Positions 1-40,398 of a DNA stretch of 40,398 bases are shown piece after piece (the first letter of the stretch is position 1; every line of letters begins with the position of its first letter). The notes under the pieces are model-generated. The model saw nothing but the letters and a program-made list of their open reading frames with translations. It was not told the origin of the DNA and did no database searches. The DNA comes from Dehalococcoidia bacterium (GTDB taxonomy: Bacteria; Chloroflexota; Dehalococcoidia; CAUJGQ01), in contig DATGEL010000140.1 of NCBI GenBank assembly GCA_035310145.1, positions 1-40,398 of the forward strand, read 5' to 3'. Position numbers and translations under genes: made by a program.

Positions 1-140
1 GTTCAACCGCCGCCGGCTCCATGGAGAGTTAGGCATGGCGCCGCCAGCGGAGTTCGAGGCCCTGTACTACGATGAGCAGCAGCCGCTTCCACTGGCTGCT
101 TCCCAATAACCCGAGTCTCTATGAAACCCGGGGCGGTTCA
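1..140 (+). mobile_element. IS3-family insertion sequence, right end only
   Basis: The window begins inside an IS3-type element. It contains the last codons of the transposase followed by a terminal segment (about 113-140) that ends in GGGGCGGTTCA. Read on the minus strand this starts TGAACCGCCCC, which fits the right terminal inverted repeat of IS3-like elements. The left end and most of the transposase lie outside the window, so subgroup and target duplication cannot be determined. Confidence 0.7.
2..109 (+). CDS. IS3-family transposase (OrfB), C-terminal fragment
   Basis: Frame 2 from the window edge is open to a TAA at 107-109 and encodes 35 residues. It has the typical tail of the IS3 OrfB DDE transposase: RRLHGELG, then PAEFEALYY. 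In the family this segment follows the last catalytic Glu of the rve integrase core. The catalytic residues are outside the window. It is partial because the window starts inside it, and nothing suggests the element itself is broken. The family call rests on this short but characteristic motif. Confidence 0.75.
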   Translation, partial: FNRRRLHGELGMAPPAEFEALYYDEQQPLPLAASQ

Positions 141-146
141 CTACGG

Positions 147-290
147 TAGGGTACAGGGAACAGGGAACAGGGAACAGGAACAGGAACAAGGAAATAGAAT
201 TCAGGAAATAGGAAATAGGGGGGTGGCCTGGCGCTCCCTATTTCCTATTTCCTTCGCCCTTTTTCCTCGTTCCTGCGCCCTTTGCCCTCG
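147..290. repeat. Heptad repeat module 1
   Basis: This intergenic array starts with four GGGNACA units and passes into GGAAATA units. A GC-rich centre follows (about 218-236), then a pyrimidine-rich block (CCTATTTCC, CCTCGTTCC) complementary to the first block. It fills the gap between the IS3 end and the convergent dehydrogenase, whose TGA stop it touches. Confidence 0.85.
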
Positions 291-1235
291 TCAGAACCAC
301 TTCCGCTTGTCGACGACGTTGAGCAGCGGCCGGCCGGCGGCAAAGCGGCGGCAGTTCTCCAGCAGGATCTCCTCCCACTTCTGCTGGTAGGGCGCGCCGG
401 CGATCGCCACATGCGGCGTGATCAGCACGTTGGGCAGCGACCAGAGTGGACTGTCGTCGGGCAACGGCTCCGGCGCGACCACGTCCAACCCGGCGCCGCC
501 GAGCTGGCCCGAGCGCAGCGCCGCGATCAGGTCGGCCGTGACGCAGGTGCCGCCGCGGCCGATATTGATGAAGTATGCGCCACGCTTCATCCACGCGAAG
601 AAGGCGGCGTTGAACATGCCCAGCGTGTCCGGCGTTTCCGGCACGGTGACGAGCACGAAGTCGGCCTCGCCCAGCCGTTGCGCCAGCCGCTCGGGCGGAA
701 ACAGCTCCGCCATGCCGGGCGCCGGCTCGGTCGTGCGCGGGTCGCAGCCGAGCACGCGCAGGCCGAAGGCGGCGCACTGCTTGCTCGCCTCGCTGCCGGA
801 GCCGCCGACGCCGACGATCAGCACCGTCGCCCGCGTCAGGTCGATCGGCCTCGGGCCGCGCCGCCAGCGGCGCTGCGCCGCGTAGTGGTCGAGGCGGCGG
901 GCGAAGGCGAGCAGGAAGGCCAGCGCGTGGGCCGAGAGATGCTCGTTGTAGCTGCCGCGCATGTTGGTGACGACGACGTCGCTCTGCACCAGCGCGTCGT
1001 AGAACCAGCCGCCGCCGAGGCCGGCGAGCGGCGCGGCGATCCAGCGCAGCCGCCGGGCGCGGGCGAAGAGGTCGGGCGGCACCGTGCCGTAGGCGGCGTC
1101 CGCGTCCACGATCTCCCGGGCCGCCTCTTCGTCGGTGGCGCAGGCGCTGACCACGGCGTCGGGCACGGCCTCTCGGATCTTCTGCGGCCAGCTCTCCTCG
1201 AAGTAGGGCGGCAGCATCACCAGCTTGAAGCTCAT
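291..1235 (-). CDS. D-isomer-specific 2-hydroxyacid dehydrogenase
   Basis: A 314-residue NAD(P)-dependent oxidoreductase, the usual size for the family. By family it interconverts a 2-hydroxyacid and a 2-ketoacid; the substrate cannot be read from the sequence. The Rossmann loop is GVGGSG (142-147). The catalytic triad is visible: Arg227 in NIGRGG, Glu256 in APEPLP and His275 in TPHVA. The N-terminal substrate domain (1-100) is divergent, closest in style to the GhrA/phosphoglycerate-dehydrogenase-like group. The ATG at 1233-1235 is the only good start. The gene is a single unit converging on the IS3 end and diverging from the dioxygenase subunit. Confidence 0.88.
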   Translation of the reverse strand: MSFKLVMLPPYFEESWPQKIREAVPDAVVSACATDEEAAREIVDADAAYGTVPPDLFARARRLRWIAAPLAGLGGGWFYDALVQSDVVVTNMRGSYNEHLSAHALAFLLAFARRLDHYAAQRRWRRGPRPIDLTRATVLIVGVGGSGSEASKQCAAFGLRVLGCDPRTTEPAPGMAELFPPERLAQRLGEADFVLVTVPETPDTLGMFNAAFFAWMKRGAYFINIGRGGTCVTADLIAALRSGQLGGAGLDVVAPEPLPDDSPLWSLPNVLITPHVAIAGAPYQQKWEEILLENCRRFAAGRPLLNVVDKRKWF

Positions 1236-1283
1236 GGCGTCTCATTGCTCCGCTTGCGTTCGGGCCGGACGGGCGCGTAGATC

Positions 1284-1391
1284 CAGGTGACAGGTTACAG
1301 GTGACAGGTGACAGGTGACAGTCTCCTTCCCCTGTCACCTGTCACCACCTGTTCCCTGTTCCCTGTTCCCTGTTCCCTGTAACCTGTCCCC
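1284..1391. repeat. Heptad repeat module 2 (GGTGACA type)
   Basis: The sequence holds tandem GGTGACA/GGTTACA units (1284-1320), a short core, then complementary CTGTCACC and CTGTTCC units. It occupies the whole divergent intergenic space and runs to within 1 nt of the dioxygenase start codon, so any promoter for that gene must lie in or beyond the repeat. Confidence 0.88.
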
Positions 1392-1392
1392 G

Positions 1393-1929
1393 ATGGACGA
1401 GTCCCAATCCGCCGCCGTCGCCCGGCTGCTGCTGCAGCGCGAGGTCGAAGAGTGGCTCTTCCACGAGGCCGAGCTGCTGGACGAGCGGCGCTTCGCCGCG
1501 TGGCTCGAGCTGCTGGCCGAGGACGTGCGTTACTGGATGCCGCTGCGCCGCAACGTGCGCGCCGGCGAACAGGCGGCGCGCGAGGCCACGCGCGAGCAGC
1601 GGGACATCGCCTGGTTCGACGAGGGCAAGGAGACGCTGCGCAAGCGCGTGCAGCAGATCGAGACGGGCATTCACTGGGCGGAGGAGCCGCTCTCGCGCCT
1701 CTGCCACCTGGTCACCAACGTGCAGATCCTGGCCGATGACGGCGCCGAGCTGCGCGTGAAGAGCCGCTTCCTGCTCTACCGCAACCGCCTGCAAGAAGAG
1801 ACGGACATCCTCGTGGGCAAGCGCGAGGACACGCTGCGCCGCGTCGCGGGCGGCCTGCTGCTCGCCCGCCGCGCGATCACACTCGACCAGAACGTGCTGC
1901 TGGCGAAGAACCTCACGTTCTTTCTCTAG
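1393..1929 (+). CDS. Aromatic-ring-hydroxylating dioxygenase, beta subunit
   Basis: A 178-residue SnoaL/NTF2-fold protein of the small-subunit family of Rieske non-heme iron dioxygenases. Typical features are the N-terminal helix ([18 protein letters not shown]), DVRYWMP, a central WF-rich segment and LLYRNR near residue 130. The beta subunit is structural and pairs with a catalytic Rieske alpha subunit. No alpha subunit, ferredoxin or reductase occurs in this window, so it is an orphan here. The ATG at 1393 is chosen because the in-frame extension to 1315 only translates repeat DNA. No Shine-Dalgarno is visible. The stop TAG merges with a GGAACAG repeat. Confidence 0.82.
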
Positions 1930-1943
1930 GGAACAGGGAACAG
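1927..1943. repeat. Heptad repeat remnant 3
   Basis: Two GGGAACA units follow the stop of the dioxygenase beta gene and share its TAG. There is no complementary arm, so this looks like a half module. Confidence 0.7.
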
Positions 1944-2198
1944 ACGGCGCGGGCCGGCTGCAGCGCCGTCGCACCGAAAGAGCGGCCCGCGCACGTCGCC
2001 GCGCGGCGCGATGGCGATGATGGCGAGGCGGCCACGCGCCTGCGGCGCTGCATCTCGATACTCTTCCGTATCGTTGCGACACCCGCCGTGCCTTGACGGC
2101 CTTGCCAAGGCTCAAGACCATATTTGCAGCACTGAGTTGCATGGTCATGGTGCCAGCACCAGCACGCCGCCCGCGGCGGCGTGGGGAGGAACGCGGCG

Positions 2199-2939
2199 AT
2201 GGCGAATCCTTCTTCCGGTTTGGTTCGGGGTGGGCACGGCCGGCTGGTCTGGCTGGCCGCCGGCCTGGCGCTCGGCGTGCTGGCCACGGGCGCGGTGGCG
2301 CTGGTGCGCGCCAGCGGCAGCGGCGGCACGATCACGGCCTGCGTCAAGGACAACGGCGAGAGGAACACGCGCATCGTCGGCACTGCCGCCGACTGCAAAC
2401 AGAACGAATCGGCGCTCACCTGGAACCAGCAGGGGCCGGCCGGACCGGCCGGCCCGCAAGGCCCCGCGGGGCCGGTTGGGCCGCAGGGGCCGCAGGGCGA
2501 TACGGGCGCACCCGGCGCCACCGGCGCCACAGGGCCAATCGGGCCGGCGGGACCGCAGGGACCGAAGGGCGACACGGGGCCGGCGGGCGCAACCGGCGCA
2601 ACCGGCGCAACGGGAGCCCAGGGGCCGGCCGGACCGCAGGGGCCCATCGGCGCACAGGGGCCGGCCGGGCTCTCGAACTGGGAGCGCAACCAGGTCGTCC
2701 TCACCAACCCGACGCTGGCGCCGAATTCGGAGATGGTGCAGCAGGTCACCTGCTCGCCCGGTAAGAGGGTGCTGGGCGGCGGCGTGCGCGTGCTCAATCG
2801 TACTGCCGGCACGTTTCTTGTAGACGATGACGGCCCAAACTCGGACAGCAGTTGGGTGGCGGTATTGCTGAACGATACGGGCAGCACGGCGGCCGCCGGC
2901 CAGGTCATCTTCTACGCCATCTGCGCCAACACGAACTGA
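2199..2939 (+). CDS. Membrane-anchored collagen-like (Gly-X-Y repeat) protein
   Basis: A 246-residue protein. Residues 1-12 are polar, 13-37 form one transmembrane or signal-anchor helix ([21 protein letters not shown]), and 40-75 form a small Cys-containing segment (ITACVK...DCKQNE). Residues about 78-166 are uninterrupted G-P-A / G-P-Q / G-A-T triplets expected to form a collagen triple helix. A C-terminal head domain of about 80 residues follows, with [12 protein letters not shown] and an ending IC. The N-terminal Cys segment plus triplets is common in collagen-like surface proteins of Actinobacteria and Chloroflexota. The start at 2199 is preferred over the GTG at 2181 because GGGGAGGA lies 9 nt upstream. 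Likely exported and trimeric; the ligand is unknown. Triplet repeats make length variation by slippage likely. Confidence 0.85.
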
Positions 2940-2943
2940 GCCG

Positions 2944-3051
2944 CGGAACGAGGAAATAGGAACAAGGAACGAGGGGTACCATGGCCTCGCCTCTCGTTCC
3001 TGTTCCCTGCCCCCTTCCGCCTGTTCCCTGTAACCTGTCACCTGTCACCTC
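2944..3051. repeat. Heptad repeat module 4
   Basis: GGAACGAGGAAATAGGAAC units are followed by the core GGGGTACCATGGCCTCG, then CTCGTTCC, CTGTTCC and CTGTCACC units. It lies between the collagen-like gene stop and the SMP-30 ribosome-binding site. The core closely matches modules 9 (same strand) and 13 (inverted). Confidence 0.88.
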
Positions 3052-3069
3052 AGAGCAGGGAGGCCCGCG

Positions 3070-3912
3070 ATGGCGAGCGAGGCGATCGAGACGCTGGCGT
3101 TCGGCTACGGGCTGATCGAGGGGCCGCGCCTCGACGCCGGCGACAACCTCTACTTCAGCGACGTGCACAACGGCGGCGTCTTTCGCCGCGCCCCCGACGG
3201 CACGATCGCGACGGTCATCCCCAAACGGCGCGGCGTGGGCGGCATCGCCCTGCATGCCGAGGGCGGCCTCGTCGTCTCCGGCCGCGATATCTGCCACGTG
3301 CGCGAGGGCGAGACGCGCGTGCTGTTCGCGCCGGAGAACACCCCTGGCTTCAACGACCTGTTCACCGACCGTTGGGGCGCCGTCTACGCCGGCACCGTGC
3401 GCAGCGACCCGTTCGCGCAGGGCGGCCAGCGCACGCCGGGCGAGCTGTGGCGCATCTCCGGCGCGGGCGAGGCGACGCAGGTCTACGACGGCGTCGGCCT
3501 CAGCAACGGCATCGGCTTCTCGCCCGACGAGCGGCTGCTCTACCATTCCGACAGCGCCGCCCGCGCCATCTATATCAGCGACGTGCACGGCCGCGGCCAG
3601 GTCTCCGGCCGGCGCGTCTTCGCCCGGGTCGAGCTGGGCGTGCCCGACGGCCTGGCGGTGGATGCCGAGGGCGGCGTCTGGGTGGCCGTGTTCCAGGGCG
3701 GCTGCGTGGCGCGCTACCGGCCGGACGGCTCGCTGGAACGCACGCTCTCCGTGCCGGCGAGCGCCGTCACCAGCCTCTGCTTCGGCGGCGAGGGGCGGCA
3801 AGACCTCTACATCGTCACGGCCGACAACAGCGAGGCGCCCGAGCGCGGCGGCACGATCTTCCGCACGCGCGCGGACGTCGCCGGCCTGCCCGCGCCGCTC
3901 GCCCGCGTTTGA
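3070..3912 (+). CDS. SMP-30/gluconolactonase-type beta-propeller hydrolase
   Basis: A 280-residue six-bladed propeller protein of the SMP-30/gluconolactonase/LRE family. Members are metal-dependent lactonases or related hydrolases acting on sugar acid or other lactones. Candidate metal ligands sit in the expected family motifs: Glu17 in LIEGP, Asn95 in GFND, Asn146 in LSNGIGFSPDE and Asp193 in VPDGLAVDAEGGVWVA. The ATG at 3070 has CAGGGAGG 7 nt upstream, in the short gap after repeat module 4. The substrate is unknown. The TGA stop lies in a TTGAAGGTGA string shared with the truncated ATP-grasp gene, both at repeat edges. Confidence 0.87.
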   Translation: MASEAIETLAFGYGLIEGPRLDAGDNLYFSDVHNGGVFRRAPDGTIATVIPKRRGVGGIALHAEGGLVVSGRDICHVREGETRVLFAPENTPGFNDLFTDRWGAVYAGTVRSDPFAQGGQRTPGELWRISGAGEATQVYDGVGLSNGIGFSPDERLLYHSDSAARAIYISDVHGRGQVSGRRVFARVELGVPDGLAVDAEGGVWVAVFQGGCVARYRPDGSLERTLSVPASAVTSLCFGGEGRQDLYIVTADNSEAPERGGTIFRTRADVAGLPAPLARV

Positions 3913-3979
3913 AGGTGACAGGTGATAGGTGATAGGTGACAGGAAGGATTGTCCTTGGACCCGCCTGTCACCTGTCACC
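3913..3979. repeat. Heptad repeat module 5 (GGTGACA type)
   Basis: GGTGACA/GGTGATA units are followed by a core containing GGATTGTCCTTGGACCC, then complementary CTGTCACC units. It lies between convergent genes and could act as a bidirectional hairpin. Its core resembles module 10 (GGATCGTCCTCAGACCC). Confidence 0.88.
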
Positions 3980-4451
3980 GCGGGCGCAGGTCCACGATCG
4001 TCGTGTTCGGGCCGAGGTAGCCTTCGAGGAAGACACGGCCGCCCAGCGGCTCCGCGTCGTTGACCACGAGAATCACCAGATCCTGCGGCGTGCCGCCGCT
4101 GAGCTGTGTGCGCACGCGCTCCGCGTCCTCCCACTCCTGGCGCAGCGAGGCGGCCTGCGCGTCCGAGCCGACGAGCACCAGCTTCGTCGCCGGCACCGGC
4201 GTGGCCGCCAGCGCGGCCGCGGCCGGAATTGGAGGAGCCTGCGTTGCCGCTTCGTGCGGAGTGGGCGCGGCCGACGCAGTCGTCGCCGGGTGCGCGGTGT
4301 GCAGCGCGGACGGGCGCGAACCTTCGTGCTGCAGGGCGACGAGCGCCAGCGCCAGCAAGGCGCCGCCCGCGGTCATCGCCAGGAAGCGGGCGAGCTGGCG
4401 CACGGTGCCGCCGTGCACGGGTGGTTCGAGCTCGTGGTCGATCATGCTCAT
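3975..4451 (-). CDS. Hypothetical single-pass membrane protein
   Basis: A 158-residue protein of no family I recognise. Residues 1-18 are polar and contain the start MSMIDHELE. A hydrophobic helix around 20-42 (ARFLAMTAGGALLALALVAL) is followed by an Ala/Pro/Thr-rich spacer (about 45-90) and a C-terminal domain of about 70 residues with KLVLVGSDAQAA, QEWEDAE and DLVILVVND. This suggests a small extracytoplasmic domain on a flexible stalk. The start at 4451 is preferred over an upstream ATG (4520) because a GAGGAG motif lies just before it. It converges with the SMP-30 gene across repeat module 5; the stop overlaps the pyrimidine arm. Confidence 0.6.
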   Translation of the reverse strand: MSMIDHELEPPVHGGTVRQLARFLAMTAGGALLALALVALQHEGSRPSALHTAHPATTASAAPTPHEAATQAPPIPAAAALAATPVPATKLVLVGSDAQAASLRQEWEDAERVRTQLSGGTPQDLVILVVNDAEPLGGRVFLEGYLGPNTTIVDLRPR

Positions 4452-4712
4452 GCTGCCGCTCCTCTGCCGCGCGCCTCCCGAACGGCGCGAAGCGTTTGCG
4501 GCTGCCGCCGGCTCCTCCACTTCCGGCCGCAGCCTGCACGTAAGGGTTCAGGGAACAGTCCCCGCCGCCCCTGCCCCTGATCTCGGCAGCTGCATGGCGC
4601 GGCTCGCGCGGAAGGGCGAGCCGCCGCACCACCGATCTGTGAATATGAACGGTCGCGCCGGACGGATTGGCGCAGTCAGGCTGGGAATTACCCGGTTACG
4701 GTTGAACGCCCC
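4452..4712. other. Intergenic stretch without recognisable gene
   Basis: About 260 bp upstream of the hypothetical membrane protein. Apart from a lone GGGAACAG string near 4550 and ordinary GC-rich sequence, I see no convincing coding frame, RNA or promoter. The purine-rich arm of module 6 begins at its right end. Confidence 0.4.
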
Positions 4713-4814
4713 GAGAACGAGGGCCGAGAAACGAGGAAATAGGGACGAGAGAATAGGAAATAGGGGGTTCGCGGCCTCGTTCCCATTCCCTCTTCCCTTC
4801 CCCCTCGTTCCTCA
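4713..4814. repeat. Heptad repeat module 6
   Basis: Degenerate GGAACGA, GGAAATA and GAGAATA units are followed by a GGGGGTTCGCGGCCTCG core and a pyrimidine arm ending CCTCGTTCCTC. It abuts the TGA stop of the minus-strand gene at 4812. Confidence 0.85.
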
Positions 4815-5126
4815 GGCGGCGAAGAAGCGGGCGTCCGACTCCAGCAGCAGGGCCACAAGCATGCCGCGCTGGCCGGCGGCGCCGGCCGTGGCCGCGGTGC
4901 TCGCCGCGCCCAGCTCGAGGTACTGCACGCCCAGCAGCTCGTGCCGGCGGCGCACGCGCGCGATCAGTTCCGGCTCATGCGCCATGCGGTGCACGGTCGC
5001 GGCGCACAGGTCCAGCGCCGCCTGGCCGAAGCGGGCGGTGAAGCCGCTCAACGCCTCCGCCCCGGCGCCGGGACACGTCCAGCTCTCCCACAGTGCCGGC
5101 AGATCGACGAGATCATCAGCGGCCAT
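4812..5126 (-). CDS. Hypothetical protein, 104 aa
   Basis: A small, largely helical, soluble protein without a family I recognise. Features are an acidic N terminus (MAADDLVDLPALWESW), a Cys-containing helix (ALDLCAATVHRMAHE), an RVRRRHELLGVQYLELG segment and an Ala-rich C terminus. A GGAGAC motif precedes the ATG. It stands alone between repeat module 6 and the promoter region of the STAND regulator. Its regular composition and clean start make a real gene likely, but no function can be given. Confidence 0.5.
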   Translation of the reverse strand: MAADDLVDLPALWESWTCPGAGAEALSGFTARFGQAALDLCAATVHRMAHEPELIARVRRRHELLGVQYLELGAASTAATAGAAGQRGMLVALLLESDARFFAA

Positions 5127-5331
5127 GCGGATGTCTCCTTCCCAGCAACTCCCAGCAACTTCAGGTCCGGGCCGCCGGCTTCCCTGCCGCCGGAGCGTTG
5201 TGCGGGCCGGCTACCCACATCAACGGGGAGGCCGGCCGGATTCGCGGATTGCCGGCCGCCGCGCCGATGCGACGAAAGCCTTGCACCGCCGCGACGCATG
5301 CGGAGAAGTGTAGCAACGCGGGCCGCGGGCG

Positions 5332-5364
5332 TTGCGCCAAACGTGCGCCAAGAATGTGTATGAT
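5332..5364 (+). promoter_or_regulatory. Putative promoter of the STAND regulator
   Basis: A strong -10-like TATGAT lies at 5359-5364, with a possible but badly spaced TTGCGC at 5332. Transcription would start near 5371, which excludes the TTG at 5332 as start codon and supports the GTG at 5398. A near-direct repeat GCGCCAAACGTGCGCCAAG overlaps the -35 side. Confidence 0.35.
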
Positions 5365-5397
5365 GCGTGGCAACCTGTTCCATCTGAAGGCGATACG

Positions 5398-7899
5398 GTG
5401 CCAGATCGGCCGCCGTGGAACGCGATCCTGCGTGCCTTGCGTGAGGCCCGCGGCCTCTCGCAGGAGGTCTGGGCGGCGCGCTTGGGCTGCAGCCGCCGCA
5501 CGGTGGTGCGCTGGGAGCGGGATGAGGCCGTGCCGGACGCGGCGGCGGAGGCGGCGATCGTCGCCCTCTGCGCCGAGCAGGGCGTCTTCCGCGGCTACGA
5601 CGCCGGTCCGCTCGCCGGGCTTGCGCTCTCGCCCGCGTGGCTGCACGAGCTGCTCACGGCCGCGCGCCTGCACGCGCACCTGCGCCGGCGTCCGCCCGGC
5701 GGCGCGCACCTGCCGGCGGTCCTCTCCAGCTTCATCGGCCGCGAGCGGGAAACGGAGGAGGCCGGCGCCCTGCTCGGCGCGGCACGGCTGCTCACGCTGA
5801 CCGGCGTGGGCGGCACGGGCAAAACGCGGCTGGCGCTGGCCGTGGCCGAAGCCGCCGCGCCCGCCTATCCCGACGGCGCCTGGTTCGTCGATCTCTCCGA
5901 CGTGCGCGACCTCGAAGGGATCGTGCCGGCGATCGCGCACGCCCTGGGCGTGGCCGGCGGCGGCGGCCGGTCGCTCGTCGCCGCGCTGGGCGCCTATCTG
6001 CGCGGCCGGCGCCTGCTGCTGCTGCTGGACAACGCCGAGCACCTGATCGACGCCGCGCCGCTTCTGCACGCGCTGCTGGCGGGGTCTCCCGGCCTGCGCC
6101 TGCTGGTCACCAGCCGGGTGCGGCTGCGGCTGGCGGAGGAGCAGGAGTTGCCGCTGGCGCCGCTGCCCGTGCCCGAGGCGACGGAGGCGGAGCCGGCGCG
6201 GCTGGCCCAGAATCCGGCGGTGCGGCTGTTCACGGCGCGGGCGCGAGCGCTGCAGCCGGACTTCGCGCTCACGGCGGAGAATGCCGCCGCCGTGGCGGCG
6301 ATCTGCCGGCGGCTGGACGGCCTGCCGCTGGCGATCGAGCTGGCTGCCTCGCGCGTCAAGCTGCTGCCGCCGGCGGCCCTGCTCGCCCGCCTCGACCACG
6401 GCCTGGAGCTGCTCGGCGGCGGCGCGCCCTCGTTGCCCGCGCGGCAGCAAACGCTGCGGGCGGCGATCGCCTGGTCGTGGAACCTGCTGGCGCCGCCGGA
6501 GCAGGCGCTCTTCCGCCGGCTGAGCGTGTTCAGCGGCGGCTGGACGCTGGCGGCGGCCGAGGCGGTCGCGGGCGCGGACGGCGCGCTGGACGTGCTGGCG
6601 GGGCTGGCGGCGCTGCTCGATCAGAGCCTGCTGCGCAGGGACGAGGCCGCCGGCGAGCCGCGCTTCAGCATGCTGGCCACGCTGCGGGAGTTCGCGCTGG
6701 AGCAGCTTGCGGCGAGCGGCGAGACGGCGGCGCTGCGCCGGCGGCACGCCCACTACTGTTGCGCGCTGAGCGAGCGCTGCTGGGCGCGCTGGCGGCAGAA
6801 CGGCCGCGTGCTGGAGAGCGTGCTCCTGCCGATCGACGCCGAGCGCGAGAACATTATCGCCGCGCTGCGGTGGGCGCTGGAGACGGAGCCGGGCGTGGGG
6901 CTGCGCATCGCCGGCTGCCTCAGCACCTGGTTCTACCTGCGTGCGCCGGGCGAGGGCCGCCGCTGGGCCGAGGCGCTGCTGGCAGACCGGCGGGCGGCGG
7001 AGTCCGACCCGGCCCGCGCCCTCGCCCTCTACAGCGCCGGCATCTGCTGCCTCGGCCAGGCGCAGGGCGAGGCGGCGGTGGCCTACTTCGAGCAGGCGGC
7101 CGCACGCTTCCGCGCGGCGGAGGACTGGCCGATGCTGGCCCGCGTCCACGCGCTGCTGAGCGCCAACGTGCCGGCCGGCGCGGCGACGCGGGCGCGATCG
7201 CACGCGGAAGAGGCGCTGGCGCTGGCACGGGCCACGGGTGAGGCGCACGAGATCGCCTTCGCCGAGTCCTTCGCCGGCTCCTCGCTGCTACGTCACGGCG
7301 GCGATTCGCGGCAGGTGCGCGCCCACCTGCAGGAGGCGCTGCGCCTGACGCGGCAGCTCGGCGCGGACCTGATCGGCCTGAGCGCGCTCTCGGTGCTGGC
7401 CGGGCTGGAGCTGCGGGAGGGCCGCTCCGCCATAGCGCGGCGGCTCTACCGGGAGAGCGTGCCGCTGGCCGAGGCGCTGGGCGGCACGTCCGACCTGGCG
7501 CAGACGCACATGGTGCTGGCGCGGCTGGCCGAAAACGCGGGCGAGGAGGCCGAGGCGCTGGGCGAATGGCGGCGGGCGCTGGTGCTGGCCCGCGATGTGG
7601 AGAGCGCCACGCTCGGCGCGGCCTGTCTGATCGGCATCGCCGGACGGCTGACGGTGGCGGGCCGGGCGCAGACGGCGGCGCGGCTGTTGGCGGCGGCGCC
7701 GGCCGGCTGGCGCGACGAGCCGCTCTGGGTGTCGGCGCTGCCGCAGGAGACCTACCTGCCGGCGCTGGCCGCGACGCGGGCGGCGCTGGGCGAAGCCGCG
7801 TTCGACGAGGCCTGGGCTGCCGGCCGCGCGCTCGCGCTGGAGCAGGCGATCGCGCTGGCGCTGGCCGAGGCGGAGGACGAGGGAAGAGAGATTCCGTGA
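5398..7899 (+). CDS. STAND-type regulator: HTH + NB-ARC ATPase + TPR repeats
   Basis: An 833-residue signal-transducing NTPase. Residues about 8-45 form an XRE-like helix-turn-helix (LREARGLSQEVWAARLGCSRRTVVRWE). An NB-ARC domain follows with FIGRERE at about 112, Walker A GVGGTGKTR at 136-144, Walker B LLLLLDNAEH at 206-215 and a GLPLAIELAA motif. Helical TPR-like repeats run from about 470 to the end. This is the AfsR/MalT-like plan, in which a ligand sensed by the TPR region controls ATP-dependent activation. The GTG at 5398 is chosen for its GAAGG 7 nt upstream and the promoter position. No target gene is evident; the arsenic genes begin 150 bp downstream but carry their own regulator. 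Confidence 0.85.
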   Translation: MPDRPPWNAILRALREARGLSQEVWAARLGCSRRTVVRWERDEAVPDAAAEAAIVALCAEQGVFRGYDAGPLAGLALSPAWLHELLTAARLHAHLRRRPPGGAHLPAVLSSFIGRERETEEAGALLGAARLLTLTGVGGTGKTRLALAVAEAAAPAYPDGAWFVDLSDVRDLEGIVPAIAHALGVAGGGGRSLVAALGAYLRGRRLLLLLDNAEHLIDAAPLLHALLAGSPGLRLLVTSRVRLRLAEEQELPLAPLPVPEATEAEPARLAQNPAVRLFTARARALQPDFALTAENAAAVAAICRRLDGLPLAIELAASRVKLLPPAALLARLDHGLELLGGGAPSLPARQQTLRAAIAWSWNLLAPPEQALFRRLSVFSGGWTLAAAEAVAGADGALDVLAGLAALLDQSLLRRDEAAGEPRFSMLATLREFALEQLAASGETAALRRRHAHYCCALSERCWARWRQNGRVLESVLLPIDAERENIIAALRWALETEPGVGLRIAGCLSTWFYLRAPGEGRRWAEALLADRRAAESDPARALALYSAGICCLGQAQGEAAVAYFEQAAARFRAAEDWPMLARVHALLSANVPAGAATRARSHAEEALALARATGEAHEIAFAESFAGSSLLRHGGDSRQVRAHLQEALRLTRQLGADLIGLSALSVLAGLELREGRSAIARRLYRESVPLAEALGGTSDLAQTHMVLARLAENAGEEAEALGEWRRALVLARDVESATLGAACLIGIAGRLTVAGRAQTAARLLAAAPAGWRDEPLWVSALPQETYLPALAATRAALGEAAFDEAWAAGRALALEQAIALALAEAEDEGREIP

Positions 7900-8014
7900 C
7901 CTCGGCCCTCGGTCCGGTCTCCTCGTCCCCGCGTGGGCGGGCGGGTGGGAACGGGGTGGGCGCGCCCCTGCGCCTGTCCGTCCCCAGCTCACCGCCGCTA
8001 ACATCCGGATGCTG

Positions 8015-8041
8015 TTGCGGCCGCGGGTAGCCGGCTATCAT
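8015..8041 (+). promoter_or_regulatory. Putative arsR promoter (leaderless)
   Basis: TTGCGG (8015-8020) and TATCAT (8036-8041) are separated by 15 bp. The -10 hexamer ends 6 nt before the GTG at 8048, placing the transcription start at or next to the start codon. Confidence 0.45.
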
Positions 8042-8062
8042 CTCGACGTGCGTCGATTTGAT
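8037..8062. promoter_or_regulatory. Dyad operator candidate for ArsR
   Basis: A 26-bp dyad ATCA-N2-TCGACG-TG-CGTCGA-N2-TGAT, with only two unpaired positions per arm. It overlaps the -10 hexamer and the start codon. ArsR/SmtB repressors commonly bind ATCA...TGAT-flanked dyads at their own promoters, so autoregulation is the natural reading. Confidence 0.6.
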
Positions 8063-8473
8063 CGGGGCGGATCGCTGCTGCTGGCGCTGGCGGCGGCGCG
8101 GCAGCCGCGGCTCGGGCGCCTGCCGGCGCTGCTCAGGGTGCAGGCCGACCCGACGCGACTGCGCATCGCCGGCCTGCTGGCGCAGCGCGAGCTGTGCGTC
8201 TGCGACCTGGAGGCGCTGCTGGGCGTCTCGCAGAGCATGGCCAGCCACCATCTTGGCGTGCTGCGGCAGCGCCGCGGCGGCCGCCACGACGGAGCAGCGA
8301 TGACCTCCGCGCAGCCGGCCCGCTACAAGGTCTATCACGGCCCCTCCGGCGATTTCCTGCGCACGCCGGCCGGGAACGTGCGCCGCGCGGCATGGGGGCT
8401 TCGTGCTGCCCGCGGACGCGCCATCGCCCGGCGGCTTCGACCGGACCTGGGCCTGCGATGGCCAGCGAGGTGA
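8048..8473 (+). CDS. arsR: ArsR-family metalloregulator with altered C terminus
   Basis: A 141-residue protein. Residues 31-80 are a clear ArsR winged helix: ADPTRLRIAGLL, the arsenite-binding motif ELCVCDLE, and recognition helix SQSMASHHLGVLRQ. In the family ArsR represses the ars operon until As(III) binds the CxC cysteines. After LGVLRQ the usual beta-wing (an AGLV...GRWVYY-like segment) is absent. It is replaced by about 60 residues of Arg/Ala-rich sequence resembling no ArsR tail, so the gene looks truncated or rearranged although the frame stays open. The stop overlaps the aquaporin start by 16 nt. The GTG at 8048 is chosen from the promoter geometry; an ATG at 8009 is the alternative. 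Confidence 0.7.
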   Translation: MRRFDRGGSLLLALAAARQPRLGRLPALLRVQADPTRLRIAGLLAQRELCVCDLEALLGVSQSMASHHLGVLRQRRGGRHDGAAMTSAQPARYKVYHGPSGDFLRTPAGNVRRAAWGLRAARGRAIARRLRPDLGLRWPAR

Positions 8474-9216
8474 CGCCCGACACGGCCGTGTCGGCGCCGA
8501 GAGATCGACACGTATCGCTGCGCCCCGGACCGGCGGCCGGGCGCTGCGCGGCCGAGTTCATCGGCACGTTTGCGCTGGTCTTCTGCGGCCCCGGCGCGGC
8601 GGTGATCGACGCCTACACGCACGGCGGCGTCACACCCGTGGGCATCGGCCTCAGCTTCGGCCTGGCGGTGGGCGCGATGATCTACGCGATCGGCCACATC
8701 TCCGGCGCCCATATCAACCCCGCCGTCACGCTCGCCTTCACGCTGACGCGCCACTTCCCTCTGCGCGACGTGCCGGGCTACCTGGGCGCGCAGCTCGCCG
8801 GCGCGGCGGCGGCCAGCCTGGTCACCAAGGGGCTGTACGGCAACGTCGCGCACCTGGGCGCCACGCTGCCGGGGCACGGCGCCGGGCAAGCGCTGGCGCT
8901 GGAAGGGGTGCTGAGCTTCTTCCTGATGTTTGTGATCATGGCCGTCGCCACCGACACGCGCGCCGTGGGCGAGGCGGCGGCGATCGCGATCGGCGGCTAC
9001 GTGGCGCTGGCGGCGACCTTCGCGGGCCCGATCGCCGGCGCCTCGATGAACCCGGCGCGATCGTTCGGCCCGGCGCTCGTCTCCAACGACTGGACGGCGT
9101 GGTGGGTCTACTGGCTCGGCCCGATCGCCGGGGCACTGGCCGGGGCGCTCGCCTACCAGGCGATCCGCGCCGGGGGCCAGCGGTCCGCCGCGGCGGACGG
9201 CGGGAGGGAAGCATGA
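8458..9216 (+). CDS. MIP-family channel (aquaporin/glycerol facilitator, AqpS-like)
   Basis: A 252-residue six-helix channel with both half-helix signatures, GAHINPAVT (NPA at 87-89) and GASMNPARS (NPA at 198-200, followed by the pore Arg201). It sits between arsR and arsC as in the arsR-aqpS-arsC arrangement of Sinorhizobium meliloti, where the channel lets As(III) made by ArsC flow out of the cell. That role is inferred from context; water or small neutral solutes are also possible. The ATG at 8458 lies within the arsR tail; no Shine-Dalgarno is visible, so coupling to arsR translation is likely. The stop overlaps arsC by ATGA. Confidence 0.88.
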   Translation: MASEVTPDTAVSAPRDRHVSLRPGPAAGRCAAEFIGTFALVFCGPGAAVIDAYTHGGVTPVGIGLSFGLAVGAMIYAIGHISGAHINPAVTLAFTLTRHFPLRDVPGYLGAQLAGAAAASLVTKGLYGNVAHLGATLPGHGAGQALALEGVLSFFLMFVIMAVATDTRAVGEAAAIAIGGYVALAATFAGPIAGASMNPARSFGPALVSNDWTAWWVYWLGPIAGALAGALAYQAIRAGGQRSAAADGGREA

Positions 9217-9629
9217 CGGGCCACGCGCCGGCGGTGCTCTTCGTCTGCGTGCACAACGCCGGCCGCTCGCAGATGGCCGCGGCGCTCACCCACGCCATGT
9301 CCGGGGGCCGGGTGCGCGTCTACTCCGCCGGCTCGGAGCCGGCCGCGCATATCAACCCAGCCGTGGTCGCGGCGATGGCGGAGGTGGGTATCGACCTCGC
9401 GCACGAGTTCCCCAGGCCGCTCAGCGACGCGGTGGTCGAGGCGGCCGACCTGGTGATCACGATGGGCTGCGGCGACGCCTGCCCGGTGTATCCGGGGAAG
9501 CGCTATCTCGACTGGCTGGTGGAGGACCCGGCAGGGCAGCCGCTCGCGCGGGTGCGCGTCATCCGCGACGAGATCCGCGCCCGCGTCGAGGGGCTGCTGG
9601 CCGAGCTCGGGTGCGCAGGGACCGCGTGA
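9213..9629 (+). CDS. arsC: Arsenate reductase, low-molecular-weight phosphatase type
   Basis: A 138-residue enzyme reducing As(V) to As(III). The CX5R phosphate/arsenate loop is CVHNAGR, with Cys12 and Arg18. Two further cysteines, Cys86 and Cys90, lie in MGCGDACP, where the resolving cysteines sit in this family, followed by PGKRYLDW. The ATG overlaps the aquaporin stop (ATGA) and has GGGAGG upstream, so the two are translationally coupled. No ArsB/Acr3 efflux pump lies nearby, which suggests As(III) leaves through the channel. The TGA stop is immediately followed by a GGAAATA repeat. Confidence 0.9.
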   Translation: MTGHAPAVLFVCVHNAGRSQMAAALTHAMSGGRVRVYSAGSEPAAHINPAVVAAMAEVGIDLAHEFPRPLSDAVVEAADLVITMGCGDACPVYPGKRYLDWLVEDPAGQPLARVRVIRDEIRARVEGLLAELGCAGTA

Positions 9630-9714
9630 GGAAATAGAAATCAGGAAATAGGGGGAACGAGCAGGCGCCCCCTTTCCTACTTTCTCTTTCTTGGTTGCTA
9701 TTTCCTCGTTCCTT
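9629..9714. repeat. Heptad repeat module 7
   Basis: GGAAATA units directly after the arsC stop, a GGGGGAACGAGCAGGCGCCCCC core, and a pyrimidine arm containing CTATTTCCTCGTTCC. The outer arms (GAGGAAATAG / CTATTTCCTC) pair perfectly over 10 bp, so the transcript could form a long hairpin after arsC. Confidence 0.88.
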
Positions 9715-9738
9715 GCTCCGTGTTTTTCCGATTTTCCG

Positions 9739-9767
9739 TTGTCAGACGTGGGCGTCTCCGCTATAGT
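9739..9767 (+). promoter_or_regulatory. Sigma-70-like promoter of the MFS gene (leaderless)
   Basis: TTGTCA (9739-9744), a 17-bp spacer, then TATAGT (9762-9767): each hexamer differs from consensus at one position. The -10 ends 7 nt before the ATG at 9775, predicting a transcript with no or almost no 5' leader. Confidence 0.7.
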
Positions 9768-9774
9768 GGCGGGC

Positions 9775-11061
9775 ATGTCACGGCCACTCGCGCGCCGCCC
9801 CTACTACGGCTGGGTGCTGGTCGCCACGCTCGGCGTCACAGAGACGACCTCGTGGGGCGTGCTCTACTACGCCTTCACCGTTTTCTTGGACCCGATGCGC
9901 GAGAGCTTCCACTGGTCCCGCGCGACGATGACCGGCGCCTTCTCGCTGGCGCTGCTGCTCTCCGGCCTGGTCGGCGTGCCCGTCGGCCGCTGGCTGGACC
10001 GGCACGGGCCGCGCCTGCTGATGACGCTCGGCTCCTGTGCCGCGGCGCTGCTGGTGCTGGCCTGGGCGGCGGTGGGAAACCTGCTCGCCTTCTACCTCGT
10101 CTGGGCGGCGATCGGCGTGGTGATGGCGGCGGTGCTCTACGAGCCGGCCTTCGTGATCGTCGCGACCTGGTTTCGGCGCCGGCGCGGCCGGGCGCTGACG
10201 CTGCTCACCTTCATGGCCGGCTTCGCCAGCGTGATCTACATCCCGCTCGCCGGCCTGCTCGTCGTCCGCCAGGGCTGGCGCGGCGCCCTGGTGACGCTGG
10301 CGATCGCCCTCGCCGCCGGCACGATTCCCCTGCACGCGCTGGTGCTGCGCCGCCGGCCGCAGGACCTTGGCCTCTTGCCCGACGGCGCGGCGCCGTCCGA
10401 GGGAGCAGGGGACGCGGACGGGTCGCTGGAGCGCAGCCTGCCTGTTCGCACGGCGCTGCACGGCGCCGCCTTCTGGTGGCTGATGGGCGCCTTCTTTCTC
10501 AACACGCTCGGCGTCAGCGCCCTGTTCGTGCACCTGGTGCCGTATCTCACCGACCACGGCTACGGCAAGGAGTTCGCGGCCAACGTCACGGGGCTGGTGG
10601 GCGTGATGGCCTTGCCCGGCCGCCTGGTGCTGACGCCGCTGGGCGACCGCCTGCCGCGCGCCTGGGTGGCCTGCGCCATCTTCCTGCTGCAGGCGTTCGC
10701 CCTGCTGCTCTTGCTGCTGGTGCAGAGCGGCGCCGGCGTGATCGGCTTCGTGGTGCTCTTCGGCGCGGGCTTCGGCGCGGTGACGCCGGCGCGGGCGGCG
10801 CTGGTGGCCGAGTTCTACGGCCCCGACAGCTACGGCAGCATCAGCGGCGTGCTCGCCTTCTTCCTCACGGGCGCCCGCGCGATCGCGCCGGTGGGCGCCG
10901 GTATCCTCTATGACACGACCGGCAGCTACACGGCGCTGCTCTGGCTGCTGACCGCCGCCTCCACCGCGGCCGCCGTGGCCGTGCTCATCGCAGGGAGTAG
11001 GGAACAGGGAACGGGGGACAGGAGGTTACAGGTGACAGGGGACAGGTTACAGGGGGCGTAG
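9775..11061 (+). CDS. Major facilitator superfamily transporter
   Basis: A 428-residue, 12-helix permease. The N-terminal half opens with YYGWVLVATLG and has a loop 2-3 motif of the GRWLDRHGPR type. The central loop (about residues 205-230) is hydrophilic, and the second half repeats the fold. Similar sequences are annotated as oxalate/formate antiporter-like or monocarboxylate MFS; the substrate is unknown. It follows arsC but has its own strong promoter, so a role in arsenic export is not supported. The last 21 or so residues (from about SREQGTGDRR) are translated repeat DNA, so the native stop appears to have been lost or moved by the repeat. Confidence 0.85.
   Translation: MSRPLARRPYYGWVLVATLGVTETTSWGVLYYAFTVFLDPMRESFHWSRATMTGAFSLALLLSGLVGVPVGRWLDRHGPRLLMTLGSCAAALLVLAWAAVGNLLAFYLVWAAIGVVMAAVLYEPAFVIVATWFRRRRGRALTLLTFMAGFASVIYIPLAGLLVVRQGWRGALVTLAIALAAGTIPLHALVLRRRPQDLGLLPDGAAPSEGAGDADGSLERSLPVRTALHGAAFWWLMGAFFLNTLGVSALFVHLVPYLTDHGYGKEFAANVTGLVGVMALPGRLVLTPLGDRLPRAWVACAIFLLQAFALLLLLLVQSGAGVIGFVVLFGAGFGAVTPARAALVAEFYGPDSYGSISGVLAFFLTGARAIAPVGAGILYDTTGSYTALLWLLTAASTAAAVAVLIAGSREQGTGDRRLQVTGDRLQGA
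10992..11057. repeat. Heptad repeat block 8a
   Basis: Purine-rich GGGAACA, GGTTACA and GGTGACA units extend into the coding end of the MFS gene. There is no complementary arm immediately after it. Confidence 0.8.
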
Positions 11062-11076
11062 GGGCGCTGGGACGAT

Positions 11077-11154
11077 GAACAAGGAAATAGGGGGGCGCGT
11101 GACCCGGCTTCTCGTTCCAATTTGCTCTTTCCTGTCTTCTATTTCCTCGTCCCC
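11077..11154. repeat. Heptad repeat module 8b
   Basis: The module reads GAACAAGGAAATAG, then a GGGGGGCGCGTGACCCGG core, CTTCTCGTTCC and CTATTTCCTCG. The pyrimidine arm supplies the TAG stop of the minus-strand DinB-like gene. Confidence 0.85.
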
Positions 11155-11666
11155 GCGACCTGACCGAGGTGGAAGCGCAGATGCGCGATCGGCATGGCGA
11201 CGGTCTGCTCCAGCGTCATGAAGTCGCTGAACAGCGGATCCCAGCGGGTCGGGTAGTGCATGCCGCGCTGCCACTCCACCTCGGGGATGGTCGCCAGCCG
11301 GCGCAGCAGGGCACGATGGGCGCCGTCGTAGGCCCGACCGAGCCGTTTGCGCGAGTAGAGGCGGGCGCCGAGCCGGGCGGCGAAGGCGTTGAGCGCGTTG
11401 AACGGCCCGGTCGTGCCGTTGAGGCCGCGGGCGAAGCGCCGCGAGCCGCCGGCCGGCAGCCTGCCCCAGAGGCGCACGAAGGGAATCAGCACCCACGTCA
11501 GCCGGAAGCCGAGGAAGGCGTGGAACAGCACCTCGCCGTTCGTCCAGCCGGGGTTGCGGCTCGGCCCGCGCCAGTCCGCGTCGGAGAGGGCGTCGAGGGC
11601 GGCGTGAAACTCGCCCCGCGCGGCCACGAGATCCGTGCGGAGGCGCTGGGCGGTAAGCTGCTTCAT
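11139..11666 (-). CDS. DinB-like four-helix metal-binding protein
   Basis: A 175-residue protein of the DinB/maleylpyruvate-isomerase-like superfamily. Members are helical, metal-binding and often use bacillithiol, mycothiol or other small thiols, or have unknown functions. The three expected His ligands are plausible: His49 (in GEVLFH) and His162/His166 (AHLRFH). GWTNGEVLFHAFLG matches the typical PGWTVRDVLAH-like segment. The final residues TRK and the TAG stop are encoded by repeat module 8b, so the native C terminus may differ. The start ATG is at 11664-11666. It is convergent with the MFS gene. Confidence 0.75.
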   Translation of the reverse strand: MKQLTAQRLRTDLVAARGEFHAALDALSDADWRGPSRNPGWTNGEVLFHAFLGFRLTWVLIPFVRLWGRLPAGGSRRFARGLNGTTGPFNALNAFAARLGARLYSRKRLGRAYDGAHRALLRRLATIPEVEWQRGMHYPTRWDPLFSDFMTLEQTVAMPIAHLRFHLGQVAGTRK

Positions 11667-11689
11667 GGCCGGCTTCCCAGGCTGCAGAG

Positions 11690-11800
11690 GACAGGTACGC
11701 GGAACGCGGAACGAGGAAATCGGAATCAGGGGTGCGATGGCCTCGTTCCTATTTTCTATTTTCTCTATTCTACTTCCTCGTTCCCGTACCCTGTCCCCTC
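11690..11800. repeat. Heptad repeat module 9
   Basis: GGAACGC/GGAACGA/GGAAATC units, a GGGGTGCGATGGCCTCGTTCC core, then CTATTTTC-type and CCTCGTTCC units ending CCTGTCCCC. It lies in the divergent gap between the DinB-like gene and the ATP-grasp gene. Confidence 0.87.
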
Positions 11801-11810
11801 AGGCGGAACG

Positions 11811-12527
11811 ATGATGCCCACGATTGTGCTCACCACCTGCAACGCCTGGCCCGAGCTGAGCGCGGGCGATGCGCCGCTGGCCCGGGCGCTGCGCGAGCGG
11901 CACGGCGTCGCGGTCGCGGCGGCGCGCTGGAACGCGCCGGAGGACCAGCCGGTGTTCGCCGCCGCGGACGCGGTCGTGCTGCGCTCGAACTGGGACTACC
12001 ACCACGCGCCGGCGGCGTTCGCCGACTGGCTCGGCTGGCTGGAGGCGCGGGGCCGGCGGGTGTTCAACGCGCCGGCCCTCGTGCGCTGGAACCTGGACAA
12101 GGCCTACCTGCTGGAGCTGGCGGCGCGCGGTGTGCAGGTGCCGCACACCCGCGTGGTGGCGAACGAGCCCGAGGCGATCGCGGCCGCCGTGCGCGGCTTC
12201 GCCGGGGCGCCGGTGGTGATCAAGCCGGCGGTCGGCGCCAGCGGCCACCATGTCTACCGGGCAACGGCGAAGAGCCTGGCCGGCGTGATCGCGGAGCTGC
12301 AAGCGGGTGTGCCGGAGCGCCGGCTGCTGGTGCAGGAGTTCCTGCCGGAGATCCGCGAGGGCGAGCGCTCGTTTATCTTCCTCGACGGCGCGTTGAGCCA
12401 CGGCTTCCGGCGGCAGCCGGATACGTCGCGGCGGCTGGCGCACGATCCAGAGGAAGCGGAGTTCCGCGCCAACAGCCAGCACGGCGTGCGCCCGTCGCGG
12501 CCGAGTTGGCGATCGGCGCCAGGTTGA
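11811..12527 (+). pseudogene. ATP-grasp family protein, C-terminally truncated
   Basis: The first roughly 210 residues match ATP-grasp ligases of the RimK/glutathione-synthetase-like type: VVLRSNWDYH, the A-domain, VVIKPAVGASGHHVYR (ATP-binding Lys and glycine-rich loop) and LVQEFLPEIREGERSFIFLDG. Then the frame is lost near 12490: the in-frame tail ends PSWRSAPG, while the +1 frame reads VAAELAIGARLK as expected for the family. Both are cut off by repeat module 10. The last 50-70 residues, which hold the Mg-binding Glu/Asn, are missing. I therefore regard it as inactivated, although a sequencing error cannot explain the missing end. The ATG at 11811 follows AGGCGG. Confidence 0.7.
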
Positions 12528-12594
12528 AGGTGATCGTGGGGATCGTCCTCAGACCCCTCTGTCACCTGTACCCTGTACCCTGTCACCTCAAGAG
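12528..12594. repeat. Heptad repeat module 10 (GGTGACA type)
   Basis: The module reads AGGTGATCG, a core containing GGATCGTCCTCAGACCC, then CTGTCACC and CTGTACC units. It truncates the ATP-grasp gene and shares the string TTGAAGGTGA plus core with module 5. Confidence 0.85.
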
Positions 12595-12603
12595 GAGGCT
12601 CCC

Positions 12604-13515
12604 ATGCCCGAACGCCCGGCCGGCCTGCGCATCGTCGCCTACTGCGTGCGGCCGCAGGCCTACGCGCTGATCGCCGGCTGGTGCGCCCGCGAAGGGCACC
12701 GGCTGCTGCTCGTCGTCACCTCGCCCGGCCCCAAAAGCCGGCCCACGCCGACGTACCGCGAGGTGCTGGCCGCGGCGCCGCGCACGCAGGAGATCCTGAT
12801 CACCACGCGCATGCAGCGCCCCGTGCCGCTGATCCGCGAGCTGGCGCCCGACCTGGTGGTCTCCTTCACCTTCCCCTACCGCGTGCCGCCCGAGGTCGTG
12901 GCGCTTCCCAAATACGGCGCGGTGAACCTGCACCCGGCGCCGCTGCCGCTCTACCGCGGCCCGAACCCGCTGCGCGGCGTCTACGACGGCCATCCGCTGC
13001 TGGGCGCCACGCTGCACTGGATCGCGCCGGAGTACGACACGGGCAACGTGCTGGCGCAGGCCACCTGCCCGCTGCCCGAGGACCGCAGCGTCGAGAACCT
13101 CTTCGGCGCCTGGCTGGGCACGATGCAGCCCGCCTTCGAGCAGGGCATCGCCCGCGCCCTCGCCGGCGACCCCGGCACGCCGCAGGACGAGCGCAAGGCG
13201 AGCTATGGCGGCGTCTTCACGGCCGAGGAGCGCTGGCTGGACTGGAGTCTGCCGGCGGCGCTGCTGCAAGGGCGCGCCAGCGTGCTCGCCTTCAACACCG
13301 AGGGCATGGAGGACCACGACGCGCCCGGCTGCCTGGCGCGGATCGGCGGCGTGCCGCACGCGGTCCAGCGCGTCACACCGTTGCCCGGCGTGGCGCCGCC
13401 GGCAGCGCCCGGCGCCGTGCTGGCCGGCAGCGGCGATGTGATCACGCTTTGCTGCGGCGACGGCGTCTTGCAGGTGCAGGCGGCGCCGCTCGCGCCGGCG
13501 GAGGCGCGGGCATGA
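12604..13515 (+). CDS. Formyltransferase-family enzyme (Fmt-like)
   Basis: A 303-residue protein with the formyltetrahydrofolate-dependent transferase fold. The catalytic set is present: Asn108 and His110 in AVNLHPAPLPLYRG, and Asp145 in PEYDTGNVLAQ. In the family this triad moves a formyl group from 10-formyl-THF to an amine: initiator tRNA for Fmt, or amino sugars for ArnA/WbkC-like enzymes. The C-terminal domain (about 205-300) is shorter than in true Fmt and the SLLP motif is replaced by HPAPLPLY, so a sugar or other amine substrate is more likely than tRNA. A GAGGAGG lies 6 nt before the ATG. The stop overlaps the next start (ATGA), which couples it to a GH172 enzyme. Confidence 0.75.
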   Translation: MPERPAGLRIVAYCVRPQAYALIAGWCAREGHRLLLVVTSPGPKSRPTPTYREVLAAAPRTQEILITTRMQRPVPLIRELAPDLVVSFTFPYRVPPEVVALPKYGAVNLHPAPLPLYRGPNPLRGVYDGHPLLGATLHWIAPEYDTGNVLAQATCPLPEDRSVENLFGAWLGTMQPAFEQGIARALAGDPGTPQDERKASYGGVFTAEERWLDWSLPAALLQGRASVLAFNTEGMEDHDAPGCLARIGGVPHAVQRVTPLPGVAPPAAPGAVLAGSGDVITLCCGDGVLQVQAAPLAPAEARA

Positions 13516-14591
13516 GCGACGCGTTCAACGGGCTCGGGCTGCACCTGGGCAACCTGGCCCGGCTCTCGCGGGCGCAGACGCGCTCGATCAGCGCCGAGAA
13601 CCCGACGGGCGAGCCGGGCCGCGGCGCCATGGCCGCCGAGGGCGTGGCCGCCGCCCGCGAGCTTGGCCTCGGCTGGAAGGTCTCGCCCTACGTCACGATC
13701 AAGCCGGGCGAATGCCGTGAGCTGGCGGACATCCAGGGCTCGGGCGCGATCCAGCAGATCTGGTGCACGCCGCGCGGCGTCTGGCGGCACGCGATCCTGC
13801 GCATCTACTGGGACGAGCAGGCGCAGCCCGCGGTCGAGTGCCCGCTGGGCGACTTCTTCGCCTGTGGCTGGGGCCGGCACGCGCCGGTCAGCTCGCTGGC
13901 CGTCTGCGTGAACCCGCTGCAGGGCTTCAACTGCTACTGGGAGATGCCGTTCCGCCGCCGCTGCCGCATCACGCTGGAGAACATCGGCACGGACGACCTG
14001 ATCCTCTACTACCAGGTCAACTACGCGCTGACCGAGGTGCCGGAGGACGTGGCCTACTTCCACGCGCAGTTCCGCCGGGTGAACCCGCTGCCGTACAAAG
14101 AGGCCTACACGCTGCTGGAGGGCGTGCGCGGACGCGGCCACTACGTCGGTACGTACATGGCCTGGGGCGTGAACAACAACGGCTGGTGGGGCGAGGGCGA
14201 GATCAAGTTCTACCTCGACGGCGACCGCGAGTTCCCCACGATCTGCGGCACGGGCACGGAGGATTACTTCGGCGGCGCCTGGTGCTTCGGCGACCGCACC
14301 ACCGACGGCTACGTGCCGTTCAGCTCGCCCTACTCCGGTCTGCCGCAGGTGATCAAGCCATCGGGCCTGCACGAGTCGCAGTGGCGCTTCGGCCTCTACC
14401 GCTGGCACATCGCCGACCCGATCCGCTTCCAGCAGGAGCTGCGCGTGACGATCCAGGCGCTGGGCTGGCGCAGCGGCCGCCGCTACCTGCCCCTGCAGGA
14501 CGACATCGCCTCCGTCGCCTACTGGTACCAAACGCTGCCCACGGCGCCGTTCCCGCCGCTGCCCGCGGCCGACGCGCTGGAGATCGTATGA
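13512..14591 (+). CDS. GH172 (DUF2961) family glycoside hydrolase
   Basis: A 359-residue protein matching DUF2961, now glycoside hydrolase family 172. Characterised members cleave alpha-D-fructofuranosides or D-arabinofuranosides with two Glu and assemble as trimers or hexamers of a double beta-jelly-roll. Visible motifs are SISAENPTGEPGRGAMAAEG (N terminus), IWCTPRGVWRHAILRIYWD, NCYWEMPF, and the candidate catalytic glutamates in WWGEGEIKFYLDGD (Glu228 or Glu230) and GTGTEDYFGGAW (Glu250). There is no signal peptide, so it acts on imported or internal glycans. It is translationally coupled (ATGA) to the formyltransferase-like gene, suggesting a shared sugar pathway. Confidence 0.85.
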   Translation: MSDAFNGLGLHLGNLARLSRAQTRSISAENPTGEPGRGAMAAEGVAAARELGLGWKVSPYVTIKPGECRELADIQGSGAIQQIWCTPRGVWRHAILRIYWDEQAQPAVECPLGDFFACGWGRHAPVSSLAVCVNPLQGFNCYWEMPFRRRCRITLENIGTDDLILYYQVNYALTEVPEDVAYFHAQFRRVNPLPYKEAYTLLEGVRGRGHYVGTYMAWGVNNNGWWGEGEIKFYLDGDREFPTICGTGTEDYFGGAWCFGDRTTDGYVPFSSPYSGLPQVIKPSGLHESQWRFGLYRWHIADPIRFQQELRVTIQALGWRSGRRYLPLQDDIASVAYWYQTLPTAPFPPLPAADALEIV

Positions 14592-14679
14592 GAGAACAGG
14601 GACGAGGAAAGAGAAACGAGAAACCGAGTCACGTAACCCCTATTTCCTATTTCCTCGTTCCTGTTTCCTCGTCCCTCAT
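14592..14679. repeat. Heptad repeat module 11
   Basis: GAACAGGGACGAGGAAA-type units, a core GAGTCACGTAACCCC (the inverse of the module 8b core), then CTATTTCC and CCTCGTTCC units. It lies between the convergent GH172 and methyltransferase stops. Confidence 0.87.
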
Positions 14680-14681
14680 GC

Positions 14682-15599
14682 CTACACCCTCCGCTGCGCG
14701 GCGATCAGGAAGTAGCGCGGTACGCGGCGCAGGCGGCGTGGCTCGATGAGGAAGGGCCAGCGGCCGTAGCTGGCGCCCGCCTGCCGGGCCTCGGTGACGC
14801 TCGCCTGCCAGCCGGCGGCGGCGAACAGCGACTCCGGCTCGTCGCTGGCGAAGCGCCAGGGCGCACCCTGCGCCGCCACCAGCCCGACCAGCGGCCGCAG
14901 CAGGGGTGAGCTGAGCACGACGCTGTTGAACAGGTCGGCGCCCAGCCAGCTTCCCGGCGCGGCCAGCGCAGCGGTCGCCGCCAGCAGCGCCCGCACCGCG
15001 GCCTCATCGAGATACATCAGCAGCCCCTCGACCAGCCAGGCGGAGGGCGCGGCGGGGTCGAAGCCGGCCGCGGTCAGCGCCTCCTGCCAGCCAGGCACGG
15101 CGAGGTCGACGGGCAGCGCGTGCCTTTCGCAGCTCGGCTCGGCGCCCTCGGCCGCGAGCGCCGCATCCTTCGCCGCCAGCACGGCCGGCTGGTCCAGCTC
15201 CCAGAGGCGCGTGCCAAGCGGCCAGGGCAGGCGGTAGGCGCGCGCGTCCAGCCCGGCGGCGAGCAGCACGACCTGGCGCACGCGACCTGCCCGCGCGGCG
15301 TGCAGCAGCAGCTCGTCGAAGAAGCGCGTACGAATAGCGAGGAACGGGGCACCGAAGACCCGGCTGGTCTGCACGATCAGGTCGTCGATCGCGGAGGCGC
15401 CGGCGCGCAGGGCGCCCGCCGTGCCGCCCACCTGGCCGATGCCCGCCAGCGCCTCGGCGAAGGGGTCATCGAAGAGGCGGTTGGCGCGGGCGCTCTCGTT
15501 GGCCCGCGCCGCGGCGATCCAGCGGGCGGTGAGCGCCACGGGCCGCGTCTCCCCTTCGCCGCCGCTGTGCGCCGTGGGCCTCCCACGCTGTTCCGCCAC
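14682..15599 (-). CDS. SAM-dependent methyltransferase (TIGR00027/leucine carboxyl MT-like)
   Basis: A 305-residue class I methyltransferase. Family hallmarks are LTARWIAAARA at the N terminus, RLFDDPFAEALAG, RTRFFDELLLHAA, motif I VLLAAGLDARAYRLPWP, LWELDQPAVLAAK and EGLLMYLDEAAV. Relatives, numerous in Actinobacteria, modify O-groups of unknown small molecules or lipids. The GTG at 15599 is chosen because AAGGAGG lies 6-7 nt before it, in the 20-nt gap after the LLM oxidoreductase stop. The two probably form one transcript. The ending QRRV is followed at once by repeat module 11. Confidence 0.85.
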   Translation of the reverse strand: MAEQRGRPTAHSGGEGETRPVALTARWIAAARANESARANRLFDDPFAEALAGIGQVGGTAGALRAGASAIDDLIVQTSRVFGAPFLAIRTRFFDELLLHAARAGRVRQVVLLAAGLDARAYRLPWPLGTRLWELDQPAVLAAKDAALAAEGAEPSCERHALPVDLAVPGWQEALTAAGFDPAAPSAWLVEGLLMYLDEAAVRALLAATAALAAPGSWLGADLFNSVVLSSPLLRPLVGLVAAQGAPWRFASDEPESLFAAAGWQASVTEARQAGASYGRWPFLIEPRRLRRVPRYFLIAAQRRV

Positions 15600-15619
15600 G
15601 ACAGCCTCCTTGCAGCAGT

Positions 15620-16696
15620 TCAGGCCGCCTGCAGCGCGGGCAAGACCTCTTCCGTGAAGCGTCGCCGGGCGGCCTCGGCATCGACGCGGTCGGCGCCAAG
15701 CGAGGGGCCGCCGACGATCAGCCGGTCCAGTCCCAGCGCGATCAGCTGACGCAGCCGCCGCGCACAGTAGTCGCTCGGGCCGAAGATGGCAAAGCGCGAG
15801 GCGAAGTCGGCGTCGATCAGCGCGGCCTGCGGGCTGCCCGTGCGGGCGTGGCGGCGCATGTCGTAGGCGTCGTGGACGTTCTCGAACACGGCGCGGTCGC
15901 GCGCCGACGCCGGCCCAACGACGCGGCCGTGCATGGCGGAGAAGCGCGTGAACAGCGCCAGGCTGCCCTCGCCGAGCTGCTGTGCCGTGGCCGGATCGGG
16001 GTGCGCGACGACGGTGACGTAGGCGCCGAGCGGCAGCGCCAGCGGGTCGAGGCCGGCGCTGCGCCGCGCCTCGCGCGCCACGCCGATCGCCCAGCGCAGC
16101 CGCTCCGGCTCGGCGCCCACGGCGAAGCTGATGCGGTCGGCCACGGTCGCGGCCATGGCGATCACTTTCGGCCCGGTGGCAGCCACGTCCACAGGCACCT
16201 TCGGCAGGCCGGCGGCGACGTGGCGCAGCCAGGCGAGGCGGCTGGCCTCGGGCTGGCCGGCGAGGCCGAGCTTCGCCAGGTCGCCCTCCGGCGCAAACGG
16301 CACCTCTTCTCCGCGCAGGTAGCCCTGCAGGGCGCGGAGATAGCGGGCGAAGGCCGGCACGGAGGCGGGCGCGAAGCCGAGGTGGGCGAGGGCGGAGTCG
16401 CCGCGGCCGATGCCGAGCACGGCGCGGCCCCCGGATTCGGCGTGGACGCTGGCGATGGCGCCGGCGGTGACGGCGGGGTGGCGCGTGAAGGGATTGGTGA
16501 CGCCGGTGCCGAGCTTCAGCCGCGTCGTCGCCTGCGCCGCCAGCGCCAGCGCGACGTAGCAGTCGCCGGCGAGGTTCTGCGAATCGACGAAGGCGAGGCC
16601 GTCGAACCCGGCGCGCTCCGCCGCCGCTGCCTGGCGGGCGGACTGCCCCGGCACGCCCGCGCCGCTGGTCCAGACCTCGACCGCCGGCTCGGCCAT
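15620..16696 (-). CDS. LLM-class (F420-type) flavin oxidoreductase
   Basis: A 358-residue bacterial-luciferase-like TIM-barrel protein. Segments typical of F420-dependent members are EVWTSG at the start, ERAGFDGLAFVDSQN, TRLKLGTGVTNPFTRHPAVTA, GRAVLGIGRGDSALAHLG and VPVDVAATGPK, ending in GPSDYCARRLRQLIALGLDRLIVGGP. It probably uses F420H2 or FMN to reduce a small molecule. The ATG at 16696 has GGAGCGGG upstream; a TATACT at 16745-16750 (minus strand) would give a 40-nt leader. The first gene of a two-gene unit with the methyltransferase. It diverges from the zinc-ribbon gene. Confidence 0.85.
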   Translation of the reverse strand: MAEPAVEVWTSGAGVPGQSARQAAAAERAGFDGLAFVDSQNLAGDCYVALALAAQATTRLKLGTGVTNPFTRHPAVTAGAIASVHAESGGRAVLGIGRGDSALAHLGFAPASVPAFARYLRALQGYLRGEEVPFAPEGDLAKLGLAGQPEASRLAWLRHVAAGLPKVPVDVAATGPKVIAMAATVADRISFAVGAEPERLRWAIGVAREARRSAGLDPLALPLGAYVTVVAHPDPATAQQLGEGSLALFTRFSAMHGRVVGPASARDRAVFENVHDAYDMRRHARTGSPQAALIDADFASRFAIFGPSDYCARRLRQLIALGLDRLIVGGPSLGADRVDAEAARRRFTEEVLPALQAA

Positions 16697-16850
16697 CTCG
16701 CCCGCTCCATTTACACGCTGGTACGCTTGTGCGCTGCTGCGGGCAGTATAGCGATTCGGCGGGGCGCTCACCCGGTTGAGCGGTAGCGACGTCTGCTTGC
16801 GGATGTACACTCCTTGCACGGTTGTTCTGTGCCCGCCGGGAGGTGCCGAG

Positions 16851-17129
16851 ATGGCGATCGGCTGGTATCGCTGCCCGAACTGCGGCAACGCAAGCCCCGA
16901 ATGCTTCGACGAAGAGAGCGCCGAGGCGCCGGCCTGGGAGCCGGACCGCATCCCCTGCGACACCTGCGGCGAGCACGAAGTCGTGCTCTGCCCGCACTGT
17001 CTTACCGACTACGATCCGCACGGCTCGGACCGCGTCACCGTCGTGGCCGGCGCCCCGTTCCAGCCGCCCGCCGAGGTTGTGGCGCCGCCACGCCACGAGC
17101 AGACGTGGCCGCCGGCGAGCTGGCGCTGA
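16851..17129 (+). CDS. Small zinc-ribbon-like protein
   Basis: A 92-residue protein with three CxxC knuckles: CPNC (residues 8-11), CDTC and CPHC, separated by an acidic linker (CFDEESAEAPAWEPD). At least one zinc site of the zinc-ribbon kind is likely. The C-terminal third is Pro/Ala/Val-rich with no visible domain. The start MAIGWYRCP is preferred to the upstream ATG/TTG codons because GGGAGG lies 7 nt before it. It is a single gene diverging from the LLM oxidoreductase; its stop is followed directly by repeat module 12. Nucleic-acid or protein binding is possible, but nothing here decides it. Confidence 0.6.
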   Translation: MAIGWYRCPNCGNASPECFDEESAEAPAWEPDRIPCDTCGEHEVVLCPHCLTDYDPHGSDRVTVVAGAPFQPPAEVVAPPRHEQTWPPASWR

Positions 17130-17228
17130 GGAACGAGCAACGAGGATATTGAATGCAGGAACGAGGAAATAGCGGGGCTCGCGCCGGGCCCGCTCGTTCC
17201 CCCTATTTCCTCGTTCCTACTTCCTACC
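17130..17228. repeat. Heptad repeat module 12
   Basis: GGAACGA, GCAACGA and GGAAATA units, a GC-rich core (GCTCGCGCCGGGCCCGC), then CTCGTTCC and CCTATTTCCTCG units. It lies between convergent stops; both stop codons touch it. Confidence 0.88.
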
Positions 17229-17672
17229 TCAATTGGTCCGCAATCGGTACGTGAGGCGCAGGCGCTTGCCAGAAGCGGCAGCGGCGCGGGCGATCGCGGC
17301 CAGCTCTTCGAGGCGCGCGGGCAGGCCGGGGAAGTCGCGGGCCAGGGCGGCGAGTCGGGAATCGCCGCGCAGGGCGGCGGCCGCGGCGGTCGCGGCGGCG
17401 GCCAGCGGTTCGCCGGCCTGCCAGAGCCGCGCCAGCGCTGCGCGGTCCTCCTCGTCCTCCGGCTCGGCCGCGTCGAACTCCCAGAAGGGGCGCGTGTCTA
17501 CGCCGTGCTCGCGGCGCAGCAGCCGCGCCAGCGTCGAGAGCGGGTGCGTGGAGCCGTAGCGCTCGGCGGCGGCGAAGGAGAGAAAGGCGAGCAGGTCGGC
17601 CGTGTCGCCGCCGAAGCTGGCGCGGGGGCCGGCGCCTGCGGCCTCTTCGAGTTCGACGAGCAGCTCGCTCAC
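17229..17672 (-). CDS. Hypothetical protein, 147 aa (third gene of a small unknown operon)
   Basis: No family recognised. It is an acidic, strongly helical protein: a helical N terminus (SELLVELEEA), LLAFLSFAAAERYGSTHPLSTLARLLRRE, an acidic linker (EFDAAEPEDEED), Ala-rich helices, and a basic beta-like end (GKRLRLTYRLRTN). The start ATG overlaps the stop of the preceding gene by 4 nt (ATGA), so it is translationally coupled. It is the last member of a minus-strand run of HAD hydrolase plus three small genes. Confidence 0.6.
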   Translation of the reverse strand: MSELLVELEEAAGAGPRASFGGDTADLLAFLSFAAAERYGSTHPLSTLARLLRREHGVDTRPFWEFDAAEPEDEEDRAALARLWQAGEPLAAAATAAAAALRGDSRLAALARDFPGLPARLEELAAIARAAAASGKRLRLTYRLRTN

Positions 17673-18109
17673 GGCGCGGGCGCGTCGCCGATCGCATCGC
17701 CCAGCCGGTCGCGCATCTGCTCGGCCGCCTGCTCGACGCCGCTCTCCAGTGCCCGCAGGCCGGCGATGCGGCTCGCCAGCGCGGCCAGCGCGGCGACGCC
17801 CTGCTGCTCCATGCCCGCGCGCGCCTCGCGCAGCAGATCGACGCTGGCGCCCAGCAGTTGATCGAGCGCGTCGAGCACGCCGTGGCCGTCCTCGGGCGTG
17901 GAGGCGGCCTCGTGCTGCTGGCCGACGCTGATCAGCATCTGCACCAGCCGCTCGATCGCGCTGTCCGTGGCGGTCAGCAAAGTAACAGCGGCGCCGCCGG
18001 CCGCGGCGTCGTGCACGGCCTGGCCCCAGGCGGCCATCGCATCACCGTAGGCGGCGGAGATCTGCCGCAGCCAGTCGAAGAAGGTGCGATCAGCGCGAAG
18101 ATTCTGCAT
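17669..18109 (-). CDS. Hypothetical helical protein, 146 aa
   Basis: Unrecognised. It is predicted to be almost wholly helical, with heptad-like spacing of Leu/Ile/Ala (for example IERLVQMLISVGQQHEAA and LDALDQLLGASVDLLREA). It begins MQNLRADRTFFDWLRQ and ends in an Asp/Ala/Pro tail. It could be a coiled-coil or four-helix-bundle partner of the following gene, to which it is coupled by a 4-nt overlap. There is no signal peptide, membrane segment or catalytic motif. Confidence 0.6.
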   Translation of the reverse strand: MQNLRADRTFFDWLRQISAAYGDAMAAWGQAVHDAAAGGAAVTLLTATDSAIERLVQMLISVGQQHEAASTPEDGHGVLDALDQLLGASVDLLREARAGMEQQGVAALAALASRIAGLRALESGVEQAAEQMRDRLGDAIGDAPAP

Positions 18110-18143
18110 CGGTCTCCATCATGGGTGGGATCGGGCGGGGCGT

Positions 18144-18452
18144 TCAGGGGCGCGGCGCGGGGCGCAGCCGCGCCAGCTCTTCGGCCTCCGCGAGCTGTGC
18201 CGGCGCTTGATAGGCGTCGCCGAGCAGGCGCTCGCGATCGGCCGGCCAGAGCGTCGTTTCCAGCGCCCAGGGCCCCTCCCAGCCGCAGCCCTGGCCGCAG
18301 GGGCGCAAGTCGCCCTCCGCGTCGAGCGCGGCGAACAGCGCCCGCGCCCCCTCCCGCCGCGCCGCCGTCACCAGCCGCGCCACCAGCTCCGGCGGGGCGA
18401 GGCGCCCGGCGGCGGCGATCAGGCGCTCCAGCTCGGCCTCGCGGTCGTCCAT
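18144..18452 (-). CDS. Hypothetical protein, 102 aa
   Basis: Unrecognised small protein. The N-terminal half is helical and charged (MDDREAELERLIAAAG, VARLVTAARREGARALFAAL). The middle has a Cys-containing turn CGQGCGWEGPW, and the end is acidic and Leu/Ala-rich. The paired cysteines may bind metal or form a disulfide. It lies 31 nt after the HAD gene and 34 nt before the next, so probably belongs to the same transcript. Confidence 0.55.
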   Translation of the reverse strand: MDDREAELERLIAAAGRLAPPELVARLVTAARREGARALFAALDAEGDLRPCGQGCGWEGPWALETTLWPADRERLLGDAYQAPAQLAEAEELARLRPAPRP

Positions 18453-18483
18453 CGTCCTGCTCTCTCCGCGGTGTCGTGATCGG

Positions 18484-19236
18484 CTACGCCCGCGACGGCG
18501 AGCCGTTGATGCGGGCGATCAGCGCCGGCAGCTCGGCCAGGTGCTCGATCACGGCGCTGGGCGCGATGTGAACCGGCAGCTCGGACAGGTGGCCGTTGGT
18601 TTTGAGCACGGCGCGCATGCCGGCGCCCAGGGCGCCGCCGATGTCGTCGATCGGCCGGTCGCCGATCATCACGCAGTGCTCGTGCGCCACGCCCAGCCGC
18701 GCGGCCACGGTGTAAAAGACCTCCGGGTGCGGCTTGGAGTGCGGCAGGTCCGAGGTGTAGACCAGCTCGTCGAGATAGTGGTTGAGGCCGTGCGTGGCGA
18801 GGTCGGCGTTGTGCCAGGCGGCCGCCCACCAGGTGTTGGAGAGCAGGCCCAGGCGGTAGCCCTGGCCGCGCAGGTAAGCCAACGTGGGCGCGGCGTCGGC
18901 GAAGGGCCGCGCCCAGCCGTCGAGGGCGCGGGCGCAGGCGTCCAGCACGGTCAGGATCGTCCGCTCGTCGGCGCGGCGGCCGAGGCGGGCGTAGCCGTCG
19001 CGCACGAGGCCGGAAGGCGGACCGCTCCAGTGCTCGGTGTCGACGCGCCGCCAGTGCTCCAGTTCGGCCGCCAGCATCGCCTCGACGAATGCGGCCCGCT
19101 CGGGCGCATCCTCGGGGCGCAGGGCGAGGAGCTGATCGTGTGTGCCGCCCCAGCGCGCGGCGACCTGCTGGTCCCAGTCGGGAAACTCCAGCAGCGTGCC
19201 GCCGAGGTCAAAGATGATCGCGCGGACTTCGACCAT
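18484..19236 (-). CDS. HAD-superfamily hydrolase
   Basis: A 250-residue haloacid-dehalogenase-fold protein, the size of subfamily IA phosphatases. Motif I is FDLGGT, so the nucleophile Asp10 is present but the usual second Asp is Gly12, a known variant. A helical cap spans about 20-110. Motif II is LLSNT, motif III is the Lys in PHSKPHPEVF, and motif IV is IGDRPIDDIGGA. The likely reaction is phosphate-ester hydrolysis of an unknown substrate; the Gly in motif I may lower activity. The ATG lies directly against repeat module 13. It is probably the first gene of the four-gene minus-strand run. Confidence 0.85.
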   Translation of the reverse strand: MVEVRAIIFDLGGTLLEFPDWDQQVAARWGGTHDQLLALRPEDAPERAAFVEAMLAAELEHWRRVDTEHWSGPPSGLVRDGYARLGRRADERTILTVLDACARALDGWARPFADAAPTLAYLRGQGYRLGLLSNTWWAAAWHNADLATHGLNHYLDELVYTSDLPHSKPHPEVFYTVAARLGVAHEHCVMIGDRPIDDIGGALGAGMRAVLKTNGHLSELPVHIAPSAVIEHLAELPALIARINGSPSRA

Positions 19237-19390
19237 AGGGGTAGGGTACAAGGTACAGGAAACAGGGAACAGGGAAGAGGGAAGAGGGGCGAGGAAGTAG
19301 AAACGAGGAACGAGAGGGGAGGCCGCGGTACCCCTATTTCCTATCTCCTCGTTCCCTTTTCCTCGATCCTGTTCCCTCTTCCCTCGTCCT
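19237..19390. repeat. Heptad repeat module 13
   Basis: The longest module: GGGTACA, GGAAACA, GGGAACA, GGGAAGA and GGAACGA units. The core GGCCGCGGTACCCC is the reverse complement of the module 4 core type. The pyrimidine arm contains CTATTTCC, CCTCGTTCC and CTGTTCC. It fills the divergent gap between the HAD and DUF2071 genes. Confidence 0.88.
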
Positions 19391-19404
19391 GCGGCAGGCA
19401 AACA

Positions 19405-20133
19405 ATGAGCGAGGTATACCGGCCGTATCCGCCGCCGTGCGGACCCTGGCTGCTGGCGCAGACGTGGAGCGACCTGCTCTTTGTGCACTGGCCCGTGCCG
19501 GCCGAGGCGCTGCGGCCCTTGCTGCCGGCAGGGCTGCCGCTCGACACCTTCGACGGCGCGGCGTGGCTGGGCGTGGTGCCCTTCCGCATGAGCGGCGTGC
19601 GCCCGCGCCTGCTGCCGGCGCTGCCCTGGCTCTCGACCTTTCCCGAGCTGAACGTGCGCACCTATGTCGTACGCGACGGCCGGCCCGGCGTCTTCTTCTT
19701 CAGCCTCGACGCGGGCAACCCCGCGGCCGTGGCGCTGGGCCGCGGCGCCTTCAGGCTGCCGTACTTCCGCGCCCGCATGCTCAGCACGCGCGGCCAAACC
19801 ATTGCCTACGTGAGCGAGCGCAGGCACCGCGGCGCTCCGCCGGCCCGCTTCGTCGGGGAGTATGCGCCGGTCGGGCCGGCGGCGCCGCCTCCGCGGGGTT
19901 CGCTGGCCCACTTCCTCACGGCGCGCTACTGCCTCTATGCGGCCGATCGCGCCGGGCGGCTGTATCGCGCCGAGATCGACCACGCGCCCTGGCCGTTGCA
20001 GCCGGCGACGGCGACGATCGCGGCGAACACGATGTCCTCCGCGCACGGGATCGCGCCGCCCGAGCAGCCGCCGTTGCTGCACTTCGCGCGACGGCTGGCG
20101 GTGCGCGTCTGGCCGTTGCGGCGGCTCGCCTGA
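19405..20133 (+). CDS. DUF2071 family protein (YqjF-like)
   Basis: A 242-residue protein of the DUF2071/YqjF family (acetoacetate-decarboxylase-like fold). Features are QTWSDLLFVHWPVPAEALRPLLP at the N terminus, AWLGVVPFRMSGVRPR, PELNVRTYV, GVFFFSLDAGN and the C-terminal SSAHGIAPPEQPPLLHFARRL. The biochemical role of the family is unknown. The start MSEVYRPY follows the pyrimidine arm of module 13 with only weak ribosome-binding sequence. The stop is followed by an inverted repeat (20134-20193) that separates it from the debranching enzyme. Confidence 0.82.
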   Translation: MSEVYRPYPPPCGPWLLAQTWSDLLFVHWPVPAEALRPLLPAGLPLDTFDGAAWLGVVPFRMSGVRPRLLPALPWLSTFPELNVRTYVVRDGRPGVFFFSLDAGNPAAVALGRGAFRLPYFRARMLSTRGQTIAYVSERRHRGAPPARFVGEYAPVGPAAPPPRGSLAHFLTARYCLYAADRAGRLYRAEIDHAPWPLQPATATIAANTMSSAHGIAPPEQPPLLHFARRLAVRVWPLRRLA

Positions 20134-20193
20134 GGGCGGCCGCTGCTGCGGGAGGGAGTGCACAATACTTCATCGGCGGCTCGGCGGCCGCCC
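20134..20193. repeat. Perfect 10-bp inverted repeat after DUF2071
   Basis: GGGCGGCCGC at 20134-20143 is repeated inverted as GCGGCCGCCC at 20184-20193 with a 40-nt loop. It starts at the base after the TGA. It may act as a transcript 3' structure or boundary before the debranching-enzyme gene; there is no U-tract. Confidence 0.6.
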
Positions 20194-20258
20194 TGCCGGG
20201 CGGGTACGCTGAAGGCAGGGCGCCGCGCGGCGGCAGCAGGCATGGAGGAAGCACGGCG

Positions 20259-22484
20259 ATGGGGATTGAGATCCGCGTGGGGCCGCCGGTTCTGACGATC
20301 AACCGCGGACGCACGTTCATGGTCACCGATCTGGGCGGACAGATCGATCAAGCGGAGCCGCAGGGCGTGTTCGTCGACGACACGCGCTTCCTCAGCACCT
20401 ACTCCTTCTACATTAACGATCGGCCCTGGGAGCTGGTGACCTCCGCCGCCGTCACCTATTTCGCCGCGCGGCTGGACCTGGTCAATCCGGATGTGCTGAC
20501 GCCTTCCGAGCGGCCGCACGAGTGGAAGAGCACGATGGCGGCGCAGACCGTCGCTCTCACGATCGACCGCATGGTGGAGGACGACTGCATCCGCGAGCAC
20601 TTTTCGATCAGCAACTTCTCGCAGGACCGCGTGCGCTTCAACTTCGAGCTGGTGTTGCGCTCCGACTTCGCCGATATCTTCGAGGTGAAATCCGGCAACA
20701 TCGTGCGGCGCGGCGCGATGGAGACGCGCTGGAACGACGAGCGGCAGGAGATCCACACGCTCTACCGCAACGGCGACTTCTCGCGGCGCTTCCGCTACCG
20801 CGTGATGGAGCACGACCAGCCGGCGGCCTACGCCAACGGCCGCCTGATCTTCGAGATCCAGCTCGGCGCGGGCGAGAGCTGGCAGGCGCGCGGCCTGATG
20901 CTGCTGGAGCACGACGAGCACCCGCGCGAACATCCGCACCTCGCCAACCGCACGCACCGCCGCCGTGCCCACGAGCACAGCATCGCCGACCTGCCGCGCG
21001 ACGACGTCATGGAGGACTGGCGCACGGCCTGCTCGCAGGTGAACACGCCGAACGAGCACGTCTACCGCGCCTACGACCAGGCGGTGCGCGACATGGCGGC
21101 GCTGCGCCTGCCGGAGCGCAGCGAGCATCAGAACAGCTTCCTGCCGGCGGCGGGCGTGCCCTGGTTCGTGACCCTCTTCGGCCGTGACAGCCTGATCGTT
21201 TCCCTGCAGAACATGATGGTGCATGCGCCGTTCGCCGTGGCCACGCTGGAGGAGCTGGCGCGGTGGCAGGCGCAGGAGCGCGACGACTGGCGCGACGCAC
21301 AGCCGGGCAAGATCCTGCACGAGCTGCGCCACGGTGAGCTGGCGCACTTCAACCTGATTCCGCACACGCCCTACTACGGCACGGCCGATGCGACCATCCT
21401 CTACCTGATCGTGCTGCACGAGGCGTGGAAGTGGACCGGCGATCTGGAGTTGGTCAAACGCCTGCTGCCCGTGGCTGAACGCTGCCTGGCGTGGATCGAG
21501 AACTACGGCGATTTGGACGGCGACGGCTTCCAGGAGTACAAGACCTTCTCCGATCAGGGCTACGAGAACATGGCCTGGAAGGACGCCGGCGACGCCGTCA
21601 TCTACGGCGACGGCAGCCAGGTCCAGCAGCCGAAGGCGCTCTGCGAGCTGCAGGGCTACGCCTACGACGCCTGGCAGCGCATGGCGGAGATCTACGACGT
21701 GCTTGGCCAGCCGGAGCGGGCGCAGAGGCTGCGCGACCAGGCCGATGGGCTGCGCAGCGCCTTCGACCGCGCCTTCTGGCTGGAGGAGGAGGGAACCTAC
21801 GCCTTCACTCTTGACCCGGAGAAGCGGCCATCAACCGCGGTAGCCTCGAACGCCGGGCAGTGCCTGTGGAGCGGCATCGCCCGGCCCGCGCGCGCCGGGC
21901 GCGTGGTCGAGCGGCTGCTGAAAGAGGACATGTTCAGCGGCTGGGGCATTCGCACACTCTCTTCAGAGAACCCGGCCTACAATCCGTACTCCTACCAGCG
22001 TGGCTCTGTCTGGCCGCACGACAACGGCATCATCGCCGCCGGCTTCAAGCGCTACGGCTACGCCGAGGAGATGAACCGCGTGGCGCGCGCCGTCTTCGAC
22101 GCCGCGCGCTGCTTTCTTAGCTACCGGCTGCCCGAAGTCTACGCCGGCATGCCGCGCGTGCCCGATTCGTTTCCGGCGCAGTACATCGGCGCCAACATTC
22201 CGCAGGCGTGGGCGGCCGGCAGCATCTTTCACTTCCTGCAATCGATCCTGGGCCTGCGCGCCGACGCGCCCAACGGCGTACTCTACCTCGACCCCACGCT
22301 GCCGCACTGGCTCTGGGATCTCGATCTCAACAACCTCTCCGTGGGCAAGACGCGCCTGCACCTGCACTTCGAGCGGCGCCGCGACGGCTCTTCCTACTGG
22401 GAGGTGGCGCGCCAGGACGGCGCCCCGCTCGCCGTCAAGCAGGAGGCGTGGCAGCAGGCGGACGGCGCGGAGACGGGGAAATAG
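20259..22484 (+). CDS. Amylo-alpha-1,6-glucosidase (GH133 glycogen debranching enzyme type)
   Basis: A 741-residue two-domain protein. The N-terminal beta-rich domain (about 12-215, GDE_N type) contains RGRTFMVTDLGG and FVDDTRFLS. The C-terminal (alpha/alpha)6 domain (about 260-740) has LFGRDSLI (307-313), GKILHELRHGELA, WKDAGDAVIYGDGS and SYQRGSVWPHDNGIIAAG. In the family it hydrolyses alpha-1,6 branches of glycogen-like polymers, or acts on related oligosaccharides. No signal peptide, so cytoplasmic. A GGAGGAA motif precedes the ATG. No other glycogen gene is in the window. The stop TAG is inside a GGAAATA repeat unit, so the C-terminal ETGK is partly repeat-encoded. Confidence 0.9.
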   Translation: MGIEIRVGPPVLTINRGRTFMVTDLGGQIDQAEPQGVFVDDTRFLSTYSFYINDRPWELVTSAAVTYFAARLDLVNPDVLTPSERPHEWKSTMAAQTVALTIDRMVEDDCIREHFSISNFSQDRVRFNFELVLRSDFADIFEVKSGNIVRRGAMETRWNDERQEIHTLYRNGDFSRRFRYRVMEHDQPAAYANGRLIFEIQLGAGESWQARGLMLLEHDEHPREHPHLANRTHRRRAHEHSIADLPRDDVMEDWRTACSQVNTPNEHVYRAYDQAVRDMAALRLPERSEHQNSFLPAAGVPWFVTLFGRDSLIVSLQNMMVHAPFAVATLEELARWQAQERDDWRDAQPGKILHELRHGELAHFNLIPHTPYYGTADATILYLIVLHEAWKWTGDLELVKRLLPVAERCLAWIENYGDLDGDGFQEYKTFSDQGYENMAWKDAGDAVIYGDGSQVQQPKALCELQGYAYDAWQRMAEIYDVLGQPERAQRLRDQADGLRSAFDRAFWLEEEGTYAFTLDPEKRPSTAVASNAGQCLWSGIARPARAGRVVERLLKEDMFSGWGIRTLSSENPAYNPYSYQRGSVWPHDNGIIAAGFKRYGYAEEMNRVARAVFDAARCFLSYRLPEVYAGMPRVPDSFPAQYIGANIPQAWAAGSIFHFLQSILGLRADAPNGVLYLDPTLPHWLWDLDLNNLSVGKTRLHLHFERRRDGSSYWEVARQDGAPLAVKQEAWQQADGAETGK

Positions 22485-22581
22485 AATTCAGGAAATAGAA
22501 GGGAGGAACGAGGAACGAGGAACCTGGCCCGAGACAGCTAATTTCTATTTCCTCGTTCCTATTTCCTCGTTCCTGTCACCT
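22477..22581. repeat. Heptad repeat module 14
   Basis: GGAAATA units (supplying the upstream stop), three GGAACGA units, a core CTGGCCCGAGACAGC, then CTATTTCCTCGTTCC units and CTGTCACC. It lies between the convergent GH133 and MBL genes; the MBL TAG stop touches its other edge. Confidence 0.88.
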
Positions 22582-23413
22582 AGATCCCCTGCCAGCGGCG
22601 CTTGCCCTCCACGCGCACGAACGCGCCGATGCCCGGATAAGGGTAGTGGCCGGCGCAGACCTTCAGCCCCTCGCGCTCGATGCGGTCGAAGACCTCGGCG
22701 CGCGTCTTCTGGCTGGCGGCCGGGTCCACGTCGAAGCCGGGGCACCAATCGGTGTGTTCGAGCTGGGCCATGGAGTGGGTCACGTCGCCCAGGATGATCG
22801 CCTTCTCGCCGCCGGAGTTGAGCAGGAACGCCTGGTGGCCGGGCGTGTGCCCCGGTGTGAACAGCGCGGAGACGCCCGGCGCGACGGTCACGTCGCCGTC
22901 GACCAGATCGACGAGCCCGTGGGCGTGGACCGGCTCGGCGCAGAGACCGATCACCGGGTTGTCCTTCTTGATGTGCTCCTGCGTCCAGTACTCCCACTCT
23001 TTGCGCTGCACGATGTGGCGGGCGTTCTTGAACAGCGTCTCCGGCTTGCCCGATTTGTCGATCGTGCACCAGCCGATGTGGTCGAGGTGCAGGTGGGTGA
23101 TCAGCACGCGCTCGATCTGGTCGGGCGCGACGCCGGCCTTCTCCAGCTCGCCGGGCAGCTTGCCCATCGGCATACCGCCGCCGCGTCCGCCGACGCCGGC
23201 ATCGACCAGCGTGCGGCTGTTGCCCTGGACGAGCAGGAACATGCCGAAGTTGAGCGGCACGTTGCCCTCGGGCGTCAGGTACTGCTTCACCTCCGGCTCG
23301 TTCCAGGCCTCGGCCGGGACGGCGGGCATGAAGCCGGACGGCGGCGGCGTAAAGCCTCCGTCCGAGAGCGGAATGACGGTGATCTCCCCGACCTTGAGGA
23401 TGGGCGCTGGCAT
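22580..23413 (-). CDS. MBL-fold metallo-hydrolase
   Basis: A 277-residue metallo-beta-lactamase-fold enzyme. The signature HLHLDH (residues 107-112) and GHTPGH (188-193) supply dinuclear zinc ligands, together with the Asp in ILGDVTHS and the late His in CAGHYPYPG. The plan resembles AHL-lactonase/organophosphate-hydrolase-like members, but the substrate is unknown. The ATG at 23413 is chosen over an upstream ATG because AAGGAGG lies 6 nt before it. A TATACT (23446-23451, minus strand) gives a leader of about 26 nt. It diverges from the MetF-like gene with a 56-bp gap. Confidence 0.87.
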   Translation of the reverse strand: MPAPILKVGEITVIPLSDGGFTPPPSGFMPAVPAEAWNEPEVKQYLTPEGNVPLNFGMFLLVQGNSRTLVDAGVGGRGGGMPMGKLPGELEKAGVAPDQIERVLITHLHLDHIGWCTIDKSGKPETLFKNARHIVQRKEWEYWTQEHIKKDNPVIGLCAEPVHAHGLVDLVDGDVTVAPGVSALFTPGHTPGHQAFLLNSGGEKAIILGDVTHSMAQLEHTDWCPGFDVDPAASQKTRAEVFDRIEREGLKVCAGHYPYPGIGAFVRVEGKRRWQGI

Positions 23414-23444
23414 CCACTGCCTCCTTCTTGCTTGGCGCACGCCG

Positions 23445-23451
23445 TAGTATA
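23445..23451. promoter_or_regulatory. Overlapping divergent -10 elements
   Basis: On the minus strand TATACT (23446-23451) fits the MBL gene. On the plus strand TAGTAT (23445-23450) fits the MetF-like gene. Two promoters sharing their -10 bases would be mutually exclusive. Confidence 0.4.
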
Positions 23452-23469
23452 GGCGTTCGGAGGCGTTGC

Positions 23470-24396
23470 GTGCGCGTGCCGGCCGAACCCGTTTCCGCGC
23501 TCGATGCGGCGCTGCGCGATGGGCGCTTCATCGTCACCGCGGAGCTGACCTCGCCGCCCGGCGCCGACGCCGCCTCGCTGCGCCGTCGGGCGCGGCTGCT
23601 GCGCGGCCATGTGCTGGCCGCCAACGTGCCGGACGGGCAGGCCGTCTCCGCGCACATGGCGCCGCTGGCCGCCGCCCGCCTGGTGCTGGAGGAGGGGCTG
23701 GAGCCGGTGCTGACTATGCAGTGCCGCGATCGCAACCGCCTGGCGCTGCAGTCCGACCTGATCGGCGCGGCGGCGCTGGGCGTGGCGAACGTGCTCTGTC
23801 TCACCGGCGACACGCCAGCCGAAGGCTCGCCCGTGCCGGCGGTCTTCGACCTGGACAGCGTCGCGCTGATGGGCGCGGCCACGGGGCTGATGGCGGGGCG
23901 CTTCCTGGACGGCGGCGCGCTGCGGGCGCCGCCGCGGCTCTTGCTCGGCGCGGCGGCGCATCCGTTTGACGAGTCGCGCTTCCAGCGCATCGAGCGGCTG
24001 GGGGCGAAGGCGGCGGCCGGGGCGCGCTTCGTGCAGACGCAGTACATCTTCGACGTGCCGGGCTTCGCCGCCTGGCTGCAGGAGCTGCGGGCGGCGGGAT
24101 TGGGTCGAACTCCGGCGATCCTTGCCTCTACGGGGCCGCTGCGATCGCCGCGCGTGCTCGGCTTCATCCGGCGGCTGCCGGGCGTGCGCCTTCCGGCAGC
24201 GATCGAGCAGCGCCTCGCCGGCCTCTCGGATACGGCGTTCGCGGAGGAGAGCCTGGCGATCTGCGCCGAGACGGCGGCGGCGCTGGCGGCGCTGCCGGGC
24301 GTGGCCGGGATTCACCTGCTGGCGCCGTACTGGGAGCAGCGCATTCCAGAGATCATCGCGGCGGCGGGGCTTGCCGGCCGCACGGCCCGTGCCTGA
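23470..24396 (+). CDS. Methylenetetrahydrofolate reductase family protein
   Basis: A 308-residue TIM-barrel flavoprotein of the MetF family, converting 5,10-methylene-THF to 5-methyl-THF. Visible motifs are TAELTSPPGAD (the conserved Glu is Glu25), LAANVPDGQAVSAHMAPLAAA, PVLTMQCRDRNRLALQSDLIGAAALGVANVLCLTGDTP, GARFVQTQYIFD and LASTGPLRSP. The QCRDRNR and TGDTP segments are folate-binding elements of the family. It may serve methionine synthesis or C1 catabolism. The GTG at 23470 follows GGAGG with 6-nt spacing. It is 23 nt before the amidotransferase-like gene, so likely one operon. Confidence 0.85.
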   Translation: MRVPAEPVSALDAALRDGRFIVTAELTSPPGADAASLRRRARLLRGHVLAANVPDGQAVSAHMAPLAAARLVLEEGLEPVLTMQCRDRNRLALQSDLIGAAALGVANVLCLTGDTPAEGSPVPAVFDLDSVALMGAATGLMAGRFLDGGALRAPPRLLLGAAAHPFDESRFQRIERLGAKAAAGARFVQTQYIFDVPGFAAWLQELRAAGLGRTPAILASTGPLRSPRVLGFIRRLPGVRLPAAIEQRLAGLSDTAFAEESLAICAETAAALAALPGVAGIHLLAPYWEQRIPEIIAAAGLAGRTARA

Positions 24397-24419
24397 AGCT
24401 GGATTGCAGGAGGCAGGCG

Positions 24420-25163
24420 ATGGGTGCCCCGCTGCTGATCGGCGTGATCGGCGACTTCGACGGCCGGCCCTCGCACGTGGCGACGAACGAGGCGCTGGCG
24501 CACACCGCGGCGCAACTGGGCCACGCGGTGGAGGTGCGCTGGCTACCGACGCCGGCGCTGCTGGAGCCAGGCGCCGAGGCGGCGCTCTCCGCCTGCGACG
24601 CGCTCTGGGCCTCGCCCGGCAGCCCCTACCTGAGCATCGACGGCGCCCTGGCGGGGATTCGTTTCGCCCGCGAGCGCGACTGGCCCTTCACCGGCACCTG
24701 AGGCGGCTTCCAGCATACCGTGTTGGAGTATGCACGCTCGGTGCTGGGCATGGCGGACGCGGGGCACGCGGAGTACGGCGGCGCGGGCACGGCGCTGATC
24801 ACGCAGGTGGCCTGCGCCGTGCCCGGCGCGGATGGGCCGGCGCTGTTCGGCAGCCAGGCGATCCGGCTGGAGCCGGGCACGCGCATCGCGGCGGCCTGCG
24901 GCGCCACGGCGCTGCGCGAGCCGTTCCAGTGCAGCTACCAGGTGAACCCGCGGTTTCAGCCGGCGCTGGCGCGGGCCGGCCTGCGCATCAGCGGCTGGAG
25001 CGCAGACGGCGAGGCGCGGGCGGTGGAGCTGCCAGAGCGGCGCTTCTTCATCGCCTCGCTCTTCCTGCCGCAGCACAACTCGACACCCAATCGGCCGCAC
25101 CCGCTGATCTGCGCCTTCATCGAGGCAGCGGCGGCCTTTCGCGACACGCGCGCGGCCGCCTGA
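24420..25163 (+). CDS. Glutamine amidotransferase-like (CTP synthase C-terminal-related) with in-frame TGA at the nucleophile Cys
   Basis: The reading frame is interrupted once, by TGA at 24699-24701 (codon 94), and otherwise stays open for 247 codons. Relatives carry the class I amidotransferase elbow GTCGGFQH; here the sequence reads PFTGT-stop-GGFQHTVLEYA, so the TGA replaces exactly the catalytic Cys codon. The rest of the domain is normal: IGDFDGRPSHVATNEAL, LWASPGSPYLS, EYGGAGTALI, PFQCSYQVNPRF and RPHPLICAF. Either a nonsense mutation (TGC/TGT to TGA) or selenocysteine insertion would explain this. A weak stem-loop (24710-24747) follows at SECIS-like distance. GGAGG precedes the ATG. 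Translation could restart at the GTG at 24720, but without the nucleophile. Confidence 0.75.
24710..24747 (+). promoter_or_regulatory. SECIS-like stem-loop candidate
   Basis: CCAGCA (24710-24715) pairs with TGCTGG (24742-24747). Inside it CC pairs with GG and GTG (24720-24722) with CAC (24733-24735), leaving a 10-nt loop with two G at 24725-24726. The loop begins 21 nt after the TGA. The position suits bacterial SECIS elements, but such a hairpin could arise by chance in GC-rich coding DNA. Confidence 0.25.
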
Positions 25164-25175
25164 GGGCCGCGCGGC

Positions 25176-26234
25176 CTACAGCTCGCCGGCCATGAAGCGG
25201 TGCATGCGATCGACCAGGCGCGGTACGCGGAACTCCATCTCGGCGGCGCGGGCGTTGGCCGCCGTGCCTACCAGAAAGCCGGCGTAGAGGCCCTCCAGGA
25301 TGATCGCCAGCTTCCACAGCGCCAGCACCATGTAGAACTGGATCTCCCGCATGGCGCGGCCGGAGCGTTCCTCGTAGCGGGCGACCATCTCCTCACGCGA
25401 GAGGAAGCCGGGCAGACCGTAGACCGGCAGCGGCGCCTCGGGCGTGCCCTCGTCCGGGTCGCCGGTCGGCCCCCAGAAGGTCATGAAATAGCCCACGTCG
25501 GCCAGGGGGTCGCCGAGCGTGGCCATCTCCCAATCGAGCGCCGCCAGCAGCCGCGCCGGCGCCCGCGGGGCGAAGAGCACGTTGTCGATCTTGAAGTCGC
25601 CGTGCACCACCGTGGCCGGGCCGGATGCGGGCAGCCGCGTCTTCAGCCAGTCCGAGACTTCGACCAGGCGCGGCAGCGGTCGCGTGCGCGGCAAGGTGAG
25701 GTCGAGCTGACCGCTCCAGCGGCGCAACTGCCGCTCCAAATAGCCCTGCGGCCGGCCGAGACTTTCCAGCCCGGCGGCCCGCCAGTCGACGCTGTGGATC
25801 TCGACCAGCGTGTCGATCATCTCCTCGCCCAGGCGGCGGCGCTCGGCCACGGCGTCGAACTGGTCCGGCAGTTGCTCGCGGATCACGATGCCGTCCACAC
25901 GCTCCATCACGTAGAACGGCGCGCCGATCACCTCCACGTCCTCGCAGAGCACGAGCGGCCGCGGCACGCGCGCCGCCGTGCCGTGCAGGCCGGCGAGCAC
26001 GCGGTATTCGCGGCCCACGTCGTGTGCACTGGGCAGAAGCGGGCCGCGCGGCGGGCGGCGCATCACCCAGCGCTGGACGCCGCGCTCGAGGTAGAACGTT
26101 TCGTTGGAGAAGCCGGCCGTGTGCTTGTGCACGACGAGCGGCGCCGCGGCGTCCGGGGCGGGCAGCGCCCGCCGCAGATACGCCTCCAGGCTCGCTACGT
26201 CCACCAGCCCGGTCAGAGTTTCCGCCTGGCTCAT
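25176..26234 (-). CDS. Phosphotransferase (APH/ACAD10-11 kinase-like)
   Basis: A 352-residue aminoglycoside-phosphotransferase-fold kinase. The catalytic loop is HGDFKIDN (211-218, Asp213) and the metal-binding DWE has Asp234. The N-lobe contains HKHTAGFSNETFYL. The family includes the kinase half of ACAD10/ACAD11 and bacterial LvaA, which phosphorylate the hydroxyl of 4-hydroxyacyl-CoA. That role is suggested here by an ACAD11-like dehydrogenase and a DUF6285 gene 2-4 kb upstream on the same strand. GGAGGCG precedes the ATG. It converges with the amidotransferase-like gene; a GGCCGCGCGGCC palindrome lies between the stops. Confidence 0.85.
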   Translation of the reverse strand: MSQAETLTGLVDVASLEAYLRRALPAPDAAAPLVVHKHTAGFSNETFYLERGVQRWVMRRPPRGPLLPSAHDVGREYRVLAGLHGTAARVPRPLVLCEDVEVIGAPFYVMERVDGIVIREQLPDQFDAVAERRRLGEEMIDTLVEIHSVDWRAAGLESLGRPQGYLERQLRRWSGQLDLTLPRTRPLPRLVEVSDWLKTRLPASGPATVVHGDFKIDNVLFAPRAPARLLAALDWEMATLGDPLADVGYFMTFWGPTGDPDEGTPEAPLPVYGLPGFLSREEMVARYEERSGRAMREIQFYMVLALWKLAIILEGLYAGFLVGTAANARAAEMEFRVPRLVDRMHRFMAGEL

Positions 26235-26298
26235 CGCACCGCCTCCCGCAGACCTGCACAGAGCATGCCGCGCGGCCGGTGCGCGGGCAAGCGGCGCG

Positions 26299-26913
26299 CT
26301 ACGGCTTGCGGCGCGAACCGAGCAGGTCGTCGAGCGCCAGCGTCAGCTCGGGGAAGGCGAGCGGCGCGAGCGTGCCGCCGCGCTCGATCACCTGCATCCG
26401 CGTGTACTGCCCATCCTTCGGCTCGCGGTAGACGAGCATCCGCTCGCCGTTCAGATCTTCGATCCAGACCTCGATGCTGCCGGCGGCGGCGTAGAGCGGC
26501 AGTTTGACATCGCGGTCGTATTCGAGCGAGGTATCCGCGATCTCGATCAGCAACAGCACGTCCGCGGGTCCTGGCAGGCCGCTCTCATAAAAGTCCTCGC
26601 GCGGGCGCAGGATCGCGACATCGGGCTGCGGCTCCGAACCCTGCGGCAGGCGAATCGGATTCTGCACGGAGACGATGACGTCCGGCAACTCCCGCGAGAA
26701 CCGTGTGGTGAGGCGATGCACCGCAGCGACGTGCCGAACGCCGATCGGGGCCATGCAAACGATAGCTCCTTCCAACAACTCGACGCGCTCATCCTCGCAC
26801 AGGATGCCGGCCGCGATCATGCGGTCGTACTCGTCGATGCTGAAGCGGCGCCGCTCCAGAGCCGGCGCCGGCGCCGGAGGGTTCGGCTGCTTGCCGGTTC
26901 GCTTCGTGACCAT
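26299..26913 (-). CDS. Uma2-family (DUF820) endonuclease-like protein
   Basis: A 204-residue PD-(D/E)xK-fold protein of the Uma2 family, abundant in Cyanobacteria and Chloroflexota. Family segments are FSIDEYDRMIAAGIL-type start, ERVELLEGAIV, PIGVRHVAAVHRLT, QNPIRLPQGSEPQPDVAIL (catalytic Asp) and LIEIADTSLEYDRDVKLPLYAAAGSIEVWIEDL (Glu-x-Ala and Lys). Its cellular role is unknown; many copies are linked with mobile DNA. The ATG at 26913 gives the standard family length. It sits between the monooxygenase and phosphotransferase and may be an insertion into that gene set. Confidence 0.87.
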   Translation of the reverse strand: MVTKRTGKQPNPPAPAPALERRRFSIDEYDRMIAAGILCEDERVELLEGAIVCMAPIGVRHVAAVHRLTTRFSRELPDVIVSVQNPIRLPQGSEPQPDVAILRPREDFYESGLPGPADVLLLIEIADTSLEYDRDVKLPLYAAAGSIEVWIEDLNGERMLVYREPKDGQYTRMQVIERGGTLAPLAFPELTLALDDLLGSRRKP

Positions 26914-26993
26914 ATCGCCGTGCTCCGCTGGCCGTGTGAAGGGGATTTGCTGCGCTTCCAGTATCGCGCATCGACGGCGCGGGCGGCTGGAGT

Positions 26994-28172
26994 CTACAGC
27001 GGCCCGCGCACCGGCAGGCCAAGCAGGGCGCGGCCGGGGTCTTCGATCTGCACGCCCTGCAACAGAAAGTGCTGCACGGCCACGTGCACGTCGCGGAAGT
27101 GGCGCTCCAGCGGGCTGCTCTCGTAGATCGCCGTGGCGCCCGCGGCGTTGTACATCAGGTCCACGGCCTGCACTGCGCACTCGCCGGCGTGGAGGTTGGC
27201 CAGGCGGATCTGCACCCGCTGCTCGCGCGTGGGCCGGTCGCCGCGCAGGGCGGTCTGCCAGGCCCCGTCCAGCGCCTCGAACAGGTAGGCGCGGCCGGCA
27301 CGCCAGAGTGCCTCGGCGCGGGCCACGCCGGCCTGCACGGCGGCGCGCTCGCGCAGCAGGCTCGTTTGGCCGGCCGGCGTCTTCGCCTGCGCCAATTCGA
27401 CCAGCGCGTCGATCGCGCCGCGGGCGAGGCCGAGCGCCACGCCGGCGAGCGAGCCCTGCGTGTAGAAGGGAAAGCGGTAGAGCGGATCGGCCGGCCAGGC
27501 CGCGTCGTTCACCGAGAAACTCAGCTCCTCCGGCACGAAGCGCTCGCGCACGGCGACGTCGTTGCTGCCCGTGCCGCGCAGGCCGCCCGTGTGCCAGGTG
27601 TCGAGGATCTCGCACTCCTCCGGCCGGAAGAGCATGAAGCGCATGGCGGGCGAGCCGTCCGGGTTGCGGCGCGAGTGCGCGGTTTCGTCGTCGTAGATGC
27701 GGCAGTTGCCGAAGAGGCGCGTGGCCTGGTGGCAGCCGCTGGAGAAGCCGAAGCGGCCGGAGACGCGGTAGCCGCCCTCCTGCACGACCGCGCGGCCCGG
27801 CGGGTTGATGCCGCCGGCGATGATCGTGTCCGGGTCTTCGGCCCAGATCGCGCGGGCGGTGTCTTCCTGCATGAAGCCGGCGTAGATCGCCTGGCCGAGG
27901 CCCAGGCAGAGGTTCCAGCCGGCGGCGCCGTCCTCGCGCGAGACCTCTTCGACGATGCGGATCGCCGTGACCGGGTGGCCGCCGCCGAGGCCGCCCAGGC
28001 GAACGGGCAGCTTGACGCGCATGAAGCCGGCGGCGATGAAGGCCCGCACCAGCGCGTCGGGCAGCCGCCGCTCGCGCTCGATCGCGGCGCGGCTCTCGCG
28101 CACCAGCGGCGCCAGCGCCCGCGCCCGGGCGATCAGGTCGTCGGCGGACGCGCCGTTGCGTGCGTGGGTCAT
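26994..28172 (-). CDS. Acyl-CoA-dehydrogenase-fold flavin monooxygenase
   Basis: A 392-residue protein of the group D flavoprotein monooxygenase type (HsaA/HpaB-like, acyl-CoA dehydrogenase type-2 C-terminal domain). Features are LPDALVRAFIAAGFMRVKLPVRLGG, a GAAGWNLCLGLG segment, SGRFGFSSGCHQA, DTWHTGGLRGTGSNDV (typical for hydroxylases of the group) and a C-terminal helical domain with DLMYNAAGATAIYESSPLERHFRDVHV. It would hydroxylate an aromatic or related substrate with a separate flavin reductase; no reductase is seen here. The ATG at 28172 follows GAGGAAG. Function within the ACAD11-like set is unproven. Confidence 0.82.
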   Translation of the reverse strand: MTHARNGASADDLIARARALAPLVRESRAAIERERRLPDALVRAFIAAGFMRVKLPVRLGGLGGGHPVTAIRIVEEVSREDGAAGWNLCLGLGQAIYAGFMQEDTARAIWAEDPDTIIAGGINPPGRAVVQEGGYRVSGRFGFSSGCHQATRLFGNCRIYDDETAHSRRNPDGSPAMRFMLFRPEECEILDTWHTGGLRGTGSNDVAVRERFVPEELSFSVNDAAWPADPLYRFPFYTQGSLAGVALGLARGAIDALVELAQAKTPAGQTSLLRERAAVQAGVARAEALWRAGRAYLFEALDGAWQTALRGDRPTREQRVQIRLANLHAGECAVQAVDLMYNAAGATAIYESSPLERHFRDVHVAVQHFLLQGVQIEDPGRALLGLPVRGPL

Positions 28173-28470
28173 GCGCGCTTCCTCACCGGCGGACTTGACC
28201 TGGGAGCCGGACCGGCAGTGCCGGCGTTGCGGGGCGCCTATCGCTGGTTTCGCCTGCGAAACCTGTCCCTTCCCGAAACGAGGAAGGACTCCTGAAGCGT
28301 TCCCAGCGTCGTGCGAGGCGAGCGGGGCTGCGGTGTCTCCGCAGATTACCGATAGCAGCATCGGCGGGGCGGAAGGCTGCCTGAACCTCCGCCCTGGGGT
28401 TGCGCGGCGTGGTTCAGACCGCAGCGCTTGCCCACCACTGCCATTTGACCTGCGCCCCGCAGCCTGCGCC
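28173..28470. other. Intergenic region with hairpins
   Basis: 298 bp between the ACAD-like and monooxygenase genes, both minus strand. It contains two small perfect hairpins: CTGCGG-tgtct-CCGCAG near 28330 and CCGAT-agcagc-ATCGG near 28350. A wider CTGAACC/GGTTCAG pair spans about 28381-28416. These may form a terminator-like or regulatory leader structure. I recognise no known riboswitch and no convincing gene. Confidence 0.35.
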
Positions 28471-29676
28471 CTACTCGAACTCGTAGACGCCGCCCTCCTG
28501 GAAGCGGCGCAGGATGCGGCGCGAGACGACCATGCGGTGCACCTCGTCCGGGCCGTCGTAGATGCGCGCGGCGCGGGCGTTGCGGTACATGCTGGCCAGC
28601 GGCGTATCGTCGGTGACGCCGAGGGCGCCGTGGCTCTGGATGGCGCGGTCGATCACGTCGTGCAGCATCTTCGCGCCCCAGAACTTGATCAGCGAGATCT
28701 CCACGCGCGCGTCGGCGCCGCTGTCGATCTTGGCCGCGGCGTGCATGGTGAGCAGGCGGCAGGCCTGGATCTCGGCGGCGGAGTCGGCGATCCAGTTCTG
28801 GATCGTCTGCTTCTCGGCCAGCGGCCCGCCGAACGCCTCGCGCTTGAGCACGTGGCGGCACATGATCTCGAAGGCCCGCTGCGCCTGGCCAAGCCAGCGC
28901 ATGGAGTGGTGAATGCGCCCCGGCCCCAGCCGCTTCTGTGCGATCAGGAAGCCGTCGCCCGGCTTGCCCAGCACGTTGGTGAAGGGCACGCGCACGTTTT
29001 CATAGCGGATCTCGGCGTGCGTGCCGTGGCCCTTGCCCACGTGGCCCATCACCGAGATGTTGCGGATCAGGTTGACGCCGGGCGAATCGGTCGGCACGAC
29101 GATCTGGCTGAAGCGGCGGTGGGGCAGACCGTCCGGGTCGGTGCAGGCCATGACGATGCCGAACTTCGAGCCTTCGGCCGCGGAGCTGAACCACTTGTGG
29201 CCGTTGATCACCCACTCGTCGCCGTCCTGTACGGCGCGGGTTTGCAGGTTCGTCGGATCGGCGCCGGAGACTTCCGGCTCGGTCATGGAGAAGAAGGAGC
29301 GGCACTCGCCGGCGATCAGCGGTTTCATGTATTTCTCTTGCAGTTCGGGCGTACCGAACTGCAAGAGGATCTCGGCGTTGCCGGTGTCGGGCGCCTGGCA
29401 GCCGAAGGCGCGCGGCGCGTAGGGGCTGCGGCCGAGGATCTCGTTGACGTAGGCGTAGGGCAGGAAGCCGGTGCCCGTGCCGCCGGCCTCCGGGCCGATG
29501 AACATCGCCCACATGCCCTGCTGCTTGACCCGGCCCTGCAGGTCCTTCATCAGGGACTCGGCCTGGTCGTCCTCTGTGCCGAGCGCGTCTTCGTTCGGAT
29601 AGATGTGCTCGTTCATGAAGCTGGTGACGCGGGCGCGCAGGTCGCGGATCTCGGGCGAGAGCGTGAAATCGACCAC
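28471..29676 (-). CDS. Acyl-CoA dehydrogenase, ACAD10/11-like
   Basis: A 401-residue flavoprotein. The signature CQAPDTGNAEIL (93-104) followed by TPELQEKYMKPLIAGECRSFFSMTEPEVSGADPTNLQTRA is the form found in ACAD10/ACAD11 and bacterial LvaC-like proteins rather than classic chain-length dehydrogenases. The C-terminal domain has GRIHHSMRWLGQAQRA, RAIQSHGALGVTDDTPL and YDGPDEVHRMVVSRRIL. In characterised cases these enzymes process phosphorylated 4-hydroxyacyl-CoA. The GTG at 29676 is chosen because AAAGGAG lies 7 nt before it. It is followed on the same strand by the monooxygenase, Uma2 and kinase-like genes, and preceded by DUF6285. Confidence 0.87.
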   Translation of the reverse strand: MVDFTLSPEIRDLRARVTSFMNEHIYPNEDALGTEDDQAESLMKDLQGRVKQQGMWAMFIGPEAGGTGTGFLPYAYVNEILGRSPYAPRAFGCQAPDTGNAEILLQFGTPELQEKYMKPLIAGECRSFFSMTEPEVSGADPTNLQTRAVQDGDEWVINGHKWFSSAAEGSKFGIVMACTDPDGLPHRRFSQIVVPTDSPGVNLIRNISVMGHVGKGHGTHAEIRYENVRVPFTNVLGKPGDGFLIAQKRLGPGRIHHSMRWLGQAQRAFEIMCRHVLKREAFGGPLAEKQTIQNWIADSAAEIQACRLLTMHAAAKIDSGADARVEISLIKFWGAKMLHDVIDRAIQSHGALGVTDDTPLASMYRNARAARIYDGPDEVHRMVVSRRILRRFQEGGVYEFE

Positions 29677-29840
29677 GGGAACGGCTCCTTTGACGCGTGT
29701 GACGCTTGCTGCCGGCTGACGCTGACGCCCGGCCACGATGCCGGGCGCGGCGTGAGCGTACGGAACGGGCCCGGCACGGCGGGCGCGGGAACGCCCTCAG
29801 CATGCGGCAGCGGCGCGGCATGGTTCAAGCTTGAGAATTG

Positions 29841-30257
29841 TTAGCGTGTCAGCAGGCCCGGATTCGTGACGGCGAGCTTGTCCTGCACCGCGCGGCGCAC
29901 GTGGGCGAGAATCTGTTCTCGCGCCGCGCCTTCGTCGGCTGCGCCGGCGCGGATCTGTTCGCAGAGCGCGCTGTTTCGCCGGCGCACCGCATCGCGCAAC
30001 GCCTCGCGGCCGGCGGGCGGCGGTTCGGCGCCGAGCAGCTCGTTCAGCCCCTGCCACTCGCGGGCAAGCTGATCCTCCTCCAGCGCCAGCTCACGGTCGA
30101 GCGTGCGCAGCAGGTTGGCGGCGACGCGCACCAAAAACTGTGTGCGGCCCTCGGTGGCGGGCACCACCTCGCCGTCCAGGAAGCGCTGCACGGCGTCGAG
30201 GATCTCGTGCTGGGTTGGACGGTCTTGCGTGGCCTCACCCCCCGGCCCCCTCTCCAT
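29841..30257 (-). CDS. DUF6285 family protein, start supplied by a cassette repeat
   Basis: A 138-residue helical protein. From residue 11 on (QDRPTQHEILDAVQRFLDGE ... FLVRVAANLLRTLDREL) it matches DUF6285, a family encoded next to APH-like kinases and acyl-CoA dehydrogenases. The native Met expected before QDRPT is missing: that codon is ACG at the edge of the DUF559 cassette. The only upstream in-frame ATG (30255-30257) lies inside the 50-bp repeat and would add MERGPGGEAT. A GTG at 30191 would lose 13 residues. The gene probably remains translated but with an altered N terminus and no visible Shine-Dalgarno. Confidence 0.7.
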   Translation of the reverse strand: MERGPGGEATQDRPTQHEILDAVQRFLDGEVVPATEGRTQFLVRVAANLLRTLDRELALEEDQLAREWQGLNELLGAEPPPAGREALRDAVRRRNSALCEQIRAGAADEGAAREQILAHVRRAVQDKLAVTNPGLLTR

Positions 30258-30277
30258 GGGATGGAGAGGGGGAGGCT
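30228..30277 (+). repeat. REP-like palindrome, left cassette end
   Basis: The repeat reads CGTGGCCTCACCCCC, then a linker, then the hairpin CCCCCTCTCCAT / ATGGAGAGGGGG. It encodes the last residues and TGA stop of the DUF559 gene and an in-frame ATG for DUF6285. Confidence 0.85.
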
Positions 30278-30660
30278 GCGGTACTGGGATTGTTTGGAAG
30301 TCGGGAGATGATCGCGCGGAGGTGATCGAGGACGGCGGCAGGATGGTTGAGGACGTCTTCGTTGCGGAGGTGGGCGACGTGGACAAGGGCTTCGCCGGCG
30401 ATGCTGGCGTCTCGCCAGGCGTCGCGCTCTGGCTGCTCGTCGTGCACCGGGCCGTCCATTTCGACGGCGAGGCGGAGCTCGGGGCAGTAAAAGTCGAGAA
30501 ACCAGGGGCCGAGCCGGTGCTGCCGGCGGAACTTGTGATCATCGAACCGGCGGTTGCGCACCAACTCCCAGAAACACTCCTCCGCCGGCGTCTGCTCCCG
30601 CCGCAGTTCCCGCGCAACCTCCCGTCCGCTCACCAGCGGTTTCCTGTACGGCCCGCGCAT
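30235..30660 (-). CDS. DUF559 (VSR-like) endonuclease-domain protein
   Basis: A 141-residue protein with the DUF559 plan related to very-short-patch-repair endonucleases: ARELRREQTPAEECFWELVRNRRF, KFRRQHRLGPWFLDFYCPELRLAVEMDG and a Leu-rich C-terminal helix. Candidate catalytic residues are Asp56 and Glu67; the usual GGQH after the Glu is GPVH. Activity and targets of the family are largely unknown. The ATG at 30660 follows GGAGG. The last 14 or so codons (SPSHGEGAGG) and the TGA lie in the left repeat, so gene end and repeat are one evolutionary unit. Confidence 0.82.
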   Translation of the reverse strand: MRGPYRKPLVSGREVARELRREQTPAEECFWELVRNRRFDDHKFRRQHRLGPWFLDFYCPELRLAVEMDGPVHDEQPERDAWRDASIAGEALVHVAHLRNEDVLNHPAAVLDHLRAIISRLPNNPSTAASPSPSHGEGAGG

Positions 30661-30686
30661 CCCGCCCTCCAATCAACCCCTCCCAC

Positions 30687-30736
30687 AGCTTCCCCCTCTC
30701 CATTCCATGGAGAGGGGGCCAGGGGGTGAGGCCACG
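30687..30736 (-). repeat. REP-like palindrome, right cassette end
   Basis: An inverted copy of 30228-30277, differing at three positions, all transitions. It ends 2 nt from the TAG of the GalT-like gene. Confidence 0.85.
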
Positions 30737-30738
30737 CC

Positions 30739-31875
30739 CTACCCTCCCACCGCGTCGTCCAGGGCGGCGGCGAGGCGGAAGGGGTCGCTGGAGACGACGC
30801 TGGCCGCGTACAGCTCCATGGCGCCGATGTCGGCCGTGCGCGCCATCGGGTCGCCGCGGTCGACGATGCGCACGACCACGGGGAAGCCTTCCCAGTTCTC
30901 CTCCGTGTCGCCCAACGGCGGCATGTACATCACCAGGTTGAAGCTGGTGACGCCGATGCGGTCGCGGAAGCAGGCCAGCACGTCGTAGATGCGGTCCTTC
31001 AGATCGTCGGAGAGCGAGGGCGCGAACAGCAAGACCTCGTTCTCTTTCTTCGGCACCAGGTTGGCGATCACGCGCACGTCGCCGCGCGAGAAGGCGCAGT
31101 CGATGTCGGCGTGCGCCTCGTACAGGTCGTTGAAGTAGTTGGCGCGGTACTGCGCCTGGTAGAGCAGCGCAGCGCGGCGCAGCTGCTCGACGGCGGCGTA
31201 GTGCATGCCCTTGCCCAACATCACCTGCGCATGGCCGTGCAGCAGCGAGGCGCCCGCCCGCCAGAGGCAGTTCCAGATGTAGAGGTAGTACTGCGCGTCG
31301 GCGTCGATCGCGTTCGCCGCCTCGGCCCAGCGCATGCCGGTGTCGATGTAGTCGTGCAGCGCCTCGCGCGTCCAGGCCAGTGGATGCGGCTCGCGGAAGA
31401 CGACGAGGCCGTGGAAGCCGTCGAACTTGGCGATGTTGCTGGCCGTCACACAGTACTTGCCTTCGATGCGGCCGAAGACGTCTTCCGGCGTGCCGTGGTA
31501 GGGGTCGCGCAGCGGATCCGCCGGCGCGTTCTTCTCCAGCTCGGCCTCAAGGTCGAGCGAGGGCGCCTTCCACATCGGCCGGCTGGAGCGCAGCCAGTTG
31601 AACAGCACGCCCTCAAGCGTGATCTGGTTGGTGACGCGCACGATCTTCTGTTCGAGCGTGGCATCGAGGCTGCCGAACTGCTTGATGATCCAGGGCTCCA
31701 TCTCTGCCGGCGGCAGCAGCCGGCCATGGCTGACGTGGATGTCGAAGATGCGCTCGAACAGGCTGCGCCGCGCGTGGGGCAGCGCCTCCACGATCGTGTC
31801 CAGCTCGGCAATCGTGCGTCCGGGTGCGATGGCCACCGAATTCGTTCCCTTTCCCTCCCGCACGCGCGGGATCAT
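30739..31875 (-). CDS. GalT-like (HIT superfamily) nucleotidyltransferase
   Basis: A 378-residue protein resembling galactose-1-phosphate uridylyltransferase-related enzymes. The active-site motif HGHAQ (213-217) has the nucleotidylated His215 of the HxHxQ pattern, preceded by WNCLWRAGASLL. Other conserved-looking parts are SNIAKFDGFHGLVVFREPHPLAW and LVPKKENEVLLFAPSLSD. It may transfer or hydrolyse a nucleotidyl group on a sugar phosphate; true GalT substrate specificity cannot be claimed. The start ATG (31873-31875) lies within a dyad (31871-31891), and a TGTAAT -10-like hexamer sits 14 nt upstream, so autorepression or a short leader is plausible. Confidence 0.72.
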   Translation of the reverse strand: MIPRVREGKGTNSVAIAPGRTIAELDTIVEALPHARRSLFERIFDIHVSHGRLLPPAEMEPWIIKQFGSLDATLEQKIVRVTNQITLEGVLFNWLRSSRPMWKAPSLDLEAELEKNAPADPLRDPYHGTPEDVFGRIEGKYCVTASNIAKFDGFHGLVVFREPHPLAWTREALHDYIDTGMRWAEAANAIDADAQYYLYIWNCLWRAGASLLHGHAQVMLGKGMHYAAVEQLRRAALLYQAQYRANYFNDLYEAHADIDCAFSRGDVRVIANLVPKKENEVLLFAPSLSDDLKDRIYDVLACFRDRIGVTSFNLVMYMPPLGDTEENWEGFPVVVRIVDRGDPMARTADIGAMELYAASVVSSDPFRLAAALDDAVGG

Positions 31876-31891
31876 TCCGTGTCGGAATCAT
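31871..31891. promoter_or_regulatory. Dyad over the GalT-like start codon
   Basis: AT-C-ATTCCG-TGT-CGGAAT-C-AT: 8 of 9 positions per arm pair. It covers the start codon of the minus-strand gene, directly downstream of a possible -10. It is a candidate operator for an unknown regulator. Confidence 0.45.
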
Positions 31892-32242
31892 TACAGCATG
31901 TGCGTGGAGTTGGAGCCAGCCGCGCTGATGGCGACTGCAGATCTCCCATCCGTCTGCACCATGGGTTCAAGACCGGCGACGATTGTACGGCTCGGGCGAC
32001 GGCGAGCCTGTGCGCCAGATTCGAACCCATCTGTAAAAACAAAACGACAGGCTGGTGGCAAAGTTACCGCCGAAAGGGTGAGGGCCGCGTGGCGCACGGG
32101 TGCTGGCCGTGTGCCGGCGTGACGGTGCACACTGACAGATGGTCTCCAAACCGGCCACGTGATCGGCCGGTGCGCGGCCGCGGCGAGCCTCCCGCCCGTG
32201 TCGAAACCACGCCGCTGGAGCCTGCGCGGCAAGGATTCGGTG
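31892..32242. other. Divergent intergenic region with two copies of an ATGG-TTC-A-CCGG motif
   Basis: About 350 bp between the GalT-like gene and EamA. It holds ATGGGTTCAAGACCGG at 31961 and ATGGTCTCCAAACCGG at 32139, similar to a third copy before the P450 gene. An 8-bp inverted pair ATGGGTTC/GAACCCAT spans 31961-32030. The second copy opens a 7-codon ORF (MVSKPAT, stop 32160-32162). No known RNA family is recognised. Confidence 0.4.
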
Positions 32243-33106
32243 GTGTCTCCGCTCACGCTGGCGCTGGTGCTCTGCGCGGCGGTGGCCCACGCCACCTGGA
32301 ACCTGCTCGCCAAGCGCGCCCGCGACACGGTCGCCTTCACCTGGCTGTTCGCCACGCTGGCGATCGGCATCTATCTGCCGCTGATCGCCGTGCTCGTGCT
32401 CTTCGCCGGCGGCGCCCCCGACGGCCACGGCCTCGCCTGGATGGCCTTCAGCGGCTGCCTGCAGGTGGCCTACTTCACGCTGCTCACCCGCGCCTACCGC
32501 ATCGGCGACCTCTCGCTCGTCTACCCGCTGGCGCGCGGCACCGGTCCGGCTGTGGCCGTGGCGGGCGGGGTGCTGCTCTACGGCGAGCGGCCATCGGCGC
32601 TGGCGCTGGGCGGCGTGGCGCTGATCGTGCTGGGGGTGCTGGTGATGACGGCGCCGGGGCGCGGCGGGCTGCCGGCGGGCGCCGGCCGGGCGATCATGCT
32701 GGCGCTGGCGACGGGCGTCTGCATCGCCGCCTACACGCTGTGGGACAAACGCGGTGTGCAGCACGTCAACCCGCTGGTCTACAACTACGGCACGATCGCG
32801 GTGATCGCGCTGGCGCTGGCCGCGCCGGTGCTGGGCAATCCCGCGCGGCGCAAGCGGGCGGCGGGTGAGCTGCGCTGCAACCGCGCGGCGCTGCTGGGCG
32901 TGGCCGTGCTCAGCCCGCTCGCCTACGGCCTGGTGCTGATCGCGCTGCGCCTCAGCCCCGTCAGCTACGTGGCGCCGGCGCGCGAGATCAGCATCGTGCT
33001 GGGCGCGGCCTTCGGCGCACGGCTGCTGCGCGAAGGTGACGCCGGGCGCCGGCTCTCGGGCGCGAGCGCGATCGTCGTCGGCGTGCTGGCGCTGGCGCTG
33101 GGCTGA
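32243..33106 (+). CDS. EamA-type (DMT) transporter
   Basis: A 287-residue permease with ten hydrophobic helices in two EamA repeats, each ending near conserved segments (AYRIGDLSLVYPLARGTGP in repeat 1; LRLSPVSYVAPAREISIVLGAAFG in repeat 2). The start AHATWNLLAKRARD is typical. The family exports or imports metabolites; the substrate is unknown. The GTG at 32243 (giving MSPLTLALVL) is preferred because AAGGA lies 7 nt upstream; the adjacent GTG at 32240 is equally in frame. It is followed 32 nt later by aat, which appears to have its own promoter. Confidence 0.85.
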   Translation: MSPLTLALVLCAAVAHATWNLLAKRARDTVAFTWLFATLAIGIYLPLIAVLVLFAGGAPDGHGLAWMAFSGCLQVAYFTLLTRAYRIGDLSLVYPLARGTGPAVAVAGGVLLYGERPSALALGGVALIVLGVLVMTAPGRGGLPAGAGRAIMLALATGVCIAAYTLWDKRGVQHVNPLVYNYGTIAVIALALAAPVLGNPARRKRAAGELRCNRAALLGVAVLSPLAYGLVLIALRLSPVSYVAPAREISIVLGAAFGARLLREGDAGRRLSGASAIVVGVLALALG

Positions 33107-33126
33107 GGGCGCGGCCGCCGCGGCGC

Positions 33127-33132
33127 TACACT
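33127..33132 (+). promoter_or_regulatory. -10 element of aat (leaderless)
   Basis: TACACT ends 6 nt before the ATG at 33139, the same spacing as in arsR and the DUF7662 gene. No good -35 is visible. Confidence 0.4.
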
Positions 33133-33138
33133 CTGGCC

Positions 33139-33723
<585 letters not shown>

Positions 33724-33962
33724 GGTCTGCGAGCAGCGGCGCGGCGGCATCTGCTTACCGTGCAGCCAGCCGCGGCCATGCTCTGCGCCAGGTCCGCGAC
33801 TTTTTGCCGGGGTGATCCGGATCTCCGCGGCGCGCCTAACGACGGTGGGCAGGCCCGGTCCAGCGCCGCATGCGCATCCCGCCGGCGCAGGGCACACTAC
33901 ACGTAGAAACCTGTAGCGCCAAGACGGCGCAGTGTTTTGGGCCGGCGCGAGGAGACGAATAC

Positions 33963-34232
33963 GTGGAAGCGGAGCTGGTGCGAACGAAAGCAGCCCTGCG
34001 GCGCACTCGACGGCGGGCGCGCGAGCTGCACGATTTTCAGGCGCACCTCACCGCCTATCTGCTGATCAACCTCGCGCTCTTTCTGATCAACGTGGCCACA
34101 CCCGGCAGCTGGTGGTTCTACTGGCCGCTGCTGGGCTGGGGCGCGGGCGTGCTCGTCCATGCGGCGCACGTCTACGGCCTCGATCGCGTCGGCTACGACC
34201 GCCCCCTTGGCGACCGCGCACCGCACGCCTGA
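33963..34232 (+). CDS. 2TM-domain small membrane protein
   Basis: An 89-residue protein with a charged N-terminal helix (residues 1-25, Arg-rich) and two transmembrane helices: about 28-45 (AYLLINLALFLINVAT) and about 50-68 (WFYWPLLGWGAGVLVHAAHVY). It ends in a short basic tail. This is the 2TM domain found alone or fused to histidine kinases and LytTR regulators. The motif DFQAHLTAYLLINLALF and WPLLGWG are characteristic. The GTG at 33963 has GGAG 8 nt upstream. It is separated from aat by about 240 bp that show no gene. Function unknown. Confidence 0.75.
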   Translation: MEAELVRTKAALRRTRRRARELHDFQAHLTAYLLINLALFLINVATPGSWWFYWPLLGWGAGVLVHAAHVYGLDRVGYDRPLGDRAPHA

Positions 34233-34239
34233 GCCGCCT

Positions 34240-35040
34240 TCAGCGGCGTGAGGAGCGCCTCTCTTCCGCCCTCCTGCCGATCGGTTCCTCGCCGCGATAG
34301 ACCAGACCCGCAGCCCATACGACCAGCACGCAGCTCAGCGCGGCTCCCAACGCAATGAGCAAGATGAGGCCCGCTCCCGGCGCATGGCTGTGCGCCGACG
34401 GCGGCAACGGCGCGCTCGCCGCGCCTGCCCCGCCCGGCGGCCCGGCGCCCCCTGCTCCCGCGGCTGGGGCCGCGGTCGGCGGCGGGCCAGGCGTCTGATT
34501 TGATCCCATCACCGGCGTGACCGGCACAATCGGCAGTGGCTGAAATGGTGTCGGCGTGGGGGCCGCGGCCGGAGCGCCGCCAGCGGCGCCCGGGGCGCCA
34601 GGGCCGGCACCCGAGGGCGAGGCAACGGCGGCCGGCGTGCTCGCGGACGCCGGGGCAGGCGTATCCGCAGCGGCAGGATGTCCGGTTGTGCCTGGGCCGG
34701 CGGGCGTGGCGCCGAGTGCCGTGCTGGAAGCCGGCTGTGCCGTGGGTGCGGCGGCGGGGGGTGCATTGCCGGCCGCCGGCGAGACCGCGGCGGGCGGGGA
34801 CGCTGGTTTGGTCGCCGGCAGGGCACCGCCGGATGCTGCGGGCGTGCTCGCGGCCGGCGTGGAGACGGTGAGACCGGCGGCCGGAACCGGTGTGGCCGCA
34901 TCGGCGGCGTGCGCCGGGCGGGCCACGCGCGGGCCGGCGCACCAACCAGGCAATGCGGCCACCAGCAACAGCAGCCGGAGCAGGCGCAGATGCCGTGGCG
35001 AGCGCCGCGGCCGGCGGCGGCGAGACCTGCGAACTGACAC
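34240..35040 (-). CDS. Pro/Ala-rich surface protein with C-terminal membrane anchor
   Basis: A 266-residue protein. The N terminus is strongly basic (RRSRRRRPRR), followed by a hydrophobic signal helix (about 20-34) and a likely cleavage region ending HAADAA. About 170 residues of low-complexity Pro/Ala/Thr/Gly sequence then form an extended, possibly glycosylated stalk. A C-terminal transmembrane helix (about 223-247, GLILLIALGAALSCVLVVWAAGLVY) is followed by a basic cytoplasmic tail. There is no catalytic domain. The order signal, stalk, membrane, basic tail suggests a wall-spanning surface protein. The GTG start (35040) lacks a clear ribosome-binding site. It is convergent with the 2TM gene. 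Confidence 0.65.
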   Translation of the reverse strand: MSVRRSRRRRPRRSPRHLRLLRLLLLVAALPGWCAGPRVARPAHAADAATPVPAAGLTVSTPAASTPAASGGALPATKPASPPAAVSPAAGNAPPAAAPTAQPASSTALGATPAGPGTTGHPAAADTPAPASASTPAAVASPSGAGPGAPGAAGGAPAAAPTPTPFQPLPIVPVTPVMGSNQTPGPPPTAAPAAGAGGAGPPGGAGAASAPLPPSAHSHAPGAGLILLIALGAALSCVLVVWAAGLVYRGEEPIGRRAEERRSSRR

Positions 35041-35228
35041 GCAATCCGTTCCGCGCTGCGGCGGGGGCGCTACCCACGCTAGCCACGCTCCCTGAGAGAG
35101 GGCTGAGAGGCAGGCGACGATCGGCGATCAAAGCGGGGCGAGGCTACTCCGTTCGGTTGTGCTGGCCGCGGACCGTGTCCCGCTGCCGGAGTGCGTTTCG
35201 CCCTGTTCCCTGAATACGGCTTCTCCCG

Positions 35229-35234
35229 TACGAT
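35229..35234 (+). promoter_or_regulatory. -10 element of the DUF7662 gene (leaderless)
   Basis: TACGAT ends 6 nt before the ATG at 35241. No Shine-Dalgarno precedes the start, which fits leaderless translation. Confidence 0.4.
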
Positions 35235-35240
35235 CCGCGC

Positions 35241-35534
35241 ATGCCGATTAAGGACAAGTACCTGCCGCTGGGCGCTCACCTGCGCCGCCTCGCCGGCGAG
35301 CACAGCGATGTGACGCTCACCTTCGCCGAGATCGAGCGCATCATCGGCGCATCGTTGCCGCGGGGCTCGCAAAGCGTTCCCTTCTGGCAGGGCGTGCACG
35401 GCAAGCCGCCGCCGCGGGCGCGGGCCTGGCTGGCGGCCGGCTTCGTGGCGCAGCCCGATCTTGCGCACAGCCGCATCCGTTTCCACCGCCAGGCGCCCGC
35501 GGCACGCGGCCCGCAGCCCGGCGGCCGGCGCTGA
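35241..35534 (+). CDS. DUF7662-like small protein
   Basis: A 97-residue protein. The pattern [15 protein letters not shown], then [19 protein letters not shown] and [15 protein letters not shown] matches DUF7662-type domains, which occur alone or with nucleases and have no known function. The C-terminal 20 residues are basic and Pro-rich. It starts with a leaderless-type promoter. The cytidine deaminase begins 4 nt after its stop, so the two are probably co-transcribed and coupled. Confidence 0.6.
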
Positions 35535-35538
35535 CGCC

Positions 35539-35940
35539 GTGGATGCACTCGCGAATCTGGCGCGGGAGATGCTGGCCCGCGCCTACGCCCCCTACTCCGG
35601 CTTTCGCGTGGGCGCGGCGCTCGAAGCGGAGGACGGCCGCGTCTTCGGCGGCTGCAACGTGGAGAACCGCTCGTTCGGCGCCACGATCTGCGCCGAGCGC
35701 GTGGCGCTGGTGAGCGCGGTTGCCGCCGGCGCCCGCCGTTTTCGCCGCCTGGCGCTGACGGCCAGCGCCGCCGAGCCGGTGGCGCCCTGCGGCCTCTGCC
35801 GGCAGGCGCTGGCCGAGTTCGCGCCCGAGCTGGCGGTGGACAGCCGCGGCCACGACGGCGGCCTGCGCCGCTGGACGCTGCGCGAGCTGCTGCCGCACGG
35901 CTTCGACGCCCCGCTGCCCGGCCCGCCGCGCGTCGGTTAG
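35539..35940 (+). CDS. cdd: Cytidine deaminase
   Basis: A 133-residue zinc enzyme deaminating cytidine and deoxycytidine to uridine forms for pyrimidine salvage. It has the homotetrameric-type motifs: [33 protein letters not shown] (zinc ligand Cys51 and catalytic Glu53) and PCGLCRQ (zinc ligands Cys84 and Cys87). The length is standard. The GTG at 35539 is used because it restores the canonical N terminus; its position 4 nt after the previous stop suggests translational coupling. A REP-like hairpin follows the stop. Confidence 0.92.
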
Positions 35941-35975
35941 CCCCACACCCGCTAGAACGCTCAACGCAGGATCGC

Positions 35976-35999
35976 CCCTCTCCCAATCCTGGGAGAGGG
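35976..35999. repeat. REP-like palindrome (half unit), possible bidirectional terminator
   Basis: A perfect 10-bp stem CCCTCTCCCA / TGGGAGAGGG with loop ATCC, between the convergent cdd and alpha/beta-hydrolase stops. It is the hairpin part of the same family as the DUF559 cassette ends, without the CCTCACCCCC tail. Confidence 0.75.
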
Positions 36000-36030
36000 T
36001 ACGTGCATGACGTGAGGGCCGAGCGGCACG

Positions 36031-36900
36031 CTACGCCGGCACGTGCTCCAGCAGGAAGCGGCGAATCGTCTCGATCGTCGCGGCCAGCTTCGCCGGGGCG
36101 CGGCAATCCACGTCCAGGCAGGCGGCACGCGGCGCCGTCTGACAGATCAGGTGGGCGATGCCGGTGGGGTGGAAGGCGTCGCTGCCGGGCAGCACGAGCT
36201 GCGGCGCCGGGCAGCGCGCCATCCACTCGCGCGGGACGGTGAAGAACGGCGGGGTCGCCGGCCAGACGCCGTCGCGGAAGCGCACGATCAGCGCGGCGTA
36301 GCGCTCGATCGTCATCGCGCTCAACTCATCGCGGAAGGCGGGATCGGCGTGCAGGCGGGCGGCGAAGGGGCCGGCGGCGTTGTTCTGCGCGAAGACCGGG
36401 TTCTCGTGCGCGGCCTGCACCACGGCCGCTATGCCTTCCGCCCGCGCCAGACGGATCGTCTCGTCGAACATGCGGTAGAAGGTGCCGGGCGTGTTCGTCT
36501 CGTCCAGGCCCACCGGGTCCTGGCAGACCGCGGCCGTGATCCGCTCGGGCGCGTCGTGGATCAGGCGCCAGGCGTGGGCGCAGCCGATGCAGCCGCCCAG
36601 CACGTGCGCCCGCCGGGCGCCGGCCGCGTCCAGCACGGCAAGCTGGTCGGCCACGGTCAGGTCGTAGGAGAAGGGCACCGCCGGCGCGTGACTCTGGCCG
36701 GCGTGGCGCTGGTCCATGCCGATCAGCTTGAAGTCGGCGGCGAAGGCCTTGAAGGGATTGATGGTCGAGCGCTCCCAGGAGCCGATCTCGCTGCTGACGC
36801 CGCCCGGCGCGATCAGCAGCAGCGGGTAGCCCTGCCCGAGCACTTCGTAATGGATCGTGGCCCCGTCGGGACGCGCAAGTGCTGGCACCGGTTCCCCCAT
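36031..36900 (-). CDS. Alpha/beta hydrolase with Cys at the nucleophile position
   Basis: A 289-residue alpha/beta-hydrolase-fold protein. The oxyanion region is LLLIAPGGVSS. The nucleophile elbow reads VLGGCIGCAHAW, so Cys104 occupies the usual Ser of GxSxG. The cap region includes DETNTPGTFYRMFDETIRLA. The acid and base are likely in LPGSDAFHPTGIAH. A Cys nucleophile is known in dienelactone hydrolase but not usual for this branch, so it may be a thiol hydrolase or a non-catalytic relative. The ATG at 36900 is chosen; the TTG two codons upstream is less likely. It diverges from the P450 gene. Confidence 0.82.
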   Translation of the reverse strand: MGEPVPALARPDGATIHYEVLGQGYPLLLIAPGGVSSEIGSWERSTINPFKAFAADFKLIGMDQRHAGQSHAPAVPFSYDLTVADQLAVLDAAGARRAHVLGGCIGCAHAWRLIHDAPERITAAVCQDPVGLDETNTPGTFYRMFDETIRLARAEGIAAVVQAAHENPVFAQNNAAGPFAARLHADPAFRDELSAMTIERYAALIVRFRDGVWPATPPFFTVPREWMARCPAPQLVLPGSDAFHPTGIAHLICQTAPRAACLDVDCRAPAKLAATIETIRRFLLEHVPA

Positions 36901-36971
36901 GCTCAACGAATATGGAATCCGGCGAAGGCGGCGGCGGCGACTCGATCGTGGTCCGCGCCACGGCGCCCTCT

Positions 36972-36977
36972 TATACT
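36972..36977 (+). promoter_or_regulatory. -10 element upstream of the P450 gene
   Basis: TATACT, followed about 28 nt later by an ATGG-TTTCAAAGCCGG motif (37005) that opens a short overlapping ORF (MVSKPVHDSC...). The P450 ATG is at 37097, so the transcript would carry a leader of about 110 nt. Confidence 0.4.
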
Positions 36978-37096
36978 AAGCGCCAGCATGGCGGCGATAC
37001 GCCGATGGTTTCAAAGCCGGTGCACGATTCCTGCGCCTGGGCGTGCAGCGGCAGCGGTTCGCCGGCTTTGCAGCCGGAGCTTACAGGGAGCGTGCG

Positions 37097-38410
37097 ATGG
37101 TCCAGGCAGCCGAGCCGATCACCCTCGATACCCTCGACATCACGGACACGAGCCGCTACGTCACGCGCGGCTATCCCTGGCGCGAGTGGGATCTGCTGCG
37201 GCGCGAGGCGCCGGTCTACTGGTACCAGCGCCCCGGCTTCGAGCCGTTCTGGGCGCTGACGAAGTACGAGGATATCGCCTGGGTCTCGCGCAACCCGGAC
37301 CTCTTCTCCAACACGCAGCGGCTGCGCCTGGCCGACATCGACAGCATCGACATCGGCAACCGCAGCCGCGAGATCCGGGCACAGCGCTACGGCGGCGCCG
37401 CCAGCGACCCGCCGGACCTCGTGTTCATGGACCCGCCGCAGCACCGGCAGTACCGCGGGCTGACCAGCAAGAAGTTCACGCCCAGGGCGATGACCCTGCT
37501 GGAGCAACACTTCGACAAGCTCGCCGACAGCTACGTCGCGGACTTTGGCAACGTGCTCGCGGAGCGCTTGCCCGCGGGCGAGGCGATCGATTTCGTGCAC
37601 GCGCTGGCCTGCAAGCTGCCCGTGGCCGCGATCTGCGAGCTGGCGGCGGTGCCGCGCCAGGACTGGGAGCGCGTCTTCTACTGGACGGAGACGCGCGGCG
37701 CCGCGGCCGACCCAGAGTTTCAACTGCCCGGTCAGGACCGCGAGGCGACGATCCGCACGGTGGAACGCGAGTGGGAGGACTACACCACCTGGCTGATCGA
37801 GAAGCGGCGCGACGAAGGCGCCACGGGCGACGACCTGATCAGCATGCTCGTGCGCGCCGATGTGGACGGGCAGCCGCTGACGCACAAGGAGCTTTTGGCC
37901 TACATCAACCTGTTGCTGGCCGCCGGCAACGAGACGACACGCAACTCGCTCACGGGCGGCGTGCAGGCGCTCTTGCAGCACCCGGACCAGCTGCAGTTGC
38001 TGATCGAGAACCCCAATCTCGTCGAGAGTGCCGTGGAGGAGATCCTGCGCTGGACCTCGATCGTGATCCAGTTCGTGCGCACCTGCCTGGCGGACACGGA
38101 GATCCGCGGCCAGCGCATCCGCAAGGGCGAGACCGTCGCCGTCTGGTATCCGTCGGCCAATCGCGACGAAGCGGTCTTCACAGACCCGTACCGCTTCGAC
38201 ATCACGCGCAACCCGAACCCGCACTACGCCTTCGGGGGCTACGGCGAGCACTTCTGCCTGGGCGCCAACCTGGCGCGCTGGGAGCTGCGCGTGATGCTGC
38301 GCGCCCTGCTGCCGCTGCTGCCGCGCATGGAGCTGGCCGGCCCGGCCGAGCTGGTGCCCGGCAGCCTGCACGTGGGCGGCATCAAGCGGCTGCCCGTGCG
38401 CCTCTCATAG
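37097..38410 (+). CDS. Cytochrome P450
   Basis: A 437-residue soluble P450 monooxygenase. The I-helix oxygen-binding motif is AGNETT (276-281), the K-helix ExxR is EILR (315-318), and the heme loop FGGYGEHFCLG places the thiolate ligand at Cys387. FMDPPQHRQYRGLTSKKFTP is typical of bacterial class I P450s; overall style is close to CYP124/125/142-like enzymes that oxidise sterol side chains or branched fatty acids, but the substrate is not determined. No ferredoxin or reductase is adjacent. A GGGAG lies 6-8 nt before the ATG. The TAG stop merges with GGGAACA repeats. Confidence 0.93.
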   Translation: MVQAAEPITLDTLDITDTSRYVTRGYPWREWDLLRREAPVYWYQRPGFEPFWALTKYEDIAWVSRNPDLFSNTQRLRLADIDSIDIGNRSREIRAQRYGGAASDPPDLVFMDPPQHRQYRGLTSKKFTPRAMTLLEQHFDKLADSYVADFGNVLAERLPAGEAIDFVHALACKLPVAAICELAAVPRQDWERVFYWTETRGAAADPEFQLPGQDREATIRTVEREWEDYTTWLIEKRRDEGATGDDLISMLVRADVDGQPLTHKELLAYINLLLAAGNETTRNSLTGGVQALLQHPDQLQLLIENPNLVESAVEEILRWTSIVIQFVRTCLADTEIRGQRIRKGETVAVWYPSANRDEAVFTDPYRFDITRNPNPHYAFGGYGEHFCLGANLARWELRVMLRALLPLLPRMELAGPAELVPGSLHVGGIKRLPVRLS

Positions 38411-38440
38411 GGAACAGGGCACAGGAAACAGGGACCAGGG
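38410..38440. repeat. Heptad repeat block 15
   Basis: Purine-rich GGGAACA/GGGCACA/GGAAACA units directly at the P450 stop, without a complementary arm. Confidence 0.8.
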
Positions 38441-38525
38441 AACAGAGGGCGTGGGGCGCACGGTGTGCGCCCCTGCAGGTGGCCGGGAAGCCACGCCTTC
38501 AGCCTCAAACTCCCGGCCGTAAGTC

Positions 38526-38568
38526 CCCCCTCGCCCAGGATTGGGAGAGGGGCCGGGGGTGAGGGCCG
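38526..38568. repeat. REP-like palindrome with tail
   Basis: CCCCTCGCCCA / TGGGAGAGGGG stem (one mismatch) followed by CCGGGGGTGAGGGC, the inverse of the CCTCACCCCC tail in the DUF559 cassette ends. It lies between the convergent P450 and FAD-oxidase stops. Confidence 0.75.
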
Positions 38569-38572
38569 AAGC

Positions 38573-40180
38573 TCACGGGTCGATCAGCACGCCGGGGTTG
38601 AGCACGCCGTGTGGGTCCAGCGCCTGCTTCGCCGCCTTCAGCGCGATCGCAAACGGCTCCGGCCGCTCCTGGTCGTACCAGGGGCGGTGCTGGCGACCCA
38701 CGGCGTGGTGGTGCGTGATCGTGCCGCCCGCCGTGATGATCGCGTCCGAGGCCGCCGTCTTCAGCGCCAGCCAATCCGTGTGGGTGAGGCCGGGTCGGTA
38801 GCGCCCGGCGAAGCTGTAATAGGGCGCCGGGCCGTCCGTGTAGACGTGCGTGAAGCGGCAGTTCAGCGTGCCGCCGCCGCAGATCTCGTTCAGCGCCCGC
38901 TGCGCCGCCTCGCGCACCGCCGCGTCGAAGGCCGGCCAGCGATCCCAGGTGATCGCAGTCTCGAACGTGCCGCTGACCAGGCCGATGCCCGGCGGCATGA
39001 TCTCCGCGCCCGTGCCGGGGATGAAGGCGTCGCGCCAGGCGCCCACCGCGCCGCCGCGCCCCGTAGGCTGGCCGGAGCCGGAGATCAGGATCTCGTCGTC
39101 CTCGACCTGGCCGCCGGCGTCCCGCGCGATCGTTACCGCCTGCCGCACCGCCTCGTCCTGCGGCAGCTCGGCCGACTCAAAGCCGATGATCAGCAGCGCC
39201 TGCCGCCCATCCATACCTGCCGCGTCCTGTGCCAGCGCCGGGTCGAGCACGCGCAGGTTGGCCGGCCAGAGCTTGGTCTGCACGATGCGCCGCGCCGCCT
39301 CGTAGCAGCCTTCCCAGGTAGAGAAGGTCACGCCGGCCGTGGCGCGGAAGCGCGGCCGCGCCTGGATGCGCATCCACGCCTCGCTGATGATGCCCAAGAT
39401 GCCCTCGCTGCCGCAGACGAGGCGGTTCGGGTCCGGGCCGGCGCCGCCGCCGGGCAGCCGCCGCGCCTCCCACCAGCCGGCTGGCGTGAGCATGCGCGCC
39501 GACTCGACGAACTCGTCGATGTGCGTGTGGTTCGTGGCGTAGTGACCGCCGGAACGCGTGGCGATCCAGCCGCCCAGCGTGGACATGGTGAAGCTCTGCG
39601 GGAAGTGGCGCAGGGTGAAGCCATGCGGGCGCAGCTGGTCTTCCAGCGCCGGGCCGAAGACGCCTGCCTGGATGCGGGCCGCACGCGAGGTCGCGTCGAT
39701 CTCCAGCACGCGGTCGAACTGGTCCATATCGATCGTGACCACGGCGTCGTAGCCTTCGGGCGGCGTGACGCCTTCCACCACCGAGGAGCCGCCGCCGTAA
39801 GGGATCGCCACGTGGCCGCTGCGCGAGCACCAGTCGAGCACAGCCTCCAGCTCCTGCTCGTCGCGCGGGTGGGCGACGATGTCCGGCGGGTTCTTGAAGA
39901 CGCCGCGAATCTCTTCCAGCCGGTCGCCTTTGCTGTGCAGCGCCCGTTCGTACGTATCGCTGAAGCAGAAGGCGGCGAGCGAATCGGGCGGCGTGATGCG
40001 CGGCCGACGCAGTTGCAGGGCGGTGAGCGGCGGCACGGGCGGCAGCTCGACCGGAGCGCCGAGCCGCTCGGAGAGGCGGCGCTGCTGCTCGGCGCGCTGG
40101 GCGGGCGTCGGCTCGTCCGTTTCCAGCCCGTTCATCCAGATGCTGCGCCTGGGGCGCGCGACGTACGGCGCGGCGGTCAT
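38573..40180 (-). CDS. FAD-binding oxidase, alkyldihydroxyacetonephosphate-synthase-like
   Basis: A 535-residue vanillyl-alcohol-oxidase/PCMH-family flavoprotein. The FAD domain has HPRDEQELEAVLDWC and PYGGGSSVVEGVTPP, then FPQSFTMSTLGGWIATRSGGHYATNH. The C-terminal domain has GGTITHHHAVGRQHRPW, the His-rich motif of alkyl-DHAP synthases, and ends LDPHGVLNPGVL. True ADPS makes ether lipids from acyl-DHAP; related bacterial proteins may be lactate/glycolate-type oxidases, so the exact reaction is open. The ATG at 40180 follows GAGGAGG. A TACCAT -10-like hexamer lies about 24 nt before the predicted transcript start region. Confidence 0.87.
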   Translation of the reverse strand: MTAAPYVARPRRSIWMNGLETDEPTPAQRAEQQRRLSERLGAPVELPPVPPLTALQLRRPRITPPDSLAAFCFSDTYERALHSKGDRLEEIRGVFKNPPDIVAHPRDEQELEAVLDWCSRSGHVAIPYGGGSSVVEGVTPPEGYDAVVTIDMDQFDRVLEIDATSRAARIQAGVFGPALEDQLRPHGFTLRHFPQSFTMSTLGGWIATRSGGHYATNHTHIDEFVESARMLTPAGWWEARRLPGGGAGPDPNRLVCGSEGILGIISEAWMRIQARPRFRATAGVTFSTWEGCYEAARRIVQTKLWPANLRVLDPALAQDAAGMDGRQALLIIGFESAELPQDEAVRQAVTIARDAGGQVEDDEILISGSGQPTGRGGAVGAWRDAFIPGTGAEIMPPGIGLVSGTFETAITWDRWPAFDAAVREAAQRALNEICGGGTLNCRFTHVYTDGPAPYYSFAGRYRPGLTHTDWLALKTAASDAIITAGGTITHHHAVGRQHRPWYDQERPEPFAIALKAAKQALDPHGVLNPGVLIDP

Positions 40181-40295
40181 GCTCTGCCTCCTCGATCCGG
40201 CTGTGCGGCTATGGTAGCGCCGCGGTGTGTGGGGTGTCGCCCCGCCCATCGCCGACCGCCGGGGGTGTGACAAGTTGTAATGGGTCAAGTGATTA

Positions 40296-40398
40296 GGGTC
40301 TGTCTGATGAATGGACCCGTTGCCCGGTATCCTGTGCAGGAGGGTGTGCACACCACAGGAGCTGGGCATGGTCGGGCGGGGAGAACTGACGGACGCAG
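40296..40398 (+). mobile_element. IS5-type (IS427-like) insertion sequence, left end
   Basis: The element probably begins at GGGTCTGTCTGATGAATGG after a TTA, which would fit the TNA target of the IS427 group. A ribosome-binding site (CAGGAG) and a transposase start follow. The right end is outside the window. The exact left boundary is inferred. Confidence 0.5.
40368..40398 (+). CDS. IS5-family transposase, N-terminal fragment
   Basis: The ATG at 40368 has AGGAG 7 nt upstream and encodes MVGRGELTDA before the window ends. This is the standard start of IS427-type transposases, where it is followed by a W(E/A)-I-(A/E)-PLLP segment. Only ten residues are visible, so the call depends on this motif and the context. 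Confidence 0.55.
   Translation, partial: MVGRGELTDA

Follow-up and report, generated by a model that had tools for sequence, protein, structure and literature searches.

Few kinds of non-coding DNA are as common in bacteria as short palindromic repeats. For some of their families no spreading enzyme is known: CGTC-tagged REPs have been reported without a dedicated transposase (PMC3733652), and for Box C, a 56-bp repeat with 32 copies according to PMC2267715, citing Bachellier 1999, no enzyme is assigned in the open-access literature searched. Published accounts of DUF559 or YcjD-like proteins concern their fold or mismatch repair (PMC1189080; PMC12907096). The DUF559 protein VsrA of Caulobacter has been interpreted as a mismatch-repair nuclease and tied to cytosine methylation and SOS, a DNA-damage response being seen upon loss of the cytosine methyltransferase, in a paper that leaves palindromes unmentioned (PMC12907096). 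This response suggests that the DUF559 family cuts DNA in vivo. No paper linking DUF559, Vsr or ycjD to REPs or Box C was found in the open-access literature. Here we describe a DUF559 gene enclosed by inverted palindromes in the window, a 40,398-nucleotide stretch of Dehalococcoidia DNA, and compare it with DUF559 loci elsewhere in bacteria.

Architecture of the window locus

Two palindromes with cores at about 30228-30277 (GGCCTCACCCCCCGGCCCCCTCTCCATGGGATGGAGAGGGGG) and about 30687-30736 lie in inverted orientation and are identical at 47 of 50 positions. The inverted similarity reaches beyond these cores to arms of 69 nt (30213-30281 on the forward strand and 30683-30751 on the reverse strand) that are 87% complementary. 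Between them, on the reverse strand, lies an open reading frame (30235-30672) of 145 aa from a TTG start codon, with an alternative in-frame ATG at 30660-30658, that matched PF04480 (DUF559) in a Pfam profile search with 91.8 bits (E 3.2e-26; gathering cut-off 20.6 bits) and is predicted to encode a Vsr-like nuclease. The enclosure of one DUF559 gene by inverted 50-bp palindromes, as described in the initial annotation, was thus confirmed. So was its claim that the nuclease gene ends inside the left copy, which encodes the 15 C-terminal residues, TAASPSPSHGEGAGG, and the stop codon. The downstream neighbour (29841-30257, reverse strand), called DUF6285 from the outset, was recovered as such in the profile search; its reading frame runs on without a stop into the left palindrome, where an ATG in the same frame lies at 30257-30255. 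The upstream neighbour (30739-31875, reverse strand; 378 aa), whose stop lies a few bases past the right palindrome core, had been labelled galT-like, a label that found no confirmation, as the protein has no Pfam match.

Both copies are predicted to fold as hairpins, with DNA minimum free energies of -17.8 (left) and -15.0 kcal/mol (right) and z-scores of -3.1 and -3.6, respectively. The tail of the hairpin is CCTCACCCCC, and no GTAG tag is present at the hairpin foot. The G-rich strand of hairpin plus tail (30228-30277, 30687-30736) carries four G-runs, GGAGAGGGGGCCGGGGGGTGAGG, and the C-rich tail is similar to the hairpin arm; it is conceivable from these letters that hairpin and tail may form a G-quadruplex or triplex. 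A chance origin of the inverted repeat was ruled out, because a pattern of the same subtype matches exactly at 31 sites of the 5.3-Mb genome versus none for the reversed-pattern control, and because shifted control positions are without inverted flank similarity this strong.

Two solo palindromes lie elsewhere in the window, at 35974-35999 (CCCCTCTCCCAATCCTGGGAGAGGG) and 38526-38562 (tail GGCCGGGGGTGAGGG; weak fold, z -1.0). They are real, as first proposed, but their kinship to the cassette repeats has to be revised: both have a CCAATCCTGG core, a different subtype that belongs with another DUF559 gene of the host, on contig 28.

DUF559 genes and palindrome subtypes in the host genome

The host genome (5.3 Mb, 148 contigs) holds four DUF559 matches, of which three are intact, and each of the three intact genes has a palindrome subtype of its own. 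The window gene is flanked by ATGG-type palindromes and the contig 28 gene by the CCAATCCTGG-type, while on the flanks of the contig 15 gene the inverted repeats are nearly perfect and of a third type (TTCTCTCCCATAC...). The fourth match, a broken remnant, lacks such a pair of repeats. Copies of each of the three types are scattered through the genome. Besides the 31 sites of the window subtype, the third subtype has 9 exact sites (reversed control 0), and the class pattern that includes the contig 28 type gave 106 matches versus 0, a count that includes overlapping registers of single palindromes. On balance, we favour the reading that this cassette represents a palindromic repeat family in its 'autonomous', nuclease-bearing form and that its nuclease spreads the repeats.

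Flanks of DUF559 genes across phyla

We assembled 80 DUF559 loci from named genomes of many phyla, of which 75-77 were used per test. Inverted flank similarity of at least 16 was detected at 50 of 76 testable loci, versus 2 of 476 shifted positions at the same loci; one of the 50 (L123) is a masked-N artefact and was excluded from later counts. A palindrome of the class stands on both sides within 400 bp at 38 of 75 loci (38/77 on recount), and the same test returned 0/474 shifted positions, 0/24 PIN genes and 0/27 GIY-YIG genes. The possibility raised at the outset that flanking palindromes might be absent in all relatives therefore fell away, and the association of gene and repeat is strongly supported as general, specific and multi-phylum. 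Long DUF559-containing reading frames were dropped as a negative control, being largely stop-to-stop artefacts in GC-rich genomes.

Among 55 Chloroflexota loci, 22 carry inverted and 20 direct repeats on their flanks that exceed the 99th percentile of mismatched pairs of flanks. Most of those inspected are hairpin arrays that have CCCTCTCCC/GGGAGAGGG or a near variant as their basis and carry a tail similar to CCCTCACCCC. Of the 21 DUF559 loci with a tailed palindrome on each side, 18 have the pair in inverted orientation, the tails pointing inward in 14 and outward in 4, and the window cassette is of the outward kind. The downstream tailed palindrome contains the DUF559 stop codon in 9/33 cases, so a repeat-encoded C-terminus is frequent but not general. 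The class palindrome is absent from 19/75 multi-phylum and 29/51 Chloroflexota loci, many of which have other repeats, and the DUF559 copies of P. aeruginosa have no flank repeats. Palindrome status is scattered over the DUF559 tree, which is weakly resolved (33 changes versus 34.3 after shuffling); as the status is not clade-bound, no sub-clade of palindrome users can be named. At two loci, L231 (G136:C11) and L241 (G120:C18), several DUF559 copies, some of them decayed, are clustered within a few kilobases.

Hairpin, tail and inverted-pair layout resemble those of REP elements (PMC3733652), and the palindromes could accordingly be ordinary REPs moved by a past or present RAYT, with DUF559 as cargo. 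We regard this as very unlikely. A search for Y1_Tnp/RAYT (PF01797) at E<=1e-4 returned nothing in the host (G000, 99.8% complete) or its sister genome (G001), and a RAYT was rejected as the engine in the host. The missing GTAG tag at the window hairpin also speaks against it, as do CGTC-tagged hairpins, which were found on both sides of 0/77 multi-phylum and 0/53 Chloroflexota DUF559 loci; the count of 0/77 ruled out the CGTC REP class as the DUF559 repeat.

Small nuclease genes of the GIY-YIG type were inspected in Chloroflexota as well (L160-L189). They are often flanked by GTCATTCC...GGAATCC palindromes (L175, L177, L178, L183-L185, L187 and L189) that have the appearance of CGTC-tagged REPs. 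Under a strict pattern, such palindromes were counted on both sides of 3/27 GIY-YIG loci and on one side of another 3/27, and the DUF559-type palindrome at none of the 27.

Palindrome load and DUF559 presence

The initial annotation had proposed counting palindromes per genome against the presence of DUF559, and the load does track the gene. Among 251 Chloroflexota genomes, the median number of class palindromes is 20 in the 84 genomes with DUF559 versus 0 in the 167 without (Mann-Whitney p 1e-14; within-family permutation p 2e-4). At least five palindromes are nevertheless present in 46 of the 167 genomes without the gene.

Cassettes and present or absent sites

Paralogous cassettes occupy unrelated sites in two genomes, over 598 bp at 93% identity in G165 and over 614 bp at 82% in G218, and in both the homology begins and ends at or near the outer repeats. 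In one genus, a palindrome array with DUF559 is present in three genomes and the same site lacks the block in two, the fourth genome having a short intergenic stretch and the fifth other sequence; the edges are too unclean for a target duplication to be delimited. As to the cassette of the window, the empty site sought in the sister genome was not found, the sister lacking the neighbour gene. Plasmids yielded no empty sites, and Azospirillum chromids keep their DUF559 locus in all seven strains.

The present or absent block at an orthologous site would fit homing by allele conversion, in which cutting by DUF559 would be confined to empty alleles of its site and the palindromes would be the borders of the homed segment. 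The nearest solved fold of known biology, the homing endonuclease I-Bth0305I, points the same way. Strict homing would not lead one to expect solo palindromes that are dispersed or cassettes at sites that are not orthologous, and we hold this explanation to be extremely improbable.

Another explanation is that other machinery spreads the palindromes, and DUF559 lands within or beside them or becomes trapped between two independent insertions, as intergenic sites of this kind would tolerate insertion. Flanking repeats are direct as well as inverted, and palindromes are also present where DUF559 is missing from the genome and in those E. coli lineages that lack the copy adjacent to ycjD, all of which would fit a passenger gene. 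Against it stand the other small mobile-type genes, PIN and GIY-YIG, which are unflanked by the class, the different subtype at each DUF559 copy, the cassettes with common ends and a host without RAYT. We consider this explanation unlikely, yet of appreciable weight. The flank association, the subtype per copy, the cassettes as units, the load and the RAYT-free host uphold one part of the proposal of the initial annotation, that gene and repeat belong together. For its other part, that the nuclease mobilises or maintains the repeats, we retain spreading by the nuclease as the likelier reading.

ycjD and Box C in E. coli

ycjD of E. coli, reached via the NCBIfam model NF007294, is a DUF559 gene that is present in 3365/5426 E. 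coli genomes. In K-12, the palindrome CCCCTCACCCTAACCCTCTCCCCAGAGGGGCGAGGGGA, of the class that flanks DUF559 genes elsewhere, lies downstream of ycjD and a second palindrome overlaps the end of the gene. The palindrome 57-mer is repeated, with a per-genome median of 19 places and a maximum of 33. Box C was first described near fabI (envM), and from the host, the size, the copy number and this location, the palindrome adjacent to ycjD is most probably Box C. In a spread sample of E. coli genomes, those whose best match is full-length, like the ycjD-adjacent copy, have 14-32 places, versus 2-15 places where the best match is another, shorter copy; the correlation of copy number with ycjD is confounded with phylogroup.

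A solo copy between pstA and pstB, the only present or absent site with clean edges, is found in K-12 and absent from other strains. The strains differ by 92 bp, of which 8 bp belong to a direct repeat, ACACGGTT, and 84 bp make up the rest. Insertion with target duplication would be the simple reading of this polymorphism; an ordinary deletion between pre-existing 8-bp repeats could also account for it. The other sites compared are of several kinds. The tusA-zntA solo site is filled in nearly all E. coli genomes sampled, and a few strains (NZ_AP024924.1 and NZ_CP147083.1) are longer there by several hundred bases, which carry a hypothetical protein. Between tkt and ypfG (L334, L340-L343) stands a Box C-like palindrome or a REP-like sequence, GCCGGATGCG, depending on the strain, and at the ygfF-gcvP site the strain difference exceeds a simple insertion. 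The fabI-sapF site carries ycjD and the eef efflux operon as alternatives (L318 and L319 versus L307), in line with a 2026 paper in which ycjD occupies the site of the eef operon of other lineages (PMC12817139). At the K-12 ycjD end (L307:2325-2480), a near-duplication of about 37 bp flanks the overlapping palindrome, and strain 2024CK-00535 (L320) has lost about 107 bp between the near-duplicates, with truncation of ycjD.

The DUF559 protein

The solved structures closest in sequence are 3hrl, a Neisseria endonuclease-like protein that is itself a DUF559 member, and I-Bth0305I (3r3p; E 1e-6). The predicted model gave Z-scores of 14.7 to 3hrl, 11.6 to I-Bth0305I and 9.4 to DNA-bound Vsr. Residues R24, E31, W35, F48, Q51, D60, E71, D73, G74, D84 and R87 are invariant in 24 sequences, and these include the acidic core of D60, E71 and D73. 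DUF559 is thus predicted to be a compact single-domain Vsr-like nuclease of the PD-(D/E)XK type.

The similarity of fold to Vsr would also suit a role in maintenance or repair, in which DUF559 protects or corrects the G/C-rich palindromes, for instance at mismatches or extruded hairpins, or uses them as regulatory sites and nothing moves. The link of VsrA to cytosine methylation and SOS (PMC12907096) is in favour of such a role. It leaves the repeats on both sides of the gene unexplained, as well as the duplication of cassettes and the site polymorphisms, and it appears improbable to us.

Discussion

The computation shows that gene and repeat are associated, that subtypes match, that cassettes have common ends, that copy number varies together with the gene and that solo copies are present or absent. 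That the nuclease moves the repeats is what we infer from these sequence comparisons, as are its part as the cutter, its substrate and the route of copying. In the model that we favour, the DUF559 protein would recognise its own palindrome subtype, a target site or both, the palindrome being read either as an extruded hairpin or as a duplex with the CCCTCACCCC-type tail, and would make a staggered or nicked cut. Repair would then copy or paste the palindrome into intergenic DNA and leave a short direct duplication. Where two palindromes flank the DUF559 gene, the gene would be carried along, and the scattered solo palindromes would be non-autonomous copies of the cassette family.

A wider proposal is that DUF559 proteins are the dedicated mobilisers of a bacteria-wide superfamily of palindromes that includes Box C, and that GIY-YIG proteins serve the CGTC-tagged REPs in parallel. 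We put this forward tentatively, as a possibility somewhat short of probable. If true, homing-type nucleases would stand beside the RAYTs as a second general driver of REP spread, and a role would fall to the widespread, functionally unassigned DUF559 family, whose fold is akin to that of homing endonucleases. A cognate nuclease would also make a direct test possible in E. coli, with ycjD and Box C.

Compared with known systems, the DUF559 repeats are like REPs and REPINs: they are extragenic hairpins, dispersed and asymmetrically tailed, that are frequently arranged as inverted pairs. The gene resembles that of a RAYT (TnpA-REP), in that a single-domain, predicted DNA-cutting enzyme is encoded between copies of its own repeat subtype. 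The enzyme predicted here is Vsr-like and of the PD-(D/E)XK type, however, whereas a RAYT is a Y1 HUH transposase. Unlike REP/RAYT systems, the locus has neither a GTAG or CGTC tag nor a RAYT in its host genome, and one E. coli solo insertion of a DUF559-class palindrome shows an 8-bp direct repeat. As both the RAYT gene and the tag were sought and neither was encountered, we describe the system as REP/RAYT-like but not a member; its partner enzyme and its repeat class differ from all REP systems found in the open-access literature. Of the features of insertion elements and MITEs, inverted arms are present at the window, and the direct repeat occurs at the one E. coli solo copy only. The protein, a member of the YcjD-like/DUF559 family by its profile score, shares its fold and detectable sequence similarity with Vsr and with I-Bth0305I and other Vsr-like (EDxHD) homing endonucleases; unlike the latter, it is without intron or intein context and is paired with palindromes. 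Box C is another close counterpart, agreeing in size and copy number with the DUF559-class palindrome that stands beside ycjD in K-12, and DUF559 is a good candidate for the spreader of such palindromes, apparently including Box C.
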